DNA from: an uncultured Lentisphaerota bacterium
GTDB lineage: Bacteria > Verrucomicrobiota > Kiritimatiellia > CAIQIC01
Direction: 5' to 3'
DNA length: 38,679 bases
Assembly (NCBI GenBank): GCA_903889245.1
Contig: CAISWQ010000043.1
Coordinates: 1-38,679, forward strand
Shown one piece after another: positions 1 to 38,679 of this stretch; the stretch's first letter is position 1, and every line of letters begins with the position of its first letter. Both the position numbers and the translations under genes were made by a program. The notes below the pieces were generated by a model. It was not told the DNA's origin, made no database searches, and worked only from the letters and a program-made list of their open reading frames with translations.

Positions 1-510
1 AGCCGCACGTTCGGGCTGTGGGACGCCCTCCTGTGCGGCTATGGATAACTCCTTGAATGAAGAAATCAGTGTGATAACAATGCAGTCAAACACCGACCGG
101 GACTCACTCTGAATCTGTTCCAGTCCGCGGGGGAAGGTCACAAGGGGGCCCATTTCGGAATGAGGCCCAGCTACGCTTCCATATTTATGACCAGGTGGCG
201 GAATGCCGCTATAAGGCGGATAGGAATGCCAGTCATGGTTAAGAAGCGACTTGATGTCATCCTGACGAGTGATGCGCTCATAACAAATCCGGGCAACGAG
301 ATGCTGCTGCCAATTTAGCCTAGTGTCCGTGGCGGCTAAGGCAAGCAACGGGACCGCGTTTGTTCCGAGATCCACAATCTCATTACGCGCTTCGATGTAA
401 GAGTTCGTTTGCGCTACGGCTGCCTCGGAAAGCATACTTTCGAGTTGTTTTGGCTCAATAGCACTGGTGTTCAAGGACAGAAGGAGAAATCCAACAAAAA
501 GAAATTTCAT
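1..510 (-). CDS. Secreted hypothetical protein, C-terminus cut by window edge
   Basis: The frame is open from an ATG at 508-510 to base 1 (170 codons, no stop), so the C-terminus lies outside the window. The product begins MKFLFVGFLLLSLNTSAIEP, a typical Sec signal peptide with probable cleavage near residue 17-18. The stretch EIVDLGTNAVPLLALAATD, about residues 44-62, resembles one helical HEAT-like repeat; this is a weak impression. The later part is rich in Pro, His and Tyr with no motif I recognise. A GGGAG ribosome binding site ends 8 bases before the ATG. The upstream gene's TGA (515-517) is only 4 bases away, so the two are probably cotranscribed and translationally coupled. Function unknown; export is the only confident inference. 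Confidence 0.75.
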   Translation of the reverse strand, partial: MKFLFVGFLLLSLNTSAIEPKQLESMLSEAAVAQTNSYIEARNEIVDLGTNAVPLLALAATDTRLNWQQHLVARICYERITRQDDIKSLLNHDWHSYPPYSGIPPPGHKYGSVAGPHSEMGPLVTFPRGLEQIQSESRSVFDCIVITLISSFKELSIAAQEGVPQPERAA

Positions 511-514
511 AGTG

Positions 515-883
515 TCACTCCCATTTATTTATTTGCCGCCACCACGGCGGTGTCAGGTTCAACTGGCGCTGCGCTGCTGTGGCGCAGTGGATCTCGCCGC
601 CCTTTGTGTGTGTCGTGCGCGCGTAGATGCCATCGGTTTCCAGCCAGGCCGGCCGCAGCGGCACGAGCGCGCTGACGGCCAAGTCATTTTCATTGGTATC
701 CACGCCCGCCAGTTGGCCGAGCGACGGCGCCCGGCCGGTCCACGCCGGATTGTTGGTGGAGATTTCGATCAGCCCGACCCCCTGCACCATCTGCCCCTTC
801 ACGTCAATCCCGTTGGTGAACACCTCCTGTGCCGATACCACGCCACACAGGCCCAACGCCAGTCCGCAAACCAGAAGCCTCAT
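515..883 (-). CDS. Small secreted hypothetical protein (122 aa)
   Basis: I chose the ATG at 881-883 over an upstream in-frame ATG (973) because it is preceded by GGAG at suitable spacing and starts a clean signal peptide (MRLLVCGLALGLCGVVSAQ, cleavage near residue 19). The mature part is about 100 residues, rich in Gly, Thr and Asn, and looks beta-strand prone. A Trp-rich end (PPWWRQINKWE) precedes the stop. I recognise no family. It is followed after 4 bases by a second secreted protein, so the pair likely forms a small export-destined operon. A run of 12 G residues lies about 70 bases upstream on the plus strand and could affect transcription. Confidence 0.65.
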   Translation of the reverse strand: MRLLVCGLALGLCGVVSAQEVFTNGIDVKGQMVQGVGLIEISTNNPAWTGRAPSLGQLAGVDTNENDLAVSALVPLRPAWLETDGIYARTTHTKGGEIHCATAAQRQLNLTPPWWRQINKWE

Positions 884-952
884 AACTCCGCCTTCCTTTC
901 CTTGACTGCTCCCGCTAACTCCCGTCCCACATCCGGCTCGGACGGTAGCGTA

Positions 953-964
953 GGGGGGGGGGGG
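953..964. repeat. G12 homopolymer tract
   Basis: Twelve consecutive G residues (C on the minus strand) lie about 70 bases upstream of the minus-strand gene starting at 883. Such tracts are slippage-prone in replication and also error-prone in assembly. It is not inside a gene I support. The position would suit an effect on promoter spacing for the secreted-protein pair, but that is inference. Confidence 0.8.
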
Positions 965-1017
965 CTGCGTCAATGCTTTTTAAAATATTTTTTGCCGATA
1001 GATCATCCAAGGAGAAA

Positions 1018-1093
1018 CGCCCTGACGGGCGCGCTACAAACGACGGTGATCGGGTGACTGGGTGGTTGGTAGCGCCGCCGTCAGGCGGCATTC
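1018..1093 (+). repeat. Two-hairpin dispersed repeat, copy A
   Basis: A first hairpin (CGCCC-TGAC-GGGCG, 1018-1031) is followed by a roughly 40-base linker and a second hairpin (GCCGCC-GTCA-GGCGGC, 1074-1089). The whole element, including GCGCTACAAACGACG after hairpin 1 and TTGGTAG before hairpin 2, recurs in opposite orientation at about 15649-15724. It sits between the divergent secreted-protein pair and dinB. Loop and stem bases differ compensatorily between copies in the second hairpin (GCCGCC/GGCGGC versus CCCGCC/GGCGGG), which suggests that the folded form matters or that the element spreads as a unit. Confidence 0.7.
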
Positions 1094-1169
1094 GTCTTTC
1101 CATCAAGTATAACAAGTCCTCCGCGGATTCCGCCGTGAATTTTAGGACGCACGCCGTTATCATCGCCAC

Positions 1170-2381
1170 ATGGACCGGGTCATCCTCCATGCCGACATGG
1201 ACGCGTTCTTCGCCGCCTGCGAAGTGCGCGAGCGCCCGGAACTACGCGGGCAGCCGGTCGTCGTCGGCTCGCCGCCGGGTCAGCGTGGCGTCGTCGCAGC
1301 CGCTTCCTACGAGGCACGCAAATACGGCATTCATTCGGCTATGCCTTCCCGCGAGGCCGGCCGCCGTTGTCCCCACGCCGTGTTCCTGCCGCCGAACATG
1401 CGGCTCTATAGTCGCGTCTCCAAGGACATCTTCCGCATCTTCGAGCGCTTTTCCCCTTTGGTGGAACCGGTGTCCGTGGACGAGGCCTTCCTCGACGTCA
1501 CCGGTGCGCAGCGCCTGTTTGGCGATGGCCCCACGATCGCCGCGAAGCTCAAGGCTACCGTGAAGGCGGAAACGCAGCTCACGGTGTCCGTCGGCGTGGC
1601 CCCGAACAAATTCCTCGCCAAGCTCGCCAGCGATATGCACAAACCCGATGGCCTGACCGTGGTTCCCTCCGAACCCACCGCCATTCGCGCCTTCCTCGCG
1701 CCGCTGCCGGTCGGCCGCGTCTGGGGCGTCGGCAAGGTCAGTGAGAAGATTCTGAATCGCGCCGGCTTCCAGACCATCGGCGATATCCAGCGCTCTTCTC
1801 CCGCCCATCTGGAACGACTGCTTGGCCACGAGGCCGCGCAACACCTCTTTGCGCTCGCTCACGGCGAGGATGCCCGCGCCGTCGAGGTCAGTTGGGATGA
1901 GAAAAGTATCTCCCGCGAACACACCTTCCTTGAGGATGTGAGTGACGTGGCCGTGCTGGAACAGACGCTCGGCGATCTGGTGGAGGATGTCGGCCGCCGC
2001 CTCCGCAAGGCCGGCAAATACGCCGGCTTCGCCCGGCTCAAGCTCCGCTGGAAAGATTTCACCACCATCACCCGCCAGTTGCCGCTGACGCCGCCGCGCT
2101 GCGACGACTTCCGCCTCCGCGCCGCGGCGCAGGAACTTTTTGCCGCGCAGAAACTGATCGCGCCGGTGCGTTTGCTTGGCTTCGGCGTGGGCCAACTCAC
2201 TCTGCAATCGGCGGGACAACTCAACCTCTTCGAGAAACCGCAGCACGGTGAAGCCGCGAGCCGCGCCGTGGATGCCATCCGCAAGCAGTTCGGCCCCGCC
2301 GCCATTTTGAGCGCCTCCGCGAAACTCGCGCCAACGGATCAGAAGAAAACTAAACCCACGAAAGATAAATTGCCCCTTTGA
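1170..2381 (+). CDS. dinB: DNA polymerase IV (Y-family translesion polymerase)
   Basis: This is a full-length Y-family polymerase of 403 aa, slightly longer than the usual ~350. It copies past damaged template bases and extends mismatched ends in the cytoplasm. Visible motifs are the first metal-binding Asp in HADMDAFF (D9) with steric-gate Phe at 13-14, the catalytic SVDEAFLDVT (D104, E105), the VGVAPNKFLAKLASDMHKPDG stretch at 141-161, the helix-hairpin-helix region WGVGKV around 185-190, the little-finger domain at about 240-345, and a sliding-clamp binding peptide QLNLF at 350-354. A further basic tail of about 45 residues follows. No good Shine-Dalgarno precedes the ATG, and no closer in-frame start fits. 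I see no LexA-type dyad in the 200 bases upstream, so SOS control is not evident. It appears monocistronic. Confidence 0.96.
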   Translation: MDRVILHADMDAFFAACEVRERPELRGQPVVVGSPPGQRGVVAAASYEARKYGIHSAMPSREAGRRCPHAVFLPPNMRLYSRVSKDIFRIFERFSPLVEPVSVDEAFLDVTGAQRLFGDGPTIAAKLKATVKAETQLTVSVGVAPNKFLAKLASDMHKPDGLTVVPSEPTAIRAFLAPLPVGRVWGVGKVSEKILNRAGFQTIGDIQRSSPAHLERLLGHEAAQHLFALAHGEDARAVEVSWDEKSISREHTFLEDVSDVAVLEQTLGDLVEDVGRRLRKAGKYAGFARLKLRWKDFTTITRQLPLTPPRCDDFRLRAAAQELFAAQKLIAPVRLLGFGVGQLTLQSAGQLNLFEKPQHGEAASRAVDAIRKQFGPAAILSASAKLAPTDQKKTKPTKDKLPL

Positions 2382-2398
2382 TCTTACACAGCCTGCTT

Positions 2399-2449
2399 CT
2401 GTAGCGGCGAGCTGCGGTCGCCGACGGCGGCCATAGGCCGCCGCTACAG
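2399..2449. repeat. CTGTAGCGGCG inverted-repeat element, copy A
   Basis: Outer arms CTGTAGCGGCG (2399-2409) and CGCCGCTACAG (2439-2449) are perfect inverted repeats. Inside is a strong hairpin CGGCGGCC-ATA-GGCCGCCG (2425-2443) that shares bases with the right outer arm, so the two folds are alternatives. It lies 17 bases after the dinB stop. There is no T-run, so it is not a classical intrinsic terminator, but the hairpin may protect or end the dinB transcript. A related element with matching outer arms is at 28420-28480. Confidence 0.7.
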
Positions 2450-2542
2450 CGAGCTCTGCCTCGCCTGCCCGGCGTAGACCTCCTCGCCCCTTCCTCCGTT
2501 TCCGCTTGTCGGCGCGGGGCGGGCGGCGTTTAATCGGCGCGG

Positions 2543-2625
2543 TTTTTCCGAGGCTTGGAAAAAGTCAGCGTGAGATTTTCCAAGGCTTGGAAAATAGCGG
2601 TGTGCGACTTTCCAAGCTTTGGAAA
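2543..2625. repeat. TTCCAAGGCTTGGAA palindrome array 1 (three copies)
   Basis: Three palindromes have centres at 2553, 2585 and 2617, exactly 32 bp apart: TTTTTCC-GAGGCTT-GGAAAAA (2543-2563), TTTTCCAAGGCTTGGAAAA (2576-2594) and TTTCCAAGCTTTGGAAA (2609-2625). The spacers between them share no obvious sequence. The third copy ends 6 bases before the yggS ATG, and its right arm GGAAAA is the only Shine-Dalgarno-like sequence available to yggS. The site is therefore both promoter-proximal and overlapping the ribosome binding site of the yggS-proC-AsmA-like operon. The odd centre leaves a one-base loop, so a duplex-DNA binding site is more plausible than an RNA hairpin. Confidence 0.9.
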
Positions 2626-2631
2626 AAATAA

Positions 2632-3314
<683 letters not shown>

Positions 3315-3318
<4 letters not shown>

Positions 3319-4124
3319 CTGGTAATCTTGTTTTTCTGGGCGCAGGCAATATGGCGGAGGCGTTGGTGTCCGGCTTGCTGGCCTGTAATCGCTGGCCGCG
3401 CAAGCAAGTCGTGGTGACCGATTTGTTGCCGGAACGCCGTCATTTGCTCACGGAGAAATTCGGTGTCCAGGCGGAGGTTGATAATGCGACGGCGGTCGCC
3501 GGCGCGTCCGTCGTGGTTCTGGCCGTCAAACCACAGATGTTGGCGGGAGTCTTTGCCGCCATTCGCCATGCGTTGCCCGCCGACGCCCTTGTCGTCAGCA
3601 TCGCCGCCGGCATCACCACCGCGAAGATCGAGAACGCGCTCGGCGGGAAGGTCCGTGTTGTCCGCGCGATGCCGAACACCCCGGCGCTCGTCGGCTACGG
3701 CGTCGCCGCGATCTGCGGAGGATTGAACGCCCGGCCGGCCGACCTCGATACCGCGCAGGACCTGCTCTCCGCCACCGGCGAAGTCGTCCGCGTCGAGGAG
3801 GCCGCGATGGACGCCGTCACCGCCGTCAGCGGCAGCGGCCCCGCCTATGTTTTCTATCTGATGGAGGCCATGCTGGAAGCCGCGCGCCAGATGGGCTTGG
3901 ATGGCAGCGTGGCCCGCAAGCTGGTTTATTCAACGGTCAAGGGTTCCGCCGAGCTGATCCTGCGGCACGGCCTGCCGCCGGAGGAGTTGCGCGCCCGCGT
4001 CACCTCCAAGGGCGGCACCACCGCCGCCGCGATGGCCGTCAAGGACAAGCGCGAGGTCAAGGCCGCGATCATCGAGGCCATGCTCGCCGCGCGGGATCGG
4101 GCCGCCGAACTGGCCAGAATGTGA
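3315..4124 (+). CDS. proC: Pyrroline-5-carboxylate reductase
   Basis: The 269-aa product catalyses the last step of proline synthesis, reducing pyrroline-5-carboxylate with NAD(P)H in the cytoplasm. Visible features are the N-terminal Rossmann motif FLGAGNMAEA (about 8-17), VVVLAVKPQ, VVSIAAGI, RAMPNTPALVGYG, and the C-terminal signature AVSGSGPAYVFYLMEAM, followed by TSKGGTTAAA at the substrate site. Length matches the family. The start is the ATG at 3315 that overlaps the yggS TGA; a GGAG lies 7 bases upstream. A longer frame running from 2619 in this phase is only an antisense-like extension over yggS and is rejected. The stop overlaps the next gene's GTG. Confidence 0.96.
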
Positions 4125-5116
4125 GCCCCATGCGCAAGTTCTGGACAAAACGCGAACCGCCGCCACCCCCGCCCGACCCGCAAGGGCGCGGCGCCGATGG
4201 CCAGATTTATATCGGCTGGGACGAGAAACAGAAAATGAGCGACGCTACTGCTAAATGGACCGGGGAACCCAAACGGCGCGGACTCTTTTCCGGCCTGCGC
4301 GGGTTCATCGTCAGCACCCTCCTGCTCTGCGCCCTGCTCTACGGCGCGATCTACATCATCGGCCTGATGGATGGCTTCCGCGCCTTTCTCGAAGACAGCC
4401 TGAAAGCCAATCTCGACCTCCGCGTCAAAATCACCAAGGCGTGGCTGACGCCCGCGCTCAATCTGGAATTCGAGGGCTTGAGTACGGAACACTTTGGACG
4501 CAAGGGCATGCCTGGCCTCCAGATTCAACGTGGTAAGATCGAGTGGACCGTGCATGACGAAACCGGCTGGCATCTGCCCCAAGTCCGCCGCGCGGTTTTG
4601 CGCGGTGTTGGCGTCGCCTTCGCCCCCGATGATTACGGCCGCTGGGAGCCCACGCCCCTCGCGCCTATTGGCGAAAAGATTGCCGACTGGTGCGGGTTCA
4701 AGGTTGCCGCGCCCCAAGCGGAGAAACCTATTCCTTCGCTCGAAAAGAAAACGAATGACGCAACGAAAAACCCGCCTGACGTCGCCGCCTTGCTGCGCCG
4801 GATGCGCTTGGAAATCGCCGACGCCCGCCTTGCCTGGGCCGACGCCGAGGGCAACGAACTCGCGCTGGCCAATAAAATCCGCCTCGCCATCCAGCCGCTG
4901 GTACTGCCCAGCCGCGAAGTGACCCACTACTGGCTGCGCGTGGACGAGATCATCCGCGCCGATGGCCGCCGGGCGCACGATATCCGCGTGGAGTTCTTTG
5001 ACTTGGGCGAGCAGAAGGTGATGCTGGAATTACGCGCCGACTGGATTGGCGCCCGGCCACCCGTCAGGTCTCCGACGCCCTCCGCTGTAACCAATGCCCC
5101 GGCGTTCATCCCCTGA
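4121..5116 (+). CDS. Single-pass membrane protein with AsmA-like periplasmic domain
   Basis: The frame starts at GTG 4121, overlapping the proC stop as GTGA, or at ATG 4130 (three residues later); both give about 330 aa. The N-terminus is Pro-rich (PPPPPPDP) and basic, followed by one membrane segment at about residues 61-84 (FIVSTLLLCALLYGAIYIIGL). The remainder would lie in the periplasm. The block LKANLDLRVKITKAWLTPALNLEFEGLS resembles the start of AsmA/DUF748-type proteins, which are elongated beta structures linked to lipid traffic and outer-membrane assembly. That assignment rests on pattern resemblance only. A charged linker (residues ~200-220) divides two halves. Coupling to proC suggests co-expression rather than shared chemistry. 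Confidence 0.65.
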   Translation: MSPMRKFWTKREPPPPPPDPQGRGADGQIYIGWDEKQKMSDATAKWTGEPKRRGLFSGLRGFIVSTLLLCALLYGAIYIIGLMDGFRAFLEDSLKANLDLRVKITKAWLTPALNLEFEGLSTEHFGRKGMPGLQIQRGKIEWTVHDETGWHLPQVRRAVLRGVGVAFAPDDYGRWEPTPLAPIGEKIADWCGFKVAAPQAEKPIPSLEKKTNDATKNPPDVAALLRRMRLEIADARLAWADAEGNELALANKIRLAIQPLVLPSREVTHYWLRVDEIIRADGRRAHDIRVEFFDLGEQKVMLELRADWIGARPPVRSPTPSAVTNAPAFIP

Positions 5117-5169
5117 ACTTCCTTGGACGCCGATGAGCGCCGATGTGGCAGCTTCCCAATCCGCGAAAG

Positions 5170-6036
5170 TCAGCGGACCTTGGCAGCGAGTGATGGGCCC
5201 TTCCAAGCCTTGGAAAATTGCCGTCCGGTTTTTCCAAGGCTTGGAAACGCGTGCGGTTGGGCGGGCGCGCCGGCGAGGGCGAGCTTGCGGAAATGGCGGC
5301 GGTAGGCCAGCGGCGTCGAGCCGATGATCGCACGAAAGGCGCGCGTGAACGCGCTCTGGTCATAGAAGCCGCAGTCGAGCGCGATCGCGCCGGCGGTCTT
5401 GTCGCTGGCGATCAGCTCCTGGCAGGCGGCGTGCAGGCGCTGGCGGACGAGGTAGTGCATCGGCGGCTCGCCGAGCAGTTGCTGGAACTGGCGCACGAAC
5501 TGGCTCTCCGACCAGTGGACGAGCCGCGCGAGCTGGCCGGTGGTCACACTCTCACGAAAGTGCGTGTGCAGGTGGTGCAGCGCGGGCTCGAGCCGCGCGA
5601 AGGGTTGCAACACGCCATAAACCTCGTGCAACTCGTACATCGCGCCGGCGACGCCGCACACGCGGCCGGCGGCGTCGCGGAGCGGCAACTTCGTGACGAG
5701 CCACCAGCGCAGCGGGCCGGCGATATCGGGGACCATCTGGACGTAGCGCGAGAGCGAGCGGCCGGTGCGGATCACGCGGCGGTCCTCCTCAATGAAGACC
5801 GCGGCGACCTCCGGCGGGCGGAAGTCGAAGTCGGTCTTGCCCAGCACCTCCCACTCGTGCTGGCAGCCGAGAATTTCCAAAAGCCGCGCGTTGACGCGGA
5901 CGAAGCGGCTGGCCTCGTCCTTGGCGAAGAACGCGACCATCGGCAGCGCGGCAAACAGGCTGGCGAGCTGCAGCTCGCCACCCAGCCGCCGGAGAAACTG
6001 CTGCTGGAACCGCAGGGCCTGGCGCTTGGCGTCCAT
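5170..6036 (-). CDS. PAS-domain AraC-family transcriptional regulator
   Basis: From the ATG at 6034-6036 the protein is 288 aa; an in-frame TTG at 6072 would add 12 residues. No clear Shine-Dalgarno decides it. Residues about 32-136 form a PAS-type sensor (VAFFAKDEASRFVRVNARLLEIL, GKTDFDF, IRTGRSLSRY, KLPLRDAAGRVCGVAG). Residues about 156-250 are a double helix-turn-helix of the AraC type (TTGQLARLVHWSESQFVRQF, AGAIALDCGFYDQSAFTRAFR, GSTPLAYRR). The gene is divergent from, and 90 bp away from, a four-gene Tat/TIM-barrel operon, so it probably controls that operon in response to a small ligand. The last ~38 residues are unlike the family and are partly encoded by two palindromic repeats. Confidence 0.9.
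   Translation of the reverse strand: MDAKRQALRFQQQFLRRLGGELQLASLFAALPMVAFFAKDEASRFVRVNARLLEILGCQHEWEVLGKTDFDFRPPEVAAVFIEEDRRVIRTGRSLSRYVQMVPDIAGPLRWWLVTKLPLRDAAGRVCGVAGAMYELHEVYGVLQPFARLEPALHHLHTHFRESVTTGQLARLVHWSESQFVRQFQQLLGEPPMHYLVRQRLHAACQELIASDKTAGAIALDCGFYDQSAFTRAFRAIIGSTPLAYRRHFRKLALAGAPAQPHAFPSLGKTGRQFSKAWKGPSLAAKVR
5201..5247. repeat. TTCCAAGGCTTGGAA palindrome array 2 (two copies, inside a coding end)
   Basis: TTCCAAGCCTTGGAA (5201-5215, centre 5208) and TTTCCAAGGCTTGGAAA (5231-5247, centre 5239) are 31 bp apart. Unlike the other arrays this one lies between convergent genes and inside the 3' end of the AraC-type gene, where it encodes FPSLGK (264-269) and FSKAWK (274-279). A half-site ACCTTGG around 5177-5183 could be a decayed third copy. 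There is no start codon nearby, which argues against an exclusively promoter role. Confidence 0.9.
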
Positions 6037-6126
6037 GCCGGGAAAATACAAAATATTGCCGCTTTCCGCCAAGCCTTTCGCTGACAGCCCCTTTATCCTG
6101 CCGCACGCTCACAGCGGAGAAATACC

Positions 6127-7569
6127 ATGAAGAACAAACCGTCCGTGCAGGCAGGCCGACCCACCGCGCCGGGAATTTCCCGCCGCGAGTTTCTTGGCAA
6201 GGCGGCGGCCGTCGCCGCGTTCAGCATCGTGCCGCGGCACGTGCTCGGCGGGCCGGGCCACGTGGCGCCGAGTGCCAAGACCACACTCGCGTGCATCGGC
6301 TGCGGCGGGCAGGGCTCGCAGAACATGATGGCGTTCCTCGATTTCCCGGAGGTGCAGGTGGTCGCCGTCTGCGATGCCGACCGCGAGAGCGAAGGCTTCC
6401 TCTCGTGGAACTGGAAGCAGGGCAAGGAGGGCAAGGCGTGCGGCCGCGAGCCGGCGAAACGCGCGGTGGAGGAGTTCTATGGCAAGCAGCAGCCGTCCGG
6501 CCAGTATCGCGGCTGCAAGACCTACGCCGACTATCGCGAGCTGCTCGCCAAGGAAGATGTGGATGCGGTGATGGTCGCGACGCCGGACCACGCGCACGCG
6601 GTCATCACGCTGGCGGCGCTGAAGAAGAAAAAACACGTCTATTGCGAGAAGCCGCTGACGTGGTCGGTGGCGGAGGCGCGCGCGGTTGCGGAGGAGGCGC
6701 AGCGGGCGGGCGTGGCGACGCAGTTGGGCAATCACGGCCAGGCCAGCGAGGAAGATCGCGTGGTGCGCGAGCTGATCATGGCCGGCGCCATCGGGCCGGT
6801 GCATGAAGTCCAGGTCGCCATCGGCGCGCGCTTCTGGCATTACCCGGCCTTGCAGGACCGGCCCGCGGACAAGCCGCCGGTGCCACCCGGGCTGGATTGG
6901 AATCTCTGGCTCGGCCCGGCCGCGGACCGGCCCTATCATCCCGAATATCATCCGTGGACCTGGCGGAACTGGTGGGACTTCGGCACGGGCCAGCTCGGCG
7001 ACCTGGGCTGCCACAAACTCTCCACCGTGTTCAAGGCGCTGGACCTGCGGCACCCGACCAGCGTCGAGGCCAGCTCGACGAAGATGTTCCCGGAGGTCTA
7101 TCCGCTGGGCGTGATCGCGCGCTTCCAATTCCCTGCCCGCGGCGACCGGCCGCCGGTGAAGCTGAACTGGTATGACGGCGGCTTGCTGCCGGCGTTGCCG
7201 GAGGAGATGCAGCCGTGCAGCCGCGGCTACGAGACCATCTTCATCGGCGAGAAGGGCAAGATCTACGGCAACCGGATCATCCCCGATGAAAAACGAAAGG
7301 CGTTCGGCAAGCCGCCGAAGGTGCTGCCGCGCTCGCCGGGCCACTACAAGGAGTTCGTCCTCGCCTGCCGCGGCGGGCCGGCGCCGGGCGCGAATTTCGT
7401 CGACCATGCGGGCATCCTCACGGAGACCTGCCTGCTGGGCAACGTCGCGTTGCGCGCGGGCAAGAAGCTGTTCTGGGATGGCCCGGCGCTGAAGGTCACC
7501 AACGACGAAGCGGCGAACAAGCTGTTGCATCGCGAATATCGCGAAGGCTGGAAGGTGGAAGGAGCATGA
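6127..7569 (+). CDS. Tat-exported Gfo/Idh/MocA family oxidoreductase
   Basis: This 480-aa protein starts with a twin-arginine signal (SRREFLGKAAAVAAFSIVP, residues 18-36), so it is folded with its cofactor and exported. The Rossmann domain shows CIGCGGQGSQN (57-66), VVAVCDADRE, AVMVATPDHAHA (148-157) and the family hallmark YCEKPLTWS (172-180). The C-terminal half (WNLWLGPAADRPYHPEYHPWTWRNWWDFGTG) matches the secreted PVC-group subgroup. Related enzymes oxidise, epimerise or cleave sugars with NAD(P)+; the substrate is not predictable. GGAGA lies 8 bases before the ATG. It is the first gene of an operon with two TIM-barrel proteins and a hydrolase, divergent from a PAS-AraC regulator. Confidence 0.93.
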   Translation: MKNKPSVQAGRPTAPGISRREFLGKAAAVAAFSIVPRHVLGGPGHVAPSAKTTLACIGCGGQGSQNMMAFLDFPEVQVVAVCDADRESEGFLSWNWKQGKEGKACGREPAKRAVEEFYGKQQPSGQYRGCKTYADYRELLAKEDVDAVMVATPDHAHAVITLAALKKKKHVYCEKPLTWSVAEARAVAEEAQRAGVATQLGNHGQASEEDRVVRELIMAGAIGPVHEVQVAIGARFWHYPALQDRPADKPPVPPGLDWNLWLGPAADRPYHPEYHPWTWRNWWDFGTGQLGDLGCHKLSTVFKALDLRHPTSVEASSTKMFPEVYPLGVIARFQFPARGDRPPVKLNWYDGGLLPALPEEMQPCSRGYETIFIGEKGKIYGNRIIPDEKRKAFGKPPKVLPRSPGHYKEFVLACRGGPAPGANFVDHAGILTETCLLGNVALRAGKKLFWDGPALKVTNDEAANKLLHREYREGWKVEGA

Positions 7570-7571
7570 AC

Positions 7572-8540
7572 ATGAAGCAGAACTTTTCACGGCGGCAGAT
7601 GTTGTGCGGCGCGGCGCAGGCGGTCGCGGTGTGCGGGCTCGGCGCGGTGGCGCCCGCGGCCGCGCGCGCGGCGGAGAAGCCGGCGGGCAAAATCCGGATC
7701 GGCGTGGCGACGACGGGCTTCACCAAGCTCTCCAACGCCGAGCTGGCGAAGGAGCTGTCCGGCGCGGGCATCAAGCTCATCCAGCTCTTCCTCACGCAGA
7801 CCGACAGCAGCTACTGGAAGTACAACACGCACGTGGATGTCTCCACCCTGACGCCGGAGCGCTGCAAGGCCATCGCGGCCACCTACCGCGACGCCGGCAT
7901 CGAGATCCACAGCATCGGCGTCTACGCGAACCTGATCCATCCCGACCCGGCGGAGCGCAAGGCGAACTTCGAGTACTTCGAGGCGATGATGCAGATCGGC
8001 GCGCACATGGGCGTGCGCGCGTTCATCACCGAGGCCGGGCATTTCCACGACGACAAGGAGCCCGCACCGCGCATCCCGCTGGAATTCCAGGACGCGGTCT
8101 GGCCGCAGATGGTCGCGACGGCGAAGGAGCTCGACGCCCTCGCCGCGCGCTACGACGCCAAGGTGCTGTTCGAGCCGTTCTACCGCGGCTTCCTCGCCAG
8201 CGCGAAGCGGCTGCGGATGTTCCTCGAGGCGCTCAACTCGCCGCGCATGCGCGCGCTGCTCGACGCGGCGAACCTGATCGAGATCAACGATGTGGATGAA
8301 ATGTTCCAGCAGCTCGCGCCCTTCATTGACTGCATCCACGCAAAGGACCGCAAGCTCCACACCGACCGCGGCGTCGCCGCCGGCAAGGGCGATCTCGACT
8401 ACCGCCGGTTCGTCACGCTCGCTGCGCAGCGCACGCCCGGCGTGCCGCTGGTGCTCGAATATGTGGGCGCGGCGGATTACCGCGCCGCGCTCGATCACCT
8501 GCGCAACGTGCTGCGCGAAACCGGCATCGAAGCCACCTGA
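7572..8540 (+). CDS. Sugar phosphate isomerase/epimerase-like TIM barrel with Tat signal
   Basis: The upstream GGAAGGAG (7557-7564) is correctly spaced for ATG 7572 but not for the ATG at 7566 that overlaps the previous stop, so I place the start at 7572 (322 aa). The N-terminus NFSRRQMLCGAAQAVAVCGLG (residues 4-24) is a Tat-type signal. The mature part is a xylose-isomerase-like TIM barrel (AP endonuclease 2 fold): ELSGAGIKLIQLF, YRDAGIEIHSIGVYANL, ANFEYFEAMMQIGAHMGVRAFI, KVLFEPFYRG, LLDAANLIEIND, CIHAKDRK and VLEYVG. The conserved Glu, His and Asp positions of the metal site are present in these strand ends. The substrate is unknown; pairing with a Gfo/Idh oxidoreductase suggests keto-sugar or inositol-like chemistry outside the cytoplasm. 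Confidence 0.88.
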   Translation: MKQNFSRRQMLCGAAQAVAVCGLGAVAPAAARAAEKPAGKIRIGVATTGFTKLSNAELAKELSGAGIKLIQLFLTQTDSSYWKYNTHVDVSTLTPERCKAIAATYRDAGIEIHSIGVYANLIHPDPAERKANFEYFEAMMQIGAHMGVRAFITEAGHFHDDKEPAPRIPLEFQDAVWPQMVATAKELDALAARYDAKVLFEPFYRGFLASAKRLRMFLEALNSPRMRALLDAANLIEINDVDEMFQQLAPFIDCIHAKDRKLHTDRGVAAGKGDLDYRRFVTLAAQRTPGVPLVLEYVGAADYRAALDHLRNVLRETGIEAT

Positions 8541-8562
8541 AAATAAACAAGGAGAAATACAC

Positions 8563-9384
8563 ATGAAGAAACCTGCGATCCGCTTCGGCGGCGAAGTTTA
8601 TACGTGGTTCATGAAGGAGAACGGCCGCGCCCACGCAAACCAGCTCGACCATATGATCGAGATTGTGGCGCAAGCCGGCTTCCAAGGCATCGAGCCGATT
8701 CACGGCTGGATGGGCGCGCTCGCCGACCCGGCGCGGCTCGCCGCCTGCCTCGACAAACACCACGTCGAGCTGACCGCCATCGCGCTCGCGCTCGACTGGA
8801 ATCATCCCGAGGAAACCGAGAGCGAGCGGCGCGAGGCCGATGCGTGCATTGACCTGCTCGCGCGCTTCCCCGGCGCCATGCTGTGCATGGTACAGAAGCC
8901 CTCTGGCCGACACGATGTGACCGAGCGGCAGCAGCGGTTGGTGAAGCACCTGAACACCGTCGCGCGCCGCGCACACGACCGCGGCGTGCCGAGCACCTTC
9001 CACCCGAATTCGCCGCACTCCTCGATCGCGCGCACCCGCGAGGACTATGCCGTGCTGCTCGGCGGACTCGACCGCAGCGTCACCGGCTGGACGCCCGATG
9101 TCGGCCACCTTATCAACGGCGGGATGGACCCGCTCGCGGTGATGAAGGAGTACGCGCCGCTGATCAACCTCGTCCACTATAAGGACTGGAACGGCGCGCC
9201 CGAGTTCGCGCTGATGGGCACCGGCAAGGTGGACTTCGTCGGCATCACGCGCTGGCTGCGCGCGCAGAATTTCTCCGGCTGGATTTTGTGCGAGGACGAG
9301 GCGCCCACCGCGGTGGATAACCCCGACAGCGTGACGCTGCACGATGGCAAGTGGGTGCGCGAAAATCTGCTGCCCTTGCTCTAA
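8563..9384 (+). CDS. Cytoplasmic sugar phosphate isomerase/epimerase-like TIM barrel
   Basis: The start is the ATG at 8563, 22 bases after the previous stop, with GGAGA at 8551-8555. A longer in-frame extension to 8290 overlaps the preceding gene and is rejected. The 273-aa product is a second xylose-isomerase-like barrel, without any export signal. It shows FGGEVYTWFMK near the start, IEIVAQAGFQGIEPI (about 31-45), the FHPNSPHSS strand end, WTPDVGHLINGGMDP (a metal-binding Asp and His), LVHYKDWNG and WILCEDEAPTA. It differs strongly from its Tat-exported neighbour, so the two are not a recent duplication. A role downstream of the exported enzymes, on an imported sugar derivative, is plausible but inferred. 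Confidence 0.88.
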   Translation: MKKPAIRFGGEVYTWFMKENGRAHANQLDHMIEIVAQAGFQGIEPIHGWMGALADPARLAACLDKHHVELTAIALALDWNHPEETESERREADACIDLLARFPGAMLCMVQKPSGRHDVTERQQRLVKHLNTVARRAHDRGVPSTFHPNSPHSSIARTREDYAVLLGGLDRSVTGWTPDVGHLINGGMDPLAVMKEYAPLINLVHYKDWNGAPEFALMGTGKVDFVGITRWLRAQNFSGWILCEDEAPTAVDNPDSVTLHDGKWVRENLLPLL

Positions 9385-9394
9385 GGAGAACAAC

Positions 9395-10198
9395 ATGCCC
9401 TTCATCAAGACCAACGGCCTCCGGATGTATTACGAGGAGCGCGGCGCGGGCGAGCCGCTCGTGCTCATCATGGGCATCACCGCGCCCGGCTCGGTCTGGG
9501 AGAAACACGCGGCGTGCTGGTCTCAAAAATTCCGCTGTATCCTGCCGGATAACCGCGGCGTCGGCCGCAGCAGCAAGCCGGCGGGCCCCTACACGAGCGC
9601 CATGATGGCCGATGACTACGCCGGGCTGATGGACAAGCTCGGCATCAAGCAGGCACGCGTTGTTGGCTGCTCAATGGGCAGCATCATCGCGCAACAGCTC
9701 GCGCTGCGGCATCCGCGCCAGGTGCGGAGCCTCGTGCTGATGTGCCCGTGGGCACGGTGCGACGCCTACGCGCGCGGCGTCTTTGAACACATGGTCGCCG
9801 TCAAGAAATGCGGCAGCCCGACCGAGTTTGTCCGCTTCCTGCAACTGCTGATCTATTCCAAGGGCTCGTGGGATGATCGGAAGTGGCAGCGCGAATTCCG
9901 CGCCGCGCGGCAGATGGCCGAGGACGATCCGCAGCCGCAGCCCTTCGCCGCGCTCAAGGCGCAGGCCGCCGCGTGCACGGGTCACGACGCCTACGCGCAG
10001 CTCAAGCGCGTCAAATGTCCCGCGCTCGTCATCGGCGGCGCGGCCGATATCTTCACGCCGCCGTGGATGGCGCAGGAAGTCGCGTCACAAATTCCCCAAT
10101 GCGACCTGCACCTCTATCCCAACGCCGGCCACGTCTTCCACTGGGAACGCCTCGCCGACTTCAACCCGCGCGTCCTGAAGTGGCTTCGCGCGCACTAA
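9395..10198 (+). CDS. Alpha/beta hydrolase
   Basis: This 267-aa single-domain alpha/beta hydrolase has a complete apparent catalytic triad: Ser93 in GCSMGS, Asp218 in GGAADIFTPP and His246 in NAGHVFHWE. The oxyanion region is LVLIMGITAPGSVW (22-35), and PDNRGVGRSSKP (51-62) is the usual following strand. No signal peptide is present. The gene begins 10 bases after the previous stop, with AAGGAGAA overlapping that stop as ribosome binding site, so it is the last gene of the operon. The family includes lactonases, esterases and haloperoxidase-like enzymes. In this context a sugar-lactone or ester hydrolase would fit, but sequence alone does not prove it. Confidence 0.92.
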   Translation: MPFIKTNGLRMYYEERGAGEPLVLIMGITAPGSVWEKHAACWSQKFRCILPDNRGVGRSSKPAGPYTSAMMADDYAGLMDKLGIKQARVVGCSMGSIIAQQLALRHPRQVRSLVLMCPWARCDAYARGVFEHMVAVKKCGSPTEFVRFLQLLIYSKGSWDDRKWQREFRAARQMAEDDPQPQPFAALKAQAAACTGHDAYAQLKRVKCPALVIGGAADIFTPPWMAQEVASQIPQCDLHLYPNAGHVFHWERLADFNPRVLKWLRAH

Positions 10199-10286
10199 GG
10201 CCAGTGATGTTAGGTAACAGGGCGGGGCGGCTACACGATAATCAATGCCATTCGCAGACCGACTCCATCAGCAGGTTGTCCGTGTG

Positions 10287-11426
10287 TCACTGATTGATGT
10301 GTACGACTTTTGCGGGCGGGAAGCCGTTAAAGGTGGTGCTGGAGGCGTGGCTGTAGGCGCCGATGTTCTCGCTGTACACCAAGTCGCCGCGCTTGAGGTC
10401 GGGCAGTTCCTCGGTGAGCGAGATGGTGTCGAGCGCGTCGCAGGTGGGACCGAAGACCGCGCTGATCTGCGTCGGGCCCTTCTTGAACGCCTTGATCGGA
10501 TACTTGCAGTGGTCGAAGATCACGCCGGAAAAAGTGTGATAGACGCCGTCGTTGATATAGTAACAACGCTTGCCGTCGCGGTCGGCCTTGCCGATGACGG
10601 CGGCGACGAGCGTGCAGGCGGTGGCGACGAGGAAGCGGCCGGGCTCGGCGAGGACGGCGACATCCTTCGGGAACAAGCGCTTGATCTCCGTCTTGAGAAT
10701 CTTGGCGAGCTCACGCAGCGGTTTGACGTTCGCGTCGTAGGGCGCGGGGAAACCGCCGCCGATGTCGAGTTGCTTCATCTTCTTGTAGCCGCGCATCCGC
10801 GCTTCCTTGAAAATGTCGGCGGCCATGTTGAGCGCCTGGACGTAGTTCTGAAAGTTCGTCGTCTGGCTGCCGACGTGGAAGCTCAAGCCCTCGACGGTGA
10901 GCCCGGCCTTCTCGGTAGCCTCGATAAGGTTGACCGCGTCGCCGGGGTTCGCGCCGAACTTGGAGGAAAGCTCGACCATCGCGCCGGTGTTCGGCACCTT
11001 CAGGCGCAGCACCATGCCGGCGTGCGGCGCATATTTCTTCACTTTGCGGATTTCCTCGAAGTTGTCGTAGGTGACGAGCGGCTTGTACTGGTCGAGCGCC
11101 TGCAGCGTCTCGATCGCCTTGATCGGGTTGGCGTAGATGATCTTGTCCCAGATGAAGTCCTGGCGCTCCTTCGCGGGCAGGTCCTTGATGTTCTCATAGA
11201 CGTTGAGGAACTCCGGCAGCGAGGCGACGTCGAAGCTAGCGCCGGCGCGGTAGAGCGTCTTGACGATCTCGGGATGCGCGTTGGCCTTGACCGCGTAGTA
11301 GGGCTGGACGTGCGGCAGCCAGCGCTTGAACTCGGCGAGGTTGCGCCGGAGCTGCGCGTGGTCAATGATGAACAGCGGCGTGCCGTGTTCCTTGGCGAGT
11401 TTCTTCAGCAGCGGTTTGGCGATCAT
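10287..11426 (-). CDS. Ornithine decarboxylase, PLP fold-type III
   Basis: The start is the ATG at 11424-11426, eight bases after the stop of the upstream homospermidine synthase gene; a longer frame to 11561 overlaps that gene. The 379-aa product has every hallmark of eukaryote-type ornithine/diamine decarboxylases: PLP lysine K47 in YYAVKAN, H184 in HVGSQ, GGGFP at 223-227, EPGRF at 261-265 and the catalytic Cys329-Asp330 in GPTCDALD. These residues favour ornithine (or lysine) over diaminopimelate decarboxylase. The reaction releases CO2 from ornithine to give putrescine, the substrate of the preceding gene's product. Together they form a polyamine operon. It ends convergently against the hydrolase operon. 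Confidence 0.9.
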   Translation of the reverse strand: MIAKPLLKKLAKEHGTPLFIIDHAQLRRNLAEFKRWLPHVQPYYAVKANAHPEIVKTLYRAGASFDVASLPEFLNVYENIKDLPAKERQDFIWDKIIYANPIKAIETLQALDQYKPLVTYDNFEEIRKVKKYAPHAGMVLRLKVPNTGAMVELSSKFGANPGDAVNLIEATEKAGLTVEGLSFHVGSQTTNFQNYVQALNMAADIFKEARMRGYKKMKQLDIGGGFPAPYDANVKPLRELAKILKTEIKRLFPKDVAVLAEPGRFLVATACTLVAAVIGKADRDGKRCYYINDGVYHTFSGVIFDHCKYPIKAFKKGPTQISAVFGPTCDALDTISLTEELPDLKRGDLVYSENIGAYSHASSTTFNGFPPAKVVHINQ

Positions 11427-11434
11427 AGGAGCCT

Positions 11435-12883
11435 TTATTCCTGGATGAGAAAGTTTTTGAACTGCCACGGATCCTTGAGGTCGTGGTCGGGACGGTGGTG
11501 CTTGGCGAACGGGTTGGTGTAGTGCTTCAGTGGCGTCCAATCTACCGGCCGGGAGATGCACTGGCCAAGCCAGGGGTCGGCGATCTTCAGGATGAATTCG
11601 TGCGGGAGCTGGTCAGGCACGCGCACACCTTGTTCGGGGTTCGCCATCATCCACATACAGGCGGCCACGACAGAAATCGCCACCTGCATCGTCGTGGCGT
11701 TCTGGTGAGGGATGAGCTGGCGGCTCTGCGCGATGCTCAAATCACTGCCGGTCCACCAGCCGTTGAAGGCGTGGCCGAGCAGGAACGCGCCGAGGATGTC
11801 GCTGCCGCTGGTGATCTCGTCGTTCATGATGCGCAGCTTCGGCTGTAGCTCATAGTTGCGGCAGCGCAGCTCGTGCAGCGAGATGATCGCGTCATCGCAG
11901 CAATAGTAGGCGTAGTGGACGGTTGGGCGATAGACCGCCTTGCCGTTCTTCCAGACGGTGAGGTAGTCGGAGATCGTGAACGCCTCGCCGTGGCGGACGA
12001 CCATGCCCTGAATGTCGAAATCGGGCACCCACGAGCGGACGCGCGTGTTCATGCCCATGCGCGCGAGGCAGATCTGGTTCTTCGGCCCGCTCGGATGCTC
12101 GCACGCGGCGGGCGGCAGCGTCTTCTCGTGCGTTCCCCAACCCATCTCCGCGGTCGTCGTGCCCTCCTCACGGAAGCCCTCGATGCTCCACGTGTTGACG
12201 AACTCGTTGATCTCCTTGGGCCGGTCGGAAATCTGTGTGTCGCGCTCGCTGCAATGGATCACCCTCACACCGAGCTGCATCGCCAGCTCGTTGAACGCGC
12301 CACGCTGCAACGCGTCCTGGATTTTTTCCGCGGCGTCGCCCTTGGCCTTCTTCGTGACGAGCACCTTTTTGGCGATGTCCACAAGCCCGCGCTTGGTCCA
12401 GTGCGAGATCAGGCCGGGATTCGCGCCGTGCTCGAGCACCGCGGTCGGGCCGGGCTTCTGCCAGCCGGCGAGCAGCTTGCGGATGTTCAGGTGCCGCCAA
12501 TAGAGCGTCATCTGCTGCGGCGTCGCGGTCTTGGAATGCTCGTAGGGATCCCACAGCTCGACCGACGTGTTCACATAGAGCACGCCATGGTCGTGGCACC
12601 ACTGGAGGATTTCGCAACAATCAATGTTCCAGGCCAGGTCAATCAGCAGATCGCCCGCGCCGAGGTACTTGCCGAACAACGCGCCCATGTTTGCCTGGGT
12701 GACGCGCTCGTGGACGAACTTCACGCCGCGCGCGAGCCACGGCTTGAGCACCGCCCGCCGGTCCTCGAAATCCATGACCGTGATCTGGCGGCAGCCCACC
12801 TTCGCCTCCTTGACCAGAATCGGCAGCGTACACTGCGCCACCGCGCCGAAGCCGACCATCAGAACCTTGCGACTATCACCCAT
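11435..12883 (-). CDS. Homospermidine synthase
   Basis: This 482-aa protein matches bacterial homospermidine synthase in length and in layout: an N-terminal NAD-binding motif VLMVGFGAVAQCTLP (7-21), DLLIDLAWNIDCCEILQWCHDHGVLYVNTSVELW in the middle, and the long family-specific C-terminal part (GSDILGAFLLGHAFNGWWTGSDL). The enzyme uses NAD+ as a redox cofactor to join two putrescine units, or putrescine and spermidine, giving sym-homospermidine. It is related to saccharopine dehydrogenase, but the specific blocks point to homospermidine. AGGAG lies 7 bases before the ATG. It is directly followed by an ornithine decarboxylase gene, which supports the assignment. Upstream, at 13079-13158, is a palindrome array. 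Confidence 0.88.
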   Translation of the reverse strand: MGDSRKVLMVGFGAVAQCTLPILVKEAKVGCRQITVMDFEDRRAVLKPWLARGVKFVHERVTQANMGALFGKYLGAGDLLIDLAWNIDCCEILQWCHDHGVLYVNTSVELWDPYEHSKTATPQQMTLYWRHLNIRKLLAGWQKPGPTAVLEHGANPGLISHWTKRGLVDIAKKVLVTKKAKGDAAEKIQDALQRGAFNELAMQLGVRVIHCSERDTQISDRPKEINEFVNTWSIEGFREEGTTTAEMGWGTHEKTLPPAACEHPSGPKNQICLARMGMNTRVRSWVPDFDIQGMVVRHGEAFTISDYLTVWKNGKAVYRPTVHYAYYCCDDAIISLHELRCRNYELQPKLRIMNDEITSGSDILGAFLLGHAFNGWWTGSDLSIAQSRQLIPHQNATTMQVAISVVAACMWMMANPEQGVRVPDQLPHEFILKIADPWLGQCISRPVDWTPLKHYTNPFAKHHRPDHDLKDPWQFKNFLIQE

Positions 12884-13078
12884 GATATTGCTCCTGCTGA
12901 CAACTTTTTCTGACGCACAACCGGCAGCGCGTCAAACGTGCGCTCATAATGCGAATGTGGCGCGGAGGGTCAAGCGGATTTCGCGCCGCGCCGCAGATTT
13001 TTTTCGCGCGGAAGCAGGTGGCCGACAAAGGGCTGACTGAAAAAAAGCAGCGGAGAAGGCCGCCGATGCCAGCGCCTT

Positions 13079-13158
13079 TTCCGCAGGCATGGAACAAGCC
13101 GCCGGATTTTTTTCCAAGGCTTGGAAAAACAGCCGCGCCGGTTTCCAATCCCTGGAAA
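13079..13158. repeat. TTCCAAGGCTTGGAA palindrome array 3 (two clear copies plus one decayed)
   Basis: The clear copies are TTTTTCCAAGGCTTGGAAAAA (21 bases at 13109-13129, centre 13119) and TTTCCAATCCCTGGAAA (13142-13158, centre 13150), 31 bp apart. A degenerate copy TTCCGCAGGCATGGAA (13079-13094, centre about 13086) keeps the register at about 32 bp. The array begins 2 bases beyond the patatin stop codon and lies about 200 bp upstream of the homospermidine synthase start, both on the minus strand. It could act at the 3' end of one or in the promoter of the other. The rest of the 277-base interval shows no gene. Confidence 0.88.
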
Positions 13159-13160
13159 AA

Positions 13161-15365
13161 TCAAAAGCGGTTGCCGAGCCCGAGAAAGAGGATGATGCGG
13201 CCGGTGTCGCCGATACCGGCCCCCACGTAGGCCGGGCCGAGCACGGAGTCGGCCGCCAGTGCGCCACCGAGGCCGGCATGGAGGCTGTCCATGGTCAGGG
13301 CCGAGTTCTGTAGCCAGGCATTGCCAAGGTCGGCGTTTAGCGCAAAATAGACGCCACGCCCAAGGCTGGGCGGCAGGCGCGTGAGTTCATAGAAATAAAT
13401 GAGCCGGCCGATGGTATACCGGTCGCCGCGGAGCTCACCGGGATAGAAGCCGACGAGCGAGGTGACGCCTCCGATGGCGAACTGGTCGTAGAGTGGGAGC
13501 GTGTCGCCAAAGCTGGTGCCGCCTTCCAGCGAGAGGCCGAAGGTGTGTGCGGCAAACGAGGCATAGGCTGCGCCTCCGAGCGCGAGCGTCTGGGCCGGCG
13601 TCTCTCCGAACCAATCGCCCAAGCCCCAATCATCATGGATGGCGAACCACCAGCCGTTGCGCGTAAAGATCGCGCGGTCGCGCCGGTCCAGAGTGAGGCT
13701 GGCGCGCACCTTGGCCACGGTATCGGAGGAGGTGTTGGTGGCCGCGTTGCCGCCGGCAAAACCGGCGTGGGCCTTGCCGAGCCGCGCGCCGAGCCGCGCC
13801 TCGCCATAGCTGCCGAGATTCAGGCCGCAGCCAGCGTCGGCATAGGCCTCGTCCAAGTCGTAGGTGGCATTCAGATCCTTGCCCTCATAGACGAAAGCCC
13901 GGTCCATGCTGCCGAGTACCGCGACATAGCTGAAGAACAGACCGCCGGGCTGCCAGGGTTGCCACCACTCACTGCGCAGGGCGCGGCGCGTACCCACCTC
14001 CAGGTCCAGTTGCAGTTCGCCGCCGGCATGGTTAAGGGGGCGGATGGTGTCGTTGAGGAGAAAGCCCCACGTGGCCTCCGCGCCGGTTTCATACTGCAAT
14101 TGCAGGCCAAGGTGCAGGTAGCTTGGCCCCCACGGCTTTTCCTGCACGTTATAGACGAGACGCGCACCGTCCTCTTCCGGCAGGAGCGTGTAGTTGGCGG
14201 TGACGAAATCGCCCAGGCCAAAGATGCGGCCGAGGTCGAAGCGGATGCGGGTGAAGTCAGCCGCGTCGCCGGGTTGTGTGGTGATGCGCGAGCGCACCGC
14301 CTCCTCGGCGACACGGTGCGAGCCCGTGATGCCCAGACTGGTGATGTGCAGTTCGGTCGCGCGCCGCCGCCGCTGGCGTTCGAGGTCGCTTGCAAAAGCC
14401 GCGGCCTCCACGCGGAAGGGCTGCAGCGCCTCGCGGCTGTGCTGCGCCGCAGCATACCCCTGCGGGATGATGGCCGCGCCGCGATGAAATTCCGAGCCGC
14501 CGAAAGCCGCCAAATCCGGCGTGATGATGACATTGGCGTTGGTCAGGATGTGCGCTTGCGCGTTGCGCTGCAAGACCGCGTACGTGCGACCGAGAATTTC
14601 GGACAACGTGTCGAGTTTGCCGCGGGCGGTCTGTAGCGCGCTGATGGCGCTAAGGTCCACGGCGATCACCACGTCGGCACCCATCCGGCGCACCACGTCC
14701 ACCGGGACATTGTTCACCACGCCGCCATCCACCAGCAAACGCCCTTCTAGCTGGACCGGTGTAAAGACACCCGGCACGGCCATGCTGGCGCGCATCGCGG
14801 TGGCCAGATTGCCGCGATTGAGTATCACAGGCTCGCCGGTGCGGATATCTGTGGCCAAGGCACGATAGGGGATGTTGAGTTGATCGAAGTCGGTGAGGCC
14901 GGCGACGTTGCGTGTCACGATCTGCAATTCGTTGTTCAGTTTCTGGCCGCTGCTCAACGCGCTGGGTACGATCAACCGCCAGCCGCGCAGGCCCAGTTCC
15001 TGGTCAAAGAGGTAGCGCAGTTCCTCCTGCTTGCGGCGGAAGTCCAGTTCGCGGCGCGGCGGCTTGTCCTTGAGGATGTCCCACCAATCCAACTCCAACA
15101 ACGTGCGCTCGATCTCGTCAGGCGAGAGACCCGCGGCATAATAGCCGGCGATGATCGCGCCCATGCTTGTGCCGGCGATGTAGTCCACGGGAATCTGCTG
15201 CTCCTCCAGCGCGCGCAGGACGCCGACGTGCGCGAAGCCCAGCGCGCCGCCGCCGCCGAGCGCGAGGCCGATCTTCGGTCGCGACGCGTTGGTGGTCTGC
15301 GCCCCGGCCGTGAGCGGCAGCAACACCAGCAAACACAACGCAAGATGGAGGGCGCGCACCTGCAT
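13161..15365 (-). CDS. Patatin-like phospholipase with POTRA and outer-membrane barrel (PlpD-like, type Vd secretion)
   Basis: I start at ATG 15363-15365, which opens a signal peptide (ALHLALCLLVLLPLTAGAQ); the frame extends upstream to 15581 without support. The 734-aa protein has three parts. The patatin domain (about 30-320) has the oxyanion GGGGALG (37-43), nucleophile S67 in GTSMG and the Asp of DGG (D213), so it should be an active lipase. A POTRA-like domain follows from about 336 (LHITSLGITGSHRVAEEAV). The rest is a bacterial surface antigen (Omp85-like) barrel ending in a terminal Phe (FLGLGNRF). This is the PlpD architecture, in which the barrel exports the lipase. No strong Shine-Dalgarno is seen. 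Confidence 0.92.
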   Translation of the reverse strand: MQVRALHLALCLLVLLPLTAGAQTTNASRPKIGLALGGGGALGFAHVGVLRALEEQQIPVDYIAGTSMGAIIAGYYAAGLSPDEIERTLLELDWWDILKDKPPRRELDFRRKQEELRYLFDQELGLRGWRLIVPSALSSGQKLNNELQIVTRNVAGLTDFDQLNIPYRALATDIRTGEPVILNRGNLATAMRASMAVPGVFTPVQLEGRLLVDGGVVNNVPVDVVRRMGADVVIAVDLSAISALQTARGKLDTLSEILGRTYAVLQRNAQAHILTNANVIITPDLAAFGGSEFHRGAAIIPQGYAAAQHSREALQPFRVEAAAFASDLERQRRRRATELHITSLGITGSHRVAEEAVRSRITTQPGDAADFTRIRFDLGRIFGLGDFVTANYTLLPEEDGARLVYNVQEKPWGPSYLHLGLQLQYETGAEATWGFLLNDTIRPLNHAGGELQLDLEVGTRRALRSEWWQPWQPGGLFFSYVAVLGSMDRAFVYEGKDLNATYDLDEAYADAGCGLNLGSYGEARLGARLGKAHAGFAGGNAATNTSSDTVAKVRASLTLDRRDRAIFTRNGWWFAIHDDWGLGDWFGETPAQTLALGGAAYASFAAHTFGLSLEGGTSFGDTLPLYDQFAIGGVTSLVGFYPGELRGDRYTIGRLIYFYELTRLPPSLGRGVYFALNADLGNAWLQNSALTMDSLHAGLGGALAADSVLGPAYVGAGIGDTGRIILFLGLGNRF

Positions 15366-15502
15366 GGCGGCGAGATAGCACACCGCCGCGCCAAGACCAA
15401 TCCGAAAGTGCGCGGAGGGCTGCGAGATCAGAGTCAATTCATCTGCCGATATAAGTGTTTGATGGAACGAAATACCTTCCGCCGGAGTCCGCCGCAGGCA
15501 AG

Positions 15503-15575
15503 CGCAGAATATCGAACAAGGAACCGCAGAAGGCCGAAGTTCAGCACTTCGAGATTGGACCTGCGATATTCTACG
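15503..15575. repeat. Degenerate long inverted repeat
   Basis: Outer arms CGCAGAATATCG (15503-15514) and CGATATTCTACG (15564-15575) pair at 11 of 12 positions. An inner perfect pair CGAAGT / ACTTCG (15535-15540, 15546-15551) is nested with a 5-base loop. The stretch contains AATATCGAACAAGGAA, which I associate with intergenic repeats in other bacterial genomes, from memory only. It sits in the 392-base gap between the patatin gene's start and the 3' end of lysS, with no coding potential. Confidence 0.6.
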
Positions 15576-15648
15576 GTTCACTGTGGCAGGTGCGCCTTAA
15601 GGTGTCGCATAAGCATGTGAATTCACCCTGGTGCGCGATACGGGATAA

Positions 15649-15724
15649 TGAACCCGCCTTGCGGCGGGACTACCAATGGTACTGACTCAATCGCACGTCG
15701 TTTGTAGCGCGCCCGCCAGGGCGC
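15649..15724 (-). repeat. Two-hairpin dispersed repeat, copy B
   Basis: This is the reverse-oriented partner of the element at 1018-1093. It has hairpin GCGCCC-GCCA-GGGCGC (15709-15724), the shared stretch matching GCGCTACAAACGACG on the minus strand, a linker, and hairpin CCCGCC-TTGC-GGCGGG (15653-15668). It ends 33 bases beyond the lysS stop. It may fold in the lysS 3' untranslated region, but there is no T-run. Together with the inverted repeat at 15503-15575 it fills most of this gene-free gap; I see nothing else in the gap. Confidence 0.65.
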
Positions 15725-15757
15725 TCCTCCGGCATCGCGAATCACGCATCCTGCTTG

Positions 15758-17200
15758 TCAGCCGCGCGGCTTGAGCTGCGGGAAGAGGACGACATCGCGG
15801 ATGCTTTCCGCGCCGGTCAGCACCATGATCAGGCGGTCAATACCGATGCCCATGCCGCCCGCCGGCGGCATGCCGTGTTCGAGGGCCTCGACGAAGTCGT
15901 TGTCAATCTTGGAGACGTCGCCCTTGGCCTGCTCGGTGAAGCGCTTGCGCTGCTCGATGGGGTCGTTGAGCTCGCTGTAGCCGGGCGCGAGTTCGCGGCC
16001 GCGGACGACGAGCTCGAACACGTCCACCACCGTCGGATCGTCGGCGCACGCCTTGGCGAGTGGGACGAGTTCCACCGGCAGGCGCGTGACGAAGGTCGGG
16101 TTGAGCAGCGTGCGCTCGATGAGCTTCTCATAGACCTCGTGCGTGATCGCGCCACGATCCCACTCCTTCGGCACATCGAGCCCGAAGCCGCGCGCTCGCT
16201 CACGCGCCTCCTCGAGTGGTAGGCCATACCAGTCGGCGCCGGCGCGTTCGAGGATCAGCTCGCGGTAGGTGACGACGCGCCACGGCGAGGCGAGGTTGAC
16301 CGCGAGCTCGCCCGCGCCGACCTGCAGTGTGCCGAGCACCTTCTGCGCGACGGTGGTGACGAGGTCCTCCACCAACCGCATCATGCTGCGGCAGTCGCCG
16401 TAGGCTTCATAGATTTCCACCATCGTGAATTCAGGATTGTGCGAGCGGTCGAGGCCCTCGTTACGGAAGTTGCGATTAAGCTCGAAGACCTTGTCGTAGC
16501 CGCCGACGAGCAGGCGCTTGAGATAGAGCTCCGGCGCGATGCGCAGGAACATGTCGGCGCTCAACGCCTCGTAGCGGGTCTTGAACGGATTCGCCGCGGC
16601 GCCACCGGCCATCGTCTGGATCATCGGGGTCTCGACCTCGGCAAAGCCGCGACCGGCAAGGAACGCGCGCAGCTCGGTGATGATCCGCGTGCGGTTGTCG
16701 AAGAGGCGGCGGACGTCGGGATTCGCGATCAGGTCGAGGTAGCGCTGGCGATAGCGGATTTCCACATCCTGCAGGCCATGCCATTTCTCCGGCAGGGGCA
16801 GCAGTGCCTTGGAAAGCAACGTCCACTGCTCGGCCTTCACCGAGCGCTCGCCGGTCTTGGTGACGAACAGCGGGCCTGCGACGCCGACGTGGTCGCCAAG
16901 ATCAATGAACTCGAAGGCCGCGAAGGCCGCGTCGCCGACGGCGTCCTTCTTCACATAGATCTGAATCTTGTCAGCGCCGTCCTGGATGTGCGCGAAGATG
17001 CTCTTGCCCATCTGGCGCTTGGAGACGATGCGGCCGGCGAGGCGCACGGCCTTGTTCTCGGCGAAGTCGGCGAGCGTCGCCGCGACCGTCCCGGTGCGCT
17101 CAAACGCCGCGCCGAACGGCGTCTGGCCGAACTCCTGCAGCTTCTGCATGTTGACCAAGCGCTGCTGGCGAAATTCATTTTCTTTGGGCCCGTGTTCCAT
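15758..17200 (-). CDS. lysS: Lysyl-tRNA synthetase, class II
   Basis: This 480-aa protein charges tRNA-Lys with lysine using ATP. An N-terminal OB-fold anticodon-binding domain (VRLAGRIVSKRQMGKSIFAHIQD, about 52-74) is followed by the class II catalytic core: motif 1 around RTRIITELRAFLAGRGFAEVETPM, motif 2 FRNEGLDRSHNPEFTMVEIYEAY, and motif 3 GMGIGIDRLIMVLTG starting at residue 449. The block FETPMIQ...GGAAANPF is LysRS-specific, with ETPMIQTMAGGAAANPF seen here. The length is slightly short of the usual ~500 but no motif is missing. It lies 93 bases downstream of pcnB on the same strand, probably cotranscribed. Confidence 0.97.
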   Translation of the reverse strand: MEHGPKENEFRQQRLVNMQKLQEFGQTPFGAAFERTGTVAATLADFAENKAVRLAGRIVSKRQMGKSIFAHIQDGADKIQIYVKKDAVGDAAFAAFEFIDLGDHVGVAGPLFVTKTGERSVKAEQWTLLSKALLPLPEKWHGLQDVEIRYRQRYLDLIANPDVRRLFDNRTRIITELRAFLAGRGFAEVETPMIQTMAGGAAANPFKTRYEALSADMFLRIAPELYLKRLLVGGYDKVFELNRNFRNEGLDRSHNPEFTMVEIYEAYGDCRSMMRLVEDLVTTVAQKVLGTLQVGAGELAVNLASPWRVVTYRELILERAGADWYGLPLEEARERARGFGLDVPKEWDRGAITHEVYEKLIERTLLNPTFVTRLPVELVPLAKACADDPTVVDVFELVVRGRELAPGYSELNDPIEQRKRFTEQAKGDVSKIDNDFVEALEHGMPPAGGMGIGIDRLIMVLTGAESIRDVVLFPQLKPRG

Positions 17201-17293
17201 GATGAAGACCTTTCCGGTGCAAAAAGCGGCGGGAGATTAGAGGCCGCTGGCCGGCAAGTCAAGGAGCGGGGGAAGTTCGATGTGCGGCGTTCG

Positions 17294-18529
17294 TCAGAGG
17301 TGTTGCTGCCACCAGTGGACGAGGTCGCCGCCCTGGCCGGTCCACGCGCTGCGGAGCTTGAGGTAGACCAGCGCATCGCCAAAGTAGTGGCGGGTGCGGA
17401 ACCGGGATGAGCGGACACCCTCGCGCGTCTTCTCGAAGACCGGCTGCGCGGCCATCAACAGGCTGGCATCGCGCACGACCCATTTGAAGACCTGTACGCG
17501 CTTGGAGAGGCCGCGCAGATGCTCGGTCGTCGCGATGGCGAGGGCCGGGGCGGGCTTGAGGCCCTGCTCGCGTTGCAGGATGGCGGCGCGCTGTTCGTGG
17601 TAGGGGCCGAACGCCAGCGCCCACGCCAGCGGCGCGCTGATGCCGTGGCCGTGCTTCTTCCAGACATCCATCTGGCGCAGGACGTGATAAATCCGCAGCA
17701 ACGCTTCTTCGCCTTCTTCGGTGGCGAACCAGGCGCCCGCCTCCGGGAAAATCACCCTGAACAAACCCGTGCGATGCAGGTGGCGGAAGATCGCCTCCGC
17801 CGCGCCGGAGTTAAACAGCTTGAGCACTTCCTCGTACATCCGGCTCGGCGAGGCCAGCGCGAGATCGTCGCGCAACTGGCTGATCGCGTGGTCCGCGTGC
17901 GGCTCGATCTGGAAATCCAGCGTGCCGGCAAACCGGCAGGCGCGCAACATCCGCACCGGATCCTCGCGGAACCGCACGAACGGGTCGCCGATGCTCCGCA
18001 AAATCCGGCGCTCCAAATCCGGCAGCCCGTCGCAATAATCAATCACCTTGTGCGCCTCGGGATCATAGAACAGCGCATTGACCGTGAAATCGCGTCGCCA
18101 GGCGTCCTGCTCGGCGGTGCCAAAGACGTTGTCGCGCAGAATCATGCCGTCGCGGGCGCGGAACGCCTCCGGCGGTTCATCGCGGCCGGCGAGCGGCGCC
18201 TCGGGCTGCTCATCGGTCTCGGCATCCACGGCGGCGCGGAAAGTGGCGACCTCGATGAACAGGCCGCGGAAGAGGATGTGGGCAAGGCGGAACCGGCGGC
18301 CGATCAGGCGGCAATTATGAAAGACGCGGCGGACCTCGTTCGGGTGCGCACTGGTGGCAATGTCAAAATCCTTCGGGTGCCGGCCCAGCAGCAGGTCGCG
18401 CACGCCGCCGCCGGCGATATAGGCCTGATAACCGTTCTGCTGCAAGCGCTGGATGACCTTCAGGGCCTCGATACTGATTTTTTCGTGCCGCAAGGCGGCT
18501 GGTGCGGACATGACTGTTGGTGCTGCCAT
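17294..18529 (-). CDS. pcnB: Poly(A) polymerase / CCA-adding nucleotidyltransferase family protein
   Basis: The 411-aa protein is a class II polymerase-beta-fold nucleotidyltransferase. The head domain shows IAGGGVRDLLLG (38-49) and the catalytic DFDIAT (54-59), then RRDFTVNALFYDP and the RNA-binding region RFREDPVRMLRACRFAGTLDF. The C-terminal part has the RMYEEVLKLF and KLRSAWTGQGGD segments. The length and the C-terminal segments resemble poly(A) polymerase I (PcnB) more than the shorter CCA transferases, but sequence alone separates these activities poorly. ATG 18529 is used; a second ATG six codons in (18511) is equally possible because neither has a clear Shine-Dalgarno. A four-copy palindrome array lies 49-158 bp upstream. 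lysS follows. Confidence 0.88.
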   Translation of the reverse strand: MAAPTVMSAPAALRHEKISIEALKVIQRLQQNGYQAYIAGGGVRDLLLGRHPKDFDIATSAHPNEVRRVFHNCRLIGRRFRLAHILFRGLFIEVATFRAAVDAETDEQPEAPLAGRDEPPEAFRARDGMILRDNVFGTAEQDAWRRDFTVNALFYDPEAHKVIDYCDGLPDLERRILRSIGDPFVRFREDPVRMLRACRFAGTLDFQIEPHADHAISQLRDDLALASPSRMYEEVLKLFNSGAAEAIFRHLHRTGLFRVIFPEAGAWFATEEGEEALLRIYHVLRQMDVWKKHGHGISAPLAWALAFGPYHEQRAAILQREQGLKPAPALAIATTEHLRGLSKRVQVFKWVVRDASLLMAAQPVFEKTREGVRSSRFRTRHYFGDALVYLKLRSAWTGQGGDLVHWWQQHL

Positions 18530-18577
18530 GATGTCGCCGCAAGCTTACGCCCTTTGCGCCGCCGCAAAAGAAAATTC

Positions 18578-18687
18578 TTCCAAGGCCGGAAACCGCGGTG
18601 TTATTTGGCCTCCAAACCTTGGGAAAAACCTCGTCGGCCTTTCCAACACTTGGAAAAACGAACCACGGTCCGTTCCCAACCTTGGAA
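18578..18687. repeat. TTCCAAGGCTTGGAA palindrome array 4 (four copies)
   Basis: This is the longest array. Its copies are TTCCAAGGCCGGAA (18578-18591), TCCAAACCTTGGGA (18611-18624), TTCCAACACTTGGAA (18641-18655) and TTCCCAACCTTGGAA (18673-18687). Their centres at about 18584.5, 18617, 18648 and 18680 are 32.5, 31 and 32 bp apart. The outer TTCC/GGAA arms are best kept while central bases vary; the spacers are unrelated. It fills the 176-base gap between the TlpA-like gene's stop and the pcnB start, both minus strand, so it lies in the pcnB upstream region. Confidence 0.9.
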
Positions 18688-18705
18688 AGGCGGTCCACGC
18701 CGGGC

Positions 18706-19692
18706 TCAACGCAAGCCCAGCGTGTCCTTGATGACTTGCAGGAGGTTGTCCTCGCTGATATCGCGCGCCGCGATCACGCCGCTACGGTTGAGGATGAACA
18801 GCGTCGCATCACCGAAGACCGCCAGCTGGCGCGCGAGGGCAGCCTGCTCGCCGACCACAGTCCAGCCCATCTGCTGGGCCTGCGCGTAGGCCGCGAGGTC
18901 GGCCGCTGTTGCGCCGACTTCCAGGTTGATGCTGACGATTTCCAAGCCCTGTTTGCGATACTGCTCCCACGCCGTTGCCAGCGGTTGACGCGTGCGCGCG
19001 GTTTGCGCGAGGCCGCGCGCGAAGAAATCCACCACGACCACCTTGCCATGCAGTTCGGCGAGCTTGAAGCTGTGACCCCTCACGTCGGTGCATGTCGCAT
19101 CAGGAAAGGCCTGCCCGGTGCCGTAGGCCGCCTTGCACCGCGCGCGCTCCATGATGGTGACGATGATCGAGGCCGCGCCCTTGGCCGCCGGCCGCGTGAC
19201 GGTCAGTTCCTGCAAGCGGCCCTGCCCGCCGGAAAAAGAGTACTGCTCCGTGGAGTAATAGGGGCTTTGCTCATATTCCTTGATGAGCTTGTTGATCTCC
19301 TCCTCCTTGCCAAGCTGCGCATAGTTCTCCGCCAGCATCGCGTAGAGGCGGCCGGCCTGCGCCGGGCTTTTGGCGGCGAACTTGTCGAGTGTGGCGCGCA
19401 GCACCGCCAGCGCGCCCTGCGGGTCACGCCGCATCTGGCCGAGTGCCATCGCCTTGACGCGGTTGAGTTCCACGAGCTGGTCCCACGCCTTGGCCGCCTC
19501 GGCGCGCGTGGCGAGCGCGTCCATCTGCTTGGCGATGCCGTCCCATTCGGCCTGCGTGTAGTAGCCCTGGTTCATGGATTGCAGTTTGCTGAACAATGCG
19601 CGCAGGTCGGCGTCCAAGCCTTCGTTCCCCGCGCGCGCCAGATTTGTCGCGAGCGCGCCGGCCAGCAGCAGTGTCCCCAGAAGTTTCTTCAT
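18706..19692 (-). CDS. Secreted TlpA/ResA-like thioredoxin-fold protein lacking the CxxC
   Basis: GAGGA is correctly spaced for the ATG at 19690-19692 rather than for the in-frame ATG two codons earlier (19698), giving 328 aa. A Sec signal peptide (MKKLLGTLLLAGALATNLARA) leads into a helical, TPR-like region to about residue 150. It is followed by a thioredoxin fold of the AhpC/TlpA type: FKLAELHGKVVVVDFFARG, EQYRKQGLEIVSINLEV and the end segment LFILNRSGVIAARD. Where family members have WATWCxPC, this protein has FARGLAQT, so both cysteines are replaced (Leu and Thr). The loop that normally carries the cis-proline reads GDATLFIL, without Pro. It is therefore unlikely to be a disulfide reductase. 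It is divergent from the VCBS protein gene. Confidence 0.85.
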   Translation of the reverse strand: MKKLLGTLLLAGALATNLARAGNEGLDADLRALFSKLQSMNQGYYTQAEWDGIAKQMDALATRAEAAKAWDQLVELNRVKAMALGQMRRDPQGALAVLRATLDKFAAKSPAQAGRLYAMLAENYAQLGKEEEINKLIKEYEQSPYYSTEQYSFSGGQGRLQELTVTRPAAKGAASIIVTIMERARCKAAYGTGQAFPDATCTDVRGHSFKLAELHGKVVVVDFFARGLAQTARTRQPLATAWEQYRKQGLEIVSINLEVGATAADLAAYAQAQQMGWTVVGEQAALARQLAVFGDATLFILNRSGVIAARDISEDNLLQVIKDTLGLR

Positions 19693-19824
19693 GCTCATTC
19701 CTCGTGTTTGACGGGCGAAACGCTACAACAGCACTTCCGGCAAAGAAAGCGGAAAACTTGCCCGCGCCCGCTTGGAAAATCCGGCGTTGCGTGCGATAGT
19801 CCGCGCGCGAAGAAAGGACTCCCG

Positions 19825-21006
19825 ATGAAAAAGTTGCTGATGGCGTTGTGGTGCATGGCGGCGGTGGCGGGCGCGGCGGAGCCGCAGTTCAAGAAACTCC
19901 AGCTCTCCGACCAGTTCTATTGCGAGGGCGCGTGGTACGCCGACTTCAACCACGACGGCAAGCTGGACGTCGTCTCCGGCCCGTTCTGGTATCAAGGCCC
20001 GGAATTTGCGCAGCGCCATCAGATCCGCGCCGCGACCGCGTTCAACCCGACCAACTACTCCGACAACTTCCTGACCTTCTGCGGCGACTTCAACAACGAT
20101 GGCTGGGCCGACGTGCTCTATATGCCCTACCCCAACCGGGAAGCCTTCTGGTTTGAGAATCCCGCCGGCCAGGGCGCGGAGTGGAAGAAACACGTGGCGT
20201 ATCCCTCGGTGGATAATGAGTCGCCGATGCTCGGCCACCTCACCGATCTAAAGAAGCCGCAGATGATTTTCAACACCGGCGGCTGCATGGGTTTTGCCGA
20301 GCCGGATTTCAACAATCCGAACGCGCCGTGGAAATTCACGGCGGTGACGCCGGATTGTAAATTCCACAAATTCACCCACGGTCTTGGTGTCGGCGATGTC
20401 AACGGCGATGGCCGCCCGGACCTGCTCGAAGCCAACGGCTGGTGGGAACAGCCGAAGGACTGGAAGCCCGGCGACCTCTTCATCCGCCACAAGTTCACCT
20501 TCGCGCCCGCGGCCTGCCAGATGTTCTCCGCCGACGTGGATGGCGATGGACTCAACGACATCATCACCGTCCTGCACTGCCATCATTACGGCCTCGCCTG
20601 GTATAAGCAAAGCCGCGACGCGCAGGGCGCGATCAGCTTCGAGTGCCGCGAAATTCTCCCGCCCACGCCGGACCTGAACTCACCCGCGCTGCGCATCTCG
20701 CAACTGCACGGGATGCAGGTCCTCGACATGAACGGCGATGGCCTGCCCGACATCCTCACTGGCAAACGCTTCTGGTCGCATGGCCCCAAGGGCGACAAGG
20801 AACCCGACGCGCCCGCGGTCGTCTATTGGTTCGAGCTGTGCCGCGACAAAGACAAGGGCGCGCGGTTCATTCCGCACCAGATTGACGACAACTCTGGCGT
20901 CGGCACGCAGGTCACCGCCGCCGATCTCAATGGTGACGGCACGCCCGATGTCATCGTCGGCAACAAGAAGGGCACGTTCCTGCATTTGAGCCAGCCGGCT
21001 CGTTGA
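19825..21006 (+). CDS. Secreted VCBS/FG-GAP repeat protein
   Basis: The start is ATG 19825, with AAAGGA upstream and a signal peptide (MKKLLMALWCMAAVAGAAE). The very long in-frame extension to 18598 runs antisense to the TlpA-like gene and is rejected. The 393-aa product carries at least six calcium-binding loops of the form DxNxDGxxD: DFNHDGKLD, DFNNDGWAD, DVNGDGRPD, DVDGDGLND, DMNGDGLPD and DLNGDGTPD. These are spaced through the chain, as in a seven-bladed integrin-alpha-like propeller. Such proteins are abundant in the PVC group and are thought to mediate surface or extracellular binding. No enzyme motif is seen. The 132-base divergent promoter region with the TlpA-like gene may be shared. 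Confidence 0.92.
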   Translation: MKKLLMALWCMAAVAGAAEPQFKKLQLSDQFYCEGAWYADFNHDGKLDVVSGPFWYQGPEFAQRHQIRAATAFNPTNYSDNFLTFCGDFNNDGWADVLYMPYPNREAFWFENPAGQGAEWKKHVAYPSVDNESPMLGHLTDLKKPQMIFNTGGCMGFAEPDFNNPNAPWKFTAVTPDCKFHKFTHGLGVGDVNGDGRPDLLEANGWWEQPKDWKPGDLFIRHKFTFAPAACQMFSADVDGDGLNDIITVLHCHHYGLAWYKQSRDAQGAISFECREILPPTPDLNSPALRISQLHGMQVLDMNGDGLPDILTGKRFWSHGPKGDKEPDAPAVVYWFELCRDKDKGARFIPHQIDDNSGVGTQVTAADLNGDGTPDVIVGNKKGTFLHLSQPAR

Positions 21007-21094
21007 GTAAAGCCCCGGAAAAATCTCACGCTGTGCGCGGCGAAGGGCGCTCCCGGTCTGGCGTTGCCGTGCAATCTCTCATGGCCCTCTTATT

Positions 21095-21146
21095 AGGCGC
21101 AGATTTACGCTGATGGGGGGGCGAAAATCCGCGTGTATCTGCGCCT
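21095..21146. terminator. Inverted repeat between convergent genes, possible bidirectional terminator
   Basis: Perfect 10-base arms AGGCGCAGAT (21095-21104) and ATCTGCGCCT (21137-21146), with extra imperfect pairing inside (TTACGC against GCGTGT), bracket a G-rich loop. The element lies between the 3' ends of the VCBS gene (+) and the Nudix gene (-), two bases from the latter's stop. There is no T-run, so intrinsic termination is uncertain. A dispersed REP-like element is the alternative. Confidence 0.5.
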
Positions 21147-21148
21147 GA

Positions 21149-21673
21149 TTATCTGGCTATGTCGCGGAGGAGCGGGGCACCCTCGGTTTGGAACTTCTGG
21201 AACTCGAACTCGAAGTTGGGGGTGAAAACTCCCTTGCCGAGGTTGGCCGCGATCTCGGCCGCCGACCAGAAGCGGCCGGCCTCAATCTCCGAGGCCTGCA
21301 ACACGAACGGACCGTCGCTGATCGCCGCATAGGTGCGGACCAGTTCGGTCTCGCGCGAGGAGCGCCAGAGATAGTGATAGACGAAGTGTACGTCCGCGCC
21401 GCGCAGGCCGAGTTCCTCCCCGCTCTCCCGCAGCACGGCCTGCAACGCCGTCTCGCCCGGTTGCATGTGGCCGCCGACGGAGCTGTCCCATTTTCCGGGC
21501 TGAACATCCTTCGTCTTGGCGCGCTGCTGGAGGAAAAGGTCGCCGCGCTGATGGAAGACCAGCAGATGGACCGCCTGGTGAATCAGCGCAGGGTTGCCGT
21601 GGCATTCGTGCCGAGGCCGCACGCCGAGCACCTTGCCGCTCTCATCCACAATCTCGAATAGTTCGTCGTTCAC
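21149..21673 (-). CDS. Nudix hydrolase, YfcD/isopentenyl-isomerase-like subgroup
   Basis: This 174-aa protein begins at a GTG (21671-21673); no in-frame ATG precedes it. The N-terminal block ELFEIVDESGKVLGVRPRHECHGNPALIHQAVHLLVF is typical of the IDI-like/YfcD branch of Nudix proteins. The Nudix box is GHMQPGETALQAVLRESGEELGL, fitting G-x5-E-x7-RE-x2-EE-x-G with a Ser at the usually hydrophobic position after RE, so metal-dependent pyrophosphate hydrolysis is expected. The substrate is not predictable: nucleoside diphosphate derivatives are usual, and true isopentenyl isomerase residues are not evident. It follows the tricorn gene on the same strand after a 140-base gap containing two hairpins. 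Confidence 0.88.
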   Translation of the reverse strand: MNDELFEIVDESGKVLGVRPRHECHGNPALIHQAVHLLVFHQRGDLFLQQRAKTKDVQPGKWDSSVGGHMQPGETALQAVLRESGEELGLRGADVHFVYHYLWRSSRETELVRTYAAISDGPFVLQASEIEAGRFWSAAEIAANLGKGVFTPNFEFEFQKFQTEGAPLLRDIAR

Positions 21674-21684
21674 TGTTCAGCCAC

Positions 21685-21751
21685 GGCCACGACGGAGCGT
21701 GGCCCTCCAGTTTGGCGCGGCAAGGTGTGGAGTGACGCGCTCCGTCGCGTC
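21685..21751. repeat. Pair of GC-rich hairpins between tricorn and Nudix genes
   Basis: Hairpin GGCCACG-ACGGAG-CGTGGCC (21685-21704) is followed after 29 bases by GACGCG-CTCCGT-CGCGTC (21734-21751). The loops are ACGGAG and CTCCGT; their cores CGGAG and CTCCG are complementary, so the two loops could pair with each other. This again resembles a two-hairpin dispersed element, distinct from the 1018/15649 pair. It lies downstream of the tricorn stop and upstream of the Nudix start on the minus strand. Confidence 0.6.
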
Positions 21752-21813
21752 CGAGTCTGTTCGGTGGGCTTCCACAAATCAGCAATCATAAATCTTCCAT
21801 CATCAATTCTTGT

Positions 21814-24800
21814 TCAACTCTTCCGCTGGCTGGCGGGTAGCGGGGTGGGGCGCTTCCTGGCTTGGTCGGCCTTGACCTCGTCCTGCAACACCTGCACGGC
21901 CTTTTCCAGTTGCGCGTCCTTGCCGGCGGCGTGTTCGCCGGGCTGCGGCCAGAGGACGAAATCGGGCACGACGCCGTGGAGTTCCATGTCCTCGCCATCG
22001 TTGAGCCCGTACCAGCCGCGGTCGGGCAGACGGATGGTGCCGAGGTCGAGCAGGTGGCGGTCGGGCGTGGAGATCACCGCGCCGTAGGTCGGCACGCCGA
22101 CGAGTTTGCCGCGCTTGAGCGTCTGGATGGCGCGGCTGAAAATCTCCGCATTGCTCGCACTGTTCTGGTTGCAGAGGACGACGATGGGTTTGTTGTAAAC
22201 GACGCGGCCGAGATAGCCGGCGGGATAGCTCAACTCGCCGTCGCGCGGAATGGTCATCGCGTGATAGGGATGGCAGAGGATGGCGAGGAGTTTGTCGGAG
22301 ATGAAGCCGCCGGGGTTGTTGCGGACATCAATGAGGAGTCCGTCTTTGCCGACGCCCTCGGCATAGACCTCGCGCTCGAACTGGCGCAGGCTGGGCAGCG
22401 TCATGCGCTCGATGTGCAGGTAGCCGAGTTTTTCGCCGCTCATCGTGTTGACGCGCTTGCGATTTCCGCCGACCCAGGCCTTGTGCATCAGTTCGCGCGC
22501 CTCGCCGAAGCTGATGGTGGGCACGGTGACTTTGCGCGTGGTGTTGCTGCCGCGGATATCGAGCAGGATGTCGCGCGGCCAACTGCCGTTGAGCACGGTC
22601 GTCAGGTCGGTGGCCGGGCCGATCTCCGTGCCATCGAGGCTGATGACGACCTCGCCGGGCTGCACGCGGCAGCGCGGTGTATCGGTGGGACCGCCGGCAA
22701 TCACTTCGCTGACCTTGAGGCCGGGGCCGGCGAACGCGTTGTCGAAGCGCAGACCGAGGTGGGCCGTGCGTACCTTCCAATCCGTGTTCGTCCAGTTGTG
22801 TTGCGAGGCGACCGTGAAGCCCATGTGCGAGGCGTTGAGCTCGCCCTCCATCATCTGCATCACGCGCCGGAAGGTGTTCAGGTCGGGCGCGCTGGCGGCC
22901 ATGTCCTCGTATTTGCGGCGGATGGCGCCCCAATCCAGGTTGTTCATCTTTGGGTCATAAAAGAAATCGCGCAGCAGCCGCCAGCCCTTGCGGAAGCCGA
23001 AGCGCTGATGCTCGCGCCAGTCGAGCGTCTGGAGCGCCTCGAACGGATATTTCTCCTCGAAGGCGGCGGGGATGCCCTCCGCGAGCCAGAGCACCTTGCT
23101 CCCTTTCTCGATCCACTTGGCCTGCGAGCCTTGCAGGGCGGTCATGAAGGTCGGCTCGCCGGGATTTGGGAAATTCAGGCGATAGGTGCCGGCCTTGCCG
23201 TTGATGTTCGCGCAAAAGGCGAGCGCGATGGAATCGAACGACCAGAAGAGCCGGTGCGGCCCGGCGTTCTCCGGCAGCTTCGCCTGCTGGACGCGCTCGG
23301 CGAGGCCCTCGAAATCAATCTTCACCTCGACCTTCGGGCGCGGCTTGCTCTCCACGGCGGGCGTGGTCCCGGTCTTGCGGGTGACGCGCGCCTCCTTCAT
23401 TTTCTTGAGCGCCTGTTCCAGCGTCGCCTCGCGCTTGCTCCACGGCTGGTCCGCGCGCGCGAGCCAGACGTAGTGCAGCGAGACCTCGTTATCGAGCGTC
23501 CGGTTGACGAACGCGACAAGTTTGCCATCGGGCGACCACGCCGCGTCGCCGCTCCAGCCCGGCCGGCGCGAAAGATTGTAGCGCGTCTGGCCATCGGCGG
23601 AGACGAGCCAGACATCGGTGTTGTCGCCGCTATCCATCAGGGTGCAGAGCAGCCACTTGCCGTCGGGCGCCCAGTCGCAGTCGGCGTGCATCGGCGACTT
23701 GGCGAGGGTGCGCGGATTCTTGCCGCCCGCGTCGCAGACCACGACCTCGCCGCGGCCGCGGACGTAGGCAAGCTGTTTGCCATCGGGGCTGACCGAGAGG
23801 CGCGAGCGCGCCGCGCCGTCGCCGGTCAGCGGCTCGATGGAGAACTGCTCGTTCTGCCACCAATATTGCTCGGCCTGCCGCCGTTTGGCGCGCCAGATGT
23901 TGACGCCCTCGCCGGTGTCGCGCAGGAAATAGAGCGCGTTGCCGTCGGGCGCGAAGACCGCCTCGCCATCGCTGAACGCCGAGCCGGTGGTCACCGGTTG
24001 CGGATCGCGCAGCACGGTATCCATCACCCAGACGTTGCCGCCCGCGGTGAACACCAGCTCCAGTCCGCTCGCGGCGAAATCCAGCGTGCCGGTATAGGTT
24101 TCGTTCGCGACGCTCTTGAGCCGGCGGCGCACCTCCGGCGCGCGGCTAGGCACATCGGTCGCGCTGGTCAGCGTGATTTTCTCCGGCTGCGCCCCGCCGA
24201 CGGTCGGCAGGCGGTAGAAATCAAAAAGCTGGCGGAAGACCAGCAGCGAGCCATCGCGTGCGAGCGCCGGGAACATCACCGGGCTGTCGGTGAACTTCGT
24301 CAGTTGTTTTGCCTTCTTCGCGTCGAGGTCGCGCTCGAACAGGTTGGCGACGCCGCTGCGCGCGTCGGTGTAATAGAAGCCGCGGCCATCGGGCTTCCAG
24401 ACCGGCGACCGGCAATCGGCGTCGCTCTCGCTGACCTTCTTGAACGCGCCGGTCTTGCCCTCGAACAGCCAGATCTGGCTCGCGCGGCTGCCGCGATAAC
24501 CCATGCGATAGAGATCGCCGCCCTCGCGCGTGAAGAGGATGCGCTCGCCATCGGGCGCGACGGCGGCCTCGGTCGCGTAATCATCGAAGACCAGCTTCTC
24601 GGCGGTGCGCGCGCCGCGTTCGATGCGGTAGAGGCGGTCGGGGTTGAAGCCGTTCGCGTCGCGCGTGGCGCGGGTCAGGAGCGCGCGGCCATCGGGATAC
24701 CAGCCGAGCAGCAGGTTGCCCTCGGTGTGCCACGTGAGCTGCTGCGGCACGCCGCCCTCGGTCGGCACCGCATAGACCATCCAGCCGCCCGCGCGCTCGC

Positions 24801-25044
24801 TGATGAACGCGACCTCGCGGCCGTCGGGCGAGAACTTGGGGTATTCCTCGCCGGCCGGGTGCGAGACGAGCAGGCGCGCCGCGCCGCCGGCGGTCGGCGC
24901 GAGCCAGATGTCACCCTTCCACGCGAAGACCATCTGCTTGCCATCCGGCGAGACATCCGGCGGGCCGGCCAGATGGACATCCTCCTGCGGCGCCGCCTGC
25001 GCCAGACCCGCGAAAACCAATCCCGCCATCAAGATGCTGCGCAT
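21814..25044 (-). CDS. Secreted tricorn-type protease (S41 family)
   Basis: The start is the ATG at 25042-25044, with GGAG just upstream and a signal peptide (MRSILMAGLVFAGLAQA); an earlier ATG at 25098 gives no signal and lacks a site. The 1076-aa product has the tricorn layout: TolB/PD40-type propeller repeats in the first ~650 residues (GPPDVSPDGKQMVFAW, YPKFSPDGREVAFIS, RLSVSPDGKQLAYVRG, CDWAPDGKWLLCTL, DAAWSPDGKLVAFVN), a helical core with LNASHMGFT holding the likely catalytic His, a PDZ region (GEVVISLDGTEIG), and a C-terminal S41 core. There NQNSASNAEIF places candidate nucleophile Ser964, and WYGLNDGEDMELHGVVPD carries the acidic residue. It degrades oligopeptides, here probably in the periplasm. 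A palindrome pair lies upstream. Confidence 0.93.
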   Translation of the reverse strand: MRSILMAGLVFAGLAQAAPQEDVHLAGPPDVSPDGKQMVFAWKGDIWLAPTAGGAARLLVSHPAGEEYPKFSPDGREVAFISERAGGWMVYAVPTEGGVPQQLTWHTEGNLLLGWYPDGRALLTRATRDANGFNPDRLYRIERGARTAEKLVFDDYATEAAVAPDGERILFTREGGDLYRMGYRGSRASQIWLFEGKTGAFKKVSESDADCRSPVWKPDGRGFYYTDARSGVANLFERDLDAKKAKQLTKFTDSPVMFPALARDGSLLVFRQLFDFYRLPTVGGAQPEKITLTSATDVPSRAPEVRRRLKSVANETYTGTLDFAASGLELVFTAGGNVWVMDTVLRDPQPVTTGSAFSDGEAVFAPDGNALYFLRDTGEGVNIWRAKRRQAEQYWWQNEQFSIEPLTGDGAARSRLSVSPDGKQLAYVRGRGEVVVCDAGGKNPRTLAKSPMHADCDWAPDGKWLLCTLMDSGDNTDVWLVSADGQTRYNLSRRPGWSGDAAWSPDGKLVAFVNRTLDNEVSLHYVWLARADQPWSKREATLEQALKKMKEARVTRKTGTTPAVESKPRPKVEVKIDFEGLAERVQQAKLPENAGPHRLFWSFDSIALAFCANINGKAGTYRLNFPNPGEPTFMTALQGSQAKWIEKGSKVLWLAEGIPAAFEEKYPFEALQTLDWREHQRFGFRKGWRLLRDFFYDPKMNNLDWGAIRRKYEDMAASAPDLNTFRRVMQMMEGELNASHMGFTVASQHNWTNTDWKVRTAHLGLRFDNAFAGPGLKVSEVIAGGPTDTPRCRVQPGEVVISLDGTEIGPATDLTTVLNGSWPRDILLDIRGSNTTRKVTVPTISFGEARELMHKAWVGGNRKRVNTMSGEKLGYLHIERMTLPSLRQFEREVYAEGVGKDGLLIDVRNNPGGFISDKLLAILCHPYHAMTIPRDGELSYPAGYLGRVVYNKPIVVLCNQNSASNAEIFSRAIQTLKRGKLVGVPTYGAVISTPDRHLLDLGTIRLPDRGWYGLNDGEDMELHGVVPDFVLWPQPGEHAAGKDAQLEKAVQVLQDEVKADQARKRPTPLPASQRKS

Positions 25045-25154
25045 AGAAAGCTCCTTCCGCGACACACAACGGCGGGCAAGATGCCAGAGCGCGGGCAAGG
25101 GTTCAATTTCCGATTGCCATAGGTCCTACAGGTTCCATGCGCCCCATTCTTGTT

Positions 25155-25201
25155 TTCCAAGGATTGGAAACGGAAGTCGGTTGTTTTTCCAAGCCTTGGA
25201 A
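25155..25201. repeat. TTCCAAGGCTTGGAA palindrome array 5 (two copies)
   Basis: TTCCAAGGATTGGAA (25155-25169, centre 25162) and TTCCAAGCCTTGGAA (25187-25201, centre 25194) are exactly 32 bp apart. They lie 111-157 bp upstream of the tricorn start, in the 252-base gap after the beta-helix gene. The two central bases point in opposite senses (G versus C), so the copies are in inverted orientation relative to each other. Nothing else is recognised in the gap. Confidence 0.9.
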
Positions 25202-25296
25202 AACGTAAGGTGGAGCGAGACCTCCGGGCACGCGTTGAACGCGCCCGGAGGTCGCGGCGTCTGCCGCGCCGCTTCCCTGGGAAAAGTTGAGAGCCG

Positions 25297-28248
25297 TCAC
25301 TCGGCTGGCGCGACGAGGACGTCGAATTCCTGGAAGGCGGTGTTCTCGCCGGGGGCATCGTTGACAGGTGTGACGGCCCACACGAGCCAGCGGAATTTTC
25401 CAAGGTTGCCGCCGTACGCGGGCTGGATGCTCGTGCCGACAAATTTACCCTTATCCTGATCGGTGGTGTCCACGAGGGCGAGCAAAGTATAGTTCGCCGA
25501 GGTGATGTCGAAGCCGGGGTCGGCGGCGTTGCTGCCATAAAGCGCAAAGAGCTGGCGGCCGCGTTTGCCGCCGAGGTTGAAGGAGAAGGTGTTCACCTGC
25601 GCGATGGTTTTCGGTGCGCCGAGATCGAGGCGATAGAGACCGTCGCTGACACCGTTGGGGAAAACCGGGCCATAGTTAGTGGCGAGCTTGCCATCGGTCA
25701 GCGTCGAGGTCTTTTCGTTGGCGGTCGGCGAGGCGGTGGCCACCGTGCAGCCCTGCGCGGCGTCGGCAGCGCTGGGGCGGGGGAGGTTGGCGAAGGCGTC
25801 GTCGTTGCGCGCCTCGATCAGGATTTTGGTTGCGAGGGTGGGTTTGGGTCGGGCCGTGCTTGCCGCATTTTCGTCCACGGTGATTTCGAGGCTGGCGGTT
25901 TTCTGCTCGCGCCAGATGTCGAGCTTCAGTCTGTCGCCCTTGGCGGTCCTGTTCCAGATACGCAGGAATTGCTGCACCGTATCGGCAGGACGGCCGGCGC
26001 ATTTCAGGATCACGTCGCGTTCCTTGAGTCCGGCCTTGGTGGCGGCGCTGCCGGCGGGGACCTCGGTCAGAACGACGCCGCTCTCGCCGTGCAGGCCGGC
26101 GGCGGAGACTTCGCCGAGGCCGACGATGTTTTTGATTTTCGCGCCGAGCCAAACGACGATCTGACCATCGCGTTTTGATTTTTCCTCCTTGGGCGCGCCG
26201 AGCCGCGGCCATTCCGGCGTCCGCGCGAGTGCCTTCAGCTTCGGCGACTGCACGCCGAACTGGTCCATCGGGAAATTCTGAAAACCGAGCTTGAGCGCGG
26301 GCGAGCCTTCCTTGACGCGGTAATCGCCCTGTGCCGGCTCCACGAAGAGCGCGTCGGCGATCAGCGAATGTTCGTCGCGGCCGGACGATTGCTGCAGGAG
26401 CGCGGCGGGCTGCGGCGTGGTGAGGCCGGTCTGGTGGACGAGGTTGAAGTCAATCTCCGCCGCGCCCTGGCCCCACGGCAGTTTCATCACGGGCCGGTAG
26501 GGCGTGCAGACGATGTTGCGGCGGAAGATGTCCCGGCTGTGGCCATACCAGACGTGCGGGTGGAAGGAATTGTTCACAATAATGTTGTTCTCGACGACGC
26601 GGTAAAAGCCCTCGCGGTTTTTCAGGCCGCCGTTCAGGCAGAGGTTGTTGCGGATGTCGTAGAGCGTCGAGCCATCGTCGAGGTCAATGTCCCAGCCGTG
26701 GTCGCAGCGCCAGCGCGTGTTGCGCAGAATATTGGTCCTGACCACATCGAGCACCGGCAGATCTTTGTTCTCGCCTAGTGTGACCGTGCCGAGGTCCACA
26801 CCCAGCAACCCCCAGAAGCGATCACGGCCCCACGAGTTGAAACTGCCGTGGTCGCCGGTCTCCTTGACGGTGTCGAAGACATCGCAGAACTCGATGACGT
26901 GGCCGCCCCAGCAGCCGTCGCCGATGTTGATGCCCGCGCGCGGCAGGTCATAGATGGAGCAGTGGCGCACGGTGATGTTCTGCGCCATGTCAATTTCGAC
27001 GCCGGCGGTCTGCTTCTCGACGCGGCCGGTCAAATAGATCAGGCAATCCTCGACGAGGCAGTCGGCTGGATAATTGTTGGATTTCGGGCCGGGCGTTTTG
27101 TCGAGCGTCGCGAACTGGTTGCGCTTGTCGTAGCCGACCAACCCCTCGCGGACCGCGGCCGGGTCGCCGACGAAGGCGATGCCGTTGGCCCCGGCCCTGG
27201 CAATATGGCAGGCGCGGATCACGAGGCCGCGATTGAAATTGTTCACAAAGATCGCGTTGCCGCCGACCTGCTCCAGCAGACAATCCTCAACACGGCACTT
27301 CACCGTGCCGGTGAGGAACAGCGCGCCGCCGCGATAAACCGTCCAGTCGGTGCGCAGCATCGGCTCCTTGTTGTCCATGAAGGTGCGCGCCGCGTGGCGG
27401 AAAGTCAGGCCGGCGAGGATCACGTTGCGTACCGGTTGTTGTTCGGTGCCTTGCAACTCGATGAGCGAGCGCAGCCGCACGCCTTCGCACTTAGCGGTTT
27501 TCAAATCGAGGCCGGCGGGCGGAAAGAAATAGAGCGTGGACGTTTTCGCATTGAAGAACCACTCGCCGGGCGCATCGAGTTCCTCGAAAATATTTTCTAC
27601 GAAGCGGCACTCCTTGTGTGGGGCCGAGGGTCGGTTGTTCTGCCAGCCGCCCTCCATCTGTAGCTTGCCCTGTTCGTTCTTGCCGGTGATGCGGAAGTGC
27701 ATGCCGCCCCACATCGCCCTATGCATCGCGTGCAGGTAGCCACCCGCCGGGTCGCTCCACCGCGCGACGCGCGCGTCGCTGGTCGCGTCGGCCGCATAGC
27801 CGTTGAAGATGCGCTGCTGCGGATCAAAGTTCGGGTAGCGTGCCATCGGCATCCGCTCGCCATTGACGAAAAACTGGTCGAAACCCGAAGCTTGAAACAC
27901 CTGGGCGAGTTTCGTTTTGAATATTCCGTTTTGATGCGGTTCCCATTGGAGGCCGGTCAGTTCAAAACCGCCGCTGATGACCGGCGTCTCACCCGCGGCG
28001 GCGCGCCAGGTGACGCCAGAATCTTCCGCGCGCAGAAGCAGCGGCGCGGGCAGATAGTAGAGCCCACCGCGCAAGGTGATGGTGGTGGCCTTGGCCTGTC
28101 GCGCCATCTGCTGCGCCTGGTGCAGGGTCGCCAGCGGTTGTTCCCGCGAACCGGAATTGGCGTCGTTGCCGGTCGGCGCGACGAACAGTTCCGCCGCCTG
28201 TCCGGACAGCGCGGCGCACAAGCCACAAACGAGGCCGAGAGTTTTCAT
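25297..28248 (-). CDS. Secreted right-handed beta-helix protein with PDZ and discoidin-like domains
   Basis: The start is ATG 28246-28248, with GGAG upstream and a signal peptide (KTLGLVCGLCAALSGQAAE). The 983-aa protein first shows the opening typical of pectate-lyase-like proteins (LFVAPTGNDANSGSREQPLATLHQAQ), then a right-handed parallel beta-helix with Asn-rich turns (GNAIFVNNFNRGLVIRACHIARAGANGIAFVG, NITVRHCSIYDLPRAGINIGD, ILRNTRWRCDHGWDIDLDDGST) up to about residue 690. A PDZ domain follows at about 708-790 (GVVLTEVPAGSAATKAGLKERDVILKCAG). A discoidin/F5-8C-like region at about 856-983 ends the chain (LYRLDLGAPKTIAQVNTFSFNLGG). Polysaccharide cleavage or binding at the cell surface is likely; catalytic residues cannot be assigned. 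Confidence 0.9.
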   Translation of the reverse strand: MKTLGLVCGLCAALSGQAAELFVAPTGNDANSGSREQPLATLHQAQQMARQAKATTITLRGGLYYLPAPLLLRAEDSGVTWRAAAGETPVISGGFELTGLQWEPHQNGIFKTKLAQVFQASGFDQFFVNGERMPMARYPNFDPQQRIFNGYAADATSDARVARWSDPAGGYLHAMHRAMWGGMHFRITGKNEQGKLQMEGGWQNNRPSAPHKECRFVENIFEELDAPGEWFFNAKTSTLYFFPPAGLDLKTAKCEGVRLRSLIELQGTEQQPVRNVILAGLTFRHAARTFMDNKEPMLRTDWTVYRGGALFLTGTVKCRVEDCLLEQVGGNAIFVNNFNRGLVIRACHIARAGANGIAFVGDPAAVREGLVGYDKRNQFATLDKTPGPKSNNYPADCLVEDCLIYLTGRVEKQTAGVEIDMAQNITVRHCSIYDLPRAGINIGDGCWGGHVIEFCDVFDTVKETGDHGSFNSWGRDRFWGLLGVDLGTVTLGENKDLPVLDVVRTNILRNTRWRCDHGWDIDLDDGSTLYDIRNNLCLNGGLKNREGFYRVVENNIIVNNSFHPHVWYGHSRDIFRRNIVCTPYRPVMKLPWGQGAAEIDFNLVHQTGLTTPQPAALLQQSSGRDEHSLIADALFVEPAQGDYRVKEGSPALKLGFQNFPMDQFGVQSPKLKALARTPEWPRLGAPKEEKSKRDGQIVVWLGAKIKNIVGLGEVSAAGLHGESGVVLTEVPAGSAATKAGLKERDVILKCAGRPADTVQQFLRIWNRTAKGDRLKLDIWREQKTASLEITVDENAASTARPKPTLATKILIEARNDDAFANLPRPSAADAAQGCTVATASPTANEKTSTLTDGKLATNYGPVFPNGVSDGLYRLDLGAPKTIAQVNTFSFNLGGKRGRQLFALYGSNAADPGFDITSANYTLLALVDTTDQDKGKFVGTSIQPAYGGNLGKFRWLVWAVTPVNDAPGENTAFQEFDVLVAPAE

Positions 28249-28419
28249 GCTGGCTCCACTGGTTTCCTCGCGCACACCGCGCGCACCATAGGGAGCGGAC
28301 GCGCGGCGGTAAATGCCAAAGATTGACCGGCGCATGTCAATTATTGACCCGCGCCGGTTTGCCGGCGGGCCGATGTGTTGCGAAGGAAGGTGCTACCAAC
28401 CGATTCCCGCCCTTCTGCA

Positions 28420-28480
28420 CTGTGGCGGCGGCCCATGGCCGCCGAAAATTTGTAACGGCGCGCATAGCGCGCCGCTACAG
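28420..28480. repeat. CTGTAGCGGCG inverted-repeat element, copy B
   Basis: Outer arms CTGTGGCGGC (28420-28429) and GCCGCTACAG (28471-28480) pair with one G-T. Inside are two perfect hairpins: CGGCGGCC-CAT-GGCCGCCG (28426-28444) and CGGCGCGC-ATA-GCGCGCCG (28456-28474). It shares its outer arms and first hairpin design with the element at 2399-2449. It lies between the 3' end of the DUF3300 gene and the beta-helix gene start, in a 258-base gap with no other feature seen. Confidence 0.7.
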
Positions 28481-28506
28481 AAAGGCATGTTCCACCTGCG
28501 TTGGTA

Positions 28507-30120
28507 TCAGTTGCCGCGTGTCGCCAGGTTGCCCCCGCGACCGCCGGTGGGGCGCTCGCCGTTGATGGGCGGATTGCCCGCCAGTGTACCAGCCGGTGTG
28601 GCAGTGCCGCGCGGGGCGATTGGGACGGTGGGCACGCTACGGTTTTCAATGCGCAACGCCTGGGGCGCGGTGACGGGCATGAGCGCGGCGCGACTTTCCC
28701 GCGCAGGTAGTGGCGCGGGCGCGACGCGTTGCACGCGCGGCGCCGGCTGTGGTGCAGGCGGCGTGGTGGTGCGGGTGATGAGGGCCGGCGGAGGAGCGAT
28801 ACGGATTTCCTGTCGCGGTGACTCGCGCCTGACCACTTGGGTAGGAACTGGGCTTGGTGTGCGCACACTCGTCTCACGCGGCGGCGGTTGCGGCGTTGCT
28901 GGTTTGTTGTCGCGTACGCTGATGGCAGGGGCAGGATGCGCGCGCACTTCCTGTCGCGCTATGATTTTCTGATTGGGCATGATGATCTGCGGTGGCTGAA
29001 CTCTCACCTGGACGGGTGGCGTGCTGATTGGTTTGGCGGGTGCACTAAGCTGCGGAAAAACGATACGCGGCTCCGGTGGCTTGGGCGGCGCGTTGCGCGG
29101 AAAGATGGTCGGCGGCGAGGGTGGGGGCGTGCGCACGATACCGCTGTGCCAAGTGCTGTCGCGCGGCGACTCCTTGCGTTCCTCACCACGGGTTGGTTCA
29201 CGATGGGGCCTGATCAACTGGAAGCCCGTGCTGGTCTCGGTGCGCGGTGCCTGTGCAGGATGGTGGTGAGGCGGAGGCACTGGCTGAATCTTCGCTTGTG
29301 CCGGCGCGATGGCGGCAGGGACTGGCGCTGCCGGTTGGGCGGCGATGGTCAAGGGCTGCGGGCGCGGCACGCAGGCCGGCCGGCTGCCAGAGGGGCGCGC
29401 GACCACAGGCGACGGATGCCATGGACGCACGGTTGTGAACGGATAGCGTTCGTGCGGATGATGCTCATGCCGTCGCACGCTGCAATGCCGCCAGTCGAAG
29501 TCATAGCGCGGCCACATGCCGAACTGCCAGCAGAGTCCGAAACTGATCCACGAACAGCCCCACGGCGCGGGCGTTGCATAGACCAGCATGGGATCATAGT
29601 GTGGCACATAGATGATCTCCGGTTCCGCCGGCACGATGGTGATGATGTTCTGCGTGGTGATGACCTTCTGCTGCGGCGTGCTGGTCAGGTTACCCACCGC
29701 CTGCGCCTTGGCACGCAGCCGCTGGACCGCCGCCATCACGTCGGCCGGTTGGATGCGAAACGCCTCGCCCACGGCGCGCGTCCATTCCAGGTTGTCGTTC
29801 ATCCACTGGGTCAGCTCCGGGTAATGGGCGAGTGTGCGCACGCTATCGTCCCACGCCTGTGCGTCGAGCTGGTTGGTCGCGCCGCCGCTGGCGAGGTAGC
29901 GCGCTGCAAGGACCACATCGGCCGGCGCGGTCGCCGCCGGCAGCATCACGGCGATCAATGCATCGGGATAGAGCGCGACCGGTGCGAGCATAGACTCAAG
30001 TTCTTCGGCGGAACGGAACTGATTGGTCTCCTGCGCCATGGCTGCCAACCCAAGGAACAACGCGCAGCAGACCCCCAGCCAATTCCTGCTACCACGACGA
30101 CTAACAAGGTTTGCTTTCAT
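28507..30120 (-). CDS. Secreted DUF3300 protein with long Pro-rich tail
   Basis: The start is the ATG at 30118-30120, with AGGGA upstream; a basic N-terminus and hydrophobic stretch (WLGVCCALFLGLAAMAQ) form a signal peptide. Residues about 36-235 match DUF3300: SAEELESMLAPVALYPDALIAVMLPAATAPADVVLAARYLA, WDDSVRTLAHYPELTQWMNDNLEWTRAVGEAF and the Tyr/Trp-rich EIIYVPHYDPMLVYATPAPWG. The remaining ~300 residues are Pro, Arg, His and Gln rich and low in complexity, probably disordered and able to bind cell-wall or anionic surfaces. The family's function is unknown. A single palindrome lies about 105 bp upstream, past the end of the neighbouring oxidoreductase gene. Confidence 0.9.
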   Translation of the reverse strand: MKANLVSRRGSRNWLGVCCALFLGLAAMAQETNQFRSAEELESMLAPVALYPDALIAVMLPAATAPADVVLAARYLASGGATNQLDAQAWDDSVRTLAHYPELTQWMNDNLEWTRAVGEAFRIQPADVMAAVQRLRAKAQAVGNLTSTPQQKVITTQNIITIVPAEPEIIYVPHYDPMLVYATPAPWGCSWISFGLCWQFGMWPRYDFDWRHCSVRRHEHHPHERYPFTTVRPWHPSPVVARPSGSRPACVPRPQPLTIAAQPAAPVPAAIAPAQAKIQPVPPPHHHPAQAPRTETSTGFQLIRPHREPTRGEERKESPRDSTWHSGIVRTPPPSPPTIFPRNAPPKPPEPRIVFPQLSAPAKPISTPPVQVRVQPPQIIMPNQKIIARQEVRAHPAPAISVRDNKPATPQPPPRETSVRTPSPVPTQVVRRESPRQEIRIAPPPALITRTTTPPAPQPAPRVQRVAPAPLPARESRAALMPVTAPQALRIENRSVPTVPIAPRGTATPAGTLAGNPPINGERPTGGRGGNLATRGN

Positions 30121-30222
30121 GGTGCATCCCTTTCTTTTCTCTGGCCACCGGGATAGTCGTCACCTCCTCACTTTGGGTTACGGGAGGAATTGCCTGGAGG
30201 CTGGGGACTTAGCACCCGGTAC

Positions 30223-30237
30223 TTCCAAGCCATGGAA
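30223..30237. repeat. TTCCAAGGCTTGGAA palindrome site 6 (single copy)
   Basis: TTCCAAGCCATGGAA (centre 30230) lies between the Gfo/Idh stop codon (30241-30243) and the DUF3300 start (30120), three bases past the stop. No partner is visible 31-32 bp to either side, so this is the one clear singleton. It matches the consensus at all arm positions except one internal base. Confidence 0.8.
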
Positions 30238-30240
30238 AGT

Positions 30241-31341
30241 TCAACGGCGGGCTGAAGTGACAAGCCGCTTGAGCAAGATGGCGTAGCGGCGGGCGGAGAG
30301 GGGCAACTCCACAGTGCGGCTGGTCATGCTGGAAAGCAGCATCGCATTCGCCAGTTCCAGTGAGGCCAGTCCTGCGCTGGCGGGGGCGATGAGCGGCGCG
30401 CCTTTGCGGATGGCGTCCACGAAGTTTTGGACCACGACGTGATGCGTTGCCACCGGCGGCTCAAAAACAAATTCCGTCCGTGTGGTTTGTGGAACGGCGA
30501 ACATCTCCAGCGAGGTCGCGCGCAGGATCGCGGTCGGGACGTGGTTCGTGTCCACAATCAGCTTTTGCCCCTCGAGCACCAGGCGCGCGCGGTCGCAGGC
30601 GATCTCCAGCCGGTTGGTGCCGGGCGCCTCGCCGGTGGAGGCGATGAACACGCCGGTCGCGCCGCCGGGGAATTCAAGGTAGGCGCTGACCTCGTCCTCT
30701 ACCTCGATGCGATGATATTTTCCCAGATGACACCACGCGCGGACGCGCTCCGGCAGGCCAAGCAGCCACTGCAGGAGGTCGAGTTGGTGCGGTGCCTGGT
30801 TGAGCAGGATGCCACCGCCCTCGCCGGCCCACGTCGCGCGCCACTGGCCGGCGCGGTAATAGGCGTCAGTGCGGAACCAGTCGGTCAGCGTCCACTGCAT
30901 CCGCTGGATGTTCCCCAGCTTGCCGCTGGTGAGTAGTGCCTTGATCTTACGGAAGCGCGGATCCATCCGCATCTGGAACATGATCGCGAACACACTCTTC
31001 CGGTCGCGGTGCGCGGCGAGCATTTTTTCGGCGTCGGCCTTGTGGACGGCGAGGGGCTTATCCACCAGCACGTGCAGCCCGCGACGCAGCGCGGCGAGGG
31101 CGAGGGTGGTGTGCGCGTAATGCGGCGTCGCGATGATGACGGCCTCGGCTGCGCGCGCCTTGAGCAAGTCGCCCAAGTCGCTGAAGCCGCGGGCCTCCCG
31201 ATAGGCCGCGCGCGGTTCGGGCCGGCGGTTACAGACGGCGGCGAGTGTCGCGCCGGCGATTTGCCCATCGCGCAAGAGGTCGGCGTATTTCGTTCCCATC
31301 GTACCGAGACCGGCGACGGCAACGCGCAGCGGCGTGCTCAC
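30241..31341 (-). CDS. Cytoplasmic Gfo/Idh/MocA family oxidoreductase
   Basis: The frame is open far upstream to 31557, but the Rossmann motif begins right after a GTG at 31339-31341 that overlaps the lipoprotein gene's TGA (GTGA), with GGAG upstream; I use this start (366 aa). Motifs are RVAVAGLGTMGTKYADLLR (about 5-23), AEAVIIATPHYAHTTLA, LHVLVDKPLAVHKADAEKM (a VDKP version of the EKP motif), and the C-terminal WAGEGGGILLNQAPHQLDLLQWLLG, where the conserved His of the active site is visible. No signal peptide is present. It is the last gene of a translationally coupled Mla-like lipid-transport operon, an unusual context; a role in modifying a sugar headgroup is conceivable but unproven. Confidence 0.9.
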   Translation of the reverse strand: MSTPLRVAVAGLGTMGTKYADLLRDGQIAGATLAAVCNRRPEPRAAYREARGFSDLGDLLKARAAEAVIIATPHYAHTTLALAALRRGLHVLVDKPLAVHKADAEKMLAAHRDRKSVFAIMFQMRMDPRFRKIKALLTSGKLGNIQRMQWTLTDWFRTDAYYRAGQWRATWAGEGGGILLNQAPHQLDLLQWLLGLPERVRAWCHLGKYHRIEVEDEVSAYLEFPGGATGVFIASTGEAPGTNRLEIACDRARLVLEGQKLIVDTNHVPTAILRATSLEMFAVPQTTRTEFVFEPPVATHHVVVQNFVDAIRKGAPLIAPASAGLASLELANAMLLSSMTSRTVELPLSARRYAILLKRLVTSARR

Positions 31342-32276
31342 TTGGCGGGCTCCGCCGGCTGGGCCACCTGCTGCTTGAGCTCCTCGAAAAGCGCTACGAC
31401 GCGTGTGGCGAGAGCGGTCTGACCGGCGAGTTTTGCGGCGGTGAGCGCGGGCTCGATTTGCTTCAGTGCGCCCACGGTGTCGCCTTGCGCGGCGAGGCTG
31501 CGCCCGGCGCGGAACAGACGGTCGGCGGCGTCGGCGCTGCGGCCATCGCTCTGCCACGCCCCGCCGGCGCGGGCGAGCGCCTGGGCCATCTCGCGAAAAC
31601 GCCCGGCCTGCTGCCAGCCGACGGCCTCGCGGTCAAACGCGGCGGCGGCCTCGCCAAAGCTGCGCCCGCGCTGGGCACTGATGCCGACCAGATTTTCGAC
31701 CTCGGCATGGAGTGCGGCGTCTGACACGTCGCGGGCGAGCAGACGGATGGCGCTTAATTCCGTGGGTTGTAATTTTCCGGCGTCGCTTTGCAAGAGCGCC
31801 TTGATGATCAGCGCCTGCAGCTTGACGGCCGGGTCGTTGGCCGCTGCGGCCTGGTCGGCCAGCGCCAGCGCCACGGATGATTGGCCGAGGCGGCGCGCGG
31901 CCTTGGCGTCGAGCAGGAGTGCCTCGGTCGCGTCACGATTGAGGCGCGCGGCCTCGCTGCGCGACTCGGCGAGGAGACGGCGCGCCATGACGGGCTGGTC
32001 CACGAGCAGGAAACAGGCGGCGAGGTTATAAGCTTGGTCATAGATATCGGTGGCGGAATCGGCGGCGCGCGCATGTTCGAGCGCGCGGGCAAACTGCCGC
32101 GCGGCGGCCTCGATCTGGCCTCGTGCGAACGCCTTGTGGGCCGCGCTGGAGATCGTGTTAATCGCGGGGTCAACCGGCTTGGCCGTCTGCGGCGCGCTGG
32201 CACAGCCGCACAGCGTCATAACCAGTGCGCTGGCGGCTGCTAAGGTGAAAAGTGAAAGGTGCAAGGTGAAATTCAT
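31338..32276 (-). CDS. Lipoprotein with helical (TPR-like) repeats in Mla-like operon
   Basis: This 312-aa protein carries a lipoprotein signal with lipobox LCGC (the modified Cys at about residue 25), so it should be anchored to a membrane. The rest is almost entirely alpha-helical and Ala-rich, with paired-helix repeats such as SAAHKAFARGQIEAAARQFARALEHA, QAYNLAACFLLVDQPVMARRLLAESRSEA and RAGRSLAAQGDTVGALKQIEPALTAAK, consistent with TPR or Sel1-like folds. Its ATG overlaps the MCE gene's stop (ATGA), and its own stop overlaps the following oxidoreductase. Position in the operon suggests it is the accessory periplasmic or outer-membrane part of the transporter, replacing the MlaC/MlaA parts that are not seen. 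No MlaC resemblance is visible. Confidence 0.82.
   Translation of the reverse strand: MNFTLHLSLFTLAAASALVMTLCGCASAPQTAKPVDPAINTISSAAHKAFARGQIEAAARQFARALEHARAADSATDIYDQAYNLAACFLLVDQPVMARRLLAESRSEAARLNRDATEALLLDAKAARRLGQSSVALALADQAAAANDPAVKLQALIIKALLQSDAGKLQPTELSAIRLLARDVSDAALHAEVENLVGISAQRGRSFGEAAAAFDREAVGWQQAGRFREMAQALARAGGAWQSDGRSADAADRLFRAGRSLAAQGDTVGALKQIEPALTAAKLAGQTALATRVVALFEELKQQVAQPAEPAK
32242..32271. repeat. Imperfect AAGGTGAAA direct repeats at gene start
   Basis: AAGGTGAAA occurs at 32242-32250 and again at 32263-32271, with the related AGTGAAAGGTG between them. On the minus strand this reads as codons 2-12 of the lipoprotein (LHLSLFTL), so the hydrophobic signal peptide is partly built from a short tandem repeat. 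Confidence 0.55.
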
Positions 32277-33160
32277 TGGGTGGCTCCGTTGGGGACCGAC
32301 TGCGGCGGCACGCGCTCCGGCGCGGTCACCTGGTCCACATATTTACGCAGCAGCCAGTGCCGTTGTAGGCCCTCGATCAGTTTCTCCGCCTCGCGGAGCG
32401 CCGACTGCGTTTGCAGCATCACGCCGCCAGCGTCGCGCACCTCGCCGCCGGCGGTCTTGGCGATGGTGGGCAATTGCCCGGTGGTCTGCTTCACGTCGCC
32501 AAGAATCTTCTGCACCTGTGCGAGCACGTCGGCGAGCTGCTGCGCCATCTGCGGATCGCGCAGGATTTTGCCGACCGGCCCTTCACCCCGCTGAATCCCG
32601 GCGACCACCTCGTTCAGGCGGGCGACCAGTTGCAGCAGCGGGCCATTGGTGCTGCGCAGGTCGGCGGCGAGCTGGCGGTATTCATCAATGGTCTGCTGGA
32701 TTTTTTCCAGGCTGTGCTCGATCTCCTTGAGCATCTCGGTGTCATTCAGGCAGGCCAGCTCCGCGCCTTCCTTCGGCAGCGGCGTGGCCGCCCCCTTGCT
32801 GATCTCGATGAACGTTTCGCCGGCGATGGCAAACGCCTTTTTGACCAGCGCCTTTGAGTCGGTGCGCAGGAAACGGAAAAACTCGCCCTTGATCCGCGCC
32901 CGCCCCTGCATCGAGCCATCCTCGGCGGCGCTCATCTTCTCGATGGCGCCGATGGTCGTGCCGAGGCAGACGACGCGTGTACCCTCCTGTACACCGAGCG
33001 AGCCCTCCGGTGGGAAGCGCAGGGTCAGGCGGTATTCCGGGCGGAACCAGCCCTGTGCGCGGCCGGCGAAAATCACTCCCGCGACCAGCAACGCGGCGAT
33101 CAGCAGGACGAATGCCCCGGTGATCTCGTTGACGTAACGGAATTTGAAGGGCTTGCTCAT
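32273..33160 (-). CDS. mlaD: MCE-domain (MlaD-like) lipid-transport protein
   Basis: This 295-aa protein has one N-terminal membrane anchor (residues about 13-33, ITGAFVLLIAALLVAGVIFAG) followed by an MCE domain (about 42-130: YRLTLRFPPEGSLGVQEGTRVVCLGTTIGAIEKM, then IAGETFIEISKGAATPL). MCE proteins form hexameric rings with a lipid channel in the periplasm. Beyond it is a long amphipathic helix region (140-275: EIEHSLEKIQQTIDEYRQLAADLR), longer than E. coli MlaD and reminiscent of needle-forming MCE proteins. AGGAG precedes the ATG; the start is 3 bases past the ABC subunit's stop. The gene symbol is by homology of position and domain only. A palindrome pair lies 42-87 bp upstream, inside the preceding gene. 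Confidence 0.9.
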   Translation of the reverse strand: MSKPFKFRYVNEITGAFVLLIAALLVAGVIFAGRAQGWFRPEYRLTLRFPPEGSLGVQEGTRVVCLGTTIGAIEKMSAAEDGSMQGRARIKGEFFRFLRTDSKALVKKAFAIAGETFIEISKGAATPLPKEGAELACLNDTEMLKEIEHSLEKIQQTIDEYRQLAADLRSTNGPLLQLVARLNEVVAGIQRGEGPVGKILRDPQMAQQLADVLAQVQKILGDVKQTTGQLPTIAKTAGGEVRDAGGVMLQTQSALREAEKLIEGLQRHWLLRKYVDQVTAPERVPPQSVPNGATQ

Positions 33161-33163
33161 GCA

Positions 33164-33856
33164 TCACTCCTTGGCGGCGGCGAGCCGCGCACCTGCCAGT
33201 GTCCAAACCTTGGAAAAAAGGGCGCGGGAGTTTTCCAAACCTTGGAAGCTCTCCGCGATCCACAACGCCGCCGCGCCGTGCGCGCACGCCGCCTGTACCG
33301 CCGCCAGCAAGGGCGCACCCGCGGCGTTGGAGAGTTCGCGCAGCGGGTGCTCCAGCAGCAGCAGCGTGGGCGCGCCCAGCAGCGCCCGGATCCATGCGGC
33401 CCGGCGCAGTTCACCAGTACGCAACAGGGCCGGTCGCATACGCGGCAGATCCTCGAAACCAAACTGTTTGGCAAGCGCCAGAGCCTCGGCTTCGATCTCG
33501 GCCAATGGCCGCGTCGTGTGATGCCGCTGGGCGAGCGTGATGTTCTCGTCCACGTCGAGATTGCTGATCCAGCCGCGCTTCTCGAAAACACGGCCGATCC
33601 GGCCGCGGGCCGCGGCGGCCTCGTCGGGATGCCGCGCCTGCCAGTCCGTGCCCGCAAAATACACCCGGCCCTCGTCAGGCGCGACCAGGCCGGCGGCGAG
33701 ATCGGCCAGCGGAAAACCATCCGGCAACATGTCGGTCACGACCAGTTGGGCCTCGCCGGCGGCCACTTCCAACGTGATGGCGGTCAGGTCCTGCGCATAG
33801 GGTGGCTGTGCCGCTAGGCTGGCGTTCTCGAAACGCAGAATGGAGGTGGTGCTCAT
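33164..33856 (-). CDS. Degenerate MlaF-like ABC subunit (pseudo-ATPase)
   Basis: This 230-aa protein aligns along its length with MlaF-type ATPases: N-terminal LRFENASLAAQPPYAQDLTAITLEVAAGEAQLVV, then GLVAPDEGRVYFAG, GRVFEKRGWISNLDVDENITLAQRHHT, LLRTGELRRAAWIRALLGAPTLLLLEHPLRELS. Every catalytic element is altered. Walker A is TDMLPDGF (41-48) with no GxxGxGK. The Q-loop Gln is Glu92. The LSGG signature is LRTGE. Walker B reads LLLLEHP, so the Asp-Glu pair is Glu169-His170. The switch-His region is WIAES. The frame is intact and coupled on both sides (2 bases after the permease, 3 before MlaD), which argues against a pseudogene. Residues 204-219 are encoded by two palindromic repeats. It may act as a structural or regulatory subunit. 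Confidence 0.85.
   Translation of the reverse strand: MSTTSILRFENASLAAQPPYAQDLTAITLEVAAGEAQLVVTDMLPDGFPLADLAAGLVAPDEGRVYFAGTDWQARHPDEAAAARGRIGRVFEKRGWISNLDVDENITLAQRHHTTRPLAEIEAEALALAKQFGFEDLPRMRPALLRTGELRRAAWIRALLGAPTLLLLEHPLRELSNAAGAPLLAAVQAACAHGAAALWIAESFQGLENSRALFSKVWTLAGARLAAAKE
33202..33247. repeat. TTCCAAGGCTTGGAA palindrome array 7 (two copies, inside a coding end)
   Basis: TCCAAACCTTGGA (33202-33214, centre 33208) and TTCCAAACCTTGGAA (33233-33247, centre 33240) are exactly 32 bp apart. They sit in the 3' end of the MlaF-like gene, encoding FQGLENSRALFSKVWT (204-219), and 42-87 bp upstream of the MCE gene start. Whether they influence transcription within the operon is unknown. Confidence 0.9.
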
Positions 33857-33858
33857 GC

Positions 33859-34647
33859 TCAGAGATAGGTGGCGAGCGAAACGAGCGCCGAGATGATGAA
33901 CAGCGCGGCGGTGGACCGGACCACCGCGCGCGTGGCGGCCTGCGGCACCTCGGTACTGGCTGTGCCGACGCTCAAGCCCTCGGCGCAGCAGATCGCGCCG
34001 GTCATTGCGCCGCAGAGCAGGGTCTTGATGAGCAGGTTCAGCACGTCGGCTTGTTGCAACGCCCCGAAAATGCTCTCCACGAACAACAGCGGACGCCCAG
34101 GGTTCGCTCCGAACAACGTGCCGCTGATGTAACCGCTGCAGAAGGCGACCACGATGAAAATGATCGTCAGGCAGAACACCGAGAGCGCTGCGCCGACGAC
34201 ACGCGGCAGGATCAGGTAGGTGAATGGATCCAGCCCCTGCGCATCGAGCGCCCGTACCTCACCGGCCAGCTTCATGTTGCCCAGCTCGATCGCCATCGCC
34301 GTGCCGCTGCGCCCGATGATAATGAAGTTGACCAGCAAGGGGCCGAGCTCGCGGACGACGGTCATCACCAGTACCGGGCCGAGGTACTGCGTCTGCCCGA
34401 ACTTGGTCAGCCAGTATTGAAATTGCACGACGATGGAGAGGCCGACGAAGAAGGCGATCAGGGCGATGAAGCGGCTGGCTTCGACGCCGGTGAAGAGTAG
34501 TTGGCGGGCGAGGACGTTGCGTGTCGTGCGCGGCCAGTAGCGCGGCCAGGGCGTGATGCGCAGGACGCCCCAGAGCAGGGCGAAGAAATGCCGCCACATG
34601 CGGCCATTTTCGACCCAGCCCGCCCCGATGTTGCCGAGTACGCTCAT
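33859..34647 (-). CDS. mlaE: MlaE-like ABC transporter permease
   Basis: I start at ATG 34645-34647 (262 aa, the usual family length); frames upstream to 34872 overlap the Nudix gene, and an ATG at 34704 is the alternative. The protein has an N-terminal interfacial helix (RMWRHFFALLWGVLRIT) and five or so membrane segments: FIALIAFFVGLSIVVQFQYWL, YLGPVLVMTVVRELGPLLVNFIIIGRSGTAMAIELGNMK, FTYLILPRVVGAALSVFCLTIIFIVVAFCSGYISG, LIKTLLCGAMTGAICCAEG and AALFIISALVSLATYL. The block RELGPLLVNFIIIGRSGTAMAIELG is the permease signature that includes the ATPase-coupling helix, and it is well conserved. It transports phospholipid between membranes together with MlaD. The stop is 2 bases before the degenerate ATPase gene. 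Confidence 0.93.
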   Translation of the reverse strand: MSVLGNIGAGWVENGRMWRHFFALLWGVLRITPWPRYWPRTTRNVLARQLLFTGVEASRFIALIAFFVGLSIVVQFQYWLTKFGQTQYLGPVLVMTVVRELGPLLVNFIIIGRSGTAMAIELGNMKLAGEVRALDAQGLDPFTYLILPRVVGAALSVFCLTIIFIVVAFCSGYISGTLFGANPGRPLLFVESIFGALQQADVLNLLIKTLLCGAMTGAICCAEGLSVGTASTEVPQAATRAVVRSTAALFIISALVSLATYL

Positions 34648-34723
34648 GGAAGCCGCGGCCTCCGCCGCGCGCGGAGTATAGCGCGGCCCGCCGACGCCGT
34701 CCATTTTCGTGACTGCGGAAACG

Positions 34724-35251
34724 TCAGTCGCGGGAGGCGAGGTAGAGCGCCACGTAGAGGCGCGGGTCCACAAGCAGGCCGCGGGCGCGCTGGGCGGCGA
34801 GCCAGTCATCGGCCTTGGCCAGCGGCACGGCGTGGACGAGGATGTCCTCGGTCGCATCGCCGCCGCCCGCATGGACTTGCTTGAGAGCGCGAGCCCGGTA
34901 GTAGGTCATGTGGGCCGAGGAAAGGCCGGAGGATAGCGGGCCATCGAAGATGAAGTCCATGCACCCGGCCGCATAGCCGGTTTCCTCCAGCAATTCGCGC
35001 TGCGCCGCGAGGGCAAAATCCTCCTGCTCCTGGCCGGGGTGATCGCCAACCAACCCGGCCGGCAGTTCAATGACGCGTTGGTTGAGCGCGGCGCGGTGTT
35101 GCTCGACGAGCAGCAGGCGGCGGTCGTCGGTGATGGCGATGATGGCGACAATGCCGCGGACGTTATGCCGCTCGACGTATTCCCAGCCGCCGCGGTTCCA
35201 GAGCCGCAGGTAGTGCCCCTCGCCCAGCAGGTCGCCCTTGTGTGTGGTCAT
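34724..35251 (-). CDS. Nudix hydrolase, ADP-ribose pyrophosphatase-like
   Basis: From the ATG at 35249-35251 the protein is 175 aa; the open frame to 35737 runs antisense to ligA and is rejected. The layout is that of ADP-ribose/NDP-sugar pyrophosphatases: a short beta domain (LLGEGHYLRLWNRGGWEYVERHNVRGIVAIIAI), LLLVEQHRAALNQRVIELPAGLVGD, then the Nudix helix LAAQRELLEETGYAAG (82-97) with the REx2EExG metal ligands, and PLSSGLSSAHMTYYRARALKQ. The interval between the Gly and the first Glu of the Nudix box is somewhat longer than the consensus. It lies 76 bases upstream of the permease on the same strand and is divergent from ligA with a gap of about 105 bases. Confidence 0.88.
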   Translation of the reverse strand: MTTHKGDLLGEGHYLRLWNRGGWEYVERHNVRGIVAIIAITDDRRLLLVEQHRAALNQRVIELPAGLVGDHPGQEQEDFALAAQRELLEETGYAAGCMDFIFDGPLSSGLSSAHMTYYRARALKQVHAGGGDATEDILVHAVPLAKADDWLAAQRARGLLVDPRLYVALYLASRD

Positions 35252-35296
35252 GGGCGGATTGATAGCGTGCGGGGTGGGGCGAGGCAAGCGGATTGA

Positions 35297-37366
<2,070 letters not shown>

Positions 37367-37369
37367 CCA

Positions 37370-37573
37370 ATGTGGTGGCAAGGGCAAAAGCAGAACAATA
37401 AACATTATAGCTTCCGCCGCGCGCAGCGTAGGCAGACGTTGTTTTTTTGGGGCGTCGTCCTGCTGGTCGCGCTGGTCATCATCCTGATCATCTACCTGCA
37501 AAGCTTGGGACGTGGCCCTAGCATGAACAATACATGGGATCCCCTGCGCGACTGGCACCAGCGGCTGGACTAG
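37370..37573 (+). CDS. Small single-pass membrane protein (67 aa)
   Basis: The ATG lies 3 bases after the ligA stop with AGGAG overlapping the ligA end, so it is very probably translated with ligA. The product has a basic, Gln/Asn/Arg-rich N-terminus (about 1-22, WWQGQKQNNKHYSFRRAQRRQ), one membrane helix (about 24-43, FFWGVVLLVALVIILIIYLQ) and a 24-residue tail ending DPLRDWHQRLD. Positive-inside logic puts the N-terminus in the cytoplasm. I recognise no family. Its TAG stop overlaps the convergent panD stop within the tetramer CTAG (37570-37573). Confidence 0.75.
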   Translation: MWWQGQKQNNKHYSFRRAQRRQTLFFWGVVLLVALVIILIIYLQSLGRGPSMNNTWDPLRDWHQRLD

Positions 37574-37941
37574 GCTTTACGGCTGGGGCGCGGGCGGTTT
37601 TTGGCGTCCATCAGGATCACGGTCGGCTTGTGCTGCCGGAGTTCCGCGTCCGAGAGCAGGGCATAACTCAAAATCACCACGACATCTCCCTGCAAGCCCT
37701 GCCGCGCCGCCGGTCCGTTGAGCATCACCGTCCCGGAGCCCGCAGGAGCCTCGATCGCGTAGGTGATCAGCCGTGCCCCGTTGTTCAGGTTGAGCACGTG
37801 GACCTGCTCGAAGGGGAGAATGCCGGCGCGCTTCATCAGCGTCCGGTCGAGTGCGATGCTGCCTTCATAGTCCGGTTCGACACCTGTCAGCGTGGCCCGG
37901 TGGATCTTCGCTTTGAGCATGATGTGTTGCACGGGCGTCAT
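37570..37941 (-). CDS. panD: Aspartate 1-decarboxylase precursor
   Basis: This 123-aa pyruvoyl enzyme makes beta-alanine from aspartate for pantothenate and coenzyme A synthesis. The self-cleavage site is Gly27-Ser28 in DYEGSIALD; the released alpha chain would carry the pyruvoyl group on Ser28. Other family features are the N-terminal MLKAKIHRATLTG with the catalytic Lys (K12), VHVLNLNNGARLITYAIEAPAGSG and LNGPAARQGLQGDVVVILSYALL. The ATG at 37941 is used; a second ATG seven codons later (37920) is also compatible with the family. The start is 13 bases from a palindrome copy that lies between panD and the divergent radical SAM gene. Confidence 0.95.
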   Translation of the reverse strand: MTPVQHIMLKAKIHRATLTGVEPDYEGSIALDRTLMKRAGILPFEQVHVLNLNNGARLITYAIEAPAGSGTVMLNGPAARQGLQGDVVVILSYALLSDAELRQHKPTVILMDAKNRPRPSRKA

Positions 37942-37953
37942 CCTGTACGATTT

Positions 37954-37989
37954 TTCCCGGCCTTGGAAGATTTTTTTCTGGAGTTGGAA
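37954..37989. repeat. TTCCAAGGCTTGGAA palindrome site 8 (one clear, one weak copy)
   Basis: TTCCCGGCCTTGGAA (37954-37968, centre 37961) lies 13 bases before the panD start and about 75 bases before the divergent radical SAM start. A weak second copy TTCTGGAGTTGGAA (37976-37989, centre about 37982) is only about 21 bp away, near two rather than three helical turns. The site thus occupies the shared divergent promoter region of 101 bases. Confidence 0.75.
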
Positions 37990-38042
37990 GTTGCCGGTTC
38001 GGGCTGGACGGCGGGTGGGGCGGTGGTGTAGGTCAGGCGCGT

Positions 38043-38679
38043 ATGCGTGTCCTGCTCCTGACGCCGCCGATGCTGCAACTCAACGCGCCCTACGCCGCGA
38101 CGCCGCGGCTGGCCGGCTGGCTGCGCGCGCACGGCGTCGCGGTGACGCAGAGCGATCTCTCGCTGGAACTGGCGCTGCGTCTGTTCTCGCGAGGCGGGGT
38201 GGGGGCCATCGCCAAGGCGCTGCCGCGCCGGTCCGCCTCGCCGGCAGTGCAATTCTTCCGGCGCCATGCCAAGCGCTACGCCGCCGTAGTGGATGGCGCC
38301 GTGCGCTATCTGCAAAACCAGGCGCCGTACTTGATGCCGCGCCTTCTCACGCGTCGCTGGCTGCCGGAGGGGCCGCGGTTCGCGCCACTGGCGGAGACCG
38401 GCGCGCTGCAAGAGCTGGCGGCGGATGAACTGGCCCGCCACCTCGCCACCCTGTTCCTCGAAGATCTCGCCGATGTGGTTCACGATGGCCTCGATGCGCG
38501 CTTCGGCTTGGCGCGCTATGCCGAGCATCTGGCCGTCGCCGCGAACTCCTTTGAACCGCTCCGCGCAGCGCTCGCCGCGCCGCCGACGCTGGTGGATCGC
38601 CTGCTCGAACAGCTCACCGCGCGGCTGTGGAAACGCGCGCAGCCGGACCTGGTGGGCCTGACCGTGCCGTTCCCCGGCA
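38043..38679 (+). CDS. B12-binding-domain radical SAM protein, C-terminus cut by window edge
   Basis: From ATG 38043 the frame stays open to the window end (212 codons). The N-terminus MRVLLLTPPMLQLNAPYAAT, then PRLAGWLRAHGVAVTQSDLSLELALRLF, matches the cobalamin-binding-like domain that precedes many radical SAM cores, where TPP, Asn-x-Pro-Tyr and the helix after it line a nucleotide-like fold. The next ~140 residues are helical and not recognised, and the last visible stretch PDLVGLTVPFPG is the strand typical just before the radical SAM part. The CxxxCxxC iron-sulfur motif would lie beyond the window. The substrate is unknown. It shares a divergent promoter region with panD. Confidence 0.8.
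   Translation, partial: MRVLLLTPPMLQLNAPYAATPRLAGWLRAHGVAVTQSDLSLELALRLFSRGGVGAIAKALPRRSASPAVQFFRRHAKRYAAVVDGAVRYLQNQAPYLMPRLLTRRWLPEGPRFAPLAETGALQELAADELARHLATLFLEDLADVVHDGLDARFGLARYAEHLAVAANSFEPLRAALAAPPTLVDRLLEQLTARLWKRAQPDLVGLTVPFPG

Follow-up and report, generated by a model that had tools for sequence, protein, structure and literature searches.

A four-gene operon with a degenerate ABC subunit

The window (the whole stretch of DNA that was analysed, 38,679 nucleotides long) carries four tightly packed genes on its minus strand, and all features given below lie on that strand. The first gene, mlaE (33859-34647), encodes a permease of 262 residues that scores 185 bits against PF02405. 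It is followed by a gene (33164-33856) for an ABC-type protein of 230 residues with a MlaF/LolD-like NBD that has lost all catalytic motifs; we refer to it as the pseudo-ATPase. It scores 36.6 bits with the Pfam model ABC_tran (PF00005), for which the cut-off is 25 bits. The third gene (32273-33160) encodes a MlaD-like MCE protein of 295 residues, matched by PF02470 at 29.7 bits (MlaD cut-off 25.1 bits) and by TIGR00996 at 38.8 bits, and the fourth (31338-32276) a TPR lipoprotein of 312 residues with an invariant lipobox cysteine, Cys25. The mlaE stop and the pseudo-ATPase start are 2 bp apart and the end of the pseudo-ATPase gene lies 3 bp from the ATG of the MCE gene, the normal 2-3 base spacing to mlaE and mlaD that had been described in a sequence-only reading of this DNA. 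The MCE stop and the start of the lipoprotein gene share 4 bp (ATGA). The permease and the MCE protein place the operon in the MlaE/MCE transporter family.

The former Walker A of the pseudo-ATPase (residues 41-48, 33713-33736) is without GxxGxGK[ST], and the region reads VTDMLPDGFP. In the Q-loop or permease-facing segment (residues 84-117, 33506-33607; RGRIGRVFEKRGWISNLDVDENITLAQRHHTTRP) the glutamine is replaced by glutamate, giving F-E and not F-Q. LRTGE occupies the place of the LSGGQ signature (33410-33424). The former Walker B (33344-33364) reads LLLLEHP against hhhhDEP, so that the aspartate has become glutamate and the catalytic glutamate histidine. The switch histidine is also missing. 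The sequence-only reading had claimed the loss of Walker A, the Q-loop glutamine, the signature, the Walker B DE pair and the switch histidine, and it was right on each. A frameshift, a truncation or a wrong start hiding the motifs was ruled out, since homologues align over their full length. Chance or an annotation error was also rejected, because the same losses recur in homologues of the same genus (73-78% identity in a search of 56 relatives) and class-wide.

The MCE protein consists of one hydrophobic segment, the MCE domain and a helical C-terminal part. Its N-terminus, KPFKFRYVNEI (window 33100-33160), is nearly fixed in almost all relatives; the MCE protein encoded by the live operon described below does not have it. 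MlaE or the pseudo-ATPase may dock at this motif. The fourth gene had not been anticipated. Its product is predicted by AlphaFold2 to be a TPR-type helical solenoid (pLDDT 92.8) with 14 helices after the signal peptide. Fold matches in the PDB are to generic TPR proteins only, and the lipoprotein has no Pfam family.

Fold, constraint and spread of the pseudo-ATPase

Motifs were compared in an alignment of 52 members of the dead family with 31 intact MlaF proteins, all from one class, some genomes being represented twice under different locus ids. Walker A, the signature and the Walker B DE pair are missing in 52 of 52 dead-family members with no intermediates, and the Q-loop glutamine and the switch histidine are likewise lost throughout. 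LSGG[QM] is found in none of the 52. The Walker B aspartate is replaced by glutamate in 46 of the 52 proteins, while the catalytic glutamate has mostly become arginine or histidine (arginine in 23/52). The MlaF proteins of the same class retain the GK[S] of Walker A, the Q-loop glutamine, the SGG of the signature, the DE pair and the switch histidine in 31 of 31 cases.

AlphaFold2, supplied with 40 family sequences, returned a full NBD fold for the pseudo-ATPase with a pLDDT of 93.9 and a pTM of 0.91. The nearest folds are LolD (Z 26.3), FtsE (25.8) and MlaF (24.6), matched over 208-224 residues (VIA Z 23-26). LolD and FtsE share 22-24% identity with the pseudo-ATPase; unlike it, they are working ATPases, and they serve other permease types. 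PF00005 is matched at E ≤ 0.01 by 35 of 40 dead-family members. The score of the pseudo-ATPase under the MlaF equivalog rule (NCBIfam PRK11831) is 37.7 bits, below the required 441. The protein thus has the NBD fold and lies above the Pfam cut-off, but lacks the defining catalytic features. In a tree with 30 ABC domains of the genome, in which the placements of L168, L169 and L172 (all three with intact Walker A and Walker B) were disregarded, the dead family forms its own long branch outside MlaF; it may descend either from MlaF or from a LolD/FtsE-like ATPase.

Sequence conservation is unevenly distributed over this fold. In the dead family the Walker A stretch averages 1.27 bits per column (3.84 in MlaF) and is among the least conserved of the stretches compared. 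The Q-loop segment, at 3.20 bits per column (MlaF 3.56), outranks every other stretch compared in the dead family, and 7 of the 18 positions that the family still shares with MlaF fall within it (Fisher p = 0.004). Within it W96, N99, L100, E104 and L108 are invariant in the dead family. Constraint now lies on the permease-facing segment and no longer on the nucleotide pocket. It is very improbable that the pseudo-ATPase still uses ATP in some non-standard way: the retained NBD fold and the acidic Walker B glutamate of the 46 proteins would fit such activity, but no member has an intact P-loop, Q-loop glutamine, signature or switch histidine, and the Walker A stretch is poorly conserved.

Residues such as W72, W96, N99, W155 and W199 are invariant or nearly so in the dead family and do not occur in MlaF. 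These new residues suggest a gained function, and one reading is that the pseudo-ATPase senses a cytoplasmic signal, either a ligand or a protein, and gates MlaE mechanically with no turnover of ATP. The presence of FtsE among the nearest folds is in keeping with this, since FtsE works through mechanical coupling. Against it, neither a conserved extra domain nor a ligand pocket was identified in the pseudo-ATPase, and the operon showed no recognisable conserved gene for a cytoplasmic partner; we regard a signalling role of this kind as unlikely.

The best matches to the pseudo-ATPase in other genera of the class are at about 36-58% identity. A dead subunit scoring 114 bits or more was present in 38 of 289 genomes from the phylum, every one of them of the class to which the window belongs; the next protein reached 97 bits. 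A scan of a genome collection gave 41 loci with a dead subunit, nearly all in MAGs labelled Kiritimatiellota, Lentisphaerae or Verrucomicrobia and two in Auribacterota. mlaE lies upstream of the dead subunit at every one of the 41 loci whose contig reaches that far, an MCE gene lies downstream at 39 of the 41, and the TPR lipoprotein gene was recognised at 29. Among the relatives we found neither orthologous operons with a live subunit nor intermediates. On the available sampling, the sequences place the motif loss at least at the base of the window's class.

Within the genus, dN/dS for the pseudo-ATPase is 0.17-0.24 (Nei-Gojobori; 0.165 for the closest pair at a dS of 0.47), with single values to be taken as rough because dS is near 1 for some pairs. 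The partner genes give similar values by the same method, 0.11-0.28 for mlaE and 0.16-0.21 for the MCE gene. Two checks proposed with the sequence-only reading are answered by these data: no relative has intact motifs at the same locus, as recent decay would predict, and the ratios lie far below 1, indicating purifying selection. Recent decay is refuted by the all-dead relatives together with the low dN/dS. Loss of motifs in an intact frame can mark the early decay of a gene, but the same losses in 52 relatives spread over many families of the class, the dN/dS values and the confident fold make a decaying pseudogene of one lineage a scarcely credible explanation. The dead-subunit system is ancient, selectively maintained and class-wide; conservation on this scale had not been foreseen.

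One divergent locus lies outside the class. L138:1718-5001 (G301:C33) has the same order of MlaE, degenerate NBD, MCE and TPR protein. Its NBD is too divergent for a Pfam match and is without Walker A, Q-loop glutamine, signature or switch histidine. Close relatives of this subunit were absent from 236 genomes of its class. It may be either a much older sister of the family described here or the product of a second, independent loss. The sequence-only reading had not foreseen a second dead version in another class.

The partner permease and the second Mla operon

The permeases encoded next to dead subunits are themselves distinct. Dead-type MlaE scores 278-425 bits in 37 genomes (a 38th has the gene split over two contigs), and other MlaE proteins in the 289 genomes reach at most 154. 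A maximum-likelihood tree of 85 MlaE sequences puts the dead-associated proteins into a single clade (100/98) free of live members and all live-associated MlaE on the other side. The clade extends to a second class (G391/L154, with L071-L073 beside it). Across its 38 genomes dead-type mlaE adjoins the dead subunit, with the exception of genus g6 (G009 and G013). In this genus the operon is split: dead-type mlaE lies on another contig with no ATPase gene beside it, and the dead subunit and the MCE gene stay together (L134 and L135 in G009, L136 and L137 in G013), joined in G013 by the TPR gene.

The coupling-helix region of MlaE (residues 121-149, 34201-34287) is conserved within the dead clade and shows type-specific changes. 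In comparison with live MlaE, Glu129 has become glycine and Arg143 is lost. Type-specific sites are spread over the whole protein, without enrichment in the coupling helix (Fisher p = 1), and co-divergence of this helix was for that reason dropped as proof of exclusive pairing between MlaE and the pseudo-ATPase.

A further MlaE-MlaF-MCE operon, this one intact, lies elsewhere in the genome on contig C55; a search for a second, intact MlaF had been suggested, and this is where it was found. Nearly every genome that carries the dead system has two or three MlaE genes. G009, estimated to be complete, has a single MlaE, of the dead type. No canonical MlaF was found in G009, the best match having 37% identity as against 65% in its congener G013, a result that an assembly gap could also produce. 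The intact operon raises the possibility that an MlaF from elsewhere, or a free ATPase, powers dead-type MlaE in trans, with the pseudo-ATPase serving as an adaptor, helping assembly or forming half of a mixed dimer. The additional MlaE genes are compatible with such sharing, and there is precedent in mycobacterial MceG, which serves several MCE systems (PMC9882608). Against this, the dead subunit has kept its permease-facing segment and would be a rival for the same position on the permease. Nor would a mixed dimer offer any complete ATP site, since the dead subunit contributes neither Walker motifs of its own nor the signature that its partner requires. Dead-type MlaE has also lost two residues of the live coupling segment, Glu129 and Arg143, and G009 appears to have no canonical MlaF to share. 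We consider powering in trans doubtful, though it is the main alternative.

Of the other Mla components, MlaC was found in none of the 38 genomes that were searched, and MlaA is absent from 37 of them, this genome included; the lone MlaA homologue is at G032:C121:2432-3004 (207 bits). The absence of both proteins is a further feature that the sequence-only reading did not anticipate. At L001:2406-3626 the intact mlaE of the second operon is preceded by genes for a STAS-domain (MlaB-like) protein and a SpoIIE-type phosphatase, neither of which was recognised in the dead operon. These genes hint at phospho-control of the live system.

A possible ATP-independent lipid conduit

The central proposal of the sequence-only reading, a catalytically dead yet maintained subunit in an otherwise normal Mla-type operon, is strongly supported by the motifs, synteny, dN/dS, the MlaE tree and the fold. 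Passive flow and a second ATPase had been offered as ways in which such a system could work; the evidence leans to an ATP-free complex, while the intact operon elsewhere in the genome keeps the second option alive. We give roughly even odds (a probability of about 0.5) to the reading that MlaE, the pseudo-ATPase, the MCE protein and the TPR lipoprotein make up a Mla-type lipid transporter that runs without ATP. The system would be an ancient, class-wide one in which the pseudo-ATPase replaces the motor, the ABC permease serving as an ATP-independent intermembrane conduit beside an ATP-driven paralogue. An ATP-free complex is favoured by the retention of the permease-facing segment and the NBD fold, the separate MlaE clade and the lack of a canonical MlaF in G009.

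In this model the pseudo-ATPase would sit in the MlaF position under the MlaE dimer and dock on the MlaE coupling helices through its retained Q-loop segment. It would be unable to bind ATP or to form closed ATP sandwiches, and would hold MlaE in the nucleotide-free, periplasm-open (V-shaped) state; in the simplest reading it would be a structural or regulatory clamp on the permease. Lipid would pass from the inner membrane through the MlaE cavity and the MCE ring with its helical extension to an outer-membrane partner, the TPR lipoprotein. Movement would be driven by an affinity or concentration gradient with a net outward direction, and the cell's ATP-driven paralogue would act in the opposite direction or on other substrates. 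We infer complex formation, the absence of ATP binding, the locked conformation, the lipid substrate, the direction and the outer-membrane site of the lipoprotein. Published work on Mla is consistent with such a route: transfer of lipid from MlaD to MlaC is spontaneous without ATP hydrolysis, hydrolysis blocks outward flow, and nucleotide-free MlaE has a V-shaped cavity open to MlaD (PMC10212509). Together with the existence of ATPase-less Pqi and Let systems, these observations make an ATP-independent conduit the simplest explanation.

Three points count against the ATP-free reading. The intact MlaF present in nearly all of the same genomes might serve both permeases. The type-specific changes in MlaE are not concentrated in the coupling helix. 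An ATPase subunit that is no longer needed might also be expected to vanish altogether; its retention shows that the pseudo-ATPase does something.

Among known systems, MlaFEDB and MlaFED (type VIII ABC; E. coli, A. baumannii and, as MlaEFD, Veillonella) resemble the operon in having MlaE, an MCE protein and an ABC-fold subunit in the order mlaE-F-D. The minimal MlaEFD system of Veillonella is without MlaA or MlaC (PMC10665443), as is the genome studied here. The operon differs from these systems in that its MlaF equivalent has no ATP-hydrolysis motifs, its MlaE belongs to a separate clade and a TPR lipoprotein gene is added. PqiA and LetA are inner-membrane proteins of MCE systems that have no ATPase at all (PMC12436622), and Pqi is completed by an outer-membrane lipoprotein (PMC12436622, PMC10897342). 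In contrast to PqiABC and LetAB, the permease here is MlaE, an NBD-fold subunit is kept and the lipoprotein is a predicted TPR solenoid. Mycobacterial Mce1 and Mce4 combine MlaE-family permeases with MCE proteins, and their ATPase gene, MceG, may lie elsewhere (PMC9882608). The mycobacterial operon contains no ATPase gene, whereas the present one has retained a dead copy. In the heterodimeric ABC exporters TAP, CFTR and TM287/288 one degenerate site is under selection and the other stays active. Degenerate motifs are under selection in the present case too, but it is the only operon-encoded NBD that loses all of them. A description of a dead MlaF, or of a Mla system of this kind, was not found in the open-access literature, in agreement with what the sequence-only reading had stated.

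The direction of phospholipid transport by Mla (outward, inward or both) has long been disputed. If our reading is correct, a natural, selected ATPase-less Mla complex beside an intact one would constitute a natural experiment on the direction of transport, and ATP-free transport by a MlaE permease could then be tested directly. The system would also be one of the rare cases in which the sole NBD encoded in the operon of an ABC permease is a complete pseudoenzyme. In genome annotation, the labels 'MlaF' and 'ABC transporter ATP-binding protein' can be wrong in these genomes.
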